The notes below the pieces were generated by a model. It made no database searches. It had not been told where the DNA came from and saw only the letters and a list, made by a program, of their open reading frames with translations. From Catenaria anguillulae PL171 (Eukaryota > Blastocladiomycota > Blastocladiomycetes > Blastocladiales > Catenariaceae), in assembly GCA_002102555.1 (NCBI GenBank), contig MCFL01000128.1, positions 1 through 64,000 on the forward strand: DNA of 64,000 bases. The letters run 5' to 3'. Both the position numbers and the translations under genes were made by a program. Shown piece by piece: positions 1 through 64,000 of this stretch (position 1 is the first letter of the stretch; each line of letters begins with the position of its first letter).

Positions 1-596
1 CGAGAACAAGGGGAGGGAGGTCTTGGCACAAGGGAGTGTGGGGCAAGTGGTTCTCAAGTGATCCAAAGAACCACAAGAGAAACACAACCTGGCTGAACCA
101 GCAAAGAAGCGCAAATCATGGCCATTAAGAGCATACTCGCCAAGGCCAACTGCGGCATCGGCATCCTCTTTGGACTCATACTGCCACAGGACGCGGGAGA
201 ATGAGCAAGCGCGGCAGTTGTCGACCAGCAGGGCATGGCCCTTGGCCAGCAAACCGGGAAGCTGACGGACAGTGTCATATGTGCAAAGAATCTGCACATT
301 CCTGGCGTGGTCGGCACGGCGGTCAAGCCACTCCTTGATGCTAGTCATGGCATGGACATACTGGCCGCAGAAAAAGTTGAGGGCTTGCTTATGGCCAAGG
401 CCAAATCGTGATGGCTGTTGTAGGTGACTTCCAGAAACTTGATTCCAGTGACAGTACGCTGGTTGAGCAGTGTGACGACATTGTAGTGCAGCTTGAGGCG
501 GGCGATTACTGCCTGTGGATCGACGGAAAATGGGACGGGCCCAACCCAACCTGTGATCGCTGATGCTTGGGCATCAACAATCATGGGGTCGGTCAT
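1..596 (-). pseudogene. LINE ORF1 (gag-like) copy, one frameshift, cut by the window edge
   Basis: This is a minus-strand copy of the same ORF1 found intact at 2640-3773. It opens with MTDPMIVDAQASAITGWVGP, against MTDLMIVDAQASAITGWVGP in the intact copy. Similarity runs from the start codon at 596 to the window edge and includes the zinc knuckle read as LCFSCGSLDHLRTTCP (CX2CX4HX4C). The only break I see is one missing base in a T run near 375, which shifts the frame; beyond it the homologous frame stays open to base 1. The leader upstream (to about 655) also matches the other copy through AAGCAATACAT. The rest of the element would lie outside the window. I infer a fairly young non-LTR copy. 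Confidence 0.8.
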
Positions 597-655
597 GGTA
601 GGCGGGCCGATGACACTTGTATTGGGGTCAAGGCGAGTAGCTCGATGTATTGCTT

Positions 656-833
656 GGAGTTAAAGAATTACATTCATTGATTTGGCTTTGCTAAAACCCC
701 GTGACCCAGCAGTTGGGCACGAACCCATGGTTAGCTCCTCAGATAATTCTGGGTCGTTTAGTACATACTACCCGTGCTTGATGACCTTCTAGTCTTACCT
801 ATGCAAGCACGCCAACACGCAGTTCGCGACTTA
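656..833. other. Flank between LINE 5' end and tRNA-Gln
   Basis: No gene is seen here. It is the spacer between the apparent 5' end of the minus-strand LINE copy (near 655) and the 3' end of tRNA-Gln. It contains a strong imperfect palindrome described separately. Confidence 0.5.
703..755. other. Stem-loop with 7-bp perfect outer stem
   Basis: GACCCAG at 703-709 pairs perfectly with CTGGGTC at 749-755. Inside, TTGGGCACGAACCCA forms a second hairpin. It lies just upstream of the 5' leader of the minus-strand LINE copy. On the minus strand the inner hairpin looks a little like a tRNA T-arm, but no anticodon arm fits, so I do not call it a tRNA. Function unknown. Confidence 0.35.
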
Positions 834-905
834 GGTCATACTGAGATTCGAACTCAGGTCCCGAGATTCAGAGTCTTGTGTGCTAACCGACTACACCATA
901 CGACC
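834..905 (-). tRNA. tRNA-Gln (anticodon CTG)
   Basis: The 72-nt minus-strand sequence folds as a complete cloverleaf. Acceptor GGTCGTA pairs with TATGACC (one G-U). The D-stem GTGT/GCAC has a loop carrying GG. The anticodon loop CTCTGAA gives anticodon CTG. The T-stem CTGAG/CTCAG has loop TTCGAAT. The anticodon stem has one A-C mismatch. No intron is present. A T-run terminator is not obvious immediately downstream. Both internal promoter boxes look intact, so it may be functional. Confidence 0.9.
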
Positions 906-942
906 TTGTTCGCCACCAGCCAGTGGGAAATTGACTGTCTCG

Positions 943-969
943 TTTTTTTTTTTTTTTTTTTTTTTTTTT
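943..969. repeat. 27-nt T run
   Basis: An uninterrupted run of 27 T on the plus strand. Read on the minus strand it is an A run preceded by CAATACATG, a string also found next to the poly(A) at 3985-4056. It may therefore be the poly(A) tail of a minus-strand LINE insertion ending here, 37 bp from tRNA-Gln. Confidence 0.6.
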
Positions 970-1414
970 GGTTGACCGCGTTGCATGTATTGATAAAATC
1001 ATATCAGATCTGAACATCCAAAGAGCGAGTCGCCTGCCAACTCGTGCTCAACTCCACAAGTATTGGCCAGAGCAGGTACCGTCCCCAAATTGTGTGCTCT
1101 GCGGTGCTCTTGATGATCAACAGCATTGGCTCAAGTGTCGCGCACTTGCCAACATACTCTGGACATGCCGATTAGATGTGCATGAGCAAGTCGTGGAGCT
1201 GCCACGGCATCGCAGGATGACGGCACACCAAGAGGCAGCAAAGACACTCGTCGAGCGGCTAATGGATCCAGCCAAATTACGGGCAACGCAGTCAAGGGAT
1301 GTACATGTCATGGAAAGTTGCATCAAACTTGTCATGACAAAGGTGGCAGACAGGTTTGACATTGTTGGTTTCCATGTCACCAGGGAGGTCTGCGAGCATA
1401 AAGAATGCAGTTAA
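970..1414 (+). pseudogene. LINE ORF2 C-terminal fragment (zinc-finger end)
   Basis: The open frame carries RLPTRAQLHKYWP followed by PSPNCVLCGALDDQQHWLKC. This matches the C-terminal region of the intact ORF2 at 4817-9898, where LPTRARNHKWWP is followed by PSPSCPSCDATDDSAHWLEC. The spaced C, C, H, C residues are kept. No reverse transcriptase precedes it, so it is a truncated fragment. It starts directly at the T run, in the orientation opposite to what a poly(A) tail would give, so the locus is rearranged. The end is approximate. Confidence 0.7.
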
Positions 1415-1652
1415 CAAGAGCACAATCATGGCATTGGCCTTGGTGGGTCTTTGGGGGTTGCTGTTGATCTTGGGCAGCAGCAACATCATCAGCTGGGGAA
1501 GGGAGCTGGCCACCAGGCTCAGACACCTGCAGCAGCAGAGTGAGATCAAGCTCCATTTCAAGCTCATCCAGGGTTGGGGCCAATTTGTCATCATCGGCCA
1601 GGTCAATGTCAGTTTGTGGGTCCCACAAAATGTGCAGAACTGGGGTGTCGCC
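1377..1652 (-). pseudogene. Unidentified minus-strand ORF interrupted by the 1653-4056 insertion
   Basis: An open minus-strand frame encodes an acidic, Q-rich stretch (for example DLADDDKLAPTLDELEMELD). If the inserted element and one copy of the 17-bp duplication are removed, the frame continues without a stop into 4074-4185, about 37 further codons. That part is preceded by a possible 3' splice site (AAGCCTAG). I do not recognise the product. It could be an older element's ORF or a host gene exon, now broken. Confidence 0.45.
1636..1652. repeat. 17-bp target-site duplication, left copy
   Basis: AGAACTGGGGTGTCGCC here is repeated exactly at 4057-4073, immediately after a poly(A) tract. This is the expected mark of LINE retrotransposition. 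It defines the inserted element as 1653-4056. Confidence 0.85.
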
Positions 1653-2240
1653 CTGCTATGGCGCCGTAAGATGACAGTGCACTTTGTGTCTGCAAGAACA
1701 CTGGTCGAGCGACTCATGAGCTTGCCCAAGATCCGAGCGACGGCAGCGTGTGTGGTTGACGTTCACTTGCGACAGCAGTTCCCCCAACTTGCACCTGCTC
1801 TCGCGCAGATTGTTGCCATTGCCTCCACAACCATCCGGACTGTATTGTGGAAGGAACATTGCAGGCTTGTTGGACCAATTGAGCGGCGCGCACCAGAGGA
1901 ACAGTCAACTCATCAGCCTTGCCATTGTGCCCATTGCCAAGAGGGACGCACCTCAGGGACCCGGCAGTTGCTCATGGATTCCGCACTCATTGCCGTGCAC
2001 TACATCCACGAGTGCCGTGTTGGCTGCCCACCACTTGCTGGCTCCCTGACCACCTCGCAAGTGCCAGTTTCCTTTGATGAGTGGCGATTCCACAGCACAT
2101 TCCCAGGGCTCTCGACCCCCCGATTCGGATTTGGCCACGCAGAGCAACACTTTGCTACTCGTGTTGGAGTACAGCCAGGTACACACTCTATTTTTGTCCC
2201 CTCACCGTCCCCTGCGGCTATCTCTGCGCTTGTGGCGTAA
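1653..2240 (+). pseudogene. LINE ORF2 C-terminal tail fragment
   Basis: The plus-strand frame includes TVLWKEHCRLVGPIERRAP, which resembles the tail of the intact ORF2 (KVWTDHCQRLFDLAPPNRDA). The start of this fragment (KMTVHFVSARTLVERLM) also resembles the fragment at about 1215-1265 (RMTAHQEAAKTLVERLM), so two copies of the same region lie about 440 bp apart. There is no catalytic domain, so it is non-functional by itself. Confidence 0.6.
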
Positions 2241-2639
2241 TTTCTCTTCCATCCCTCCGTGTCTCTTGTTGAACTTACCCTGTTCTCCATCATTTGTTTT
2301 TGAACCTGATTTTCTTTTGCGTGTTGTTGAAACTGTGCACCCATGATATGGTTGATTGTTAACTTTTTGATTTTGTTACTCCCTTTCTGTTTACCTCCTC
2401 TTTTTCCCTCTCCTCCTCACCCTCTTTTTTCACCCCATGGCCAAGTGCCCCTACCACCAACTGCTTGCCATTTTCCCTGCTTGCTTTTGTCGTTTATTGA
2501 GTGTTTTGGATCTGTGACCTTCTGGCTCTTGTACCTTATTTCAGGGCTATTGTATTGGTTTTTCAGCTTCAATACATGTGAAGCAATACATTAAGCACCT
2601 CGCCCACGCCCTAAACTAAGCGCCGTCTGCTCGCTTGCC

Positions 2640-3773
2640 ATGACCGACCTCATGATTGTTGATGCTCAGGCGTCAGCGATCACTGGTTGGGTGGGACCCG
2701 TCCCTTTCTCTGTTGATCCGCAGGCCACTGTCGCCCGGCTCAAGCCAAACTACAATGTCGATGCGCTCCTCGGGCACCGTACTGTCGCTGGAATCAAGTT
2801 TTTACAAGTCTCATACAAAAGCCAAGATGATTTGGCCTCGGCCATCAACAAGCCCTCAACCTTTTTCCGCGGCCAGTACATCCACGCCATGACTGATGTC
2901 AAGGAGTGGTTCAACCAGCGTGCCGACCAAGCCAAGAACGTGCAGATTCTCTGTGCGTACAACACGATCCGCCAGCTCCCTGGTTTGCTCGCCAAGGGCC
3001 ATGCCCTGCTGGTCGACAACTGCCGCGCTCGCTCGTTCTCCCGCATCTTGTGGCGGTACGAGTCCAAGGAGGATGCCGACGCCGCCGTTGGCCTTGGCGA
3101 GTACGCTCTTAACGGTCATGATTTGCGCTTCTTTCCTGGTACTGCCAAGTTGTGTTTTTCTTGTGGTTCCCTGGACCACTTGAGGAATGCATGCCCCACA
3201 CGCCCTCCAGTCAAGACCCTGCCTCCCTCCTTCTCGTTCCCCGCGCCGGCGCCGGCAAGTGCTGGCGGTGTCAGCTATGCTGATGCTGCCAAGCAAGCCC
3301 TCAACAAGGTTGACTCAGTCGAGAGGGATTTGCGTGCCGAGGTCGCGTATTTGGCAGGTCAAGTCAATGACATGAAGGAGCAGCTGGCCAAGTTCTGTGC
3401 CCGGCAAGATGAGCTGCTTGCGGCCCTCAAACTGGCGCAGGACAAGGTCGCCAAGCAAGTCGAGGAGCTTGATACTCGCCAAGAGTCACTTGCCAGTACG
3501 GTCAAGGGGCTTTCGGCAAGTCTCGAGACCCTCACCACCGAGCTTGATGCCGAGTCTGAGATGGTGGCCGAGTTGAAGGCCCACAAGGCAAGGACCTCTG
3601 AGCGGTATATGCGGGTCAACCGCGACCTTGCCATTGTTGAGGCGGACCTAGCAGTAGTGTTGGACGAGCTTTGGCAGTCCAAAGACTTTGCAGCCGCTTT
3701 GACAGCTGCGCAAGAGCTGAGTTGGGCCCACAAGGCAAAAAAGAAGGGTGTGCTGAGCCCAGAGGACATCTGA
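2640..3773 (+). CDS. LINE ORF1 protein, CCHC zinc knuckle and coiled coil, intact
   Basis: This is a 377-residue protein without internal stops. The N-terminal half is shared with the copy at 1-596. A CCHC knuckle sits at about residues 175-190 (CFSCGSLDHLRNAC). Residues from about 220 to 345 are rich in A, E, K, L and Q with heptad character, suggesting a coiled coil for multimerisation. By family knowledge such proteins bind the element's RNA as an RNP component. No ORF2 follows; the next feature is a poly(A)-ended 3' region. It is therefore at best non-autonomous. Confidence 0.8.
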   Translation: MTDLMIVDAQASAITGWVGPVPFSVDPQATVARLKPNYNVDALLGHRTVAGIKFLQVSYKSQDDLASAINKPSTFFRGQYIHAMTDVKEWFNQRADQAKNVQILCAYNTIRQLPGLLAKGHALLVDNCRARSFSRILWRYESKEDADAAVGLGEYALNGHDLRFFPGTAKLCFSCGSLDHLRNACPTRPPVKTLPPSFSFPAPAPASAGGVSYADAAKQALNKVDSVERDLRAEVAYLAGQVNDMKEQLAKFCARQDELLAALKLAQDKVAKQVEELDTRQESLASTVKGLSASLETLTTELDAESEMVAELKAHKARTSERYMRVNRDLAIVEADLAVVLDELWQSKDFAAALTAAQELSWAHKAKKKGVLSPEDI

Positions 3774-3984
3774 AAGGCTGTTTCCTGGTTGGTTTGTTGT
3801 TGCTCCTCCCCGCCTGCTCCTCAATTTCCTTTCCCGCCTCGTCCCCATGGTCGCTTGCGGCCCCTACTGCCACTTGCCTGCCCTCCCTTCTTGCTTGCTT
3901 GTGACGCTCATTTTGTAGCGGTTGTGTTCTGGTCTCTTCCTTCTTGCTTCCTCCTCTTTGGAGCTTTTGAGTTGGTCGTAGCCC

Positions 3985-4056
3985 ACAATACATGCAGTAG
4001 TGTATTTAAAAAAAAAAAAAAAGCTTCAATACATGTGGTAGTGATGTAAAAAAAAA
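3985..4056 (+). repeat. Duplicated 3'-end module with two A runs
   Basis: CAATACATG occurs twice, each followed within about 15 nt by GTAGTG and an A run (about 15 A, then about 10 A). The same CAATACATG string also precedes the LINE 5' leader at 2570-2580. It looks like the 3'-terminal module of this LINE family, copied twice. Confidence 0.6.
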
Positions 4057-4073
4057 AGAACTGGGGTGTCGCC
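4057..4073. repeat. 17-bp target-site duplication, right copy
   Basis: Exact repeat of 1636-1652, directly after the poly(A) tail of the ORF1-only element. Confidence 0.85.
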
Positions 4074-4185
4074 GCTCACTGAGACAGACAAGACCAAGGA
4101 AAGGGGCTGGGCCCTGGCGGCTTGTGACTTCTTGATTATGTCCACATCCTTGGGCCAGAGTGTGGCCAGCAGTTCCTAGGCTTGG
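4074..4185 (-). pseudogene. Continuation of the ORF interrupted at 1652
   Basis: Minus-strand codons (for example KDVDIIKKSQAARAQPLSLV) run in phase into the frame at 1377-1652 once the insertion is removed. The remaining sequence to 4375 shows no gene. Confidence 0.4.
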
Positions 4186-4375
4186 GAGTTAACTTTAATC
4201 CTTGGTGGGTGTGGGCAGGCAGGTACCACCCTTGCCTGTCAGTTTGGATTGTTGATTTGGCTTATCGGCCCCATGGTGGGGTGACAAGTCCAGCTGTTTG
4301 GAAGCAGTTGGGAGGGTAAATAAGTGCATAGAATACAATGCATGGAGTGGCGGAGCATTAAATGATTACATTAAC

Positions 4376-4394
4376 GTTCAGGTGGCCGAGCGGT
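4376..4394 (+). pseudogene. Orphan 5' end of tRNA-Leu and left copy of the 18-bp duplication
   Basis: TTCAGGTGGCCGAGCGGT at 4377-4394 is identical to 11757-11774. With the preceding G4376 it supplies acceptor bases GTTCAGG, which pair with CCTGGAC at 11830-11836 of the downstream tRNA, including G1-C72. This is the original 5' end of the tRNA-Leu gene, separated from the body by the 7.36-kb insertion. The A-box promoter element lies inside the duplicated part. Confidence 0.88.
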
Positions 4395-4816
4395 GTAGAA
4401 CGCAGAGTTTATTGAACTGGAGCACAATTATGGTAAGGAGTCAACGGAGAAAACGAATAGAGAACAGATTGGATGGGGCAACCCTCGCAACAATAGTGGG
4501 CGCGCACGCATACTCTTGGACCAACCCGCAGACCCCACTGCTCACCGACATGCCCAGCGGCACCTTGACGAACCAAACAAGAAACAGAACGACGTGAGAA
4601 GAAAAAAGGAGGGGGAAACGAAGCAATCAGACCGGAAAGGAAGTGATTGGGTGGCGGCAACTTGGACCCGAGGCCAGGAAACAGAAGAAAAAGACAAAAC
4701 CAAAACCAAAACCAAAACGAAAAACAAAAAGAACAATACTCATCAGTCGCGCACACAGCGCCCTTCCCTCTCCCACTCTCTCTCCCCTCCCCACTCTCTC
4801 CTTCCACTACCTCCAC

Positions 4817-7800
4817 TCACCACAAAGTGTCTAACCCGTGCATAGCACGAGTTACTCGGGCGTCTGCGTCGCTACGCGTCGATGCGCCGCCAGTGTTGGG
4901 GCACTCGCCGTCCTCGTGCACGAGCAGGGAGAGGCGGCAGAGCGAGCAGAATCCAGCGTTGAGCTGTCTGTTCTTGGTTGCGCGTGGACGGCGCGGCTCG
5001 GTCGGGTCGCGCGGCGCAAGTTGGTCACGTTGCGGCGGCAGGGCGTCGCGGTTGGGTGGTGCCAGGTCAAAAAGCCGCTGGCAGTGGTCGGTCCACACCT
5101 TGGCGTGGAGCGCGTGGCCGAGGAGGGCGGCAATGCCACCAGCGAGGCGGCGCTTGTCCTTGGTCTGCTTGAGCAGTGGGTACACGACCTGGAACTGCTC
5201 GAGCGACATGGCGCCAGTGAGGACGCGGGGCAGCATGGCGGGCGTCCACCACAGCAACAAGATGGACGCGGCGGCGGCGGGAGGGTTGGCGTAGCCGCGC
5301 TCGGCAAGGATGCGCGACAGTTCTTGGTGGGCGTACTCGCGGGCTTCGTCGCGGGCAGGCGCGGTTGCAGGGCACTCAAGCCAGTGTGCGCTGTCGTCGG
5401 TCGCGTCGCATGACGGGCAGCTTGGGCTCGGGAACTTGTGCGGCCACCACTTGTGGTTGCGCGCACGGGTCGGCAGCATGCCCACGAGGAACCGCGAGCG
5501 AAAGGCAATGAGCTTGTTGTGCTTGCGCGACGTGCGACGGTCGCGCCCATTCCCGCCTGCGTGCATGACCAGCGCCATCACACCCACATCCACGCCGGCC
5601 AACTCGATGCCTGCGGCAGTGCTCTTTGACGCCAGCCACGCATGCACCCGCTGGTGCCACGCGTACTTGATGAACTTCCGCGGGTCTGTGCTCACCATGT
5701 CCCCGCCGAACGCGACCACGTGCTGCATCTTGCGCCGGCCCAGCCCAAACGCCGGGTTGACCTTTGCCCGCGGGAGAGATGACTCGGCCCCTGCGTTCGC
5801 CAGCCGATCCGCCGACTCATTGCCCACGTTGCCGGCATGCCCCTTGACCCAGTCGAGCTTCGCGCGCAGGCGCCTCTCGCGCACCACAAGATCAATCACA
5901 TCCCACTCAAGCGACCCCACGGACCGCACGAGAGAACGCAAACCGGGCTTGCGCGAACCCAGCACACGGCCAGCCGCCTTCACAGCCGCCATGGAATCGG
6001 ACAGAATATTGACGACTGACCCAACGGGCGCCAAACACACCGCGGCCAACACGCCCCACTGCTCTGCACGCGTTGACGACACTAGGCCATGGACCGGCCT
6101 CAACGACACCATGTACGCCGCATCCTCGTGCGCGGGAATCTGTTCCTCCTCCTCGGCAGCCACTGCCGCCATCACTCCGTGTTCGGCCTCATCCTCTTCA
6201 CGCACACGATCCCAGAACTCGGTCTCCACACGCGCCTTGTCCCCGTCTACGCCTTCACCAACAAATGCGTGCACGCCTGCGCCCACGGGCCGGGCCCCAC
6301 CACCCTCTGGTGTCTCCATCACGGACCCGTCCGTGTACAAGGTCACTGCGGCGCCATGTGCGACCGAGGGCAACGTGACGCCGTCACTATGCACAGCGAT
6401 TGATCCTGCGCCAGCTGCGAGGTAGCGGCTAAGCGTGAGCGCCGAGGACGGGTACAGCCATGGGCGGAACGGCTCCTCGGGCTGGGCCAAGAGTGGCCAC
6501 GGCAGGTCGCGGATTGGATGGCGGCGAAGTTCTTGCACGCGGCGCAGCAGCGACTCGTGGAAAGGCGTCCAAGAGTTGAGGTTGAGCTTGGTTTCGACGT
6601 GCCGCCGGAAGACGGGCTGGCCCTCTGGCGCGAATTGGCTGGCCCAGTACAGGCCGTGCTTGCGCAGTTGCCTGACGACCGCTGGGTTACGGTGAGCAAG
6701 CGGGTCGTCCTCGCTGAGGAAGAGCGGCGAGTGGTGGCAGCCCGGGTCGACGGCAAATTCGCCGTGCGTGTCGACGACCGAGACGTTGGCAGCGTGCATG
6801 AGCGGCAGCAAATTGGCGAACCAGCACAAGGTTGAGGACGGGGCTTCGGGCGACGGGTATGCGAGCGGGGAGCAGGGCATGGCCAGCGCCCATGCGGCGA
6901 GTCCGAGGCACACGCGAGCCGGCGTACCGAGCGGGCCGCGGTCGTTGAGCATGACGGCCAGCTCTGTGACATGGTGACGCACAATCAGGTTTGAAAGTGA
7001 GTCAAGATCGTGGATGGACGGATGATGAATCAGAGCCGAGGACGTGGAACGATCGACACCAAGCTTCTGCCGAATTAGCGACCGGAACTTGGCATCCCAT
7101 GTATCGATCACGGCGGGTGGCGGCACAAAGTTGCTGGTGCGGTATAGCGCCGCCGGGTATATCACGTTGTTGGCAAAGTAAACTGCCATCTTGCCCGTGA
7201 TTGCCTTGCTCTTGAGGAGCCCGTGCCCCTTTCGGAGCTCGTTCTCAAACGCCTCTCGTGCTGTGCGCGGCCAGTCCTCTGCCGACAACCACACGCCCAG
7301 GTACCGGAAGGGTTGCCGCCCGTCCAGGAATGGAATTGGCTCCCCCTCGACCGTCAGCGGCTCGCCTCGGGCCTCGCCCTTGCAGTTGAGGACCAACATG
7401 GCACCCTTGGACGCGTTTGCCTTGACAGCCGTGACGCGGTTGAACGACGACACGACCCACAGCAGACGCTCCATCTCGAACCGGTTTGGTGCAAAGAACG
7501 CCGCATCGTCGACGTACGCCATGGCCGCCAAACGTGTTGTGTCAACCACCTCGCCATCCGGGCGGTGCGGCGCGGTCCTTGATGGCGCCGGCTCCGGGTC
7601 GCCCGTCTCGCCCTTGCGTGCACACAACGTTACCCCCGGGCACACACGGTTGACCTTGCTCAAGAGCACATCGTAAAAAATGGCCCACATGAGCGGCGAC
7701 TCGACTGCACCCTGCGGGATCCCGCGATGCATGTGGATCGGGTCGGTCAGGCCATACTCGGTCTTGATTCGTGCTGTGCGGCCCGTGAGCAACGAGTCAC

Positions 7801-9898
7801 AGTAAAGTTCGATGAAGGCGTCGGGCACGCGGATGCGCTTGAGGGCGAGACGGAGGATATGGTGCGGGACCGTGTCGAACGCCTTGGACTTGTCCTCAAA
7901 GTATACCCAGAGTTGCTGCTTTCGGGCGCGGGCCTGCGACATGGCGGCGGCGAGCGTCGCGATCGGGAGCGTGGTGCTGGTGCCGGGCAGGACGCTGTGG
8001 CGGGCACCGAGGAGTACGTCGTGGTCGGTGAGCACCTGCATCATTCGGGTTGTGAGGACCTTCATGAACAGTTTGCCCACGCACTCGAGCAGCGTGATGG
8101 GCCGCATGTCGTTGGCCGACCCGGCGTAGCCGACGGGCTTCTTGGGCACGAGCACCATGATGCCCTCCTTCCACGCTTGCGGCACCCGCCTGACGCGGAG
8201 GATAGCGTTGAATAGGTTGAGCAACATTCGCTGGCACTCGTCGCCTGCGTCCCGCAGGAGGCGGTACGTGAGATTTGACTCTCCCGGCGCCTTGTCGAGA
8301 CCCACTTGCGCAAACGCCTCCCTCAGGTCCTTTTCCGTCATCTCGGCTGGCAGCCTCGCCCAGATCTCCGGGTCCACGTCGTCACGCCCCCTGAACTCAG
8401 GCTCCCAATTGCCCAGACCGTGGTAGTCTTGTGGCCCAAACCACTTGCTCGCCTCACGCCAAATGCCCTCTTTGACTTCCGTTGGCTCCCGCGTCAGCCG
8501 TTTGCGGCCGTCGCCCATGTCGCGCAGGTAGAACGAAATGCACGAGTCCGGGCGGAAACGCTCCTTGACCCGGCTGATGACCGACGGCAGTTTGGTGAGG
8601 AAATCCTCATTGCGCTTGTCGATCCGGGCTGCAATCTTTGCGGCTCGCTCCTGGTTGAACTCGACCGCGATCGCCATCCGGAGCACGGAGAGGGCTGCGC
8701 GCGCATACTTGCGGTCGTTGGCGAATTCGGCCCGTGGGTGGAGACCGTGTGACTCGGCAAGCCGGACGGCCTGTGTCGGTGCGGCGCCGCGGCGGCTGCG
8801 CCTTGACCATTTCTTAATGTCGGCAACGGCCTTGTCGAGTGGGTTGGTCGAGTGGTGGGGGTTGGCAAGGAGCTGTGAGAAACGCAACTTGACGGGGAGA
8901 GTATCCTTTGCCGACTCTTGCAAGCCATTGGAAAAGGAAACCCACGCACCATCAACATCGCCAGCAGCCAGCTGGGCGTCAAGGTCAGGAGCGAGTCGCA
9001 GGTCGGACGCGCGCCGGTATTCCTTCCACTGCTCGTCGGTCGCTGCGGCTGCATCAATGTGACGGGAGCGCGCAGCCCTGAGGGCGGCGACAATCCGCTC
9101 CTGCTGAGCCCAGTCGAGCTGCTGACCAAATTCCGTGCAGACAGTGACCGCAGCATGGTCGGTTGCGTGTGGGTGGGGAAGCGTGGGCCATGTCACAGAG
9201 GCCGAAGTTGTTGCTGCAAGCGTCTCACCACACCCGTACAAGTAATCGAGACGGTTCGCGGCTTGATGGGCATTGCGTCGGGTGACGTCGGTGCAACCCT
9301 TGGAGGCGGCTAGGTCGGCAAGTCCCATCTCGAGTGCCAGCATGTCGACCAGTGCTCCTGCGCCAGCGGCTCCTGGGTTGAGGTCGCCACCAAGGAGGAT
9401 GCAGTGGCCAAGGTTGCGAGCGCGGTTGATCTCGGTGCGCAGCCAGGCAGTGAGGTCGGCAACAATGGTGGGAGAGCCGTGCGGTACATACACGCCAAAG
9501 ACAGTCAGTGCAGAAAGGCCAACAAGGTTGATATCCATACGGATGCCATACCCACGGAAGCGGGCAGTGCAGCCGATGTGCGAGTGCAGGTCGCGGCGGT
9601 ACCCAATGAATAGCCCTGACCCCTGCGGGCGCCTGTCGTCGTGTGCCCAGATCATCCGCCATTCGTCCGCTAACTTGTTGTCAATGCCAGACAGAGCCCG
9701 CTTCTTCTCCGCCAGCTTCGTCTCCGTGCCCACGACCACATCCGTGCCAACTGATTCCATAAAGGCCATGACAGCCATCGTCTTGGTCTCGTTGCTGATG
9801 CCGCACACGTTGAGGACTGAAAACGTGACGGTGGGGTCGGCATCAAGTTGGGGCATCATGCGCATGCGCGCGGGGTTTGCTCCTCCAGTCCGACTCAT
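4817..9898 (-). CDS. LINE ORF2: AP endonuclease, reverse transcriptase, RNase H, zinc finger
   Basis: A 1693-residue polyprotein. Residues about 25-245 form an exonuclease/endonuclease/phosphatase fold (GDLNPGAAG, late DHAAVTV). Residues about 520-830 are reverse transcriptase with DKSKAFDTV, GIPQGAVESP and the catalytic YVDD near 795. RNase H spans about 1185-1370, with LYTDGSV and WVKGHAGNVGNESADRLAN. A C-terminal zinc finger (CPSCDATDDSAHWLEC) lies near 1495. By family knowledge it nicks target DNA and copies the element RNA at the nick. Its start ATG overlaps the stop of ORF1 as ATGA (9898-9895), which suggests termination-reinitiation. All catalytic motifs are present, so it may be active. 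Confidence 0.93.
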   Translation of the reverse strand: MSRTGGANPARMRMMPQLDADPTVTFSVLNVCGISNETKTMAVMAFMESVGTDVVVGTETKLAEKKRALSGIDNKLADEWRMIWAHDDRRPQGSGLFIGYRRDLHSHIGCTARFRGYGIRMDINLVGLSALTVFGVYVPHGSPTIVADLTAWLRTEINRARNLGHCILLGGDLNPGAAGAGALVDMLALEMGLADLAASKGCTDVTRRNAHQAANRLDYLYGCGETLAATTSASVTWPTLPHPHATDHAAVTVCTEFGQQLDWAQQERIVAALRAARSRHIDAAAATDEQWKEYRRASDLRLAPDLDAQLAAGDVDGAWVSFSNGLQESAKDTLPVKLRFSQLLANPHHSTNPLDKAVADIKKWSRRSRRGAAPTQAVRLAESHGLHPRAEFANDRKYARAALSVLRMAIAVEFNQERAAKIAARIDKRNEDFLTKLPSVISRVKERFRPDSCISFYLRDMGDGRKRLTREPTEVKEGIWREASKWFGPQDYHGLGNWEPEFRGRDDVDPEIWARLPAEMTEKDLREAFAQVGLDKAPGESNLTYRLLRDAGDECQRMLLNLFNAILRVRRVPQAWKEGIMVLVPKKPVGYAGSANDMRPITLLECVGKLFMKVLTTRMMQVLTDHDVLLGARHSVLPGTSTTLPIATLAAAMSQARARKQQLWVYFEDKSKAFDTVPHHILRLALKRIRVPDAFIELYCDSLLTGRTARIKTEYGLTDPIHMHRGIPQGAVESPLMWAIFYDVLLSKVNRVCPGVTLCARKGETGDPEPAPSRTAPHRPDGEVVDTTRLAAMAYVDDAAFFAPNRFEMERLLWVVSSFNRVTAVKANASKGAMLVLNCKGEARGEPLTVEGEPIPFLDGRQPFRYLGVWLSAEDWPRTAREAFENELRKGHGLLKSKAITGKMAVYFANNVIYPAALYRTSNFVPPPAVIDTWDAKFRSLIRQKLGVDRSTSSALIHHPSIHDLDSLSNLIVRHHVTELAVMLNDRGPLGTPARVCLGLAAWALAMPCSPLAYPSPEAPSSTLCWFANLLPLMHAANVSVVDTHGEFAVDPGCHHSPLFLSEDDPLAHRNPAVVRQLRKHGLYWASQFAPEGQPVFRRHVETKLNLNSWTPFHESLLRRVQELRRHPIRDLPWPLLAQPEEPFRPWLYPSSALTLSRYLAAGAGSIAVHSDGVTLPSVAHGAAVTLYTDGSVMETPEGGGARPVGAGVHAFVGEGVDGDKARVETEFWDRVREEDEAEHGVMAAVAAEEEEQIPAHEDAAYMVSLRPVHGLVSSTRAEQWGVLAAVCLAPVGSVVNILSDSMAAVKAAGRVLGSRKPGLRSLVRSVGSLEWDVIDLVVRERRLRAKLDWVKGHAGNVGNESADRLANAGAESSLPRAKVNPAFGLGRRKMQHVVAFGGDMVSTDPRKFIKYAWHQRVHAWLASKSTAAGIELAGVDVGVMALVMHAGGNGRDRRTSRKHNKLIAFRSRFLVGMLPTRARNHKWWPHKFPSPSCPSCDATDDSAHWLECPATAPARDEAREYAHQELSRILAERGYANPPAAAASILLLWWTPAMLPRVLTGAMSLEQFQVVYPLLKQTKDKRRLAGGIAALLGHALHAKVWTDHCQRLFDLAPPNRDALPPQRDQLAPRDPTEPRRPRATKNRQLNAGFCSLCRLSLLVHEDGECPNTGGASTRSDADARVTRAMHGLDTLW

Positions 9899-11658
9899 TG
9901 CGAGCGGGCTGGGGGAGCGGCGGCGTTGCCGGCAGAGCTGGCAGAGCGGGTGTTGGGGCGGGTTGAGTTGGCCGCAGGGGTGCTTGTCGTTTGACGGGTC
10001 GCCGGGGCTTGTGCTGCTGTTGCGGAGCCGTGCTGCGCGGGTCGTTGGGCAGCCGTACGAGCATGTTGTGTCATTCGGATATCGTCGAGGTGTGACACTT
10101 CCGACATTGTCCTTGCCATGTCGGACTTGCTCTTGGTGGCGCTTGCTGCCCCAGCGCGGGCTGTGGCTGCTGCAGGCGCAATAAACGACGTGTCGGCCTC
10201 GTCTTCGTCGTCCGATTTTGCATTCATGACGTCCTGTCCGCGGAAGCCCTGGTCAGCTTGTGGCTCCTGCAGACGGGCCGTGAGGCGTCCGATCTCTGCA
10301 TCACGTGCAGCGATCTCTGCGTCCTTCCTCGCCAATTCCTCTTGCAGGCTGGCAATCATGGCAGCGTTCCGCTCCTCTGCCTCCCGGTACTCGGCCCGAA
10401 CACGAGCAGCAATCTCCTCTGTCTTGGCTTCGACCAGTGCAGCCACCGCCTCCTTTGCCGCTTCTGCGGCCGTCTCCTTGACCATCTGCTGCATGTCTTG
10501 CTGCTGTTGCCTTTGCTGTTGCTGTTGTTGTTGCTGCTGCTGCAGTTGCTGAGTCTGTTGGCGTTGGTGTGCTTGCTCACCATTGGCGTCCTGGCGGCCG
10601 CCACCGGCAATGTCGGACCAGCGCGAGCCGTCGCGGACACGACCGTCCCCGGCAGTCCGCCTTGGTGTGGGCCCAGCCGCCGGCTTTGGCGCAGGCCGAG
10701 GGCAGCGCTTCACCCCCGAGCACGCTGACACGATATGGTCCACCCCGCCACACGCGTAGCAGGCTTTGCCATTGATCGGTGCCCATTTCGCCTCCTTGAG
10801 CGGGCCAGGCCCGAAGCGAATCGCCATGGCCTCCTCACGTTGATCGGCCGACTCGAAGGTGACCGCGGCAGCACGGACAAGACATTGGTCTGGGCCGCGT
10901 CGCATGACTTGCACAGCCTTTGGTTTCGGGCATCCATACTCGGCAAACAGGCCCATGAGGCGTTGGTCGGTCGTCCCCGGTTGCAAACCGTACAACCCTA
11001 GCGTCGCCTCGTTCTCCGCAGCGCGGTCGGGGCGGTTGCCATCCATGTGCACCTGGAGCATGGTGCCAAGGACAAAGAAGTGCCCACGCTTGATCACTTT
11101 TTCGAGTTCCTTGCATTTGAGCACTCGGAACACAAAGGTGCTGCGGTAGACCCCGCGGAGGCGGGTCGATCCCTTGAGGAGGTCGTCTTTCGGCTTGCCG
11201 GTCTGCGCCGCCAGTTGGGCACCTACAGCCGTGACCGGCATGTCCTTAGGCACACCAGTGACGAAGAGGTCCACCAGCTCAGACTGGGCGTCAGTGGCTT
11301 GGGTGGCGTAATCCTTGAAAACGACAACCTTGTCCCCAATCTTCCAGCCCTCCTGCACAACCTGCTCCCACACCGACTTGGCGTTTGTAAGCAGGACGAC
11401 GATCTTGGGGTCGCCCTTTTTGATGACGAACGACGTGTCGGCCATGTCAAAACTGGCCTGACGCAAATACGTGAGCGTGGGTGCTTTGCCTGGGAAGGCG
11501 TCGGCCCGGGCGTATGCTTCGTATTCGTACTTGGCTTGCGTAGTCCGGTGGAGGGTACGGGTCTGGCGTTGTTGTTCATTGCCGCCGTCGATCTGCATGT
11601 GATCGTCGGCGTTGCGCCCAGCCCCAGCGGGAGCGCCAGGGGGGGCAGTGGTCGGCAT
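9895..11658 (-). CDS. LINE ORF1 (gag-like) with CCHC knuckle and polyQ coiled coil
   Basis: A 587-residue protein directly upstream of ORF2 and overlapping it by four bases. A globular region before residue 290 resembles an RNA-binding ORF1 fold. A CCHC knuckle (CYACGGVDHIVSAC) lies near residues 297-310. A Q-rich tract (about 370-395) is followed by an alanine/glutamate-rich coiled coil (about 395-470), then a low-complexity tail. The start at 11658 is the first ATG after the leader. It shares little with the ORF1 at 2640-3773 beyond general layout. The expected role is RNP formation and target search. Confidence 0.85.
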   Translation of the reverse strand: MPTTAPPGAPAGAGRNADDHMQIDGGNEQQRQTRTLHRTTQAKYEYEAYARADAFPGKAPTLTYLRQASFDMADTSFVIKKGDPKIVVLLTNAKSVWEQVVQEGWKIGDKVVVFKDYATQATDAQSELVDLFVTGVPKDMPVTAVGAQLAAQTGKPKDDLLKGSTRLRGVYRSTFVFRVLKCKELEKVIKRGHFFVLGTMLQVHMDGNRPDRAAENEATLGLYGLQPGTTDQRLMGLFAEYGCPKPKAVQVMRRGPDQCLVRAAAVTFESADQREEAMAIRFGPGPLKEAKWAPINGKACYACGGVDHIVSACSGVKRCPRPAPKPAAGPTPRRTAGDGRVRDGSRWSDIAGGGRQDANGEQAHQRQQTQQLQQQQQQQQQQRQQQQDMQQMVKETAAEAAKEAVAALVEAKTEEIAARVRAEYREAEERNAAMIASLQEELARKDAEIAARDAEIGRLTARLQEPQADQGFRGQDVMNAKSDDEDEADTSFIAPAAATARAGAASATKSKSDMARTMSEVSHLDDIRMTQHARTAAQRPAQHGSATAAQAPATRQTTSTPAANSTRPNTRSASSAGNAAAPPARSQ

Positions 11659-11755
11659 GGGGTGATTTTTGGTGCGTTTGAAAGCTGGCGAGCTGGCGAA
11701 TCCAATGCAGGGAGTGATTTTAATGGCGGCGTGGCTTAGCAGGGCGGCGTTTTTT

Positions 11756-11837
11756 TTTCAGGTGGCCGAGCGGTCTAAGGCGGTAGCTTCAGGTGCTATT
11801 CTCTTCGGAGGCGCAGGTTCGAACCCTGCCCTGGACA
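11756..11837 (+). tRNA. tRNA-Leu (anticodon CAG), rebuilt by the LINE duplication
   Basis: It folds as a class II tRNA. D-arm GCCGAGCGGTCTAAGGC, anticodon stem GTAGC/GCTAT with loop TTCAGGT (anticodon CAG), long variable arm CTC-TTCG-GAG, T-stem GCAGG/CCTGC. The 3' acceptor CCTGGAC pairs with TTCAGG from the duplication, but position 1 is now T (from the element junction) instead of G, giving a T1-C72 mismatch. Both internal promoter boxes are present and a nine-T terminator follows, so transcription is plausible. 5' processing or charging could be affected by the lost G1. Confidence 0.88.
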
Positions 11838-11846
11838 TTTTTTTTT
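11838..11846 (+). terminator. RNA polymerase III terminator of tRNA-Leu
   Basis: Nine consecutive T directly after the discriminator base of the tRNA, the standard stop signal for RNA polymerase III. Confidence 0.85.
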
Positions 11847-12006
11847 CCATCACCGTTTTCTCGGAATGGGCCGCCGATCTCATGCATTCATGTGAGTCGA
11901 TCACTGCACGCGCTTATTTCCTTTGCAAACGGCCTTCCAAAACCAACTTGAGATTTTATGTTTCCATCAGCTTATGAATGTCATTTGCATGTATTGGACC
12001 ATCGCC

Positions 12007-14723
12007 ATGTCGCACGAATCAGACCAAGACCGCTCACGTCACGCCGCCGGCACATTCATCGATTGCACAAAATGGCTGGCCGACACTTCACCAGGTGAGT
12101 TGCAGGTTCTCCCCTCGACGCTGCCCTCAAAGGTGTTGCAGACACTGATCATGCTCTTGATGGCACTCGCCCCGCTTTTCATAGACCTTGGCATCGGGAG
12201 CGTCGTTCGATCCAGTTCATTGACCCTGTTCGACGCCATGATTGCCATCGAAGTCTTTGCCGACCGCATGGACTCTGGGCTTGTCACCCTTCCCGACCTT
12301 CGCACGCCGCCTCATGACGATGCGTTTCTTATGAAGCTCGCCCACTTCAGCCCAGAGCAGGTCTCCTCGACCCTTGTACTTCTCTTCCGTGCCTTCTCGA
12401 CATATGTTAGCGGGGCCGGAACTCTGTCCAATACCATATTTACGTCTGTCTTTGTCCGAAATGCGCCTGCAGTCCCACGTCAAGACCAACTTGGTCCCGA
12501 AGTGCTGCGGATCTTTGTCTTTTGCCTTATTCGCTGTTCTTTCTATTTCGTCAACCTGTTTTCCTGTCTTGGGTTGTACGAGGAAGAGGATTTCAGCCTG
12601 GAGCAAGCATCTCTTGATCTTCTTGGCGGCTTGGACGATGACACATTATTGGATAAGCTTGGAACGCTTATCCGTCGCCTCCCGGACGCAGAGCAGGCTG
12701 ACGGCATCGCCGGCGCGGTTCCCTTGCTTCTTTTCGTCAAAAACCTCTTGATCCTCTTGACTAGGCTGGGTTCCTCGCCACATTCGAAGTTGGACGAGGC
12801 GGTTGATTGTCTTCGACAGGCCATTTCGACATTTACAGTACCACAATCCCATCCGACCATTGTCCACGTCGCTGATTGCCACACGGACGACCAATCAACG
12901 TGGGACCTCGGTTTCAACCCACGTGCTCTTCGTCACCTTACCATCCACTGTCCACCTCGAAATGCCCCGTGGATGTCCTTGGCCGAAGCGCTCGGTCTTT
13001 GGGACCGAATCTCCAAGCAATCCGTCGCCGTCGCTCAACTGCAGAATGGCCCTCCCCTTTCGCCTGTCGGCTTACTCTCGGTCATTGAGCACGCGACCGC
13101 CTGGGAACAGGCACCGCGCTCGTTCTTGCACCTCGCGCTGTTTACCCAATCCGGCTTGGTCAACGGTCGTCCATTTCAGCACTTGATGGAAGAGTGGCTG
13201 CTGGAGGTCACAGGCGCACCGTTTGCCGGCGAGCCCCGCACGATAGATTCCCTTGTCGTGAGTTGTGTTCGTGCCTCCGTCCAAGGTAACGTCATGTATC
13301 GATCTGCCAACGTTGTGCGCTCTTTGGAATCGGAGGTACGTGGACAGTTGGCCCACCTTTGTAATTTGCTGTATCGTGCCGCCGAGCCCGTGATACGGAA
13401 CGCATTTCGGGCGTTTGTTCATAATCCGGCCCGAACTCGGCGTTTATTGTTCAAGGTCTGTCAGCAGTTGGCATCCCTCGAGTCTTCCGCCGACTCGATT
13501 GATTCCGAGATCGCAATCCTTCTTAACCTCCCAGATCTTCCTGGCTTTTTGGCCACTGGATCGGATATTTGAAAGACCGGTGGGCATTATTGCAGCTGGA
13601 TTTCGGTCAACGATTGGACCTGTTTGCTTTCCATGAACATCACTCGTTGCTCTAGTACTGCATTTATTCATGCACCTCGTTGGAACTAAAACCTTTTGCT
13701 CTAACTTGTACATTATCCGTGTCGCTTTTGTAGCGTGCACAGCGTTCTTGCATCATCCTTGCGAGACCGCATTGTTGCCCTGTGTGATTGCCACTCTGCG
13801 GCTCTCATGCTGGTCTCGCCGCCTTTGATGGCAAAGCCCAAGACAAAGAAGCGGCCCGGTAAGTCACATTCCGTCCCAAATGTCCACGCTGGAACGGGTG
13901 TTGCGCCACGCACCCCACAATCTGCATTTGTACAGGCCGAGCTTGCCCATTCGGAGCTGCGCGTTGTGATCGCCGCCGTTTCCATGTCTGTCTTCTTCCT
14001 CTTGGAACCACTGCCCGTGTCCCCTTCGCTGCCCTCCCTCCTTGGCGAACTTGCCAGCGTCCCCGACCGCTCAACTCTATTCCATCAACGATTCCGTCAC
14101 TGGGCCCGTTTCATGAGCCCAACGACATCATTTTCGTTAAGCGCGATGGAATCCGTGTACCGAGATCGCGTACGTTGTCTTCTTCGCTGTTGCTGATATG
14201 TGGTAAAGGGCGGAACTGAAACTTTGTTCCCCGCGCACTGTTTCAGACGAAGAACCCGGTCCAGACTCTGCAAGAAGCGACCAAGGCTTTGGCTGTCGGT
14301 CGGACGTTACAGGATGCAGCGACGCCGTCGTTTTACGGCGCATGCAGAGCCGCCAAAGAAGTCCTCGACTTCACGGAGCTCCCTCATGTGCGCGCATGCG
14401 AGATCCACGACGCGCTCGGTCACTCTGCATCGGCGCTGGCTATCATTGCTGATGCGCTGCGGCCTGTCAATAGCATGCCGGCCAATGCCAATACGCGCTC
14501 CAGGAATAAGCATCGCGGACGAGGCGGTCAACGTCAACCCCAGTCAGAGTCCTCTTCGGCGTCTCAACTGGCCGCAATTCGCACCAGGCACAAAGTGACC
14601 CTCACATTGTCCCTCAACTATTGCATCGGTTTGTTGGATTTGATGCCGCAACAAGGATTTATGAATCAAGAATTGGCCCTTGGCGTGAAAAGTATGAGCG
14701 TCAGCGAAGATCCACGACCATGA
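12007..14723 (+). CDS. NAA35: N-alpha-acetyltransferase 35, NatC auxiliary subunit (Mak10-like), 4 exons
   Basis: The NatC complex acetylates N-termini starting Met-hydrophobic; NAA35 is its non-catalytic, ribosome-anchoring subunit. The N-terminal hallmark LFDAMIAIEVFADRMDSG (about residue 75) matches the family motif LFEAMSAIEIMDPKMDSG. A later stretch LDLFAFHEHHSLL matches the conserved region around LELYSPHEYHYIYWY, and a C-terminal SFYGACRAAKEVLDF helix fits the family. Exon 1 starts at ATG 12007. Exon 3 is 13734-14169 and exon 4 is 14247-14723; introns 13655-13733 and 14170-14246 have GTAC donors and AG acceptors, with CTAAC in the first. The exon 1/exon 2 join is less sure: homologous codons in a second frame begin near 13536, so an intron ending at CAG 13534 is needed, or there is a one-base error. 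Exon 2 runs to 13654. Confidence 0.82.
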
Positions 14724-15128
14724 GCATGACGGTGGGAGTGGGCATGATTTCGTTACCGAAGACACAGTAGAATGGATATATCATGTATACTTTCATTCAA
14801 AGTTCGGACCAGGCTCCTCGTCACTAGACATCCTTCTTGTCAGTCATCAGCCGTACAGGCCATCTCAACCATTTCATCATGGCTGACCGAAAGAGAGCGA
14901 CGGCCAGCACAGCTGTAGGCCGGGGGCGAAAGGAATAGAACGTATTTATTCAGTTACAGACTGAAAGTCTCATGGAAACCTCATGCAATGCCCACAGCCA
15001 GCTTTGCCGAATGATCCTTTAACATATTTAACACAGCGTCCCACCTTCCTCGCAAATCACCACCGTCTTGCCGACAACCCCGCTGCCGCTTCTTCATTCG
15101 CGTCCAAACAGCCCCTTACACGTCCGCC
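14724..15128. other. Intergenic between NAA35 and VPS52
   Basis: About 400 bp without a recognisable gene. It would hold the NAA35 3' end and the VPS52 promoter. CT-rich sequence precedes the VPS52 start codon. I see no clear TATA box. Confidence 0.5.
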
Positions 15129-18037
15129 ATGCTCCCATCCATTAAGATCTCGTCCATGCAGGGCCAAAGGAATCCCATGCCAGCCTCTCGGTCGCCGCCT
15201 CCTCCTCCACCTCCTCCTGTGCCCTTATCAATGGAGCCGACAACGGTTGTGCCGCCTTCACAGAACAGCAACAGCAATTCGCCCAGCGTGCTGCCCACGC
15301 CATCATCTCTCAACCCGTCAGTCAAATCGTCTCTTATGATGGAGCTGTTCGGTCCAGATTCGGTTTCTACTCGCTTCTCTTCCGTTCGGCAGACTAGCAT
15401 CCACGAAACTGACCACCAACGCAAACAGAGCGGGCCCAATTGTGCGACAATGGACACGGATCCAACAAGCGTGCTCATGGCGTCGCTTCTGGAAGGTATG
15501 GGCACTTGATCATCAGCTTTCTAACGCAAGTGCACGCCTGATACTAAGTCAATGTCTCAATGGGCATCAGATGATGCAATCGATGTCAATCAGGCCAACG
15601 AAATCAAGGAGGCAGTTGAACAGGTGTGTGTGTTGTTCCGACATTTGCTCGCGTTTTCCCTTTCTTCACCTTTGGTTTCCATTACACTGTCTGCTTCCAT
15701 CAGGGTATTGACTTGCAAGAGTTTTCGTCCAACTTGACATCCAAGCTTCGTACTGTCGAAGACGCGCTTGTTCAGGATTGTACGTTCGGCATTTTCTTGC
15801 AGAGAGCGGGGGAAGGGGGAGCTCTCGAGCATTTGCAGACGTCATTTCGGACCTTTGACCCTAATTGTGCAGTGGTTCCGATGCAACAGATATCAGCAAA
15901 GTTCCTGAATTGCAGTCCCTGCAATCCAACATCGATGCATGCGATTCTTTCCTCAACAGTATGACTGAACTACTGCGTGGTTTTCAGACCGACTTGGGAG
16001 CCGTTTCCCAAGAAATCGCAACGTTGCAATCGCGGTCCCAAGTGCTAAAGCTCGGCCACACGAATCGTCAATCCTTGCAAGCACGCCTCTCCGAAGTCGT
16101 CGACAGCTCTGTTCTACCTCCCGAACTCATTCAAACCCTCGTTGAAGGCGACGTCAACGAGTCCTTTCAGGAGGCTGTCACGTCGCTTGATGCCAAAATG
16201 GCTTTTGTGAAAAAGAACAAGGCGCGGCACATTCGAGCATTCAAAGATGTTGGTCCAGAGCTGGAGCGTCTTCGTAATAAGGTTGCCGAAAAGGCCCGCG
16301 AGTTCTTTCTGGACAAAATTCGTGCTTTGCGGAACGCCAACACCAACCTGCAAATGCATCAGGCAAACGTCTTGCTGCGCTACAAGCCACTGAACGAATT
16401 TCTTCTACAATGGCACCCAGAAGTCGCCCAAGAAGTCAGGGGCCATTATGTTCATGTAGTCGCACGCTACCATCAAGCTCTCTTTGAACGGTACACTAAA
16501 ACCCTGTCCAAGTTTGTTCCCGTCAATGAACGTAACCACTTGTTTGGTGCCATGCACGAGGAGGGTCGAGACCGCATTGTCGGGTCCGCAATGGCATTTT
16601 TCAAAGCTCCACTGGGCGCTAGTCTTGGCGGCAGTTCCAGCAACCCGGCGGCTCAAAGTGATCCGACTTCGCGCTTCGCACTTGGCGATCGTGCCCGATT
16701 TCTGCGAGATGTCGACGCACCCGTCATCATGGCGCAAAACGTCGAAGAATCTTCAAAGCATCCTATCGAACAAGTTGTACGCTCGCTTGTGCGTATGCTT
16801 GTCGACACATTATCAACCGAGTATGGCTTCGACAGCGTCTTTTATTTGAATCGCAGAACAAGGCTCGGATCCCCGGCCGCCATTGCCCAGGCCGTGTTTG
16901 TGCAAGTGTTTGAGCCGAGCTTGAAAGTGGTAGCTGCCTCTCTTGCCCAATGCATCAATGGCTCCACCGATGTTGTCGGATTGGCCTTGTCGACTTTGGT
17001 AATGAGGCATCACGCCCAGATTCTCGAGGCAAGGGGTGTTTCGGTTGCTTCGCTTATGGCATTTGTATCAGGATTAGAGACGCAATTTGTGGATCGTTAT
17101 GCCGTGGTCATGGGGATGCACGCAGAGAGCTTGCGCAAGTTGTCCGACTACGGTCAGCCGGGTGCTCTTCAGTTGGTACGTGACGCTTTCTCAGGTCACC
17201 GATCTTGCACAGCGCCAACGCGATCATCCTCTGCTGGTATCCAGATCTCTCGGGCGTACGCCGAACTGGCAAGTGCCATTCTGTCGCTCGAATTGCCTAC
17301 TTTGAACACATCGTTGCGGTTGTTGCGTGGGGAAGTCGAGCGTTTGGTTCAGGCGACAGCCGATGGCCAACAAGACTCAAAGTCTCGACTGGCACTTCTC
17401 ATTTCGTCATATGATGCCATTTCCAGCGTTCTCGACGTACGTGCACTTTGCTTTGTGGACTGTTACTGTATCAAAAGGTAACAATTTGACTTTGTGCTTT
17501 CAGGCAAACACGAACACTCATTTTGCTGGAGCCACCAAACCTTCCGATTATGACCAAGAACAGCAACATTGGCAACGGATCTTGCACCATCGCACCATGG
17601 ACTACGTTGACGCGCTTTTGGCTCCACGATTCGGGTTCTTGATTCAATTTGTTGAAGAAACAGAGCCACGCATTCCGCTAGATTGTGTTTCTCCCAGCGC
17701 TTTTGAGGAGATTTCCATCAAATTTGGCCAATCCTGGCGGGGTGCGATTGGTGAGCTTGCACAAGGTGTCCATGACGAATTTTCACAGTCTCGACAAGGG
17801 CCTGTAGTTGTTCAGGCAGTGCTCGCACAAGTCACCATGTATTGGCAGCGATACCATAGTTTGCTGGAAAAGCGATTCCCGAAGGGCGGTGCCCCATTCC
17901 GTTCCCCACCAGTTGGCGCCCAAAATGGTCCGTTTTCGTATCGCTTGAAGCTTTCTTACGTTCATCAGCTCACGGTACCGACATTTTGCTCAAACGTAGT
18001 CATGGTTGAAGTGAAAAAGTATCGCGCTGTGACATGA
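15129..18037 (+). CDS. VPS52: Vps52, GARP/EARP tethering complex subunit, multi-exon
   Basis: Vps52 is a core subunit of the GARP complex, which tethers endosome-derived vesicles to the trans-Golgi. A proline-rich N-terminus is followed by the conserved block ELQSLQSNIDACDSFLNSM...LRGFQTDLGAVSQEI, VVDSSVLPPELIQTLVEGDV, LRNANTNLQMHQANVLLRYK, and C-terminal VVMVEVKKYR. Exons as read: 15129-15495, 15571-15623, 15704-15779, about 15873-17175, 17245-17436, 17514-18037. Intron 17176-17244 is 69 nt without a stop, so it can be read through. The join 15779/15873 is one base out of phase with canonical GT-AG sites, so that boundary or the sequence needs a cDNA. The final 10 residues before VMVEVKKYR are an insertion compared with my memory of the family. 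Confidence 0.88.
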
Positions 18038-18798
18038 CGTGGCGCGGCGCTGGTGACGCATGGCTACTTGCCCATTCCGTGTCTTCATTCATATGCATTT
18101 TCGTCAATTCATTGGTCAGAATTTTGTGGTACTGCCCCAATGGAGAAGGTTCACATATTGACCTCCTTTATGCAAAGTTGGGAATGGGCTCAGTCTGGCC
18201 ACAACACGTGGCTAGGCATGTTGCATTTCACTTGAAGGAATCACCTTAACTCATGTCCATCAATGAACCCCGAAAGTGACGCGATTGGCGTTGGTTGCGC
18301 GTCGTTCCTGGCCGGCTCTCAAATGCCAGAACACCCACCAACGATAACCAACAGTTCCGACTTCGGCCCAGGTACGGCAAAGCATGTCACTACTCACACC
18401 ATTTGCCCCATCAGGCGCTTCCTATCATTTTCCCTTGAATGATGGGTGACTCCAATCACCTCATCATTGTTCTGGCCAGAATCTGGCGAGACATTACTTG
18501 GAAATGTTGGACGACTGACGTGACAAGGCGATATCTACCGCTACTTCGGCTTCGGCTCAAACTGCGTGGGAATATTTCATAAGCCAATGACTGGACGTCT
18601 GTGCTACAGTTCTGCCAGTGACGATGGGGCAGTGACCTTTTTTCTGTAGCGGCGGCAACGGCGAAAGCTGTCTAACCCAGCAGGTTATCAGCCCCCTTGG
18701 CCAATCTTCATTGTTCAGAATGAAGCAGCCGCGAGTCGGAGCATCTTGATGCCAATCAACGTCCACATCGTTCCCTCGTCGCGTGCGTAGCCATCATC
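18038..18798. other. No recognisable gene
   Basis: Intergenic sequence downstream of VPS52. Short frames only, with no protein similarity I recognise on either strand. Confidence 0.45.
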
Positions 18799-19710
18799 AT
18801 GATTGTTCGGATCTCCAAGCATCACCCAAGTAAGGATGAGAGTCTGCATGGTGAATATCAATTCAACATCTTCTTGATTGTAAATTCTCAGATTTTGAGT
18901 CAAGCTCACATCGCCGCCTCAAGAGTTCAACAGCGACAGTGGCCGAAGGAAGTGCTTGTTTGCCAGAATTTTGAATCACGACTCCTCTTGATTTTTCGCA
19001 CCATTCGCCGGCATCTCCGTGTCGAGCCAGCGTACAGCAACGAGGCCGAAGTTCTTTGCGATTGCCAATTAGTGTTTTCAAACTTCTTCCTTGTGTTGGA
19101 GCCAAGCTGTGCCAAGTACCACAATAGCAAGTACAATGAAGACCGATTCCGTGATTGGTGGACTATGCCTTGTTTCGTGAGGCCAGGTGCACGCTGGCAG
19201 ATGTCAGGGAATCGGCCGAGGGAAAGATTGCCAGATTTGCGGACAGTTCATGGGATAGTGAGTGCGGAAGCTCGCACGCTTTTGGCCGCCCTTGATTTTA
19301 CGACCGTGAACCAGACTCTGGACATGCGGCAGGGCAACGTGAAAACGAGCGCCCATATACTATTGAAGAAGACAAATCACGCGACACCGCCCATGACGAT
19401 GTCCAGGAAGACTGGGACAGGAGGCGCAAGCTTCCGCTCGTCGTTGCCCGGATGTGAGTTGGGTCAAATCAAGTCGTTGCTTGCATAGCATAAATTCCTT
19501 CTTTTGATTTGCAGGTTCTCACACTGCTCGTCTCTTTGTTTACTCGGTTTTCTGTTTCCCATCGCATTCAATTCCATGACCGTACTTTCGTGTTTTCTCA
19601 CCTGGACCTCTTACTGTTGCGGATTCTCGCATTGTACGGGCATGTCCCAAGCTCATGAACTCGATAGGTACCATCACGTACATTCCCTACCTCGCCTTGG
19701 CATCCTGTGA
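18799..19710 (+). CDS. Possible unrecognised gene, weak
   Basis: A 229-codon frame starts at 18799 and ends near 19488, with no motif I can name. Overlapping it in another frame, about 19290-19453, is a charged stretch (YTIEEDKSRDTAHDDVQEDW) that also looks like coding sequence. A good intron follows: GTGAGT at 19454 and TTTGCAG ending at 19514, 61 nt. Downstream frames contain hydrophobic stretches. The splice signals argue for a gene, but I cannot choose the frame. Treat the limits as tentative. Confidence 0.25.
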
Positions 19711-19998
19711 GTCATATTAGTCCCCCTGTATTCTTGACCGAACGCAACGAATACTTTGCAAGCCATTTGGCATTCATTCTCGCACTTACTATTCCCGGCA
19801 TGGTGGTTGCCAACCCACTGCAGCCGATGCAGACGTAAGGTAGAGCGAGTGGAATTGAAAGAAGATGGCATCATAGCAGTAAATAGATCCATAAACACAT
19901 GCTGAACGCATGAAACCCATTCACTGCTGAGTACATTTGAACTGGAAAACGATTGAAACTGCAACAAAACAAGCGAATACACGGTGCTCCCAAGTGAT

Positions 19999-21853
19999 TT
20001 AATCCTCATCCCAGTTCTTGTTCTCCTTGACCTTTGGCCCACCAGCGGCCTTACTCATGATGATCTGATCCACTCGCAACACAGTCAATGCAGCATCGGC
20101 AGCCATCCGGATAGCGTATGCCTTGACGGCCAACAAGTCGACAATGCCAGCCTCGGATGCATTGACCAAGCCGGCCTCGGGTCCCTCAGACGTTGATTCG
20201 GCCTCAATGTTGATACCGAACGCAGCCTTGCCCGCCTGATGCGCTGCGTAGAGCTTGGACACAAGCTCGGTCGCGTCCAAACCAGCATTCTCGGCCAGTG
20301 TCCTGGGGACCACCTCGAGGGCCTCGGCAAACTTTTGAATGGCATACTGGTTCAACCCTGGCGTCTTTGCGGCAATGGCTTGCAGCTGCAGAGACAACTC
20401 GATCTCGGCTGCGCCTGCACCGGGAACCACCTTCGGGTCGGCCTTGGTGAGGGCCTTGACCGTGTTGACGCCGTCGTCCACGGCACGCTCGAGATCGTCG
20501 AGCTGGTTTTGCGTCGAGCCACGAAGCACAACGGTGGCGGTGCGAGTCTTTTCGTCCTCTTGGCGGAACACGGTGACGCGGTCCGAGCCGATTTCAATTG
20601 TTTCGACCACGTCGCAGAGACCAATCTCTTCGGCCATCGGGGCACCCTGGAAAGTGAAGGCACCGGGGGGAAGAAGGTGCAACAGCGTGAGATATGTGTC
20701 GCAAAAAAAATTGAAAAAAAAGGGATGAATGCGTACGATCCGGGCAAGCGCAGTGGCGCCCGTGACACGGGCCAAACGGCGCAAATCAAACTTGGAGAGA
20801 ACCTTGACGACCATGATGCCGAATCGGTTCATGAAATGCAAGGCGAGTTCGCCAATGCCCGACCCAACAACAACAACCTTGACGCCCGTGTCGGCAATCT
20901 CCTTCAATTGCGCCTCCATGCGCTTTTCCTCATCCTTGGAGAAGTTGAGCATTTCGTCGGCGTTGTGAATCAGGACCGTGCCCTTGGTCTCGGTTTGAGA
21001 AATGTCGAGCGGACACGTGAAGATGGCCACCTTGGCCTTTGTGACCTTTTTGATTTCACCCTCGGGCTCACGGCCAAACACCATACCGCGGACGACGGCC
21101 GAGTCAAACACGGATCCACCAAGGACCTTGACGACACGGACGGAATCGACGGAAAAGTCCTTTGGGTTGGAAGGCATGATGTTGAGCGCGGCATCAACAA
21201 TGAGTGGTGTGATGACGTCTTCAAAGCCATACTGCTTGGCCATAATGACTGGCCGCACGGCAGCCAAAAGCGTGTCGCGATCCTTGAGGTTTTCAAACGA
21301 TTTGACGGCCAAGGAATCAATCAAGGAGAGGGCCTTCTTGTAGGCCACCTCGTAGCCGGCAACAATGTCGGACGTGTGGAGGCCCAAGCGGAGGAGCTCT
21401 TCGGCCTTTTTCAGCATTTCGCCGGCAAGGATGGTGACGAGGTTGGTGCCGTCGCCCATTTCGGCCTCTTGGGCTTGCGAGGCCATGACGAGGAGCTTTG
21501 CGGCCGGGTGGACGACTTCGAGTTCGCGCACAATGGTCATGGCGTCGGACGTAACAAAGAGCTTTTCAAGGTGATTGATGATGAGCTTGTTGCGTCCTGT
21601 GTAAAAGTGATTGATCATGGATACATGTGTTTCGAAAATGTCAGCGATAAGTTGTAAAAAAAACCCCAGCGGCAGAGATACAGAGGCAGAATCCAGAACA
21701 CTGACCGTTGGGGCCAAACGAGGTCTTGACAATCTTTGCGAGCTCGTTGGCGGCGTCGATGTTGCGGATGACGGCCTCGTCGACGCCCTGGAGGTGCTTG
21801 TAGCCGTCCTTGAAGAGCTGGTTGGAGGGGAGTTTCGGGATACGGAGCGCCAT
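19999..21853 (-). CDS. CCT8: CCT theta subunit of the TRiC/CCT chaperonin, 3 exons
   Basis: CCT8 is one of eight subunits of the cytosolic chaperonin that folds actin, tubulin and WD40 proteins. Spliced length is about 551 aa, as usual. Visible family blocks are SFGPNG at the exon 1 end, NKLIINHLEKLFVTSDA, GDGTNLV (nucleotide binding), TKGTVLIHNADEMLNFS, ERAVDDGVNTVKALT, VPGAGAAEIELS and VLRVDQIIMSKAAGGPK, the last being theta-type. Exons: 21853-21706, 21596-20737, 20646-19999. Intron 2 (20647-20736) is 90 nt, GTACGC to CCAG, with no in-frame stop, so retention would add 30 residues. The start ATG at 21853 gives MALRIPKLP, matching orthologues. It diverges from the membrane-protein gene at 22581. 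Confidence 0.95.
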
Positions 21854-22580
21854 GATGTGTTGTTGATGTGATTGATCAGGTGGGCGTTGCTTGGTTGCCG
21901 ACGAGACGACGGGAGAGGGACGGGAAGGAGACGTGGGCAGGGCAGAGCGGTGATCGATTGCGAAGGAGCGGGACGAGCTACGATGAATGCTGCGAGTGAC
22001 GAGAAGTGACAGTGACGCTTTGGGCCGCTGCATGCATTGCATTGCTTTGCTTTGCCGAGTTAACGGCGATTCGAATGATTCGAATGATTGGTGATCAATC
22101 GGCCATTTGAGACTGCATGTGACTGGCGTGATCGTGATCGGCGCCCAACAGGCAGCCACTCAACAGGCAAAAGGAGTGAGTGGTCCGCCGATTGTGTGCC
22201 CAACTGTCGCTGTCTCACAGTCTCACAGTCTCACAGTCTTCTCACAGCTGTCTCACATGTAATAAATATTCATCATGTTCTCACGACATATACAGCGCAT
22301 AGGATATGCCAAATTAAATGTTAATCTTGGGCTCAAATGGCATAGTAGAACCATGAACGATCACCCAAGAACCGAGCCATTCATTCGCTCCTTGCTTTGC
22401 ATATGTATGTATGAATATGAACGACAGATGGACACACACGGCTGTTGGAACGCCTCATCGCTCAGAGGGAAAATCTAAAGAATCAACGCCACTTGACGGA
22501 TTATGATACCTCGACGACCTAAAGCAATGCAATAATCCAATTAGACATAGAACATACATAAATATACACTGCCCCTCACA
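21854..22580. promoter_or_regulatory. Divergent intergenic region between CCT8 and the 22581 gene
   Basis: About 730 bp separate two divergently transcribed start codons, so both promoters must lie here. No core element is certain. TAATAAATATTC at 22260-22271 is AT-rich and could be core promoter for either side. Confidence 0.4.
22212..22257. repeat. Short tandem repeat, CTCACAGT units
   Basis: TCTCACAG is repeated in tandem (four imperfect units of 8-10 bp) in the divergent promoter region. It could be a protein-binding cluster or a simple repeat. Confidence 0.55.
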
Positions 22581-24070
22581 ATGACGCTCGACACCACCGC
22601 CACCACCCCCTCCGACACTTTTGGCCGCCATGCCAACGCCAACACCAACTCCAGGTCATCCGTCATCACAAACTCCACTTTGGGCAACAGGTCCATCCAG
22701 CTCAACGTCTTCAAGCCTGACTCAACCTTGCTCCCCGTCCCACCCGTCCCAAACCACCTTGTCCATGTCGACCAACACAAGTCCAACTTGAAGGTGCCCC
22801 CGGTCCCCTGGACCAAGCGCATCTTCCGGCCGGCAACCTACTCCCGCCGCCAGCCGCCATACGACCTCGTTTGCTCGCCTTGGCTCCAACCACGCACACT
22901 GCTCGCCGTTCGCATTGTGCTCGCTCTTTGGACCTTGACTTGGACCATCGTCAGCTTTGCCCCACCCATCAACATCCATGGCCTCGCTGCCCTCAGCTAT
23001 TTCACCACCTTATCCTATTGTGGGTTGTGCGCCTTGTCGTTGGTATGTATGATGATAATCGATCGTGACATTTTTCTCACTTCATTCTTCTCATATGCAT
23101 TTTGCATGCGTGTATGCTCTTGTATTGTGTGTTTCTCCAGTTGCTCGCTTTTGTCTCATTCAAGTACTATAGCAACCCACGCTCCACACACTTGGCCTCG
23201 CGCTCAACTCTGCGAATGGTTGTCTCAATCCTCTATGCGCAAGCCTTCACCTATGCATTCATTGTCGTTGGTGTGTATTGGGGATTCCTTGCACGGATCA
23301 TTCGAGTCAAGCGCAACGATCCATTCTTCAACTTGTTCAACCTATCTGTCCATGGGCTCAACTTGGCCGTCATCTTCATTCATTTTCTCACGTCCTCATT
23401 GGTCGTGGCAACCTGGTGGCTGCTTGTGCCTGTTGTTGTGACTGGATTCCTTTACCTGTGCGTTTTCATGTTTACTCCCTCTTTTTTTTTTCTGTCATTG
23501 AGGACGTTACCTTGCTCACATAATCGATGCGTTGCTTGTTTATTCAAGTGGTTGGGCAGTCATGTGGTTCTTCATTCGAGGATTCTGGGTGTACCCATTC
23601 CTTTCGCCCAGCAACCCATCTTCCGCCTACATGTACCCGCTCGTCATGCTGAGCTTCTTTGTCTCGTTTGTTGTCGTCTACTACCTCCACCGCGCACGCC
23701 GCGCGTTCCTCGGCGATTCGCCTGTCCACAAGGAAGTCCAGGCGCTGCTGTCGCCATCACAGCTTGCTTTTCATCGCGTGGCCGTGCCTGCCGCCTGGGT
23801 CAGGTGTGATTGCCGAAAGATCTGCACCTTTTGTGTCATGCACTTCCTCGTGCTTTTCCTTTCTTCTTCGCGTTGCTTGTGTATATCCGGCTGCAATACA
23901 TTCAGTCAATCAAAACCAACAACCCGCGGTACCAACTCATTTGTTTGTAACTTGGGCCTTTCTCTCTCACGTTCACTCTATCCCTTGAACTTGATCTTCA
24001 AAATGCGCTTGAAAGACTCACCCGTCACTTTGAAGTGCTTATTGGGCTGCTTGAAGGTCGAACGATGTGA
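22581..24070 (+). CDS. Unrecognised multi-pass membrane protein, several exons
   Basis: Exon 1 (22581-23042) encodes a hydrophilic N-terminus and two hydrophobic segments (LLAVRIVLALWTLTWTIVSF and LAALSYFTTLSYCGLCALSL). After intron 23043-23140 (98 nt, GTATGT to CTCCAG), exon 2 (from 23141) holds three more (for example AFTYAFIVVGVYWGFLA and VVATWWLLVPVVVTGFLYL). A third exon from about 23503 holds AVMWFFIRGFWVYPFL and LVMLSFFVSFVVVYYL. Later exons are uncertain; a charged C-terminal stretch (LERLTRHFEVLIGLLEGRTM) reaches a stop at 24068-24070. Six to eight helices in all. I do not recognise the family and cannot assign transport or enzyme function. Confidence 0.65.
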
Positions 24071-24419
24071 GTGAGTACGGGTGACTGCTCATTTTGCGAA
24101 ATGCCTTGCCATTGCATGATTTGTGTCCGGTTCCCACCTCGGTCCTTGATTGTTCCTCACCCCGCATTCCCGCCACGCTACTGTTACGATATGGGCGATA
24201 TCGGATAAAGAGGCGGCAGTGGAGTAGCGACACTGGAAAGCCAGACCCGTCGAGAATCTAGGAAGAACAACACGGAAGGCCTGAAAGAAGGCAGACGACG
24301 CGAAGAGCAGAAGGTGATGAGCGACGGATGAAAGCGGCGGCGGCTAAGACAATTAGCGGCGGCGGGCAGTGGAGGTCTATGTTGAAACGAACGGAAGCTT
24401 GCTCCGTATTATTCTTAAA
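24071..24419. other. Flank of the Ty3/gypsy relic
   Basis: No gene seen. It may include remains of a 3' long terminal repeat, but I could not match it to sequence on the other side of the relic. Confidence 0.35.
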
Positions 24420-27270
24420 AGAACGATAAACAGGACTGATGGAGGGTTGGATGGGTCTTTATACCCAACTGAGCGAGACATGAAGAAAGCAAGGTGAAAC
24501 ATAAGAAAACCAAGGAAGGAGCGAGGGGAAGGGGGGCGACGAGGACGGTTCGACAAAATGATTTGAAGCAAAGGAAATGAAAAGAACATGGGATTTCGGC
24601 TTTCTTGAGTGAAATGACCGTTTCCAGCTTGAACAACGAAAACATGAAGTCGAGCATGAGAGACCATGAAGAGGCGAGTGGACAATCAGTGGGCGATGTG
24701 GAAAGGTCAAAAAACGTCTGGTTGGAGTTGATCTTGGTGATGCAAAACGGAAAAGTCCATTGAGGAGTCAGCTTCTTGGCGACGGATTTGGCGGCGTTGG
24801 ACTGAGTCGGCGTGAACAAAGCGACAATGTCACCGACAGCAAAAAGAATGGTGCGGGCGCGCAGCATGGCGCAAAGCTTGGGTCGAAACAAGAAAGCGAA
24901 CAAGATCGTGGGCACGAGCAGGGTTGGATTCTTGTTGTCGGCAATACTTGCTGACATCTTGCAAGTTGGACCAAAGTTGAGAATCGGGTTGATCCAAGTT
25001 GGTGCCAAGAACAAAGTCAATGGGTGAGCACGGATCACGGCCAAACATGAGGAAAAACGGGGATTCACCAAGGTCATCATGGACTTGGGTGTTGTACGCA
25101 AAGGAGATGGCCTGGATGTGCGTATCCCACCTGCTTTGATCGGACGAGTCGGCCAAAGTGACGACGGCAGCGTGCGCATGAAGTGTTCAACCATGTCGTT
25201 GACTTGATGCACGTATGCGGGCGCGTACTTGGATTTGATACCAGATTGAACCAAAAATGCGTCAAAAGACCCAGCAATTAAAGCAGAAACCACAGTCAGC
25301 GATCAATCGGCGAGGAAAACCGAAAACGTGGGCGACACGGGCAAGACAATCTTGCGCGATGACGGCGGTGTTGTTGGTTGTCGGGATGAGCCAGACGAAA
25401 CGAGAGAATGTGCACTGGATGGCAAGGATGCACTTGAAACCGGAGGCAGTGACTGGGAGAGGGCGCCAAAAGTCGAGTGCCACCTTGTCGAGCGGTGCAA
25501 ATGATAAGGTCGGCTCGAGAGCAAAGTCGGACGAGTTGGTGGGTTTGGCTGCTTGACAACGAGCACAGGATGCGACATGGGCAGAGACATCGTTTTCTTG
25601 AGACAACCACCAGCAACGACGGTGGAGACGAGCAAGAGTCTTGTTACGACCAAGGTAGGCGGCCGTTGGATGATCATGAGCGAGTTTGAGCAAATCCGGG
25701 ACCACGGTAGACGGGGCGGCCAAGACACGGAAAGAGATACCGGAACGCACAACAAATCGGGACGGGTCCTTTGCAATGCAGCTGGACAAGGTCTTATCCG
25801 CGGCCTCTTGTTGAGCGATCTCCTTGTGTGAGACACTGTCGGTAATAGCGAGGATGGCGTCGGACGTGTCGGCGTCGGTTGAGTTGGTCGCGGCGCGGGA
25901 CAAAGCATTGGCGACACGGTTGGTGGGACCCGGAATGTGGGTGACAGTGAAGTCGTACTGTTGTAGCAACAATGCCCAGCGGGACAAGCGAGACTGCAGA
26001 TCCTTGGTGGTCATACATAATCCAGCGAAGTGCCGAGTGATCGGTATACAAAGTGAACCGGTTGCATTTGAGATACGGGCACAGCTTCTTGATCGACCAA
26101 ACGACAGCGAGGGCTTCTAGGTCAACAACGCCAGAGTTTTTTTCGGCTCCAACCAAAGTGCGCAAGAGAAAGTAAATGGGTGCCAGCCGGCGAGGAAGGG
26201 CAGTTGAGTGTTGCATAAGCACGGCACGGAGCCCATTGGTCGATGCATCGGTAAAGAGATGAAATGGTTTGGCGAAGTCAGGGAAAGCAAGGACGGGTGC
26301 AGAGCAGATGACATCCTTGAGCGCATCGAAAGCTTGTTGCTGAGCTTGAGACCAGACAAAGTCAACGTTGGCTTTTCGCAAGTCAAACAGCGGACTGGCG
26401 ATCCGCGAGAAATGCGGTACGAATTTTATTTACAAGGCCAAGAAAGGACATGACATCAGCCATCAATTGGCAGGAGTTGGGTAAACGCGAACGGCATGGC
26501 ACTTTTTCGGGTCGGTGGCGACACCGTTTTTCGAGGCAATGAAACCGAGATAGCGCAAGCTGGAGCGGCAAAAATGACACTTGGGGAGCTTGACGGACAA
26601 GATGAATTCGGCGAGACGAGTGAGGACAGCGTGGAGGTGCTGGAGGTGTTTCCTCGAACGAGCCGGACGAGATGATGAAGTAGTCGAGGTGGGCACGAGC
26701 AAACGGAAGCGGCGCAAGAATGACCTGCATCATGCGTTGAAAGTGGGCCGGAGCGTTTGCTATACCAAAGGGCATGCGGACAAATTCGAAGTGACCAGCG
26801 TGAGTGATGAAGGCAGTTTTTGCAATGGTGCAAGGCACATGAGGAAGGTCGAGCGAGGTGAGGATGACACAGCCAGATAGAAAGTCTATCGGGTCGTCGA
26901 TACGCGGCAAGGGGTGCGCATCCTTGCCGGTAATGGCATTGAGGTAGTCGACGCAAAACCGGATCGTGCCGTCGGGCTTGGGGACCATAGTCACTGGCGA
27001 CGCCCAAGGAGAAGTTGGCCGTCGAAAGAGCGGAGGAACCTGTTGGCAGATGTGGGCGTCCCAGCCGTGAAACGATCGAGCGGGATGCGGCGCGCGTCAT
27101 TAGGAGTACCAGCGCCGAAGGAAACGCGCTGAGATGTGTCATGGAACACCTGGGTGGGGCGAGCGGCTGAAGGGCGAGCCGGGGCGGGGAGAGAAGGAGT
27201 GAGAGATGGGACGGCGATCGAGCGCGTCGAGGCCGAGCCAGAGGGCGACGGCCGAGGCGAGGAGTGCACG
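24420..27270 (-). mobile_element. Ty3/gypsy-type pol relic, inactivated
   Basis: Minus-strand frames in order give reverse transcriptase (MVPKPDGTIRFCVDYLNAI, MPFGIANAPAHFQRMM), RNase H (FHLFTDASTNGLRAVLMQ, LYTDHSALRW) and integrase (CARCQAAKPTNS zinc end, LDKVALDFWRPLPV core, YNTQVHDDLGESPFFLMFGR). This gene order is Ty3/gypsy. The YLDD active site reads HLDYFIIS, part of motif A is missing, and the integrase S-D-R-G motif reads ADCG. The frame changes at least four times. No gag, protease or terminal repeats are identifiable. It is a decayed copy. Confidence 0.85.
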
Positions 27271-27837
27271 GCGAGGGCCGCGAGAGCTCGAGTGACAGAG
27301 GGACCGATGAGGTCAATGCGTCAGCAGGATCAGGTGATGGTTACGCCCTAGACAGTACATAACCGTAATCCCATTATCGACCCCGGGGGAAGGAGCCGGA
27401 GGCCATCATAAGTTTTATGTTGAGCATGTTGCGGAGAGTGTATTTACATATAGCCGAAAGGTAAAGCGTATGGTCGTAATCCGACGCAGTAGACGGCTCG
27501 CGTACAGTTGGTTGAGCGCGCCGTTTGTTCTTGACATCGTGCCATTTTTCGTGAGTGGAGCCGTCTGTCTGTCGAAACGTCACCACGCGCCTGTGCATTC
27601 GCCAAGGCACGCGCGGCCATTTCTTCTGCAAAACCTGTGCCGTTGCTGCTCGAGCCGGGAGAAGCGGGTCTCGACGCGACTCGGAGGAGTGGCACTGCGT
27701 CGGTACTGTACTAGAAGACCCACTTTGACGCTGCTGGCTCTTGTTGCATAGGGTGGAGATGTATCGGCTTCAAGTTGAGCTATGCTCCTTGGACTCCATC
27801 GCTTCACATTATCCTGTACAGCACTACGTGCCCTGCA
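27271..27837. other. Unresolved region, possible small minus-strand frame
   Basis: No recognisable gene. A minus-strand frame from ATG 27807 (MKRWSPRSIAQLEADTSPPY) and an overlapping one ending near 27444 have protein-like composition, but no family is evident and the join is unclear. The first part could still be 5' sequence of the Ty3/gypsy relic. Confidence 0.3.
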
Positions 27838-27883
27838 ATGAGAACCGCCGTCCAGCGTCTTATCCCACTCGCCGCCCCGCTCT

Positions 27884-28481
27884 TTGTCGCTGAGCGAATC
27901 GCCCGTTGTGTTTCTGTCCTTCGATCATTCCAGCGAGCAGGGTCCTCATGAGCTGGTGCAGCAAGTGGACATGTTCTGTCATTCGGTTGGCTTTGCGTTT
28001 CGCAATCGCGTTTCTTCCACAGATGCCCCGGTCGCCTTTTTGGATCTTGTGGATATGGTATGCTTGACTCGTCCATGTTTGCATCTGACTGCATCCCCCC
28101 CCCCCTTTGTGTTTGATGTAGAACCACAGAGACGTTTTCGGTTTTCCGGGACGCCTTCGGGCATGCATCCACCACTACGCTCAAGTTCCTTGCGGGTGGA
28201 TGTATGCCGAGGCACCTGGGCAGGGCTATCTGGTAGCGCAGGTGCATTTTTGCTGCTCTGCAGTGGGTTCGACTCCCACTCCTGTTCATGATCAGATGCC
28301 TTGCTTCCTTATTTGTCTTCCTCCTGGCGCAACATCGTGCCTCACTGGAGTCGTAATAAACACCAGGTACTGAAACTCTTCAGTTTCTCCTTTCTTTGGC
28401 TTGGTTGCCGCCGCTCTTGGCTGAGCGCTACTCACTATGCATTCGCGTTCACCTCAACGGCTCAGGTTGTCATGGTTGTAA
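27884..28481 (+). CDS. Unrecognised small multi-exon gene
   Basis: A continuous coding path can be drawn through three exons: about 27884-28057, 28122-28366, and 28466-28481 with a TAA stop. Intron 28058-28121 is 64 nt (GTATGC, CTGAC branch, GTAG end); intron 28367-28465 begins GTACTG and ends CTCAG. Exon 1 includes FLSFDHSSEQGPHELVQQVD and exon 2 includes NHRDVFGFPGRLRACIHHYA. I do not recognise the product. The true start is uncertain: the in-frame codon at 27884 is TTG, an in-frame stop lies at 27839, and ATG 27838 is in a different frame, so another 5' exon may exist. Confidence 0.45.
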
Positions 28482-28914
28482 ATCGTTAGGCTTATTGATA
28501 TACACAGCCAACTGAATGAGTTGTGAGCTACCGCGCCTTCACCGCCATCCATACCGGACGTTCGCTACTTGCAAGCGCCCCCAACCAATGAATAAGAATT
28601 TTACGGTGAACGTGGGAACAGAGGAACATGTACGAACTCAACTCGAAACGTCTCGCGTCTGTCTCGCGGCGATCGCAGCTGCACCATCATCAAATAGTAG
28701 CTCCTAATTCGCTGATTTGGGAGCACTGATCGGAGTGCCGTCGGATCAGGCAGACATATGAATGATCGGCCAATGATCGGCATGCGTCTCTCGATTCGAC
28801 ATGGTAGCTTCAAGGCCAAATACAGTATGTACCGGTCAATCAAAGAATATTAATGATCCAATATCATATGTCCATGGATACTCTACCGACCAAGACAGGA
28901 AAAGAGCCCGTGCA
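28482..28914. other. Intergenic upstream of the SANT protein gene
   Basis: No gene seen. It is AT-richer than its neighbours and would contain the promoter of the SANT-domain gene. An upstream in-frame ATG at 28801 would lengthen that protein by 38 residues. Confidence 0.4.
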
Positions 28915-30147
28915 ATGACTGCGTCTGCGTCTGCGCCAGCCCTTGCCTCGGATCTCTTTGCCTCAATGGCCTCCCTGTCGCACACCTCGGCATCGGCATC
29001 GGCATCTGCCTCTCCCTTCCTCTTGCTCCCTCCATCCTCGTCGTCCATGCCACTTGGATCGGGGCACCTCGGGTCTGGACACCCAGGATCGGAACCGGGA
29101 TCGGAATCAAATGCTTCGGCGCCATTCTCTTCTTTCAGCAGTGGTCGGCCACATGGACCCGTCGACGTCGAGTACCCCAGCCTGGGAATGGGAACGGGAA
29201 TGGGAATGGGATCATACTCTGGCAGCATCGGCCAAGCACAGAGCGCTCCGGGTGGTTACGGTCACGGCTGTCCACCCTCTGTCTACACGCCACCGCCGTC
29301 GTCCGACTCTCTGTTTGGACTCTTTGAGCCGTCCCGTGACGACACCGCTTATCCGAGCCACTGCTTCCCGCCCCCTTCAGCCTACATGAGCTCCAGCTTG
29401 CCCTCGTCCTCGTATCCCACTGCCGACACGCATCACTACGACCATCACGATCTCGAGCTTGAGCTGCTCGCATTTTACCAACACCAGCAACCCGATCACT
29501 CGGCTATTGAGCCATTCCATCTTTCCACAGCCGCATTCCCAACAATGGCGTCTCGGCCGTCGGCGACCGCCCATTCAGGCTCCGGTAGTGGATCTGACGA
29601 TACCGCCAGCGATTCCGCCCAGCCCTTCAACGCCAACGCCCTCCCGCCATCGGCAGCAACGGCCACATCGTCAGCAACTTCGGCGGGGGGCGCACGCACC
29701 AAAGCCAGAAGCACAGCCAAGCGCAAATCACAAACTGCCGAACTGGCCGACCCGAATACGGCTCCTCCCGTCATCACCACTCGCTCTACCACGCTCACGG
29801 CTCTTGGTCCAGAGGCCGCCCAGCACATTGCCAAGAACCGAGGACAACGGTGGACTGAGAAAGAGCTTTCTACGCTTCAAGCTGGGGTCGCGAAACATGG
29901 CCGCAACTTTGTGGCCATTTACAACGACCATGGACCCAATGGCAAGGTAGACACTGCGCTTGCCCGGATTCCGTCAGTCAGGGCGATCCATGCAAAGTGG
30001 CTGCGGTTGACCATGGTTGAGAGGAGGCTAGCAAAGGAACAGGAGAAGAGTGCCGGTAGTGTTGGCGATGTGGATGTGACCAATCAGGCAGGTGCATCTG
30101 CCGGAGATGATGGAACTGGGGTATCCCTGGAGGAGGCGAGGGAGTAA
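28915..30147 (+). CDS. SANT/Myb-like DNA-binding protein with low-complexity N-terminus
   Basis: About 410 residues from ATG 28915 (MTASASAPALASD); an upstream in-frame ATG at 28801 is possible. Residues 1-280 are low complexity, rich in S, A, P and G, with GMGTGMGMGS repeats. A SANT/Myb-type helix-turn-helix near residues 310-365 reads GQRWTEKELSTLQAGVAKHG followed by a third helix around SVRAIHAKWLRL, preceded by a basic patch (ARTKARSTAKRKS). No intron is needed. By family knowledge such single-repeat proteins bind DNA or histone tails as transcription or chromatin factors. The target is unknown. Confidence 0.7.
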   Translation: MTASASAPALASDLFASMASLSHTSASASASASPFLLLPPSSSSMPLGSGHLGSGHPGSEPGSESNASAPFSSFSSGRPHGPVDVEYPSLGMGTGMGMGSYSGSIGQAQSAPGGYGHGCPPSVYTPPPSSDSLFGLFEPSRDDTAYPSHCFPPPSAYMSSSLPSSSYPTADTHHYDHHDLELELLAFYQHQQPDHSAIEPFHLSTAAFPTMASRPSATAHSGSGSGSDDTASDSAQPFNANALPPSAATATSSATSAGGARTKARSTAKRKSQTAELADPNTAPPVITTRSTTLTALGPEAAQHIAKNRGQRWTEKELSTLQAGVAKHGRNFVAIYNDHGPNGKVDTALARIPSVRAIHAKWLRLTMVERRLAKEQEKSAGSVGDVDVTNQAGASAGDDGTGVSLEEARE

Positions 30148-30454
30148 AAAAGCCGTCTTTGCTTGTTTGTTGTCTTTTTCAAATCGTTCCTTTCGATTCT
30201 TAGATTTGTTGCTGTATCTGCTCTTGTCCTTTTTCCTATCCGTTTCTGTCCGCTTGTTAGTTCAGTTTGCTCGTTGCCATTTTGGATTTCTTAGCTGTAC
30301 TCAATTTTGTCTCAACATTACCTCCCCCCAATCAAGTCTGCTGTGCCTCGTTCGCTGTGACCGTCATTCAGTAGTACATATGCAATTGCAAGACAATCTT
30401 TGTTTGGTTTTCTTCATAGGTTTGGGTTGGAAATCTTTACACGGATGGATGTTC
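30148..30454. other. Convergent 3' region between the SANT gene and RAD5
   Basis: T-rich 3' flanks of two convergent genes. No other gene seen. Confidence 0.5.
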
Positions 30455-33400
30455 TTATCGCCCACTTTCCACACTCAACTCGTCCATGCCAAACAACATG
30501 CGCAACTCCTTGACCCTCTCCTCCCTTGCATTCCCCTGCTCTTTGCCGTCCCTCCCCTCCCTTGTCACCCTCGAAATCAACGCCAACTTGTGCTCCTGAA
30601 TCAAGACCATGCGCTCCTCAACGCTCTCCTTGACCACAAACCGCGTCACTTTGACCTCCTTTGTCTGCCCAATGCGATGCACCCGATCAATCGCCTGCTG
30701 CTCCACTGCCGCATTCCACCACGGATCGACCAGAATCGCCACATTGGCTGCCGTCAAATTCAACCCAACATTGCACGCCTTGAGCGACGCAATCAAGCAC
30801 CTGACCTGCGGATCTGTCCGGAACGACTTGAGCTCTACCTCGCGTTTCGCTTGTGCTTGCGACCCGTCCAACCGCGCATACAGGATCCCGTGCGAAGAGA
30901 GTGCCGCGCCAATCAAGTCAAGCATGCCGCGGAACTGGCTAAACACCACGGCCTTTGTGCCCCCGGGCAATGCACGGATTTTAGCCAGAATGGCGCGCAG
31001 TTTGGTTGATGGGATGTGATGCCCGCGCGCCGATGTGGGCACCACCTTCAACTTTGCGGCGCCGGCGCTGCTGCTGCTGGACGGATCGTCCTCGGCATCG
31101 CACGCATCAGATTTGAGCACACTGAACACGTCCGAGTCGGCCACGGGAATGCGGCACATTGGGCACGACTGCGGGTCACCCCGGCGCGTCATGCATGCGA
31201 GCGATTCCAGCAGGCATTCGCGGCAAAACACGTGGAAACATTTCAGGATGGTCGGTTCCGCCACTAGGTCCAAGCACAGTGGGCACTCGGAGGCCGCGGG
31301 GGCGTCCTTGTTGCCGGCAGAGCGCGATGGCATGTTTTCGTTTCCAGATGCGAGGCTGTTGATGACGCTTTGGCCGAACGAGTTCGAGTCAGAGGACGAT
31401 GACGACGCGGTACCGTCGAGAAAGCGGGTGAGGAGCGTGTGAAAGTCTTCTTGGCCGTCCTCAGAGGCATGGAGTGGGTCTGGATCTGACGTTGCCGACC
31501 TGAAGAGGAGTGAGGGGTGGTTACAGCATTGGCGCAAGGACGAGATGAGAGCGAGAATGTGGGTGTAGTTGGAAAGGACTGCCGACCGTGATGAAGTACA
31601 TATGGTGTCAAAACAGCTGATTCGTAGATCGTGTCGGAAGACAGCAAGGGCAAAAGAGTACCGGTCCCAGCCTTGACAAAATGAGAAAACTTGGTCCGAG
31701 TGTGCTTTTCGAGAGCTCGATCTAAAAAAAACTTCCGGCCGTCAGCCCTTAAAACGGCAAATATCAAGTTCGAGAGAAAACATGTAAACAAGAACGCACA
31801 AATGTCCCTCTCCTCTGGAGTAAACTCCAAGACCTCCACGGCAACCTCCTTTTTCGGCAAGACCAAAATGGACTCGCCATTGATCTTTGTCTCCTTTGTC
31901 CTCCTCAGCACCAACTGCTGCATCAAATTTTGCACAGTCTCCACGGCCCTTGCCGCCGCTGCAGCTGCGGCCGCTTCCTGTGCTGCCGACGACACCCCCG
32001 CACCGGCCTTGGCCTTGCCCTTACCTCCTTTCAAAGCCGACATGCCATCGGCCGCCGCACGCTCCGCGTCCAGTGGGCCCGTCACATGATGCCTCCAAAA
32101 CGTTTGCTGCGACCACGGCGCATACTTGAGATACGCCAGCAGCGAGTACATGTCGTCCAACTTGTTGACAATCGGTGTACCTGTGAGTGCCCATCGCAAA
32201 CTTGCGCGAAGTGCCCAGCACGCGCGCGTGGTCGACGCCGACGTGTTGCGAATCGAATGTGCCTCGTCGAGCACAATGCGATGGAATTCGCAATCAAAGA
32301 GCGGGCGCGAGCCGCCGACCGAGGCATTGTTGAATTCCGACATGACGACACCGTACGTGGTCACGATGACGGTGAGCTTGTCGGAGGTGTTGGGTTGGGA
32401 GCGCGAGCGGGAGCGCGTGGATGAGGAGGTCGTTGAGAAGAGGGAGGGCAGGGTACGGTTGGGACCATAGTATTCAAACACTTGGATGGATTTGTCTTGC
32501 GAGGAAGCGACAAGTTCAGATGACCATTGCGAGAGCAGCGACATTGGGCAGACGACAAGCGTGGCAGGATACACTCTGGAGCTTGTGCTCGTGGATGCAG
32601 GCGGGGGGTTTGCATGAATGAGTGCGGAAATCTCGATGGTTTTGCCCAGCCCCATTTCATCCGCCAAGATACCGCCGCGTGCGTGCGAGTCGACGGGCGG
32701 GAACTTGAGCTTGATGGCTCCATCGAATGGATTGACAAACCACGATGCCGTTGGCGATGACGGAAGCGGCAGCTCAAAGAACAATGGATGCATTGCCGCC
32801 GCCAATGTATCCTCCTCGTCCCCGCCAATGGTTTGGGTTTCCTTTTGCAACATCCAGTAGAGGGCCTGTTCTTGATACGGGCGCAACTCGTACACCATGG
32901 ACTTGGGCGTAGGTTGACGTGGAATCGTTTCGATTGATGTTTGCGAGGTGGCAAACAGCGAGGCGAGCAAGACATGGTCGGGTTGGGTATTGGGATTGGC
33001 CGCATCACCATCGGGTGAGTCGGCTGATTCTGTTGTTGTGGATGGCTCGTCCGAGGAGGGTGCGTCGGGTGTGCTCATAGACAGGCCGCGCAAACTGGAC
33101 CAAATATCGGATGTCAGCGGTGTCGGCATTCCAGCGCGACGAGGCACTACAGCGAGCGCGGCAAGCATCCCACACAGCGGCTCGCGAATCTCAGACCATA
33201 TAGCTGCGGAGTCGCTGCTGCTGCTTGATCTGTTAAGCTCGGCAACTTTGATGGTATCAAGATGGAGTGCGATCGATACAATGATCTCGTCGCCCAAGCG
33301 GAGCGCAGGCGCTGCAAAAATGATGGTAGCCTGTGCCGAAAGAAGCCCGCTAGAAATGAGCGGACCGAGCCAAGCGGCTTCAGAGCGCCCGATTCGCCCG

Positions 33401-34263
33401 AGTGCGGATCCGGATTTCTGGCATGAGAATCGAACAAATGGGAGCTTTGCGGGTGCTGCAGTTGATGTGGATGATGTGGCAGCGGTTGAATAGTAGCTGG
33501 CTGCACCCGTTCGTGCCCTTTTACGAGACGAAGGGCCAGCGGGATCCTGGACGTCGAGGTCGTAACAGTTACCAGCAGCGACCTTGACTCCCGATGACAC
33601 TGCGAATGCGGTGGTGGTGAGTTCGCCAATGAGCAATCGTCGAGGCACAGCGCTGGAGCGGGATTCCGTCGATATTGGTTGTGGTTCTGGTGATGATTGA
33701 TCAAACGATGCATGCCGTTTTGGCGGTCGCGGTGCAGGGTATTGTGAAGAAGAGGATGTAGAATAATACTGGCCGTCGAGAAAGAGATTTGCGGCCGTCT
33801 CGACACAACCGTTGGCTCGTTTGAGCAACGCGCGGGCGTCTGTGCTTGAAATGCATGTTCCCGAACCCGAGGCGCCGAGTGTGGCCAACATAGACAGCAA
33901 AGCTCTTTCCGATTCGCCATCGGCATGGCTGGACTGGGTCGGTTGAGGATCGCACATGACGATATCTTTGTCGTCGTCGTCTTCATCATCCTCGTCCAAA
34001 GTCAGGTCAATTGTTTCTGAGCGTGGCGTTGAGCTGGACGACGATTGCGGGGAGAGTGCGGGTGGTCGTTGCGAAGCGGGCAGATATGCGGATGATGCCT
34101 GGGAATTCGAATTGGCGGCGAGCATGCGCAGCAGTGGACTGGATTCGTTGCGAGCCTTCACCTTGGCCTTCGCCATAGCCTTGGCCGTGGCAGCAGAAGC
34201 AGCCATCATGCGATCCAAGGCGGACGGAACCGGTGATGCTGAGCCTGATCCAGAGTCTGTCAT
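30455..34263 (-). CDS. RAD5: Rad5/HLTF-type SNF2 translocase and RING ubiquitin ligase, 3 exons
   Basis: Rad5 polyubiquitinates PCNA at stalled forks and remodels them. The protein is about 1215 aa. Residues 120-180 resemble a UBA-like helix bundle (DARALLKRANGCVETAANLF). A HIRAN-like region spans about 285-370. The SNF2 ATPase starts near 450: Walker A DEMGLGKTIE (about 533), DEAH box LDEAHSIR (about 667), LTGTPIVN. A C3HC4 RING (CPLCLDLVAEPTILKCFHVF) lies near 940, inside the helicase as in Rad5. The C-terminal helicase lobe includes AVVFSQFRGMLDLI and AIDRVHRIGQ. Introns 31722-31799 (78 nt) and 31579-31661 (83 nt) restore IYRALEKHTRTKFSHFVKAG and VLSNYTHILALISSLRQCCN. All key ATPase and RING residues are present. 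The order HIRAN-SNF2-RING-helicase distinguishes it from Rad16. Confidence 0.93.
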
Positions 34264-36638
34264 TCTGTGACTTTTGGAATTGCGCAGGCTTAGTGTCTCG
34301 TGTGTATCGAGTGCATCGAGAGCATGAGTTCGGTGCCTGAGGTTGTATTAATCATGATGAATATCGAGTGGCAAAAAGCGAGGATCTTTCTTGTCGACTC
34401 CAGTGAGTCACTCTCCAGCGAAGCACGAGATCATGACGAAAAGGCAAAAGGAATATTCCTACAATAACTCGAGAGAGCACTATGTTCAAGTATTGCGTTC
34501 CGTCGGAGCGGGTTGACGATCAAGCGGGGCATGAGTGTAGCGGCAAGATGGCCGAAGTGGCATGCAAGTGGTTGTCAGAGTAAGGTAGTGAGTGTTGCTC
34601 GAATTGTATCAGCCAAGTCGAACTCCATTGAGAGGAATGTAAGAACAATTTTCGTGGATTCACACCACGTTCCTGATCCAAAGTCTCATGGCCATGAACC
34701 AAGTAAAACCTTCGAGAGTATGAGCATGCTCCGATCTCTTTAGTTTCCATTCAATCACAGGGAGAAGGGAAAGATTGCAGATTTATGATCCGAAGAGGCA
34801 AATCAACACTATGTGAACCAACACAAGGCAGACGACAAGCCGAAAACGGGATGAAACGGCATGGGATGACGGAGCGGCACACAAACGATTTCCTACTTGA
34901 ACCTACTTGCAGAAACAACCACGACAAAGCAACAACCAACAAACAAGACAGACTTGATGGCACAAAACCACGACGACAACCCAGACAGATCCGCGGCTGA
35001 TTCCCCGAGCGTGTTGGTCACAAAGCCGGTGAAGAGTTCCGAGGATAGCTTGTCTTGACTCGCCTTGTACAATCTTGTGCGCTCGACTTTGATAGTGAAG
35101 GCGACGCAGACAACCACGACACGGAGGTTTAAGAATGAACGAATTGCGACCAGCGTTCCATGAACGGGCGAAACAGGAGATGATCGAGCAGGACTCGGCA
35201 AGCAACGAGACACACGCGAGATTGAGTGCAGTGCAGCAGCAAGATACTTTTGAAGTCGAGTCGGAAAAGAGTAAGCCGAGGAGGTGTTGTGTGTCAAATC
35301 AGTTTCTTGAACGGCCAAACGCAGAATGAACGAATATTGACCCATGGGTCGAAATCACGAGCGGGTGCCGTTCGAGTGCTTTGGGCGCATTGACTAACAT
35401 CGTCTTGGGAGTTAGGTGCGCTGCAGGAGGACGGATTGGGGCAACAGCATTTAGAGGTGGCTGGTTGATTTGCGTTTGGCCCGCACGAGAGTTGTTGCCG
35501 CCCAAGAAAAGCCCGACGGTGCCAGAGAGGTGGCCGATGGTTGAACAAGTGACGATTCGCCTGCAAGTCACTTGGCATTGGAGAGGAGAGGGATGTGGCA
35601 GCACAGCACGCCGTTGTCGTCGTATATAGTACATACTTGGCTCGGCCCTTCTTGCCCGCCGACTCCACACGCACAGCGTGGGGGCTGCTCGCAACGCCCT
35701 CCGAAAGAGAGAACCACGCATCCTGCAAACAGCTTCCAGCATACAGTCAGTCGCATTCCCACGTGCCCGCCCAGCGTCCACAAAGGGCAACTACTCGCCA
35801 AGCAAAAGCATCAAAGGCAGAGCTGACAAAGAAGAACACCGTGAGCAAGTGTGAGAACGTGGGAGCAGGGATCATCGACAACCAGGTCTGCAACAGCAGG
35901 GAATCAACAGCCAAAAATGCAGGAGGGGCGGAATTCGCATGCTCGAGTTGGACCCACCGCCTCGGCTGCATCGACAACAAGCAACAAGTCACGAATGAGC
36001 AGCAGTCAGCCACAAGCTTCAGAACCTGCTTGCTTTAAATGCAAGGTCGAAAGCAGTGTAAGGGGAACAACACATGACCCGCTAACGAATGTGGCAAAGA
36101 AAACAAGTGAGCGACACCCAATAGCAAGAGTGGGACTCTTCTTCTTCCATGTACCCTGCTCTTCTCATGCACCGATTTCTTCTCTTTTGCACCCGCCTCC
36201 ACAATGATGCAAGAAAACAGTGGGAATCAGCCTTGGGGGAGTCTCGAGTGGAACACACGATGGGATACCAAAAACACAGACTGTGGATACCTATAGCTGC
36301 TCCTGGTAGCACACACGCATGCGCCCACGCAGTTGCAGCCCTTGAAACAAGCACAGTTTGACCACGCTCCACTACTCTTCTTTTGCTCCATCTTTTACTT
36401 TTCCAAAGAAAAGTGCGACTGATGAGTGAGTGAATGGCACAACCAAACCACGAGCCACAGATACACAAAACACTGCTTGCCGAGTGAACCACCACTCCCA
36501 CCTGACCAACGAAGCATGCATACACACGCATACACCTGTTTTCCCTTCCCTTGGCTCGTCTCCATATTGCCACATGAACGCCCCACCCATTCGTGAACAA
36601 GATTCTTTTGCACCAACCAACCACCACAATGCTGGCGC

Positions 36639-36664
36639 ATGGATAGATGGATGGATGGATGGAT
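36639..36664. repeat. GGAT/ATGG microsatellite
   Basis: About six tandem tetranucleotide units, with one imperfect unit (GGATAGATGG). Confidence 0.8.
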
Positions 36665-38712
36665 GATGCAAAAAGACGATCTCGGTGCTCCGCTGCTCAG
36701 CGAAAACACAGTTCCACGACATGAGCACAGGATGCAATCATGATGAACAAGAGAGAGACGAGCGTCTGGGTATGTACACCAGGTGTAGCGCGTATGTACA
36801 AGCACACGTGGGGTGGACCGACAATACAATGTGCTGTGTGCACAGTGACCAATGGCGAGATCGCACCAAACCACCCAAGCATCATTTGCAAGGAAGGTCA
36901 AGGCAGAGTAGCGACAAGTGCAGCGGAAAAACATGCAAGTTCAAGTGCGCAATGCTGCAAATGGGAGGACGCATGTGAGTGTACCAACAGAAGCAGTCAA
37001 GCATACCCACACCCAAAGCAAGGGTCCATGTGTGGCAATCCCATCCATCGTTCCATGATCAAAGACATTGACCAAGCCTGTTGCGCGCTTCCCAGCAGTC
37101 CCGAGCACATCAAGAAGGTAACGCACAAACGAGAAAGAAGGCCAGTGCAAGAGTTGAGCAAGGCAAAGGAAAGAAAAAGAACCACTCGAGCATTGAGAGC
37201 GTCCGCTTGCTTCTTTTGCCTCGATAGCGTGCGCGTTGGTCAATCGGTTCCCACTTTCGACCCGCACCGCCCCATCACGGGGCGCTAAAAAGCAACCAAC
37301 AGTTCGTCTGCCCGTTGGCATCGTGCGCGTCAAAACGTGAAATCCTGCGAGTTGCCGCTGAAGCCAAGTTGGGGAAATCCGACCGTCATCACATGAACGA
37401 ATCCGCCCCAACGCTCTTGGGTCTGAATCTTCCGGCTGTTGCAGGTACCTGGTCCCTCTCACCGTGCCCCCTCCATTCCCAACTTTGCCCACGATGTTCG
37501 CCCTCCGCCGACCCTGCTTCAACACTTATGCTTGGCTTTGTAGCCACCCTCAGTGTCGGCCAGTTGGTCACGGTGAAGCACGCCTGCTTGCACACCTCCG
37601 CCTGGAGCCACTCGGAAAACGACCCCCGGGTAGGCCGTCCGCTCTGCAGCTCGGTTTGAGGAACACATGATCCCCCGTCCGGAAATAAACGTCGCGTGCG
37701 CTTGTGCAACTCGCCCCAATACGGTACATGCGCGTGCAGACAGAACCGTGCGAAATGGTTCGAGTCGAGACCAAGTATAGGTAGGTGAAAGCCAATGAGT
37801 GCCCCGCCGCTTGTCGTGTTTGCCCGCCGTGGGCAGAGTCTTGCTACCGTGTCTGCTGAATAATGTCGGCCTGGTGTGATGAACCGGGCAAAAGGCGTGT
37901 CTGTGGTCCAGCTGACCAAGATGTAAAAGCAAGGTGAGTGGCGGAAATGCAATCTGTGAGGATGCACACCAAGCGCGCGAAGCAAGATGCATACCCTTGA
38001 AAACTTACGTGCTCGCCCAACTAACTACCTCTGCATCGTAAATGTCGCCATTGCACGTGCTTGCATCTTGTCAACCATTGGCCCGATTCAATCTCGCGAC
38101 GTATGTATCGCATGGCCAATTGGGCATCGGACGGCTTGAGACGACAACTGTCTGCTCCAACGACACGGCTACTGAGTTGGTATGATGGCAACGAACAGAA
38201 TAGAAGCGAGAAAAAACACCCAGTATGTACCTTGCACATCCACTTCTTTGCGTCACGAGATTCCAACTTTTTCTCGCAATCAATCCCGTCACGCTCACAC
38301 TGCAAGTATTCACTCCCTCTTGCGTCTGACGCCACCTTCAACTTACCACCCTATTTCTCACGACGCCTCGAGCGAATCTTGATCCGCTTGAATCCAACTG
38401 GCCCTGCAAGAAACACTGCTCGGCCAAGCCTTGGTTCCTCGACCACAAATCTTGTCGAGTTGCTCTTGTGCAACGATGGCGCACCAAAACTCACGCTCAG
38501 GTTGCTTCAATCACGAGCCTGTAGTTGCGGCGACAGCTCCTCTGATGCCTTGGGAATGGGCACTTGCACGAGACGGTAAACATGCACATTGAGCGAGCGA
38601 GTCTTTTCTCATGTAGTCAATGGGGGTGCCGGCACTTGTACGACTGGAAGAGAGGCCGCGGTTCTCGTTGATGTCCCTGGGCCATGGTCAAGTAGAGCGT
38701 GTCGACCACCTG

Positions 38713-38752
<40 letters not shown>
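38713..38752. repeat. 40-nt A run
   Basis: Forty consecutive A. It could be the tail of a retrotransposed sequence ending here, since it is far longer than other A runs in non-transposon parts of the window. I found no matching target-site duplication by eye. Confidence 0.75.
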
Positions 38753-38753
<1 letters not shown>

Positions 38754-40086
38754 GAAGGGTCAGGTCACATGCCCAAGTGAGTGAGCACCACCATTGAATC
38801 GATTGCACGTACCACAGGCAGCCTTCTCAACCACCCTGAGCAAACTCGTTTGACTGGTACTGACGGTCCAAAGAAAAAACCAGACGTCCGTCCGACTTGG
38901 TCGAGAATCGTCGCCCAAAGTACTTGACCGCCACATGCCGGTCTCGGCCCATCGTCGTGCCCACGTAGCTCCTCCTTGGACGTGCTTGTCATGGGCGACC
39001 CAACGGCCAGTTGGTTGGTTGCTTGACATGCCGCCAATGGGGTCACTCGCTTACCAGCAAGCGCGAACCCCTTTTCTTGCCATAATGGTGATCGTGAATT
39101 CGTGCACACCTCACGCCCTTGTGCTTGGAATCATGGGCTCATAGCTGAATCGTGCAACGGACTTGGATGGATTCGCGCGGTGGTAGCAATCAAATACATG
39201 ATGTTCTCTCGCCAACTTGATGGTTTGATGAGACTGGCGAAAAAAAAGTGACCAGGCGGACAGATGTGACCGAGCAGGCGTGGATGCAAAACGTGTCGCG
39301 TGCTTGCCAAAGATGCGGCCAAAGGTCTTATGGTGTCGGCGGCCAAGATGGACTTGAATTTGGAGTGGGACCTGTTTTGTTGTTTGTGTGTGAGGTCTGA
39401 TCACTCGATTGTTGACGCGTCCAACCATCACAAAGAAAAACAAAAGTGATACGTACAAGTCGACAATGAATCGGAAAAAGCCCTACAAAGCGGCCGTGAT
39501 GCGAAGATTCCGGCGGCACGGCACGGCGCAGCGTAGCAATGCCGGCAGTGTCAGGGAATCGTCGCCATTGTTGAATGATGATAGCAATTCGGATGCCCTT
39601 GAGATTCGGATGGCGAGTCGCGTCTTGACGATGTGCAACAGGAGCGGCAGCCAAAACGGGAATGGTAACGTGAGCGCAGAGAAGCAAGGCAGAGAGCCTT
39701 GTCGGGCGAGTCGTGGGGTCGAATTAATGCCGAAAATGAGGCGATGCAACTGGCTATGGCCCGTGGATGAGCGGCGAGGATGGATGGGCCAGCCGGCCGG
39801 CCGGGCGGTACAGGGTGGGAAGTAGCACGAGGCCCGTCGTATCGATTGCACCTAGTCTTGAAGCGTGTAGTGGCTGTTTACACTTGAAGAGAAACGCGGA
39901 TGTTGATGAGAGAGAGAGAGAGAAGGGATCGATCTGTGGGAATCTGAACGCCATGACCATCTTGATCCGCCTGCAGGACGCGTCACCCACAGCACACTCT
40001 CAGACGCCGCGTGCGCGGGGCCGTAAAGCCAAAGCTGTGAGCGTGGATGTCCCCAACGCTATGTAGGGCCGACCTGTGCTTCAAAT

Positions 40087-40147
40087 CCTGATGGCAGAGA
40101 AAGACTACGGTGAGCTTTACTGACAGGAAGAAACAGAAATGGTCGGA
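40087..40147. repeat. 61-bp direct repeat, left copy
   Basis: Starts CCTGATGGCAGAGAAAGACT and ends AAATGGTCGGA. It is identical over 61 bp to 40450-40510, with 302 bp between the copies. No identity extends beyond either side. Confidence 0.9.
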
Positions 40148-40449
40148 GTTCATTGATCGAATGCGAAGAAACAAATAACAGAGCAGCGTGACTACGGACG
40201 ACGACATGAATGACAAAAGGGAAAACAATAACGGAAAACAGAGCAACAAGCACGATTGACGAGACGACAGGGAAGAAAGAAAAGGAGGCAAACTGATGGA
40301 AGGAAAAAAGACCAATGACTGAGGATCCAGCGAGCGAGACACCACGAGGTGAGCGACGGTGGGTGTGAGAGATGGAGAAGTGGTGCGAGGCGAGCAGGAG
40401 ACAGAGAACCAGGTGGGAAGAGTAGAACAGTAGCGGCACAAGAGACGGA

Positions 40450-40510
40450 CCTGATGGCAGAGAAAGACTACGGTGAGCTTTACTGACAGGAAGAAACAGA
40501 AATGGTCGGA
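40450..40510. repeat. 61-bp direct repeat, right copy
   Basis: Exact copy of 40087-40147. It is followed by GGGGGGTGCCC and a CTTTATAC box, which resembles the GTCTTTATACCC at 24454-24465 at the end of the Ty3/gypsy relic. It could be terminal-repeat debris. Confidence 0.9.
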
Positions 40511-40734
40511 AGGGAGCAACAAAATTTGGGGGGTGCCCATGCTCTTTATACTGCCGACCAGTTTGCCATGTCACACTCCAGATCGTCGATCTGCCACCAG
40601 GCTCTCATGCACACACGTTGGTGAACGGCACACTGCCTTCTGCACCGATCTATGCTTGTTCAATGCTTGCGAGGTCATCACGACCCGGGTCGTTACAAAG
40701 CCGGTTGTTTTCCTCCATATATCGGTGAGGGCCA

Positions 40735-40800
40735 TGTGGGCGAATGGGCAGAGAGCTGGCGCACAGCCCGAAAGGTCACAGGTTCGATTCCAGTAGTGTA
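40735..40800 (+). other. tRNA-like segment with A- and B-box-like motifs (possible SINE head)
   Basis: TGGGCAGAGAGCTGG resembles an A box, and GGTTCGATTCC at 40781-40791 matches the RNA polymerase III B-box consensus at normal tRNA spacing. Acceptor and T-stems do not pair properly, so it is not a functional tRNA. It may be a tRNA-derived SINE or a decayed tRNA gene. Confidence 0.35.
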
Positions 40801-42037
40801 TAAAGCAAGCAAAATATGTCGAATTATGCTTCCTTTTCCTTTTGTTGATTCAAAGGCTGATGGGAGTGCCATTGGGTTCTTGCTATACTGGCGTTCAATG
40901 TATTGTTGTTTACACATTGGCCAACGACCTGATCAGGGAGCGTTTGGCATTCCAAGCTCGAAAGGCCGAGCCCATAACCTACGTGCCAGTGATGACAACA
41001 GGAAACATGAGGCCAGCTTGATCAACTCTCGACACTCTTAGTAGCGGCCTGTGTCGGGTTCGTCGGCATAGCCATACTATGGCGGGGCAGAGTGTCCATC
41101 GCTGCTCATCCCACTGGCTGGCCGGCTGCGGCTGGCTGGCTGGCTACGTAACCGCCGACCATGTCATGGTCACGAATCGAGAAAAGGACAGCGTTGTGCT
41201 ATTGGCGGCCGTTTGCAAGCACAAAACGTTGGCGGTACAGTGGAAAATCCAGGAACTTGATAGCATTTCTTAGTTGCCAGAAACTCGGTCAGTATTGGGC
41301 GCGAGATTGATGCTTTGCCCCCGGGGGCCTAATCCTTTTTCCACTCACACTCCTAGGTACTCGCACGCTCATCCGCCGCGGGCTGCAGGCACTTGAAAAC
41401 CTTTTGCGCATTGTGTTGTGATATGTGACTCGCCTATCGATGCTTGACCGAATCGGTGAACAACACCTTCCAAATGATTTGATCATGCCCGGCCAAGTAT
41501 GGTTAATCTGGGGATTCGGCAGGTGAGACAAGACGAAGCACATCCCACCGATCCCATCCAAGGTGGAAGGGAAACGACACTCTGTACTGCGTTGGGAATA
41601 GATTAAGAAGCTAATCTACTGATAGGTCGACTCGATGGTAGGGAGCTAGGACACTTCCCATGTGCTGTGGTTCACTACCAGAGTTGCGAGTCCAAGTGTG
41701 CCGTGAGCATACCTGGATTTCGGGGTTGACAGACGACCCGCCTGCTCAAGTCCAAGAGCCCATCGCAGGTATAAAATGGTGGACCCTCCTCCATCTGAAG
41801 TGTGGGAACAATAACTCGACTGCTGCTTTATACGTGGGACCAAATACATCCGTATTTCATAACACATTGTCAATAAGCAGAGGGAAGTTGCATCGCTCAG
41901 GAAGAACAAAATGCGCTCAGATTGCGAGGAAGGAATAGAGGATGGCCGATGTCCAACAATTGTACATAATGAACTCTCAAACCGCAAAAAAAAAATGTCG
42001 ACACCTCGATCGAAAAAACGATGACACCTGGCCACAC

Positions 42038-45000
42038 TCACTCCACCAGCGACCAACCACTCGAACTCCTAGACTCCAACCCGGTTCGCATCGCCGCCGG
42101 CTGATACGTCGCCATGACCTTGCTCACAATGCCCGCAGCCAACGTCTCGCCGCCCTTGCGCAACAGAAAACGGCCAAACTCCTTTGAATCTGCAAACGGC
42201 TCCAAACACACTGGCCGATCCGTTGCCACCTCGACCAGCGCCGTCATGCCCTTTGTCAACACGCGCGGGTTCTTCTTGATCACATGCCCATCGGTCTTGT
42301 CCAACACGGCGTGCAACTTTGTAATCACAGCGGGCTCATTCAAGGCACCTTGATGCAAAATGACAGGGTACCCGAGCGTGATGGGCACCTTGGGCTCAAA
42401 CACGAGAATCTTTGCCTCGACACGGTTCGTCACCAGGACGGGCTGCAGCTTGTCGGAAACAACGAGACCGGTCGACATTTGCTGCGGATCAGGGCCCGCC
42501 AACGACGCCATGACGTGGTCGCCCGCGGCCGCCCATTTCACCATCTCGTCATTGACCTCGAGCGCACGCACGGTGGCCTCCTCGCCCAGCGGCATGAGCA
42601 GCACTACGTCGCCCACTTGCACGCCGCCCGTTTCAATGCGGCCCCACACCGACACGGACCCCGAGCTCGCACCGCCCTTTGCGTAATCCGACACGAGCAT
42701 GCGCAACGGCTTGGCAATGGGTCGCGGCGGTACGGGTAGCGTGTCGAGGATTTCCATGAGCGACGGCTGATCCTTGTACCACGGACACACGGCCGGATCC
42801 ACGCGCTTTGTCAAGTTGACGCCCGACAGGCCCGATGTGGGCACAAACGCCACATGCTTGGCGACATTGTACCCAATGGACGCAAGCAACGACTCGAGCG
42901 CGCCCTTGATCGTGTTGTACCTGTCCTCGGACCACTGCACACCTGCGCTGTCCATCTTGTTGACTGCCACAACGACACGTGGAATTCCGAGCGATTTCAC
43001 AAGCAACAAGTGCTCCCTGGCCTGCCCACCGCCGTCCAACCCGGCCTCAAACTCACCATGCACCGCGTCCACCACCAACACTGCCACATCTGCCTGCGCA
43101 GCCCCCGAAATCATATTTGGAATAAAATCCCGATGCCCCGGCGCATCCAACAACGTGTACACGCGATTGCCCGACGGGGTCGCCAAATGATGCACGCCCA
43201 CATCGATCGTGACTCCCCTGGCACGCTCCTCAGCGCCCTGGTCCATGACCCACGCAAATGCAAACGACGACTTGCCCTGCTTTGCCGAGTCGCGCGTGTA
43301 CCCGTGCATGGTGCGCGTGTCTACCTCGCCCAGTTGCACGAGCAAGTGGCCCGTCAGCGTGGATTTGCCTGCGTCCACGTGGCCGACAATCACGAGGTTG
43401 AGCCGCGACGGGCGTTTGGCGGCTTCGGCAACAATGTCAATCTTCTTTTTCGAACTGGTTGCCGTTGCCGGGGCATTTGTGGCGGGTGCCATGGATGGCG
43501 ACGAATTGGCCGTCGACGTTGTCGATTGCTTTTGCGGCGTGACCGAGGTGAATCCGAGCTCGGCCACCGACGCGGCAATCATGTCGACTTGCGCATTTGG
43601 TGCGGGTGCGACCGGTTTCTTTGCCTGCTGCTGCTGCTGCTTCTTGGGTGTCTGTTGTTGCTGCTGCTGAGCTTGCTTTTGCTTGCCACCATTGGCACTC
43701 GCGGCATTCGGATTCAAATTCTTGCTCTGCGATTGGGCTGCAAGCACGCGGTCGTCAGGCGACGGGGTGGCAAATGTAAAGGGTTGTACAAAGTGCGGGG
43801 CGGCGGATGGGCGCGGAAAGAGGCAAGCTGGGTATGAGGAAAAGAGCGATTCAAAAGTGGGAGCGCGCGGGCGGCGGGATGGCGAGGGAGGTGAGGCAGA
43901 GGTGCAAACGAGGGCGAGCGCAAAGGGAGATGCAAATTCTAGGGTTGTGTTTTTGCCGAGATTGTCCGTGTTGTTGCCCATGTCGCCTTTGCTCGATTCG
44001 TCAATGTCGACGTCCATTGCGTCGTCCATGGGTTCAACTGTATCGCTGGTCGGGTTGCCGACGGGCGCTGTTGAGGAAGGAGTCGTCACAGCAGGAGTCT
44101 TGCGAGCGTTCAAAATGGCGCCCAGGCTCGCAGTCGCCAACAGCGGTTTGGAAGCCGTCGAGGCCGGGAGTTTGAGAGTTGCAGAGGGTGCCATCGATGG
44201 AATCCCGCCGACACCGAGCGGGGGGCAGACCGTTTTGGATGCCGCGTTGGTTGGTTTTGGGCCAAGTAATCCCGCGAGGGTTGATGATCCCGCGAGAAGG
44301 CTCGGTCGACCATTTGCGGAGGCAGATGGGGTACCAGAAAGCGATGGAGAAAGTGTTGGTTTGAGAGTCGGAGCAGCAACCGTCGCGCGAGAACCCAGCG
44401 TTGGCGCAAGCAGCGGGCGACCGCTGCCCATTGCCGTGGCGGGCTTTGAGGAAGACGGGTTCAGGAGCGAAGCCAGATTGGACGACATGAGCGATGGTTT
44501 TGGCGATGGGGTCAAAGTGGAGGTGGAAGAAGTGGCTTGGGGGCGAGAAACGGGAGGCGGCCCTGAAGATATCGAGCAGATGATAAGGTCAGAGCCGCCA
44601 TGCTGTGAAAGTAGGAATTGCAAAGTGCAAGGACAAGAAGCAGACGAAGGAGAGGAGCAAATCAAGCAGAAAACCGAATGACATGGAACTGACGAGAAGC
44701 GACGCGCGATGGACAATGCGGTAACGAAGTGGAAAAGTGACATGCAAGAAACATCATGACCCACCATTGCCCTTCTTGGCGCCGTTCTTGTTGCCCTTGG
44801 CACCAGTGCCACCGCCTCCGCTGGGGGCGGCTGCGTCGGGATCGACACCGTCGAGCAGCCAGGCGACCGACTTTGCAATGTCGCAGTCGTAGTAGAGCAG
44901 CGTCTCCTCGATCTCGGCCAGGGAGAAGGCGGGCCCGACGATGGGTTTCAGCTGGCGCACGGCATCGTCGAGGCGCACGTCGCCATAGTCGGCAAAATCG

Positions 45001-45047
45001 TCGTAGTCGTCGTCGGTGAGGTTGCGCAGGTTGCGGTGGCGTGACAT
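42038..45047 (-). CDS. HBS1: Hbs1-type translational GTPase (ribosome rescue), 2 exons
   Basis: Hbs1 pairs with Dom34/Pelota to release stalled ribosomes in no-go and non-stop decay. Exon 1 (45047-44765) gives the Hbs1 N-terminal domain (RHRNLRNLTDDDYDDFADYG, ETLLYYDCDIAKSVAWLLDG). Exon 2 (44562-42038) starts after an intron of 202 nt with donor GTGGGT. A low-complexity linker of about 380 residues includes Q tracts. The GTPase domain starts near residue 480: G1 GHVDAGKST, G3 DAPGHRDF, G4 NKMD, then two beta-barrel domains. Total about 935 aa, longer than yeast Hbs1 because of the linker. eRF3 and EF1A share the GTPase, but the N-terminal domain points to Hbs1. Confidence 0.9.
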
Positions 45048-45106
45048 GGTGTTGGCTAGTCCGAGGGGTACATGGTTTGACTATACCTGCTTAGAGGATA
45101 AAAATA

Positions 45107-45214
45107 TCATACATATGATATGCTGTCGAGGAAACTCTCACGATCGATCGCCTTCGAGTTAACGTCGATCTGCCTCGTCAACGGTGGTTTGCGGTTTGGT
45201 GCTTTGACCACAAT
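45107..45214 (-). pseudogene. Downstream part of an ORF split by the Harbinger element
   Basis: Thirty-five minus-strand codons (VVKAPNRKPPLTRQIDVNSK, later SFLDSISYV) end at stop 45109-45107. They are in phase with the frame at 48931-49278 if the transposon and one AAT duplication are removed. The stop lies 60 bp upstream of the HBS1 start codon. Confidence 0.4.
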
Positions 45215-45248
45215 AGAGACCACGGGCAGGATTTGTCGCACCAATCTT
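45215..45248 (+). repeat. Left terminal inverted repeat of the Harbinger element
   Basis: Begins AGAGACCACGGGCAGGATTT. Its 34 bp match the reverse complement of 48897-48930 at 32 positions, with mismatches at repeat positions 21 and 28. Confidence 0.9.
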
Positions 45249-45404
45249 AATCACGCCTAAGTGAGACCTAGTGCTCACTGCTAACTTTTGCGAAAGATTT
45301 GTTCATCGGCGGCCCTTTTCACAAAAGTTTGACACCGACTCACACTTCGTAAACTGTGATTCTCAAATCTTTATCACATTCGTTATCATGCTAAATGTCC
45401 TTCT

Positions 45405-47118
45405 ATGAAGCTCCACTTGTCTCACTCACGAAGTGCGCCTTATGAAGCATGCCTCCCTCGGCCGGCCCGAAAGCATACCCTCGTCACTGACCGTCTGCGT
45501 CTGCCCTCCATGGCACTCCCTGCTTGCCCATGCAAACCCACTTCTGGCATCATGCCGCCGTCTCAGTCCCGACCCAAGACGTCTTCCACGTCTGTGCCCT
45601 ACCCTGCCCCCCACGAGCGCCCTCGCTCCACCGCGTCTTCCACGACCGCTGCGTCACTTGCGTCCATGTTTATTCCACCCCCACATCGGCCTCCCATGCC
45701 CATGATTCCACCACCTCGTCCACCCATGCCCATGATTCCACCACCTCGTCCACCCATGCCCATGATTCCGCCAACTCGTCCACCTAATCCCATGATTCCA
45801 CCTCCTATTCGCCCGGTCACTATGCTTCCCGCCACCTTCGCGCCGCCCGCCATCTCCGCACCCGTGCCCATGATCTCTCCTCCTGTTCGGCCGGCCTCCA
45901 TGGCGCCTCCCGTTCCCCCTGCGTCCGCCACCGCTTCCACTCGCCCCTCAATGGCGCCGGCTGAACCTGGTTCGCGTTCAAAGTTCCCAACCATGGCATT
46001 CGGCTCTCCAGCTGGGATCGAGTACATTCGGGTAATTTTCTCGCATTTCTGTCAAGATGGGCGGACAATGGTGGAGCCAAACTGGACGACGGTGGCGGGC
46101 GATTTGATCACCAAGTTTCAACCGGAATGCACGTCAGACAAGTATCAATTGGGCAGGCGGGCCAAGAAGACTTTGTTGAAGTGGTGGGGAGAGTTGAAAG
46201 GGCGCGATCCAAGTATTACCAGTGGTTCAGGCAATGGGGAGGCTATTCACGTTGTACGTTTACTCTGTACTCTATTTGCTCAGCTGCTCACACAGTCTAA
46301 TTCCGGCTTGTTATCAGACTCAACTTCGTCAAATGTGCGAGTTTATGGAGGACTCCGCGAAAAAAGCGGCATCAGCAAAGGAAGCTGCGGCGCAAACGAC
46401 AACACACAAGAATGGATTCCGGCACACTGCCATGCCCAGGATGCAGGTACGTCTTCTCCTTCTGTGCAATGCATTATTCCTTCATAACCCCATTTTCCCG
46501 TTGTACTTCCTTCAGAACAATCCCGGATACGTTATGAACCAACGGGAAGTCAACCAAATCAAGACTTCGATTGGCATGCCACTTCCGCCGTCATCTGCAG
46601 CCGCATCGTCATCATCGGCAAACTCGTCGTCTCCGTCCAACGCCCAACCAACCCCGAAGTCGCCAGCCAATGTCCGGCGTGGCAAGAAGCGTGGCGCCCA
46701 AGCCTCAACTCGGAATGTCTCGGGCATCACTGATCGCGTTCGTGCACGCCGCGATGCTGTGCGTCAAGCGAATGTCACTCCAGCTTCCTCCTCATCACCA
46801 GCTGCGGATTCATTCCTCAAGGACGCAAGGGATATGATGGCCGTTGCTATATCGCAAATGGTCGGCGTCCCGAATTTGTTTGGATCGTTCGATGCGCCTC
46901 TCGGGCAGTTTGGTGCTACGTTTTCGGCGGGCTCGGGGAATCGCAATGGGATGCTGCAAGGAGCGACTGTGACCGAAGAGCTGGATGACGACGAAAAGAG
47001 TGTTGAGCATGACAGCGAGACACAAGGTGAAGGTGAAAAAGATGATGGTGAAAGCAATGAAGGGTCCGACAATGAGTATCAAGGTGAAGTAGAAGCCAAC
47101 GATGACGAGCGGGATTGA
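45405..47118 (+). CDS. Harbinger Myb/SANT-like accessory protein, 3 exons
   Basis: In Harbinger elements a Myb/SANT-like protein binds the ends and helps the transposase reach the nucleus and DNA. The N-terminus here is Pro/Met-rich with a decapeptide repeat (RPPMPMIPPP). Residues about 205-285 resemble a trihelix Myb/SANT-like domain (WTTVAGDLITKF, LGRRAKKTLLKWWGELKGR). The tail is acidic (about the last 45 residues). Exons as read: 45405-46251, about 46319-46445, about 46516-47118; intron donors read GTACG, acceptors ATCAG and TTCAG. The first ATG could also be one of several internal Met codons. It is convergent with the transposase. Confidence 0.7.
45691..45810 (+). repeat. 30-bp coding minisatellite, four units
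   Basis: Units of 30 bp (45691-45720, 45721-45750, 45751-45780, 45781-45810) encode RPPMPMIPPP-like decapeptides. The first three are nearly identical, the fourth is diverged. Confidence 0.85.
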
Positions 47119-47352
47119 AAGTTGTTTTCGCTTGACTTGTGCGCCGTGTATCATATCCTACTCTTCAATCTATTCAAACCTCTCTTTCCTTGTATGTAAA
47201 TATCCCGATTCCAAACCACGAATGCATTTTCTTTTTGTCAAATCAGGCAAGACAAAATCAATACATACATGTCATTCCAACAGAATCGCATACATGTGAA
47301 TTGTGCTTGGTCACCATTAAATGCACAAAGCCAGCCACGACAGGTGAAAGAC

Positions 47353-48714
47353 TCAAGCATAACGACGCCCGCGGAGGTAATTCGGGAAGGTAGGAGGATG
47401 AAGTTCAAAGTATTGCGATGTTTGGTTGGGGTAGCAGCAGCAATGGAGGTTAAGGAAAAAGGCACTCACCACAAATATGGCGTGGACAGGACTTTGCATT
47501 GAACGAAGCGCGAGGGGGTTTGCCAACTGACCAAACTGCATCCGCAAGTCACCAAAAACATGTTCGACAGATACACGAACTCGAGACGTTGAGAGATTGA
47601 ATTGCCGCTGTTCCTCGGTCAAGTTTCGACCAAACACAGGCGTGCACAAGACATCGGAGGGGTTGTAGCCCTTATCCCCAAAGACGACAAACGGAACGTC
47701 ACCATCCGGATTGCGTGCAAACACCGGCAGTTCTCGAATGACGTCCTCGACTTGAGAATCGGCCATGAGCTGCTGGTCATTTGCTGGACCACTGTCTGGA
47801 CCGAACAAGTCCAAAATCAGCCCATTTGGCGCGACCACGGCTTGATACTTGAATCCATGACAGGCCGTGTGCCCAGAGTACAAGACAAACTGATACCAAT
47901 AGTCTACTGGACGAGCGACCGGCCGGAAGTTTCCGTCAACAAATCCGATGCAATTGGGCAAGGGACCGCACTTGGCATGAATGGCACGAGCAAAGTCATG
48001 GCAGACAGCTTCTGGCAGCTGCTCGGGGTCGAGTGTAAGGCAGTGCGACCACTCCTCGGCAATCTTGGTGACTGTCTGTGGAGGCAAGGGAAAGGGAGTG
48101 TGTGTGTGGGGGGGGGGGGCATGAGGTCAGGCATGGGGCAGTGGTAGTCGGAAGGGTAGGGCGAGTCAAACCAAGTTGAAAATTCGAGAGATTTCGGGTT
48201 GTGTGTATGGAAACACCATTTCCATGTCAATCACCCGTTCAGGGCGAGCCAAGCGATACAATACAATGCAAAGGCAATCCATCGTGGGGAACGAGCGCGT
48301 CCGCTCAGCGCCTTCAGCGCCCGTTCGAAAAAAGAGCCGGTCCTGCCTTGGATAGTCGAAGAGTTCTTGTGCCATCCTGATGACAAACTCGCGGTGGAAG
48401 CGCAAGTGGTTGATGCACCAGAAGTCATCGTGTTCCTCGATGTTGAACGGTTGCTCTCGACGTCGACGGTCGGCGTGGCCGAACATGTGCATTGGGCCGA
48501 TGTATTGTGGGTGGTAAAGGGCCGCTTCGGCCGCCCTCTGCGCCACGGCCAGCGCCATCATCGCAGCCCGGGCAGCAATTTGAGCGATGGCCATGACGAG
48601 GTGGATGATGCGATCAAGGAGGAGGAGCTGGCGTTGAACGCGTTCGCGCTGGGCCAAGACGGCGGCGAGGCGGGCGGCATGGCGTTCGGCCTGGCGATTG
48701 TGATTGTTGTCCAT
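47353..48714 (-). CDS. Harbinger DDE transposase, at least 2 exons
   Basis: Cuts and joins the transposon ends. Exon 1 (48714-48172) has an A/R-rich N-terminus and a helix-turn-helix region. Intron 48076-48171 is 96 nt (GTTTGA to CCACAG). Exon 2 from 48075 carries the DDE_Tnp_4-type core: first Asp in GFVDGNFRPVARP, YSGHTACHGFKYQAVV, second Asp in VVFGDKGYNPSD, Glu in SVEHVFGDLRMQFG. All three acidic residues are present. The C-terminus is uncertain: a GTGAGT donor near 47466 suggests a further exon, otherwise the frame stops at 47353. Confidence 0.88.
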
Positions 48715-48896
48715 GTTTGCGCATGGTTCGGCTTGTGCAGTTCATGGAGGAGGATGGTGTGTATGGAGGTCCAGTCTCAGCGAGCGGTCTCACCTTCCAC
48801 ACTTGGTATCACTCAGACGGGCATCACGTGCCGCTAAAGCCAGCTGGTCTCACCGATTGACGTTTCTTCGGCGATTAATGTTGCAATCATTTGCAA

Positions 48897-48930
48897 AAGA
48901 TTTGTGCGAAAAATCCTGCCCGTGGTCTCT
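48897..48930 (-). repeat. Right terminal inverted repeat of the Harbinger element
   Basis: Partner of 45215-45248, ending TCCTGCCCGTGGTCTCT, followed by AAT at 48931-48933. Confidence 0.9.
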
Positions 48931-49278
48931 AATTAAACACAACTGTAGGGCATGCGTGTTGTTGCGCAGGTACGAACGTTCCAGGGTCAACGAAGGAGTG
49001 AGTTGAAGAAGCATACGGTGCAGCGAGGGGCAGCAGCTTGGATGGTAGACTGACAGCAGGGTTTGCGTTTGCTTGTTGGTCAGATTAGTTGTTTGGGCGA
49101 CTTGAATCAAGGTGGCGATACAGAGAACGTGGTCGATGAGGTCGGTGATGAGCGACAGGTAATCGGAATGCTGGGCAATTCCTGAAATTTCCATGACTCC
49201 TTTATGTTCAACCATGGTCGTTTTTGCTTTCGTGCAGGTGCGTTTCGAGCTGATCGTGAATGAACGACGTGATCTCAC
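48931..49278 (-). pseudogene. Upstream part of an ORF split by the Harbinger element
   Basis: A minus-strand frame reads MVEHKGVMEISGIAQHSDYL and later LLSVYHPSCCPSLHRMLLQL up to the transposon end, then is cut. Upstream, about 49340-49284, another frame (RIDTLGIYHTLSALR) ends at a possible GTGAGA donor, suggesting a 5' exon. I do not recognise the product. If the transposon lies in an intron the gene could still be expressed; otherwise it is broken. Confidence 0.4.
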
Positions 49279-49425
49279 CGGCGCAGTGCGCTCAGTGTGT
49301 GGTAGATGCCGAGAGTGTCAATGCGGCTGCTCTTTACTGACTGTGCCCGACCAACAAAGATAAAGCAAGTGCAGGAATGCCACAAAACAAGGTGTACAAA
49401 TCATCATACAATGACAGGCAGCATG

Positions 49426-50716
49426 CTATTGTGAGTAAAATCCATGCTGGTGCTGGCTCTGAGCTTGGCCTGAATATGTCCCCGTTGTCGCTTGGGGTTG
49501 TTGCTGTGGAGGGAAAGGATACACTTGATACGCCTGCTGCTGGTTCAAGGTGCCATACTGCTGCGAGGGTTGCAGAATTGGCGGTTGTGGAGGAGGATAC
49601 AAATTGGGATCGAGAGGTTGTTGCTGTTGTTGGGGATGTGGACTGATTGGCATGGTGGTCATCATAGGAGGATAAGGTGCGGAGGAGGCAAACACTTGGT
49701 GTGGTTGTTGTTGCTGAGGGACCATGGCCATTGGCACTGGTGCAACCGCGCCAGCGGGAAGAATGACGTTGGGCGGATAATGGTGGTGCTGAAGTTGAGT
49801 ATATCCACTCGAGTTTGCCGGAATGAGATACTGGACTGGTTGCTGTTGCTGCTGGAACTGCGGTGGCACTTGCGGTGGTGTCGGTGGGTACACAGTGTGG
49901 GACTGTGGCTGTATTGAGTGCACTTGCCCCACTGGCGAGAGTGGCTGCTGAGCGCCCGTCGGATGGTAGTACATGATGGGCTGCTGGTGGTACTGCTGTG
50001 GAGGCGACATGCCGGAAAACGGCTGCTGCTGTAAGGCTTGAACTGGTGCAACCGAATGTGTTTGCGCAGCGATCTGAGGTTGCGACCCGAAGTTGATGAC
50101 GACAGTGTCGTGTTTTCGCTGTTGGAGGGATTGAAATGCATCAGCTCCAGCCTGCGGCTGACGGACGTCATGAGATATTGCAGAGGAGGGAGAAAAGACG
50201 GACCTGCTCATGCTCAAACACAATCTTGACCCTCACCTCTCCCTTGCTTTCGCCTGATTTTTCGCTCATGAGCGGAAACCATTCATGAATCTCGGATTTC
50301 GTGCCAGACAAGAGCGGCGCAAAATTAACAATGGCCCGCCCCAGCTTCTTGTCTCCACCCATGGTTCGCTGATCGTACACATCAATGTGTAACGACGACC
50401 GAGCATTGGCGTCGAGGTGAAATTTGAGTGGCGGGCAATGCTCCCAGGATGGAAACTTGCCACCGCCAATGGCGGGAGTCGTTCGCTGCTCGTCCGAGGA
50501 GGTGAGTGAAACGGCCACAAACGGATCGAGGCGCGATTTGGAGGAAAGAATTGACGAAGACTTGCCTGCTCCGCCGAGCTCGCGACCTCGTTCTGTCGTT
50601 TCGCCATGAGGCTGAAGGCATGTGAGAAGCGGTGGGCGCCTATGTGACAAGACATATGCCATTCACGCACCGACACGGACAAGCAGTGTGCCGAGCTTGA
50701 GCGATGCTGTGGACAT
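49426..50716 (-). CDS. C2-domain protein with Q/P-rich tail, 3 exons
   Basis: Exon 1 (50716-50671) encodes MSTASLKLGTLLVRV; exon 2 is 50592-50204 and exon 3 is 50151-49426. Introns are 78 nt (GTGCGT) and 52 nt (GTCCGT). Total about 386 aa. Residues 5-145 form a C2 domain (GKSSSILSSKSRLDPFVAVS, LHIDVYDQRTMGGDKKLGRA, GEVRVKIVFE). C2 domains bind membranes, often with calcium. The remaining 240 residues are Q-, P- and Y-rich with Q runs. Fungal proteins with a single N-terminal C2 and a P-rich tail (Inn1/Fic1 type) act in cytokinesis; plant SRC2 proteins look similar. I cannot choose between these. Confidence 0.75.
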
Positions 50717-52296
50717 GGCGGGAACTGGGTATTTACAGCTGAGTGTGAAGTGACTGCCTTGGTGGTGAAGCCGATGGCCAAGTGAATGTGGCGGCCGCAG
50801 GTAGCCGTCGCGTAAATACTTACATTTGCTTCAAGTGTGCATCCATTGACTATTGCTGGTGGTCGAGCGTCGGTGTTCTTTACCTGTCGGCCGGCCTATT
50901 CCCAAGAGTACCTATGTCTGTACATTTTTGTGCGGTTGCAATGCCACTGATGACCAAAAGAGCCACCCTTCCGGCTGGTCGACGTCTCGCGTTCACGTGG
51001 CTATTCATTGTGTGGAGGGGGAGTCGGCAAAAACTGAAGAGACACTATGGAACGCAATGCTGCATGAATACCGCACATTCCCATGCCAACCATCAGCGTG
51101 CACTGTGACCCGTGCCCTGGGGCGGAACCCTGGTTTCCACCTCATGACGCAACGGGAACAGCTACGGCTTCCCTTGGCCTCACGTCGACGACGCGCCTGC
51201 AGTGACAAATGCCAAGCCGTACCGACCACGTCGATCGACTTGCCTTGCGCGCATGGTAACGCGACACGTGACTGCGCTTGATCGCTTGGCAACACTCACA
51301 TGAACAAGCACGCACACGGATCACTTCCCACACGACACGACACGACAAGTGTGTGGCGCTATCATATGTTGCCGGGCCAAGGGCAGCATGAGGGAAGGGA
51401 GCTAAGGCGGGCAGACCGGGAGTGGCCACGACCGCAATCATACGCCGTAGTTGGAAAGCGGGGCTGTCGGATTCGGCGGGCAGGTATGGAGGGAAACATG
51501 GTGTATTGCCGTGAAATTCGACATGGTCGGCGAATCATCGTGTTTTGTGAGGCGCAGAACCGATGGGAGTCTCGCAGATGCCTGGTGGCTCCAGCCAATC
51601 AGAGCGGCCGATCTGCCAACCACCAAAAATACATCAACAGTCCATCAGGATTCCCCGAGCATCCATGGCCATTGCCCATTGCACTTTCCTTCTCTCTGAC
51701 TCTCCCTCAACACCAGTCGCTCTTTCAAGCACTTCCATACGCTGCTGCCCAGCTTGCTACTCTGCTCTGCACATCAACGCCGCTACACCGACACCTTCGC
51801 CGCATTTCTGCACCCGCGATCCGATCCGCCGTTCCACCCTCGCCACCATCGCCAATCTCTCCTCCAGCTGTCCTTGTGAGCACCTTGTCCCTCGCAAATC
51901 CACAGTGTATGTTGCCGCTTCTTCTGCCACATTATCTTTTGATCTGGTCGTCAAGTGCGGTGTTGGTTGGGTATCGATCGTCGCTGCGCCTTTCTCTCCT
52001 GCGGTTTCAGTTGATGAGGAGGATCATGTGCCCTCCCCGACGGTTGGCTCCACTCAGGATCCTCCAAGATCATGATAACTGCTCTGGACCCATGCGGTTT
52101 GCCCGCAATGTACCGCACTTGACCACTGTGTCATTCCGTCCACATGCGGGTGATGTGGGTGGTAACAGCGGGATTGGGACTCTTTGTACCCTAACCACCA
52201 CTCCCTCTTGCCAGTAGGAGCCCTTCCTGCTCAACCGACTTCCCACTCCAACATCTGCCTTGACTTGCCAAATCCGACCGATTCGAACCCCGTCCC
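50717..52296. other. No recognisable gene; distal leader/promoter of SPE2
   Basis: About 1.6 kb. A 305-codon frame at 51300-52217 has no protein-like pattern and overlaps other open frames. The CT-rich stretch 51670-52500 could be transcribed as a long 5' leader of the decarboxylase gene. Confidence 0.45.
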
Positions 52297-52386
52297 ATGT
52301 CTTTGGTGTCGCTGACCATCTCCTGCGCTCATTTCGTTTCCGTTTCCTCGTCGTTTGCCGTTGCGTCCTTTGCTCCACTTCGATAG
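52297..52386 (+). other. Candidate upstream ORF of the decarboxylase gene
   Basis: A 29-codon frame (starts MSLVSLTISCAHF, ends ASFAPLR, then TAG) lies 135 bp before the main ATG. Animal and plant SAMDC mRNAs use upstream ORFs for polyamine control; this peptide does not resemble either known type. The transcript start is unknown, so it may not be in the mRNA. Confidence 0.3.
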
Positions 52387-52521
52387 TTCACCTTCTGCTT
52401 CGCTCAAGTAATCCCTGCTACGTCGACCGATCCGCTTTCTTGCCGTCAAGCCGATCCGTCACACTGCTCTGCTCTGCTCATTTGACTCCATCCCACCCTC
52501 AAGTCCAAAGCCACCACCACC

Positions 52522-54342
52522 ATGTCGTTCGAAGGCGCCGAAAAGCTTCTCGAGATTTGGTTCCACGCCGGGTCCGACGACCGCCACACTGCGGGCTCGG
52601 TGTTGAATAACCATCATAATAATTCGCCGACATTAAGCTCAACGGGGCGAATGCCCGTGGCCTCCTCGGGCGCCGCCGCCGTTCGCGCAGCCGCAGAGGA
52701 GGCCCACATCATCACGCCGGCCTTGTCGGACAATGATGACGAGGACGAATCGGCTTTGGCGTGGCCCAACAAGAAGCGCAGGGTTGGCGAGCCCGTGGAT
52801 CCCGCGCAGGCCTTGACCGAGGTGACGGAGGCGCATTTGGCCGCCGAAAAGCTCAAGGGCAACGAGGCGCTTGTTGGTGGTGGTGAGGGCGGCAAGCTCG
52901 GGTTGCGCGCAGTCACGCGCGAGCAGTGGCAGGACATGCTCGATTTGGTCAAGTGCACCATTCTCAATGTCATTTCCAACGAGTATGCCGATGCGTACTT
53001 GTTGAGGTATGTCCATGTCCAATATCCTCTTGCATTTTCCCAATTTCCCACTCACACAACCATGTTTCAATCAATCAGTGAATCGTCCTTGTTTGTGTTC
53101 CCGAACCGCATCATTCTCAAGACGTGCGGCACCACAACCTTGCTGCTGTCGCTGCCGCGCATTCTGCAAATTGCGTCCGACCTGTGTGGCTACAAGGTTG
53201 TCGACAAGCTCTTTTACTCGCGCATGTGCTTCCAATTCCCTGAAAAGCAGCACTGGCCGCACTCGTCGTGGGACCACGAGGTGGAGATTCTCGACGGCAT
53301 CTTTGCCAACGGATCGTCGTATGTCATGGGCAAGACCAACTCGGACCATTGGTACTTGTATGTTGCGGGCGAGCAATTGATTCCGAGGCAGGTGGCCAAG
53401 ATTTGTCCGCAAGCGCGTGCGTTGGTTGTTGAGGGTGAGCAGCAGCAGCAGCAGCAGCAGGACGAGATGGAGGAGACGGAGGCGACGGGCGAGGCCGAAA
53501 AGCCCGTGCACGAGCAGCAAGGCTCGGCCGAGGATGTGCACGCCAACTTGGCGGCACTCACTGCGCACGGCACGGACCCGCCCGATCTACTTGCTTGCGT
53601 GGGCTCGCGTGTGCCGGGCGGTGGCAGTGACGTCATGGATTGTGACACGGCTTCGGTGCATTCCGCGGGATCATCGTTGTCGTCGTCGTCGTCCGTGGGC
53701 AGTTGCGCGTCGTGTGGATCGTCGGCGGTTGTTGAGGACCGCACGCTCGAGATGCTTATGACGGGCCTCGACCAGGAGCAGATGCGCAAATTCTTTTTCC
53801 AAGAGGGCAACAAGCACTTGGGCGATGGGACGGCCAACCATGTCGAGGCGGCCACGGGTTTGGACAAGTTGTTGCCCGGGTGCATTTCGGACTCGTTCTT
53901 GTTCTCGCCGTGCGGGTGGTCGCAGAATGCGCTGCTGGGCGAGTACTATGGCACCTTCCACGTTACGCCCGAGGAGGCGTGCTCGTATGCGTCGTTTGAG
54001 ACCAACGTGCCCCTGTCCAACAATGAGGACGACCCCTTGTCGTACAAGGCCGTGACCTCGCGCGTGCTCGACGTGTACCGCCCGACCAACGTGACCTTGA
54101 CGCACTTTTCCAACGATGTGGGTGTGCACCCGAACCCGATTCCGCCGACCTTGCCCGTGATGCAGCTCGAAGGGTACCGTCTTGTGGACGTGACGGTCAA
54201 TGTGTTGCCGCATTACCATTTGTTTTACTGCCACTATGTGCGCGAGTGTCCCGAGACGGGCAAGGCGTTGCGGCCAAAGAAGGCGAGGAGGTTGGTCAAG
54301 AAGGCCAAGGCGGTGCCCGTGGAAGCCGTTGTTGTTGCTTGA
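52522..54342 (+). CDS. SPE2: S-adenosylmethionine decarboxylase proenzyme, 2 exons
   Basis: Makes decarboxylated SAM for spermidine and spermine synthesis. It is translated as a proenzyme that cleaves itself to form a pyruvoyl cofactor. The cleavage motif SESSLFVF is restored by removing intron 53007-53078 (72 nt, no in-frame stop); the cut would fall at about Glu163/Ser164, against Glu67/Ser68 in human. Other family blocks: ILKTCGTTTLL, FYSRMCF, GSSYVMGKTNSDHWYLY, FSPCGWSQNAL and YASFETN. The protein has an extra segment of about 95 residues in the beta chain (charged, with NKKRRV) and an inserted stretch of about 110 residues (about 285-390) with Q and S runs. Start ATG 52522 gives MSFEGAEKLLEIWF, matching orthologue N-termini. 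Confidence 0.94.
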   Translation: MSFEGAEKLLEIWFHAGSDDRHTAGSVLNNHHNNSPTLSSTGRMPVASSGAAAVRAAAEEAHIITPALSDNDDEDESALAWPNKKRRVGEPVDPAQALTEVTEAHLAAEKLKGNEALVGGGEGGKLGLRAVTREQWQDMLDLVKCTILNVISNEYADAYLLRYVHVQYPLAFSQFPTHTTMFQSISESSLFVFPNRIILKTCGTTTLLLSLPRILQIASDLCGYKVVDKLFYSRMCFQFPEKQHWPHSSWDHEVEILDGIFANGSSYVMGKTNSDHWYLYVAGEQLIPRQVAKICPQARALVVEGEQQQQQQQDEMEETEATGEAEKPVHEQQGSAEDVHANLAALTAHGTDPPDLLACVGSRVPGGGSDVMDCDTASVHSAGSSLSSSSSVGSCASCGSSAVVEDRTLEMLMTGLDQEQMRKFFFQEGNKHLGDGTANHVEAATGLDKLLPGCISDSFLFSPCGWSQNALLGEYYGTFHVTPEEACSYASFETNVPLSNNEDDPLSYKAVTSRVLDVYRPTNVTLTHFSNDVGVHPNPIPPTLPVMQLEGYRLVDVTVNVLPHYHLFYCHYVRECPETGKALRPKKARRLVKKAKAVPVEAVVVA

Positions 54343-54918
54343 TTGATTTGATGTGATGTTTCAATGATTTGTGCCGTGCGGGTCGGACGGTGACTTGTTT
54401 TCTCGCGTTTGCTTGGTTGGTTTGTCGGCAAGACAGATGCTGATTTTTCGTTGTGTTTGATGATAACAATTTGTTCCCTTTGCTTGATTCTCTCTTCAGT
54501 TGCCGCCGCCATGCACACAGACGTTTTGCTGCATTGCTTGTTTGGCTTGTCTTGTCAAGGGTCTTCAGTTCTTGTTGTTCGTTGCTTCCACCATTGTTCC
54601 GCATGTGCTCAAGCCTCAAGGGCATCAGCCGGGTTTCTGGTCTCTTTACTCTTTTCTGTTTCTTCTGCAGTACGCATCATGTTTCATCAGTAACCCCATC
54701 CTGTTTATGGTGTCGTATCATACATATGTTTGTTTTTGTTTTGGTCCGTCTGATGTCTGAAGAGTACATGTCGGTTCACGTCGTGTCGTGATGAAGCGAG
54801 ATCGGCAACTGGCAACTGGCAATTAGCGCGGTCCTGCGCGTTCTGGTCCTGAACCGAACGGAACATGATGATGTACCGTAACAAATTTCAATTCACCTGA
54901 TGCAATCCATCCACAGCC
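54343..54918. other. Intergenic between SPE2 and the RSPH10B-like gene
   Basis: T-rich 3' flank of the decarboxylase gene, followed by the promoter region of the MORN-repeat gene. No gene seen. Confidence 0.5.
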
Positions 54919-57900
54919 ATGTTGGCAACGCCGCTCGTCGACCTGGGCCGCCTCATTGGCACCTTTCGTGCTGGCCATGAGCCCTCGCCCCACACGTCCA
55001 ACACCTCGCTCCAGACCAACACCCGCGTTCCCACACAAACGCCAACCATCAATGACCCACTGCCACTGCCACTAGCACTCCCCTCCAAGGCAAACAAATC
55101 ACCCTTGGTGACGGCCTCTGCGCCGGGCCTCTCTTCCGACTCGGACGCGGACGCGGACGCGGACGTCGACTTGCCTCTTCTCAACCCCGACCATCGACCA
55201 CACACCGTCTCGTCGTCGCTCCTTCAAAAGAACACGCCCTTCCTCTCCGCATCGGCACACTTGCTCGCCACTAGCCGCGTCGTCGCTTCCTCGTCCTCTT
55301 CCCCCTCTCCTGCCTCCGTGACAGGTCAGGCTCAAGCTGCTGCTGCTGCTGCTGCTCCTGTACCCCCCACTGTGGATCACGCGCCTTCTGCCGCATCTCC
55401 TTCGCATGCACCTGTCCCCGTCTCGGATGGCCCCGCCTCGATCCTTTTTCACTCTGGTGCACGCTATGTCGGCCCGCTCTCGCATGGCGAAATGCACGGT
55501 CCCAACGGGTCCTACACATGGCCCGCACCCTCGTCCACAAAGTTCAGGGGCGATTTCGTCCACAACCGTATTCACGGCAAGGGCACCTACACGTGGAAGG
55601 ACGGCAGCACCTACACGGGCAATGTGCGCAGCAACACGCGCAGCGGGCAGGGCGAGCTCAAGTTGAGCACGGGCGTACGAGTGGTGGGCACGTGGCAGGA
55701 TGGAAGATTGCATGGCACTGTACGCTTTATCATTTTTTTTTTCGACATTTCTTCTTTTCCGTCCTCCAAATTTCATAACGGCCGTTTTTCTTTTCCTTCA
55801 AATTCTTTAGGGAACAATAACCTACTCACCGACCTCCAACTACACGGGCGGTTTCCAATACGGCCTGCGCCACGGCCACGGCACCATGCACTACCCTTCC
55901 GGCGCGCAATACACTGGACACTGGCTTGACGGTGCACGCCACGGCCACGGAAAAATGACTTGGACACGTCCCGTGCGCGCAGAATACACTGGCGGATGGC
56001 AACTCGGCAAAATGCACGGCCAGGGAACCTATGTGTGGGACACGGCGCACTCGAATGAGGCAGGCGATGTGTATGCGTGCCGCAACTGGTACACGGGCGG
56101 GTTTGTGGGTGGCAAGCGCGAGGGCCAGGGCATCATGCATTATGCCGATGGAGCAGAGTACAATGGCGAGTTTGCCAACAACATGAAGCATGGCAAGGGC
56201 GTGTTTCGTGACCGGTTTGGGAGGGTGTATCCGGGCGAATGGGTCAATGATCAAATGGTCAAGTGCAATTCTGGCAATGGTGGACCATGGTCGAGTACCG
56301 AGTCGCGTACGAATCCGTTTTTTTCTTTTCATTCATTGGAGGACACTTTGGCTTACATAAAGAACATACCGTTGATAGCGCCAACATACTTCCTCCCTTT
56401 CTCGGCCGAAGACCTTGCCCCACTCGCCTCCATTATCCGCAGACACATGCCCACGCTCACCCGTCGCTTTGCCACCTACACGCGCCTCCACCCACACCTG
56501 CTCAACCACGCGACCCGGCCCTGTGGCCTCTCGCGCGCCCAATTTGCCGTGCTGCTCGCTGACTGCGGCCTGCGCACCCACCTGGGCATCTCACTCGTGC
56601 ACATGGACGCGACCATCACTGCCGTGCTGGCGCAGCTTCCCGCCTTTCCTCACTCGCGCTCGACGCTGCACTTTGCAGACTATTTGGCGGCCGTTACTGC
56701 CGTCGCCCGCCACTTGTATGCGCGGCCAGGCGTGCCCAGCAGTGTCGCCGACAAGTGCGCGGCCGTGCCAGCTGCACACCTGGTGATTCCCGGGCGGTCG
56801 GGCGACGACGACACGGCCGTGGCGCTCGAGGGCGGCAGCGTGCTTGCGGTAGCGCTGGACCGGTTTGTGACGTATGACTTGGTTGGCGGATACGCGGGCG
56901 ACGAGCATGGCGACCACCAGGAGCAAATCGCACTGGCGGGAGGAGGAGGAGCAGGCAGTCGGCCAGCGAGCAGGGCTGGAAGTGCAAGTGTGCGGAGCGC
57001 ACCGTCGGGTACCACCGAGCATGTGCTTGCGGCGTATCGTGCCGCACGCGCAGACGTTGGGAATCTTGGGTGGATGTCGAAATCGCGCCGCGGGCAAGCC
57101 GCGTTTTGGCACGTGTATGGTCATGGCGACGTGCGCGGGTTTGTGGAGCGTGTGTATGCCAAACTGCCCGAGGGCGGGTGGGATGTTGCGCAGGTGTTGA
57201 GGATGTTGTGCATGTGTGGCGAGCTGGAGCCAAGGGATATTGGGAGTGCCGTGCATGCCTTGGGCGAGTGGATCCGGTGGGTTGTGAGGGAGGCGGTGGA
57301 TTATCCTGTGCGTCTTTATTCCATTCGAGTACTGCAGTTTTTGGAATGCCTGACTCACCACCATGTTGAACCAGTTGACACAACTGGAGCTCTTTGAGGT
57401 CCTCTTTGAGATTTTTGCCATCTCTGCGTTTTTCCCAACCCCACCGCCCGCACCAAGGCTCTCTGTTGCCGCATTCATCTCGCCTCTGCAACTCTCTCAC
57501 TCGAGCTCGACCCCAAGCGGACAGCACGCGCACCATCCACAATCGCCTAGGACAAGGCAGCACGCGTCGCGGCCAACACTCGGCGGCCAACCGTCGTCAA
57601 GACCCGGTTCCATGCCCAGCTCGGCAAAGCTGCTTGGCGCAAGCATAAACACCGGGTCGCGACCACACACGGCGGGATCGGGATTCGTCACTGAACCGGA
57701 TTCGGGGCCGCAGGCCACCGATTCGGCCGGCGGAGGTGCATCTGGGAACGCGGGCAGTTTGGCGACCGTGCGCTCGTCGAATGCAGCAAATCTCGGCGCG
57801 GCTGGTGCCACTACTGCCGCAACATCAAATGCAAACACCAACGCGCTTGGATCGTCTGTCACGTCACCCCCGAAAAAGTCGAGTGCCGGGTCAGGCACCA

Positions 57901-58220
57901 ACGCAGGTGGGCCGAGCGTGTCGCCGTTACTTGCAGCCGCCGTTGCTGGCGCCGTTGCGTCTGCACGACGCGGGTCCGTGTCATCTGCCAATGCGGCCGG
58001 CGGCGGCGCCGGCAGACCGCACGTTTCGACGGCAACCGTTGCGTCGCCACTCAAGGCGCATTCGGTCGCGATTGCTTCGTCGTCGCCAACCACGGGCCGC
58101 GAGTCGGCCGCAAACAGCTTGATCGCGTTGCATGGTGTTGCCGACGAGCACGCGCACACGCCAAAGCCGCGGCCATCAACGTCGCCGCCTACCACGTTGG
58201 CGGGGGCAGGACCACATTAA
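54919..58220 (+). CDS. RSPH10B: MORN-repeat protein resembling radial spoke head 10B, 3 exons
   Basis: Radial spoke proteins sit in the 9+2 axoneme and regulate beating. Residues 1-185 are low complexity with a run of Asp-Ala repeats and an Ala tract. From about 190 to 445 lie at least nine MORN units (GTITYSPTSNYTGGFQYGLR, GTMHYPSGAQYTGHWLDGAR and similar). A helical region follows, and LTQLELFEVLFEIF resembles the C-terminal helix of RSPH10B. Introns: 55720-55810 (91 nt) and 57308-57374 (67 nt). The tail is A/S/G/T-rich. The frame stops at 58218-58220, but another frame (for example GQVDLTAWVLARFKVLLSKE) stays protein-like to a stop at 58403-58405, so an unseen intron or frameshift may shorten the frame. 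Assignment to RSPH10B rather than another MORN protein is moderate. Confidence 0.75.
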
Positions 58221-58523
58221 GTCCCGCAGAGTCGCATGGCGAGTTGGCATCAGCGACAGATGGAGTCAAGACACCGACGAGGTTGGCATCGGGGCAGGTG
58301 GACTTGACGGCGTGGGTTCTGGCGAGGTTCAAGGTGCTTTTGAGTAAAGAGAAAGGCGTTGTGGATGCGGTGGTGGATGGGCTGTATGGACCTGCCAAGA
58401 CTTGATCTTGTCTTGCGGCCTGTGTTTGTTTTCTGTCAATGGAATGCACTCGAAACCGGCAAAATTGGGTTCAGATTGTATGTGCAAACAGACCAAAACA
58501 AAGAAGATAGCGTCATCGGCAGA

Positions 58524-60566
58524 CTATTTACAAGTATTTCTCGTCAGCACAAGTGACCACACATCCTCCATCTCCACCTCGAGTGCCTCTCCGAACCCAA
58601 GATAATCCAATGCAGGCGGCCTGTCCTCTGCCTCAGCCCCACGCATCGGAACCCCTGGCCCCATCTCGACCCTGACCGACTCTCGCCGGCCAAGCTCATG
58701 CTCGCCCACAACCCATGGCCCGCTCGCGACCCATTCGCCCTTGTACCCTGCATATGCGAGCATGTCCAGCGGCGGCGCGTGCCGCCCGCGAACAACCAGC
58801 ACGAGCCGCGTGAGCGCGGGCCGGTCATGGACCAGCTCGTGAAACCAAGGGCGTGCAGTAGAGCTTCCAAACGCGGCCCAAGCGCTGCCTGATGAGGCGG
58901 CCGACGAACATGAAGGCGACGACGACGAAGGCAACGACGGCGGATAATCCACCACGACCCACACTTGCCTGGCATTTGGAACCATGGTCATGACATGCGG
59001 CACAAGCACATCAAGCGGATCTGCGTCCAGCACGCCCGGCGCAGATGCAGACTCGGTCACGGCAGTGTGCACCAGCACTCGGTGCACGCTCGCGAGCCGA
59101 ATGTACGCCAACAGGTCCTTGCGCATGCCGATGAGCCCCAGGTCACGGATCGCGTGCGGCCGATGGTGCGCGATCCCGTTGAGCGCGTACATGAGCGATG
59201 TGGGCGATTTGCATGTTGGAATTCCGCGCCACGACAGCGTGAGTGCAGCGGTGGGTGGAAGGTGCGGGGCGAGATTGGGAAAGATGGGCAGGAGACCAGT
59301 GCCGGGAACGAGGACGGCGGCAATGTGGGCGGCGGCGGGCGGACGAATGTGAGTGAGTTCAAGGACCAGGTGGGTGCATGACGTGAAGAAGCGTGTAGAA
59401 GGGGACGGTAGAGGTGGAAGGGACGATTTGGCGTCGCCGAGAATGAGCGTGGTTGGCTGGATAAGTGAAGGATGTGGCCCGTCTTGGCCGGTGGTCATTG
59501 TCACGTCATCCGGCCCCGGCAGCCAGTACATTGGCCGAACAGTTAGCTTGCGCAACCCGGTCGCTGCTTGTGCAAGGCGAGCGATAATGTCGACGCGTAA
59601 GTCGGGCCACTCGAGCTCGACGCTCTGGAGGCCATGGAGCACGGCCGGCGAGCGCGTGAGTAGATCGACGAGCGCACTGTGGACGAGCGGATCGGGTGTT
59701 GTTGCTGCCCACGTCACGGGCAACGAGAGCGACAGGTGCGTGATGGTGGAAGCGCGTGACATGATGGCACGTGCAAATTGCAGTGCCCAAAGTTGGATTC
59801 CTTGCTGGGCGTCAGCAGCAAAGCATATAGACAGTGAGCGCAAGGTCGGGTTAGAGATGTCCAAGAGCGCAACGAGCGGACGCGTGAGGTGGGTCAGGGA
59901 TTCCAAATGTGTCGGGACGTGGGCAGGAAGGTACAAGGTGAGGTGGCGCAATTGCGAGAGCGATGCATCTGGCGAAAACACGCTGTCTGGAGCCGAGTCG
60001 CGCCTTGGCGGCTCGGGCGGGGCCCTTGTCCTTGTCCCAGGCATTGGCGGCGACGAATATGGGGCGGTAAAGTGAATGTACAGGTCGAGCGACACGGGCA
60101 GCGGCCCATACCGACCGCTGATATGAGACGGTCGTTGTGCCAAGTGATCGGCGAGCGACCGCGGTGCCCACTGGTACTCATACTGGGCCACGGGTGTAGG
60201 CTCGGGTGCAGGCGATAAACCCACCGCAAGCATGGCGAATAGGCGGCGGTGCCTTGCAATGACGGCCTTGGTCAGTCCAAGGAGTGATCGCGAGCAGGCG
60301 GCGATGGGCCGCAGACGAACGATGAGGAGGTTGACCGCGTTGAGCTGTGAGCGCGAGGTACTACTGTGATGACCAACGCCCGCGACAGCTTCTGACAGAA
60401 TGCGCAGCAGCAGCTCAACGGGCAGGCTTGACAGGTTGACCGCCGTTGTCATTGTTCCCGTTGCCCTCACAGTCGGCTTGATGGCCACCAGCTCTCGGGG
60501 CGGGTCTCCGACGTGCCCGTGTCCTTGGTCGGATCGTGGGTGAAGCGTAGAATTAGCGGAGAGCAT
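58524..60566 (-). CDS. F-box protein with leucine-rich C-terminal region
   Basis: About 680 residues from ATG 60566 (MLSANSTLHPRSD); ATG 60452 (MTTAVNLSS) is an alternative start directly before the F-box. The F-box (LSSLPVELLLRILSEAV) is followed by several hundred residues with irregular leucine-rich patterns (LRHLTLYLPAHVPTHLESLT, LRSLSICFAADAQQ, LRKLTVRPMYW), the usual layout of SCF substrate adaptors. The F-box binds Skp1; the repeats would bind the substrate. No intron is needed. An open extension upstream to 60872 has no F-box character and is probably leader. The substrate is unknown. Confidence 0.72.
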   Translation of the reverse strand: MLSANSTLHPRSDQGHGHVGDPPRELVAIKPTVRATGTMTTAVNLSSLPVELLLRILSEAVAGVGHHSSTSRSQLNAVNLLIVRLRPIAACSRSLLGLTKAVIARHRRLFAMLAVGLSPAPEPTPVAQYEYQWAPRSLADHLAQRPSHISGRYGPLPVSLDLYIHFTAPYSSPPMPGTRTRAPPEPPRRDSAPDSVFSPDASLSQLRHLTLYLPAHVPTHLESLTHLTRPLVALLDISNPTLRSLSICFAADAQQGIQLWALQFARAIMSRASTITHLSLSLPVTWAATTPDPLVHSALVDLLTRSPAVLHGLQSVELEWPDLRVDIIARLAQAATGLRKLTVRPMYWLPGPDDVTMTTGQDGPHPSLIQPTTLILGDAKSSLPPLPSPSTRFFTSCTHLVLELTHIRPPAAAHIAAVLVPGTGLLPIFPNLAPHLPPTAALTLSWRGIPTCKSPTSLMYALNGIAHHRPHAIRDLGLIGMRKDLLAYIRLASVHRVLVHTAVTESASAPGVLDADPLDVLVPHVMTMVPNARQVWVVVDYPPSLPSSSSPSCSSAASSGSAWAAFGSSTARPWFHELVHDRPALTRLVLVVRGRHAPPLDMLAYAGYKGEWVASGPWVVGEHELGRRESVRVEMGPGVPMRGAEAEDRPPALDYLGFGEALEVEMEDVWSLVLTRNTCK

Positions 60567-60936
60567 GATGTCGGAGTCGGTTGCACAGAGATTTTCATTT
60601 AAGTTGCCAGATTTCATTAGGAATATTTTTCTAACAATTTCTGATGATATTGAAACATGTTCTTTGACCAGAGTTTCGTGCTTTGTGAAGAAGAAAAAAA
60701 CGTTCGCATCGTTCGCACTGTCATTCACATCACCAGCACACCACCGCTTGACCTGATGGGCAACCACAGCGGTACAACAGGAGCCTAGCACAAGATGAAG
60801 AAGAAAGAAAACATGTCTCAACTTATCCTGCAGGTTCCTCGGGCCCTGTACATTCTTTGAATGATCCAGCACATGCCCACTACTACCTCCTCATGTTGCT
60901 CAAACAACACCATACAAATTCCAAATCAACATCAGC
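60567..60936. other. Divergent promoter region
   Basis: Separates the F-box gene (minus) from the seven-helix gene (plus). No separate gene seen. It is more AT-rich around 60590-60720. Confidence 0.4.
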
Positions 60937-62313
60937 ATGACGCCGCCAGTATCTCCAATCATTGACAACGTGACCGCAATGAATACGATCTATGGATTCT
61001 CAGTGGCACTCGGGATCAGCGCCTTGACCGTTTTGGGATTAATGCCTACCTTGCTCGGCGAGTGTCACAAGTGGGACTGGCGGCTGCTCTTGTCATGCTC
61101 TATTTACCAAGAGGTCAATTGGTCCAAGATCCTCGGTCAGCGTCGCCTTCTCCTTTTACTGTCGGCTGCCGTCATGTACATGATGGAGTCAATATCAAAC
61201 ATCATTTACTTTCTCTCATTGACAACGTACAACGACGCAAATGTAAGCCTCTAGTACCACCCACCTGTTTGATCTCTTGTTACCCTCACTTGGACTGATA
61301 CGCTGATGACTCATCACATTTTCAGTCAGTGGCGCTCTACGTCATTCGCCTCTTTACCATCACACTTGCTGGGCCTGCTTTATGCATAGCAACCGCCTAT
61401 CGAATCGTTCTCATCATGGACCTCCAACCTTCAACTCGCAAGCAGTTCGCTCGAGGAACAGAACTCTTGGCACTGCTTGTGACGATTGTCCTTGAAGTCA
61501 TGGCCATCGTAGGAATCGCCCAGAATGCGTACCGATTAGACACGGCTGGATGGCAAACAGTCGTCATTTATCATCCTTGGTCGGCCGGATTTATTGTCGC
61601 ACTTCCTGTGTGTAAAGCTTTCGGCCTTGACTTGTGATGATCGTTCTTCCGACCCCGTATTAACTTACCAGCAACGTCTCTCCCTCCAGCTGCTATGCAT
61701 CGGCAGCTCCATCTTTAGCCTTCGATTCATTTGGACCACCAAGCTTGACAGCAGCCAGTCCGATCCGCCGCCGCGAACTGATTTGAATGCCAGTGCCAAC
61801 TCGCCTTCTCTCGCTGATTCCCCTTCAAGCACCGCTGAGCGATCCGCTACAACCGCTGCCCCGGCGCCGCCGCACCAACCATTGACGCACACCCAGCGAT
61901 TACTCAAACCAATTCTCAGTGTTTTGGTAAGTGCAGCTTCCTTTTGAAAAGGCAGACTTCGGTCACATTGGTTCTCACTCGTCTCTTGTTGTTTTCTTTG
62001 CTGGGAGACTGTTCTCATGGCCAGCTACTGGCTGTTGTTCCTCGGCACATTTGCCATCGGGCAACAATCCAAGGTGCCCATCCGCGGCAACGCGGTCGCC
62101 ACGGTGGTTACAGCCTGCGCCACTGCGACCGAGGCAAGCTTTGGCTACATGCTCAAATGGCGAAAACGAAACGAGTTTATGGCCAGGGTACGCGCTCGAT
62201 CAGGAGGTGCCAGCGGCATCAGCGGCGCCGGCGCCGGCGCCAGCTACTACAAGCCTGTCATGAAAGCAGCGAATGACGCTCGTAACGCCCAAGAATTGGT
62301 GGAAAGTGTCTGA
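60937..62313 (+). CDS. Seven-helix membrane protein, GPCR-like topology, 4 exons
   Basis: Exons 60937-61242, 61326-61607, 61690-61926 and 62008-62313 join in phase through introns of 83, 82 and 81 nt (GTAAGC, GTGTGT and GTAAGT donors). Total about 376 aa. Seven hydrophobic segments are visible: FSVALGISALTVLGLMPTLL, LLLLLSAAVMYMMESISNII, YVIRLFTITLAGPALCIATA, LLALLVTIVLEVMAIVGIA, FIVALPLLCIGSSIF, LSVLTVLMASYWLLFLGTF and AVATVVTACATATEASFGY. The N-terminus is short and the longest loop (about 65 residues, S/P-rich) lies between helices 5 and 6, as in many G-protein-coupled receptors. I recognise no family signature such as DRY or NPxxY, so the receptor idea is inference from topology only. Confidence 0.7.
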
Positions 62314-62598
62314 TTACATATTTATTTACGAATTTGCCATAACTACAGTTATCAGACGGGTTTTGCTGCTTGTGTAAAGGAGAGGATGATTCCTCATTTG
62401 GGACTACTTTCACTGTACAGAACCGAGGAAGAGAGCTTGGTGTGACCAAAATGCTCCCCTTGCCCCCCCCCCCCCCGTGTGGCGCGAGCAGAATCAACTG
62501 GAATTTCCGTTTGGACACGCTCGCTCTCCTTTAACCTCGAGCTCAATGACATTCGAGTTCCGCCGCTCAAGTGGAGGTCACAATTACCGAGGCAAATC
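62314..62598. other. Short intergenic region
   Basis: Separates two same-strand membrane-protein genes. It includes a run of 12 C at 62465-62476. No gene seen. Confidence 0.45.
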
Positions 62599-64000
62599 AT
62601 GACAGAACCGTCGGCGTCGGGTGATGGTCATTCGATGCATGACTCAAACCAAGATGAGAGCATGTCGTCTGGATCGCTCTACCTTTCGACGGACAATGGG
62701 CTCACGTTTGCACCCAAGACCAAGACGACAGAACCGATAACCGAGCCAGAGAACCTTTGCAATGAGGAAGGTCGACCTTTGAATGTGAGGCAGCTGAAGG
62801 CCCCGTGATCGGTATGTTTTGTTTTTCCAACCTGGTTTTGCCTGTGACTGCTGCTTCATCGCACTCTTGACATCCGTGAAACATGGTGGCAGACCGATTT
62901 CCCCCGGTCACCAGCAGACCGTCCAAACGTTGCGCGGAGGCACAGATACCACAAACCGATTCTCATCATCGAAAAAAAGCCTGTCGTGGTAACAGGGTTG
63001 CGCGGGTCATCCACGCTCCCCTCTGCATTTTCGACGCCACCGCGCCAACTTGAGTTGCACCTTCGGTCGCATCCTGGGAACGGAGCACGCGGCGGATGCC
63101 AACGACGCGTCGCGTTCTGGATGGCGAGCAACTATGGAAGGCTCACATTCACACTCGATCGCATCCGGTTGCTGCCAACTGGGGCAGTCACAATTGATGC
63201 GTTGACACAGGAGCCAGATCTACCGGATCATCATGGTGGAAGCAGCTTGGTCGAAGTCGAAACACTACGGAGCGGTATCAATGTCGAGTCACAACACCGC
63301 CTGTCACCATGGACGCTCCAGTTTGCAAATGACATGCTCGAGCACAAGTACAAGGAGTTTTCAAGACGTACAAACGAGTTTCCAGTGATTCTTTTCAGTG
63401 TACATATCAAATTCTTCCAACGTGCTGAACCCACAAGCCTGACTGACATTTCGTTATCGGCTCTACCTATTTGCTATCCGTGGACAGTGGGGTATTGCCA
63501 TTCCTGTTCTCGTTCAGCTTGTCATGATAATCCGTTCCTTGCTCGCCTTCTCTGAAGTCAAACTGAAATGCGGCAACATTCACGGAGACTGTGACACGTG
63601 CCATGATGTGGTTGCACTTTTGGTTGTCTTCACAACGGTTGCCCTGTTTTACTTTCTGGCCAACATGTTTCGAGGCAACGCCTGGCAGCATTCCCGATCG
63701 AAAATCCGACGGTGGTACACAGCTGTCTTTTTCTTGCTTGTTTCCACGCACTTGGCCGGTTGCTTGTGCCTTGCGAGATGCTCCGTTGACGAGGACGGAA
63801 CTACATTTGTCCATGCCTCCATCGTGTTCAGCGACTCGTGCCCGACTCTGCGAGAAGCTGCTTCGAGTCAGCCGGGGCAACGTGACAGCATTCAACGCTC
63901 GCTGTCATGGCTTGACACGGCCCTCCAAACTCGCCTGTCTGCAGCAAGCACATACATTTACTTGCTCGTTGCCGCAACCGCGTTACCCTTTCGCCTGACC
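62599..64000 (+). CDS. Membrane protein, partial at window edge, unrecognised
   Basis: Three exons join in phase: 62599-62784, 62893-63399 and 63488 to the window end, with introns of 108 nt (GTGAGG to GGCAG) and 88 nt (GTACAT to GACAG). The first 230 residues are hydrophilic and probably cytosolic. Exon 3 has at least three hydrophobic segments (GIAIPVLVQLVMIIRSLLAF, VVALLVVFTTVALFYFLANM, WYTAVFFLLVSTHLAGCLCL) with Cys-rich loops (KCGNIHGDCDTCHD), and a fourth starting near TYIYLLVAATALPF. Start ATG 62599 is the first in frame after a stop-rich region. I do not recognise the family. It lies 285 bp after the seven-helix gene on the same strand. Confidence 0.6.

Follow-up and report, generated by a model that had tools for sequence, protein, structure and literature searches.

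Does a LINE that enters a tRNA gene destroy the gene, or can the insertion itself rebuild it, and does this occur beyond a single locus? The question is raised by contig MCFL01000128.1 of the zoospore-forming fungus Catenaria anguillulae PL171 (assembly of 41.07 Mb in 457 contigs), whose first 64,000 nucleotides are here called the window. Analysis of the window confirmed the LINE that a preliminary description had placed inside a tRNA-Leu(CAG) gene, bounded by exact 18-bp duplications, TTCAGGTGGCCGAGCGGT, at 4377-4394 and 11757-11774; the element has two ORFs and lies antisense to the tRNA. The left copy (plus strand) corresponds to tRNA-Leu positions 2-19 and is the orphaned 5' part of the interrupted gene; the original first base, G1, remained at 4376, pairs with C72 (11836) and gives with the left copy 7/7 acceptor pairs. 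The LINE occupies 4395-11756 on the minus strand, with its 3' end (...AATAAACTCTGCGTTCTAC) at 4395 and its 5' end, an A-run followed by CGCCGCCCTGC, near 11756; no poly-A tail was seen at the 3' end. On the plus strand a T run (11750-11756) joins the element to the right duplication and is the source of the new tRNA base 1, a T at 11756 opposite C72, as already described. Since the Ts continue to 11758, meeting the right copy, the window duplication could be 16-18 bp long. The right copy (plus strand) contains the A box, also in agreement with that description, and ARAGORN called a tRNA-Leu(CAG) at 11755-11838; the rebuilt gene (11756-11837, plus strand; Rfam tRNA 42.9 bits) is directly followed by a run of nine Ts (11838-11846, plus strand), a possible Pol III terminator.

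The element is, judged by its sequence, a non-LTR retrotransposon (LINE) of the APE type, the flanks being 18-bp repeats and not LTRs. Both ORFs are open on the minus strand and overlap by four nucleotides, ATGA. ORF1 (9895-11658) encodes 587 aa and contains a CX2CX4HX4C zinc knuckle (CYACGGVDHIVSAC) that matched Pfam zf-CCHC only below the cut-off (E 0.038), while ORF2 (4817-9898) encodes 1693 aa with endonuclease, reverse transcriptase and RNase H. The APE-type endonuclease region (9140-9820, minus strand) carries E59, D172, N174, RLD216-218 and DH247-248, all invariant across five aligned proteins; the Exo_endo_phos cut-off was reached by the relatives P0001 and P0002 but not by the window ORF2. 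The reverse transcriptase domain with AYVDD (7289-8149, minus strand; residues 584-870) and the RNase H domain (5786-6088, minus strand; residues 1271-1371) matched RVT_1 (E 8.8e-19) and RNase_H (E 2.3e-11), respectively.

The LINE family of the window element is designated family A, and a second, divergent LINE group, with 35-39% ORF2 identity to family A, is designated group 2. The reverse transcriptase tree, built from 39 rows none of which was a named reference element, placed both groups and seven relatives in one clade (support 100/100). No Dictyostelium name occurred among the matches listed in the searches for relatives (about 8000 candidates scored per search), and none of 42 pattern stretches in viral contigs was confirmed as a relative.

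We asked whether the window could represent chance or an assembly artefact at one tRNA-Leu gene. The exact 18-mer is indeed confined to the window, with no third exact match in the assembly, where its reversed control pattern gave 0 matches, and the assembly contains no exact empty allele of the insertion. The 3' end of the window element was, on the other hand, found in other copies, and its 5' end was repeated in four other strong matches and one weak match. Recurrence on many contigs and at several isotypes, detailed below, refutes this explanation, to which we assign a negligible probability.

Copies were collected from genome searches in which the best 28 of 479 and the best 63 of 1333 candidates were scored, so that the copy counts are lower bounds. 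Of 19 family A 3' UTR matches, the 14 that extend to the 3' end were used, whereas C13:523.5k, C257, C6, C148 and C279, which stop short of it, were left out; five 3' ends of the related subfamily A2, including one immediately past the C13:523.5k match, brought family A to 19 junctions. For group 2, 25 of 29 3' ends were read, in 24 loci, leaving out C224:5071 and three at C357:188k. The two ends at C224 are 18 kb apart and may come from different elements, and C128 and C279 look like either duplicates or two haplotypes that share a single insertion.

Comparison of the 3' junctions with a library of 65 tRNA sequences gave matches at 12/12 bases for 7/19 family A and 19/25 group 2 junctions, and at 11-12/12 bases for 10/19 family A junctions. 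Among 1000 random places in the same loci, two matched at 12/12 and four at 11 or more bases. The library was assembled from these loci and the window, so that it is not independent of the sites, and it also served for the null; by this comparison the junctions match tRNAs far more often than random places do. Junctions without a match at 11/12 bases (9/19 and 6/25 in family A and group 2) look partly decayed and partly located elsewhere. The single side read at C91, C212, C13:63k and C112:268k gave no tRNA match; the target shared by C199:13k and C252 (GCCGGCTTRGCT) matched tRNA genes always with two mismatches (19 matches) and never more closely, and the target of C357 gave 0 tRNA-gene matches with up to three mismatches allowed.

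Both sides could be compared at nine family A and 12 group 2 loci. A duplication of 13-19 bp covering the 5' part of a tRNA or tRNA-like sequence was found at 18 of these 21 loci; one more, C223 of group 2, carries a clear non-tRNA duplication (19/21 with it counted) and two show short exact matches only. The family A duplications measure 18 bp at C33 (tRNA-Leu), 17 bp at C13 (tRNA-Arg), C2 (tRNA-Ser) and C414 (tRNA-like target), 19 bp at C400 (tRNA-Arg) and, at the two-element stack in the tRNA-Arg of C45, 18 bp between the outermost copies and 17 bp per element; C357 has 13 bp, A-box-like and lacking an intact tRNA match, C46 has 11 bp exact (17 with one mismatch) and C19 a match of 7 bp. 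In group 2, 11/12 loci have duplications of 15-18 bp in tRNA-Ala, tRNA-Cys and tRNA-Thr genes, and each of these 11 duplications starts 3-6 bases before position 1 of the tRNA. The set includes 5'-truncated copies (C400, C19, C46 and C45 in family A, C418 in group 2); such truncation and the variable duplication length agree with an APE-type LINE. The preliminary description held that a random scatter of the other copies, or the absence of tRNA sequence beside them, would make the window a chance hit; this check was carried out, and the junction and duplication counts do not refute the description. Some copies do lie elsewhere, C223 clearly, and the four one-sided loci named above lack a tRNA match; tRNA-Leu is the target in the window and is not the sole target, since several isotypes are hit.

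The insertion position differs between the groups. Family A elements lie just after the A box of tRNA-Leu, tRNA-Arg and tRNA-Ser genes (tRNA-Gln and tRNA-His with evidence from one side only), with the cut at positions 18-21 in ARAGORN numbering in the 10 matching junctions, while the group 2 cut falls within the A box, some seven bases nearer the 5' end of the tRNA, at position 12 in 18/19 perfectly matching junctions. The single off-position tRNA match, at position 35 of a tRNA-Gln, likewise ends in GACT^. The isotypes hit by the two groups are mostly different. Within about 30 bases upstream, an element end was found at 6/10 equal-scoring tRNA-Ala(TGC) genes and at 3 of 12 inspected tRNA-Cys genes (13 in all); rates are given for these two tallies only, some other upstream stretches having been picked for a nearby LINE.

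The A box is the place where TFIIIC binds, and insertion in or beside it, at Pol III genes of several isotypes, could also be produced by tethering to TFIIIC or TFIIIB on tRNA genes and an endonuclease with little sequence preference. Yeast Ty3, which integrates via TFIIIB, and TRE5, TRE3 and DGLT-A, which target tRNA gene surroundings, provide precedents (PMC5006619). However, the cut is exact to the base within each group, the groups are mostly at different isotypes, and the tRNA-Gln match retains its GACT^ ending away from the usual position. The 17-bp duplication of C223 retains the duplication length and the ...CT^C context outside any tRNA, which points to a sequence preference. We therefore regard tethering as unlikely.

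Alternatively, the real target may be a tRNA-derived repeat (SINE), gene insertions being spill-over. The C414 target is a tRNA-like repeat in which no tRNA was detected by ARAGORN, nor by Rfam at the gathering score, and tRNA-headed elements are frequent in the left flanks (10/24 group 2 loci). Against this, a called tRNA gene adjoins the element at 16/21 two-sided loci (5/9 in family A, 11/12 in group 2), a count that also differs from the R1/R2 pattern in which the hit gene is destroyed. Comparison of three empty and filled pairs (C187/C379, C69/C413 and C13:238k/C418), in which both flanks match, revealed the insertion point after TTTAACT and an unchanged tRNA-Ala, with 70.6 Rfam bits in all six. 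These empty sites are ordinary tRNA-Ala genes, and they largely refute the SINE explanation, which is very improbable.

The quality of the rebuilt tRNA was compared between the groups. Group 2 tRNAs are the same as those of empty sites in sequence and score, and by these measures group 2 restores the gene perfectly. In full-length family A copies the element end extends into tRNA positions 1-2, and T runs of varying length occur at the 5' ends of full-length copies other than that of the window; acceptor pairs number 6/7, 5/7 and 5/7 against 7/7 in the original, and the rebuilt tRNAs fall 9-14 Rfam bits short of other genes for the same isotype (42.9 bits in the window, 52 in another Leu gene). 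Perfect repair is, on this sequence evidence, not the rule for full-length family A copies, although the 5'-truncated copy at C400 has all seven pairs rebuilt. Relative to the preliminary description, repair is perfect in group 2 and short of one or two acceptor pairs in full-length family A copies. Its suggestion that the element could insert without harm is, for family A, only a possibility, given the lost pairs and the lower score.

These losses would also agree with a repair that arises incidentally and is largely useless, with the host surviving on multicopy tRNA genes as with R1/R2 in rDNA and the rebuilt genes being dead, at least in family A. There are 13 tRNA-Leu(CAG) genes at 94% identity or more, and the searches for family A 3' and 5' ends, rather than a systematic reading of flanks, retrieved no end directly beside the other 12. 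At C58, a locus homologous to the right flank of the window, the tRNA-Leu is reduced to a 3' remnant beside an ORF1-like LINE stretch, so that this homologue is itself damaged. The unchanged group 2 tRNAs and the intact acceptor stem at C400 argue against incidental repair, as does the fact that in both groups, different as their nicks are, the duplication covers the 5' part of the tRNA; we consider it doubtful, if less so than tethering.

The explanation that we favour, and hold very probable, is that these elements belong to one clade of site-specific LINEs with an APE endonuclease, which mainly target the 5' parts of tRNA genes and whose cleavage offset regenerates gene, promoter and landing site. 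The ORF2 endonuclease would nick the sense strand of the tRNA gene at a constant position, immediately past the A box in family A (about position 19, ...GGN^) and inside it in group 2 (position 12, ...CT^C), and the nick would prime reverse transcription of the element RNA, leaving the element antisense to the tRNA. A cut of the second strand some 15-19 bp upstream, followed by fill-in, would copy the acceptor 5' strand and the A-box region, and the tRNA body at the 5' end of the element would thereby regain its 5' part, wholly or almost wholly, together with the internal promoter. As the landing site would also be regenerated, further elements and short non-autonomous relatives could stack at one tRNA gene; stacks were found at C45, C357 and C112, and 12/24 group 2 3' junction loci adjoin the 5' end of another element (10 of these elements tRNA-headed, the others L071 and L087). 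Insertion position, orientation, duplications, empty and filled pairs, stacks and the unchanged group 2 tRNAs are read directly from the assembly, and from them we infer the order of the nicks, the priming and direct recognition of DNA by the endonuclease; the rebuilt genes would presumably be transcribed and functional. That a divergent second group does likewise with another cut goes beyond the preliminary description.

Annealing of an element 3' end that mimics the tRNA D arm, downstream of the nick, was also considered and was unsupported, as many element windows equal it: 163/7332 at 10 nt and 1140/7330 at 12 nt in family A, and 825/1362 and 716/1360 in group 2.

Literature searches retrieved no LINE inside tRNA genes with gene repair. 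Telomeric LINEs (TRAS, SART, MoTeR) regenerate their landing site on insertion and can stack in tandem, but telomeric repeats are no genes. Prokaryotic tRNA-gene integrases regenerate the landing site and rebuild the tRNA end, but by recombination and with the missing piece carried in their own DNA, whereas here it is copied from the target. The closest precedent found is NLTR-A of Dictyostelium purpureum, which is reported to lie 2-6 bp in front of the tRNA (PMC5006619); both it and NLTR-B of Polysphondylium pallidum are tRNA-associated non-LTR elements with RNase H after RT, unplaced among named clades. Compared by description and not by sequence, group 2 resembles NLTR-A, as it would appear 3-6 bp upstream of the tRNA if the rebuilt side alone were viewed, while full-length family A copies differ in running into positions 1-2. 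NLTR-A is described there as an upstream insertion; the main text of PMC5006619 contains neither 'TSD' nor 'target site duplication', and its section 9 makes no mention of gene repair or of an orphaned tRNA 5' part across the element. Dictyostelium TRE5 and TRE3 are likewise APE-type LINEs of a compact genome that are associated with tRNA genes, but according to the same paper they insert outside the gene, at a distance of about 50 bp on its upstream or 100 bp on its downstream side, and have poly(A) tails and the domain order APE, RT, zinc finger. Dada DNA transposons also insert site-specifically within tRNA genes, those for Leu and Ala among them, with some duplications being TAGCTC (PMC3706591), by our own reading an A-box sequence; they differ in the DDE transposase and in duplications of 6-7 bp (PMC8869645), too short for tRNA rebuilding. 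R1/R2, Utopia, Keno, Mutsu and Dewa (the last in a spacer of tRNA-Leu) are also site-specific LINEs in multicopy RNA genes, but by description they disrupt the hit rDNA copy or use a spacer site, and the available parts of PMC3706591 and PMC4640811 describe no target regeneration.

More tentatively, and with somewhat less than even confidence, the clade may be eukaryote-wide, its LINEs having evolved an endonuclease that cuts within the promoter of a tRNA gene at an offset as long as the 5' part of the tRNA, by which every insertion would restore the gene and its own landing site; tRNA genes would then be renewable docking sites for any number of elements, the niche would be split by A-box variant, and the 'upstream' NLTR-A elements may be the same, seen one-sided.

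Site-specific LINEs are mainly known either to disrupt the copy they hit, redundancy of the target ensuring their survival, or to stay out of the gene body. In the present elements the insertion duplication of a LINE appears as a repair device, by which the promoter of an essential gene is entered while the gene stays intact or nearly so and the site remains reusable. It would be predicted that cleavage offset and target architecture are measurably linked, and natural endonucleases with tRNA-gene specificity may be of use in targeted-integration studies. The finding would also offer a direct route to re-examining elements described as 'upstream of tRNA' in other genomes.

The 18-mer TTCAGGTGGCCGAGCGGT was found at 4377-4394 and 11757-11774, the only places in the 41.07-Mb assembly where it matches exactly, and the space between the two copies is occupied by a LINE on the minus strand. 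A tRNA-Leu(CAG) gene was called by ARAGORN at 11755-11838. The 18-bp duplication around a LINE in tRNA-Leu from which the preliminary description set out is confirmed. ORF1 (587 aa) and ORF2 (1693 aa) of the element are both open and overlap at ATGA. ORF2 contains reverse transcriptase and RNase H; its N-terminal part alone fell below the Pfam endonuclease cut-off and is alignable to the Exo_endo_phos domain of the related proteins P0001 and P0002, E59, D172, N174, D218 and D247-H248 being retained in the alignment with relatives.

Directly upstream of the LINE, positions 2640-4060 hold an ORF of 377 aa that carries a CCHC-like motif, CFSCGSLDHLRNAC; a Pfam search found no retroelement domain in it. 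The sequence from 3774, after this ORF, has 44 additional matches elsewhere in the genome, and 2640-4060 is probably what is left of a different repeat family. An integrase-bearing retroelement fragment (Integrase_H2C2, with rve under its cut-off) lies at 25262-26014. A stretch of 27 consecutive A, read in tRNA sense, lies within 907-1060, upstream of tRNA-Gln(CTG) at 832-906, of whose 5' part no second copy was found within the window. At G000:C58:8600-9030 (L110), next to sequence 93% homologous to the window's right flank, tRNA-Leu survives only as a 3' remnant, and this adjoins a similarly oriented stretch with weak likeness to the window ORF1 (39 aa, 44%, E 3.7e-5).

Searches with the window ORF2 and 3' UTR revealed relatives in the same genome. 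In family A, that of the window element, the bases beyond the 3' end often read, in reverse complement, as tRNA 5' parts (Leu, Arg, Ser, Gln and His, the last two from one-sided reading only). A divergent group 2 showed 35-39% identity to the window ORF2 across the matched part; its 5' ends lay at antisense tRNA genes of Ala, Cys, Thr and Lys (Lys read on the 5' side only), and its 3' ends were found with a 68-base probe (29 matches, 25 read). Comparison of the 3' junctions (element 3' end and adjoining target bases) with a library of 65 tRNA sequences, taken from the loci and the window themselves, indicated that 12/12 bases matched in 7/19 family A junctions, at least 11 of 12 in 10/19, and 12/12 in 19/25 group-2 junctions; at 1000 random places the same library gave 12/12 at two and at least 11 at four. 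Inspection of other copies found tRNA 5' parts at the flanks of many of them as well, a generality that had been raised as a possibility. In the 10 family A junctions with a match the nick fell at ARAGORN positions 18-21, and 18/19 matching group-2 junctions had it at position 12, the sole exception being C13:518k, at position 35 of a tRNA-Gln gene. Junctions matching the library at fewer than 11 of 12 bases were C19, C357 (two), C13:146k, C298, C2:521k, C13:63k, C91 and C212 in family A (n=9), and C112:268k, C199:13k, C252 (two), C223 and C268 in group 2 (n=6). At C298 (L041) and C2:521k (L042), some 300-315 bases of the family A 3' end are fused to unrelated sequence common to both, possibly as non-autonomous elements.

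At 21 loci the flank past the 3' end was compared with that past the 5' end. Family A duplications measured 18 bp at the window locus (C33), 17 at C13, C2 and C414, 18 at C45 (outermost copies of a stack), 19 at C400 and 13 at C357, while the flanks of C46 agreed exactly over 11 bases, or over 17 if one mismatch is allowed, and those of C19 shared 7. Group-2 duplications of 15-18 bp were found in tRNA genes at C128, C279, C379, C413, C404, C418, C13:82k, C167, C21, C112 and C224, and one of 17 bp in non-tRNA sequence at C223. C128 and C279 appear to be one insertion on two haplotypes, or duplicates, and the ends at C224, 18 kb apart, may come from different elements. A tRNA gene was called by ARAGORN or Rfam next to the element at 5/9 family A loci (C33, C13, C2, C400 and C19) and 11/12 group-2 loci. 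The C414 target is tRNA-like only, neither program calling a tRNA; that of C357 fits the A-box consensus and matches no intact tRNA, its right side being the 3' end of another element. At G000:C167:10340-10580 (L094) the 5' end of the group-2 element is separated from the rebuilt tRNA-Cys by GCGGGGCTTTAACT, a tRNA-Ala 5' piece that may have been left by template switching or by a previous insertion.

Three element-free tRNA-Ala(TGC) genes matched filled loci on both flanks: C187/C379 (left 111/122, right 163/172), C69/C413 (123/128, 165/172) and C13:238k/C418 (119/128, 189/214), the left counts including a few element bases. The tRNA-Ala is identical in both members of each pair, and the pairs, which are alleles or duplicated loci, show that the element entered after TTTAACT and that 17-18 bp were duplicated. 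When tRNA genes were taken as the starting point (61 matches, from the best 63 of 1333 candidates), an element end lay at most about 30 bases upstream in 6 of ten equal-scoring tRNA-Ala(TGC) genes and was present in 3 of the 12 inspected among 13 equal-scoring tRNA-Cys genes. There are 13 tRNA-Leu(CAG) genes at 94% or more identity, and none of the family A ends located by the 3'-UTR and 5'-end searches directly adjoins the other 12. On C178 and C341, tRNA genes recur every ~5.66 kb, apparently a tandem array whose unit holds several tRNA genes.

The group-2 tRNAs are whole, with scores equal to those of empty ones (Ala 70.6 bits), because the duplicated stretch takes in 3-6 bases ahead of the gene. 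Duplications at full-length family A copies have tRNA position 2 or 3 as their first base, the remainder coming from the T-rich junction of the element. With the original 5' parts 7/7 acceptor pairs form, compared with 6/7 in the rebuilt Leu, 5/7 in the rebuilt Arg (C13) and 5/7 in the rebuilt Ser tRNA of these copies; the three score in Rfam 42.9, 50.6 and 45.3 against 52, 62.6 and 59.5 for another gene of the isotype; in C400, a 5'-truncated copy, all seven pairs are rebuilt. Judged by these pair counts and scores, repair would be near-complete in the window copy and complete in group 2.

Elements are antisense to the tRNA at loci with an identified tRNA flank. Target-primed reverse transcription is the standard LINE mechanism; given this orientation, it would place the first nick at the 3' junction, in the sense strand of the tRNA gene, with a second cut to follow ~15-19 bp upstream. 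Recognition by the endonuclease itself is favoured over tethering to Pol III factors, because cutting is base-exact, isotypes mostly differ between the groups, and the off-target C223 keeps the CT^C context and duplication length of group-2 tRNA sites.

Stacked insertions were also observed. C45 carries two elements in head-to-tail order, one a truncated family A copy and the other from the related subfamily A2, and the tRNA-Arg 5' part occurs between the two as well as past them; at C357, where a family A copy adjoins the 3' end of an A2 element, the same A-box-like piece is present; and at C112 CCAGAGCCTTTGTAGCT, a tRNA-Thr 5' part, is repeated at consecutive element ends. Group-2 3' junctions adjoined the 5' end of another element at 12/24 loci, ten with a tRNA-like head and two with another head (L071, judged by eye, and L087). 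tRNA genes likewise receive short elements that combine a tRNA-like head with the group-2 3' end, among them a ~680-bp SINE-like element at C13:81557-82235 (L093) inside a tRNA-Ala(CGC) gene. A tRNA-like head forms the element's own 5' end at C13:82030-82340 (L093, the element just named), C224 (L095), C431 (L058) and C112 (L059); motifs resembling A and B boxes (GGGTTCGAACC) were recognised in these heads by eye.

Among the papers listed in a literature search, which covered mainly open-access work, none reported a LINE that inserts within tRNA genes and repairs them by duplication. Sections of the comparison literature describe Dada, DNA transposons in tRNA genes, and the LINE Dewa in a tRNA-Leu spacer (PMC3706591), with further portions on site-specific LINEs (PMC4640811) and on Dada (PMC8869645). 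The nearest precedent in these sections is the non-LTR element NLTR-A of Dictyostelium purpureum, inserted 2-6 bp upstream of tRNA genes (PMC5006619).

The RT phylogenetic tree (39 sequences from two protein searches, the best ~8000 candidates scored in each) placed family A, group 2 and seven metagenomic proteins (P0001, P0002, P0024-P0028) in one clade (100/100), with group 2 sister to family A, P0001 and P0024 (95/92), and P0024 joined weakly to family A and P0001 (86/31). The finding is real and recurrent through the Catenaria anguillulae PL171 genome, and the original reading of a self-repairing insertion holds with corrections, among them a target that extends beyond Leu to Arg and Ser and a repair that in full-length family A copies appears near-complete only.
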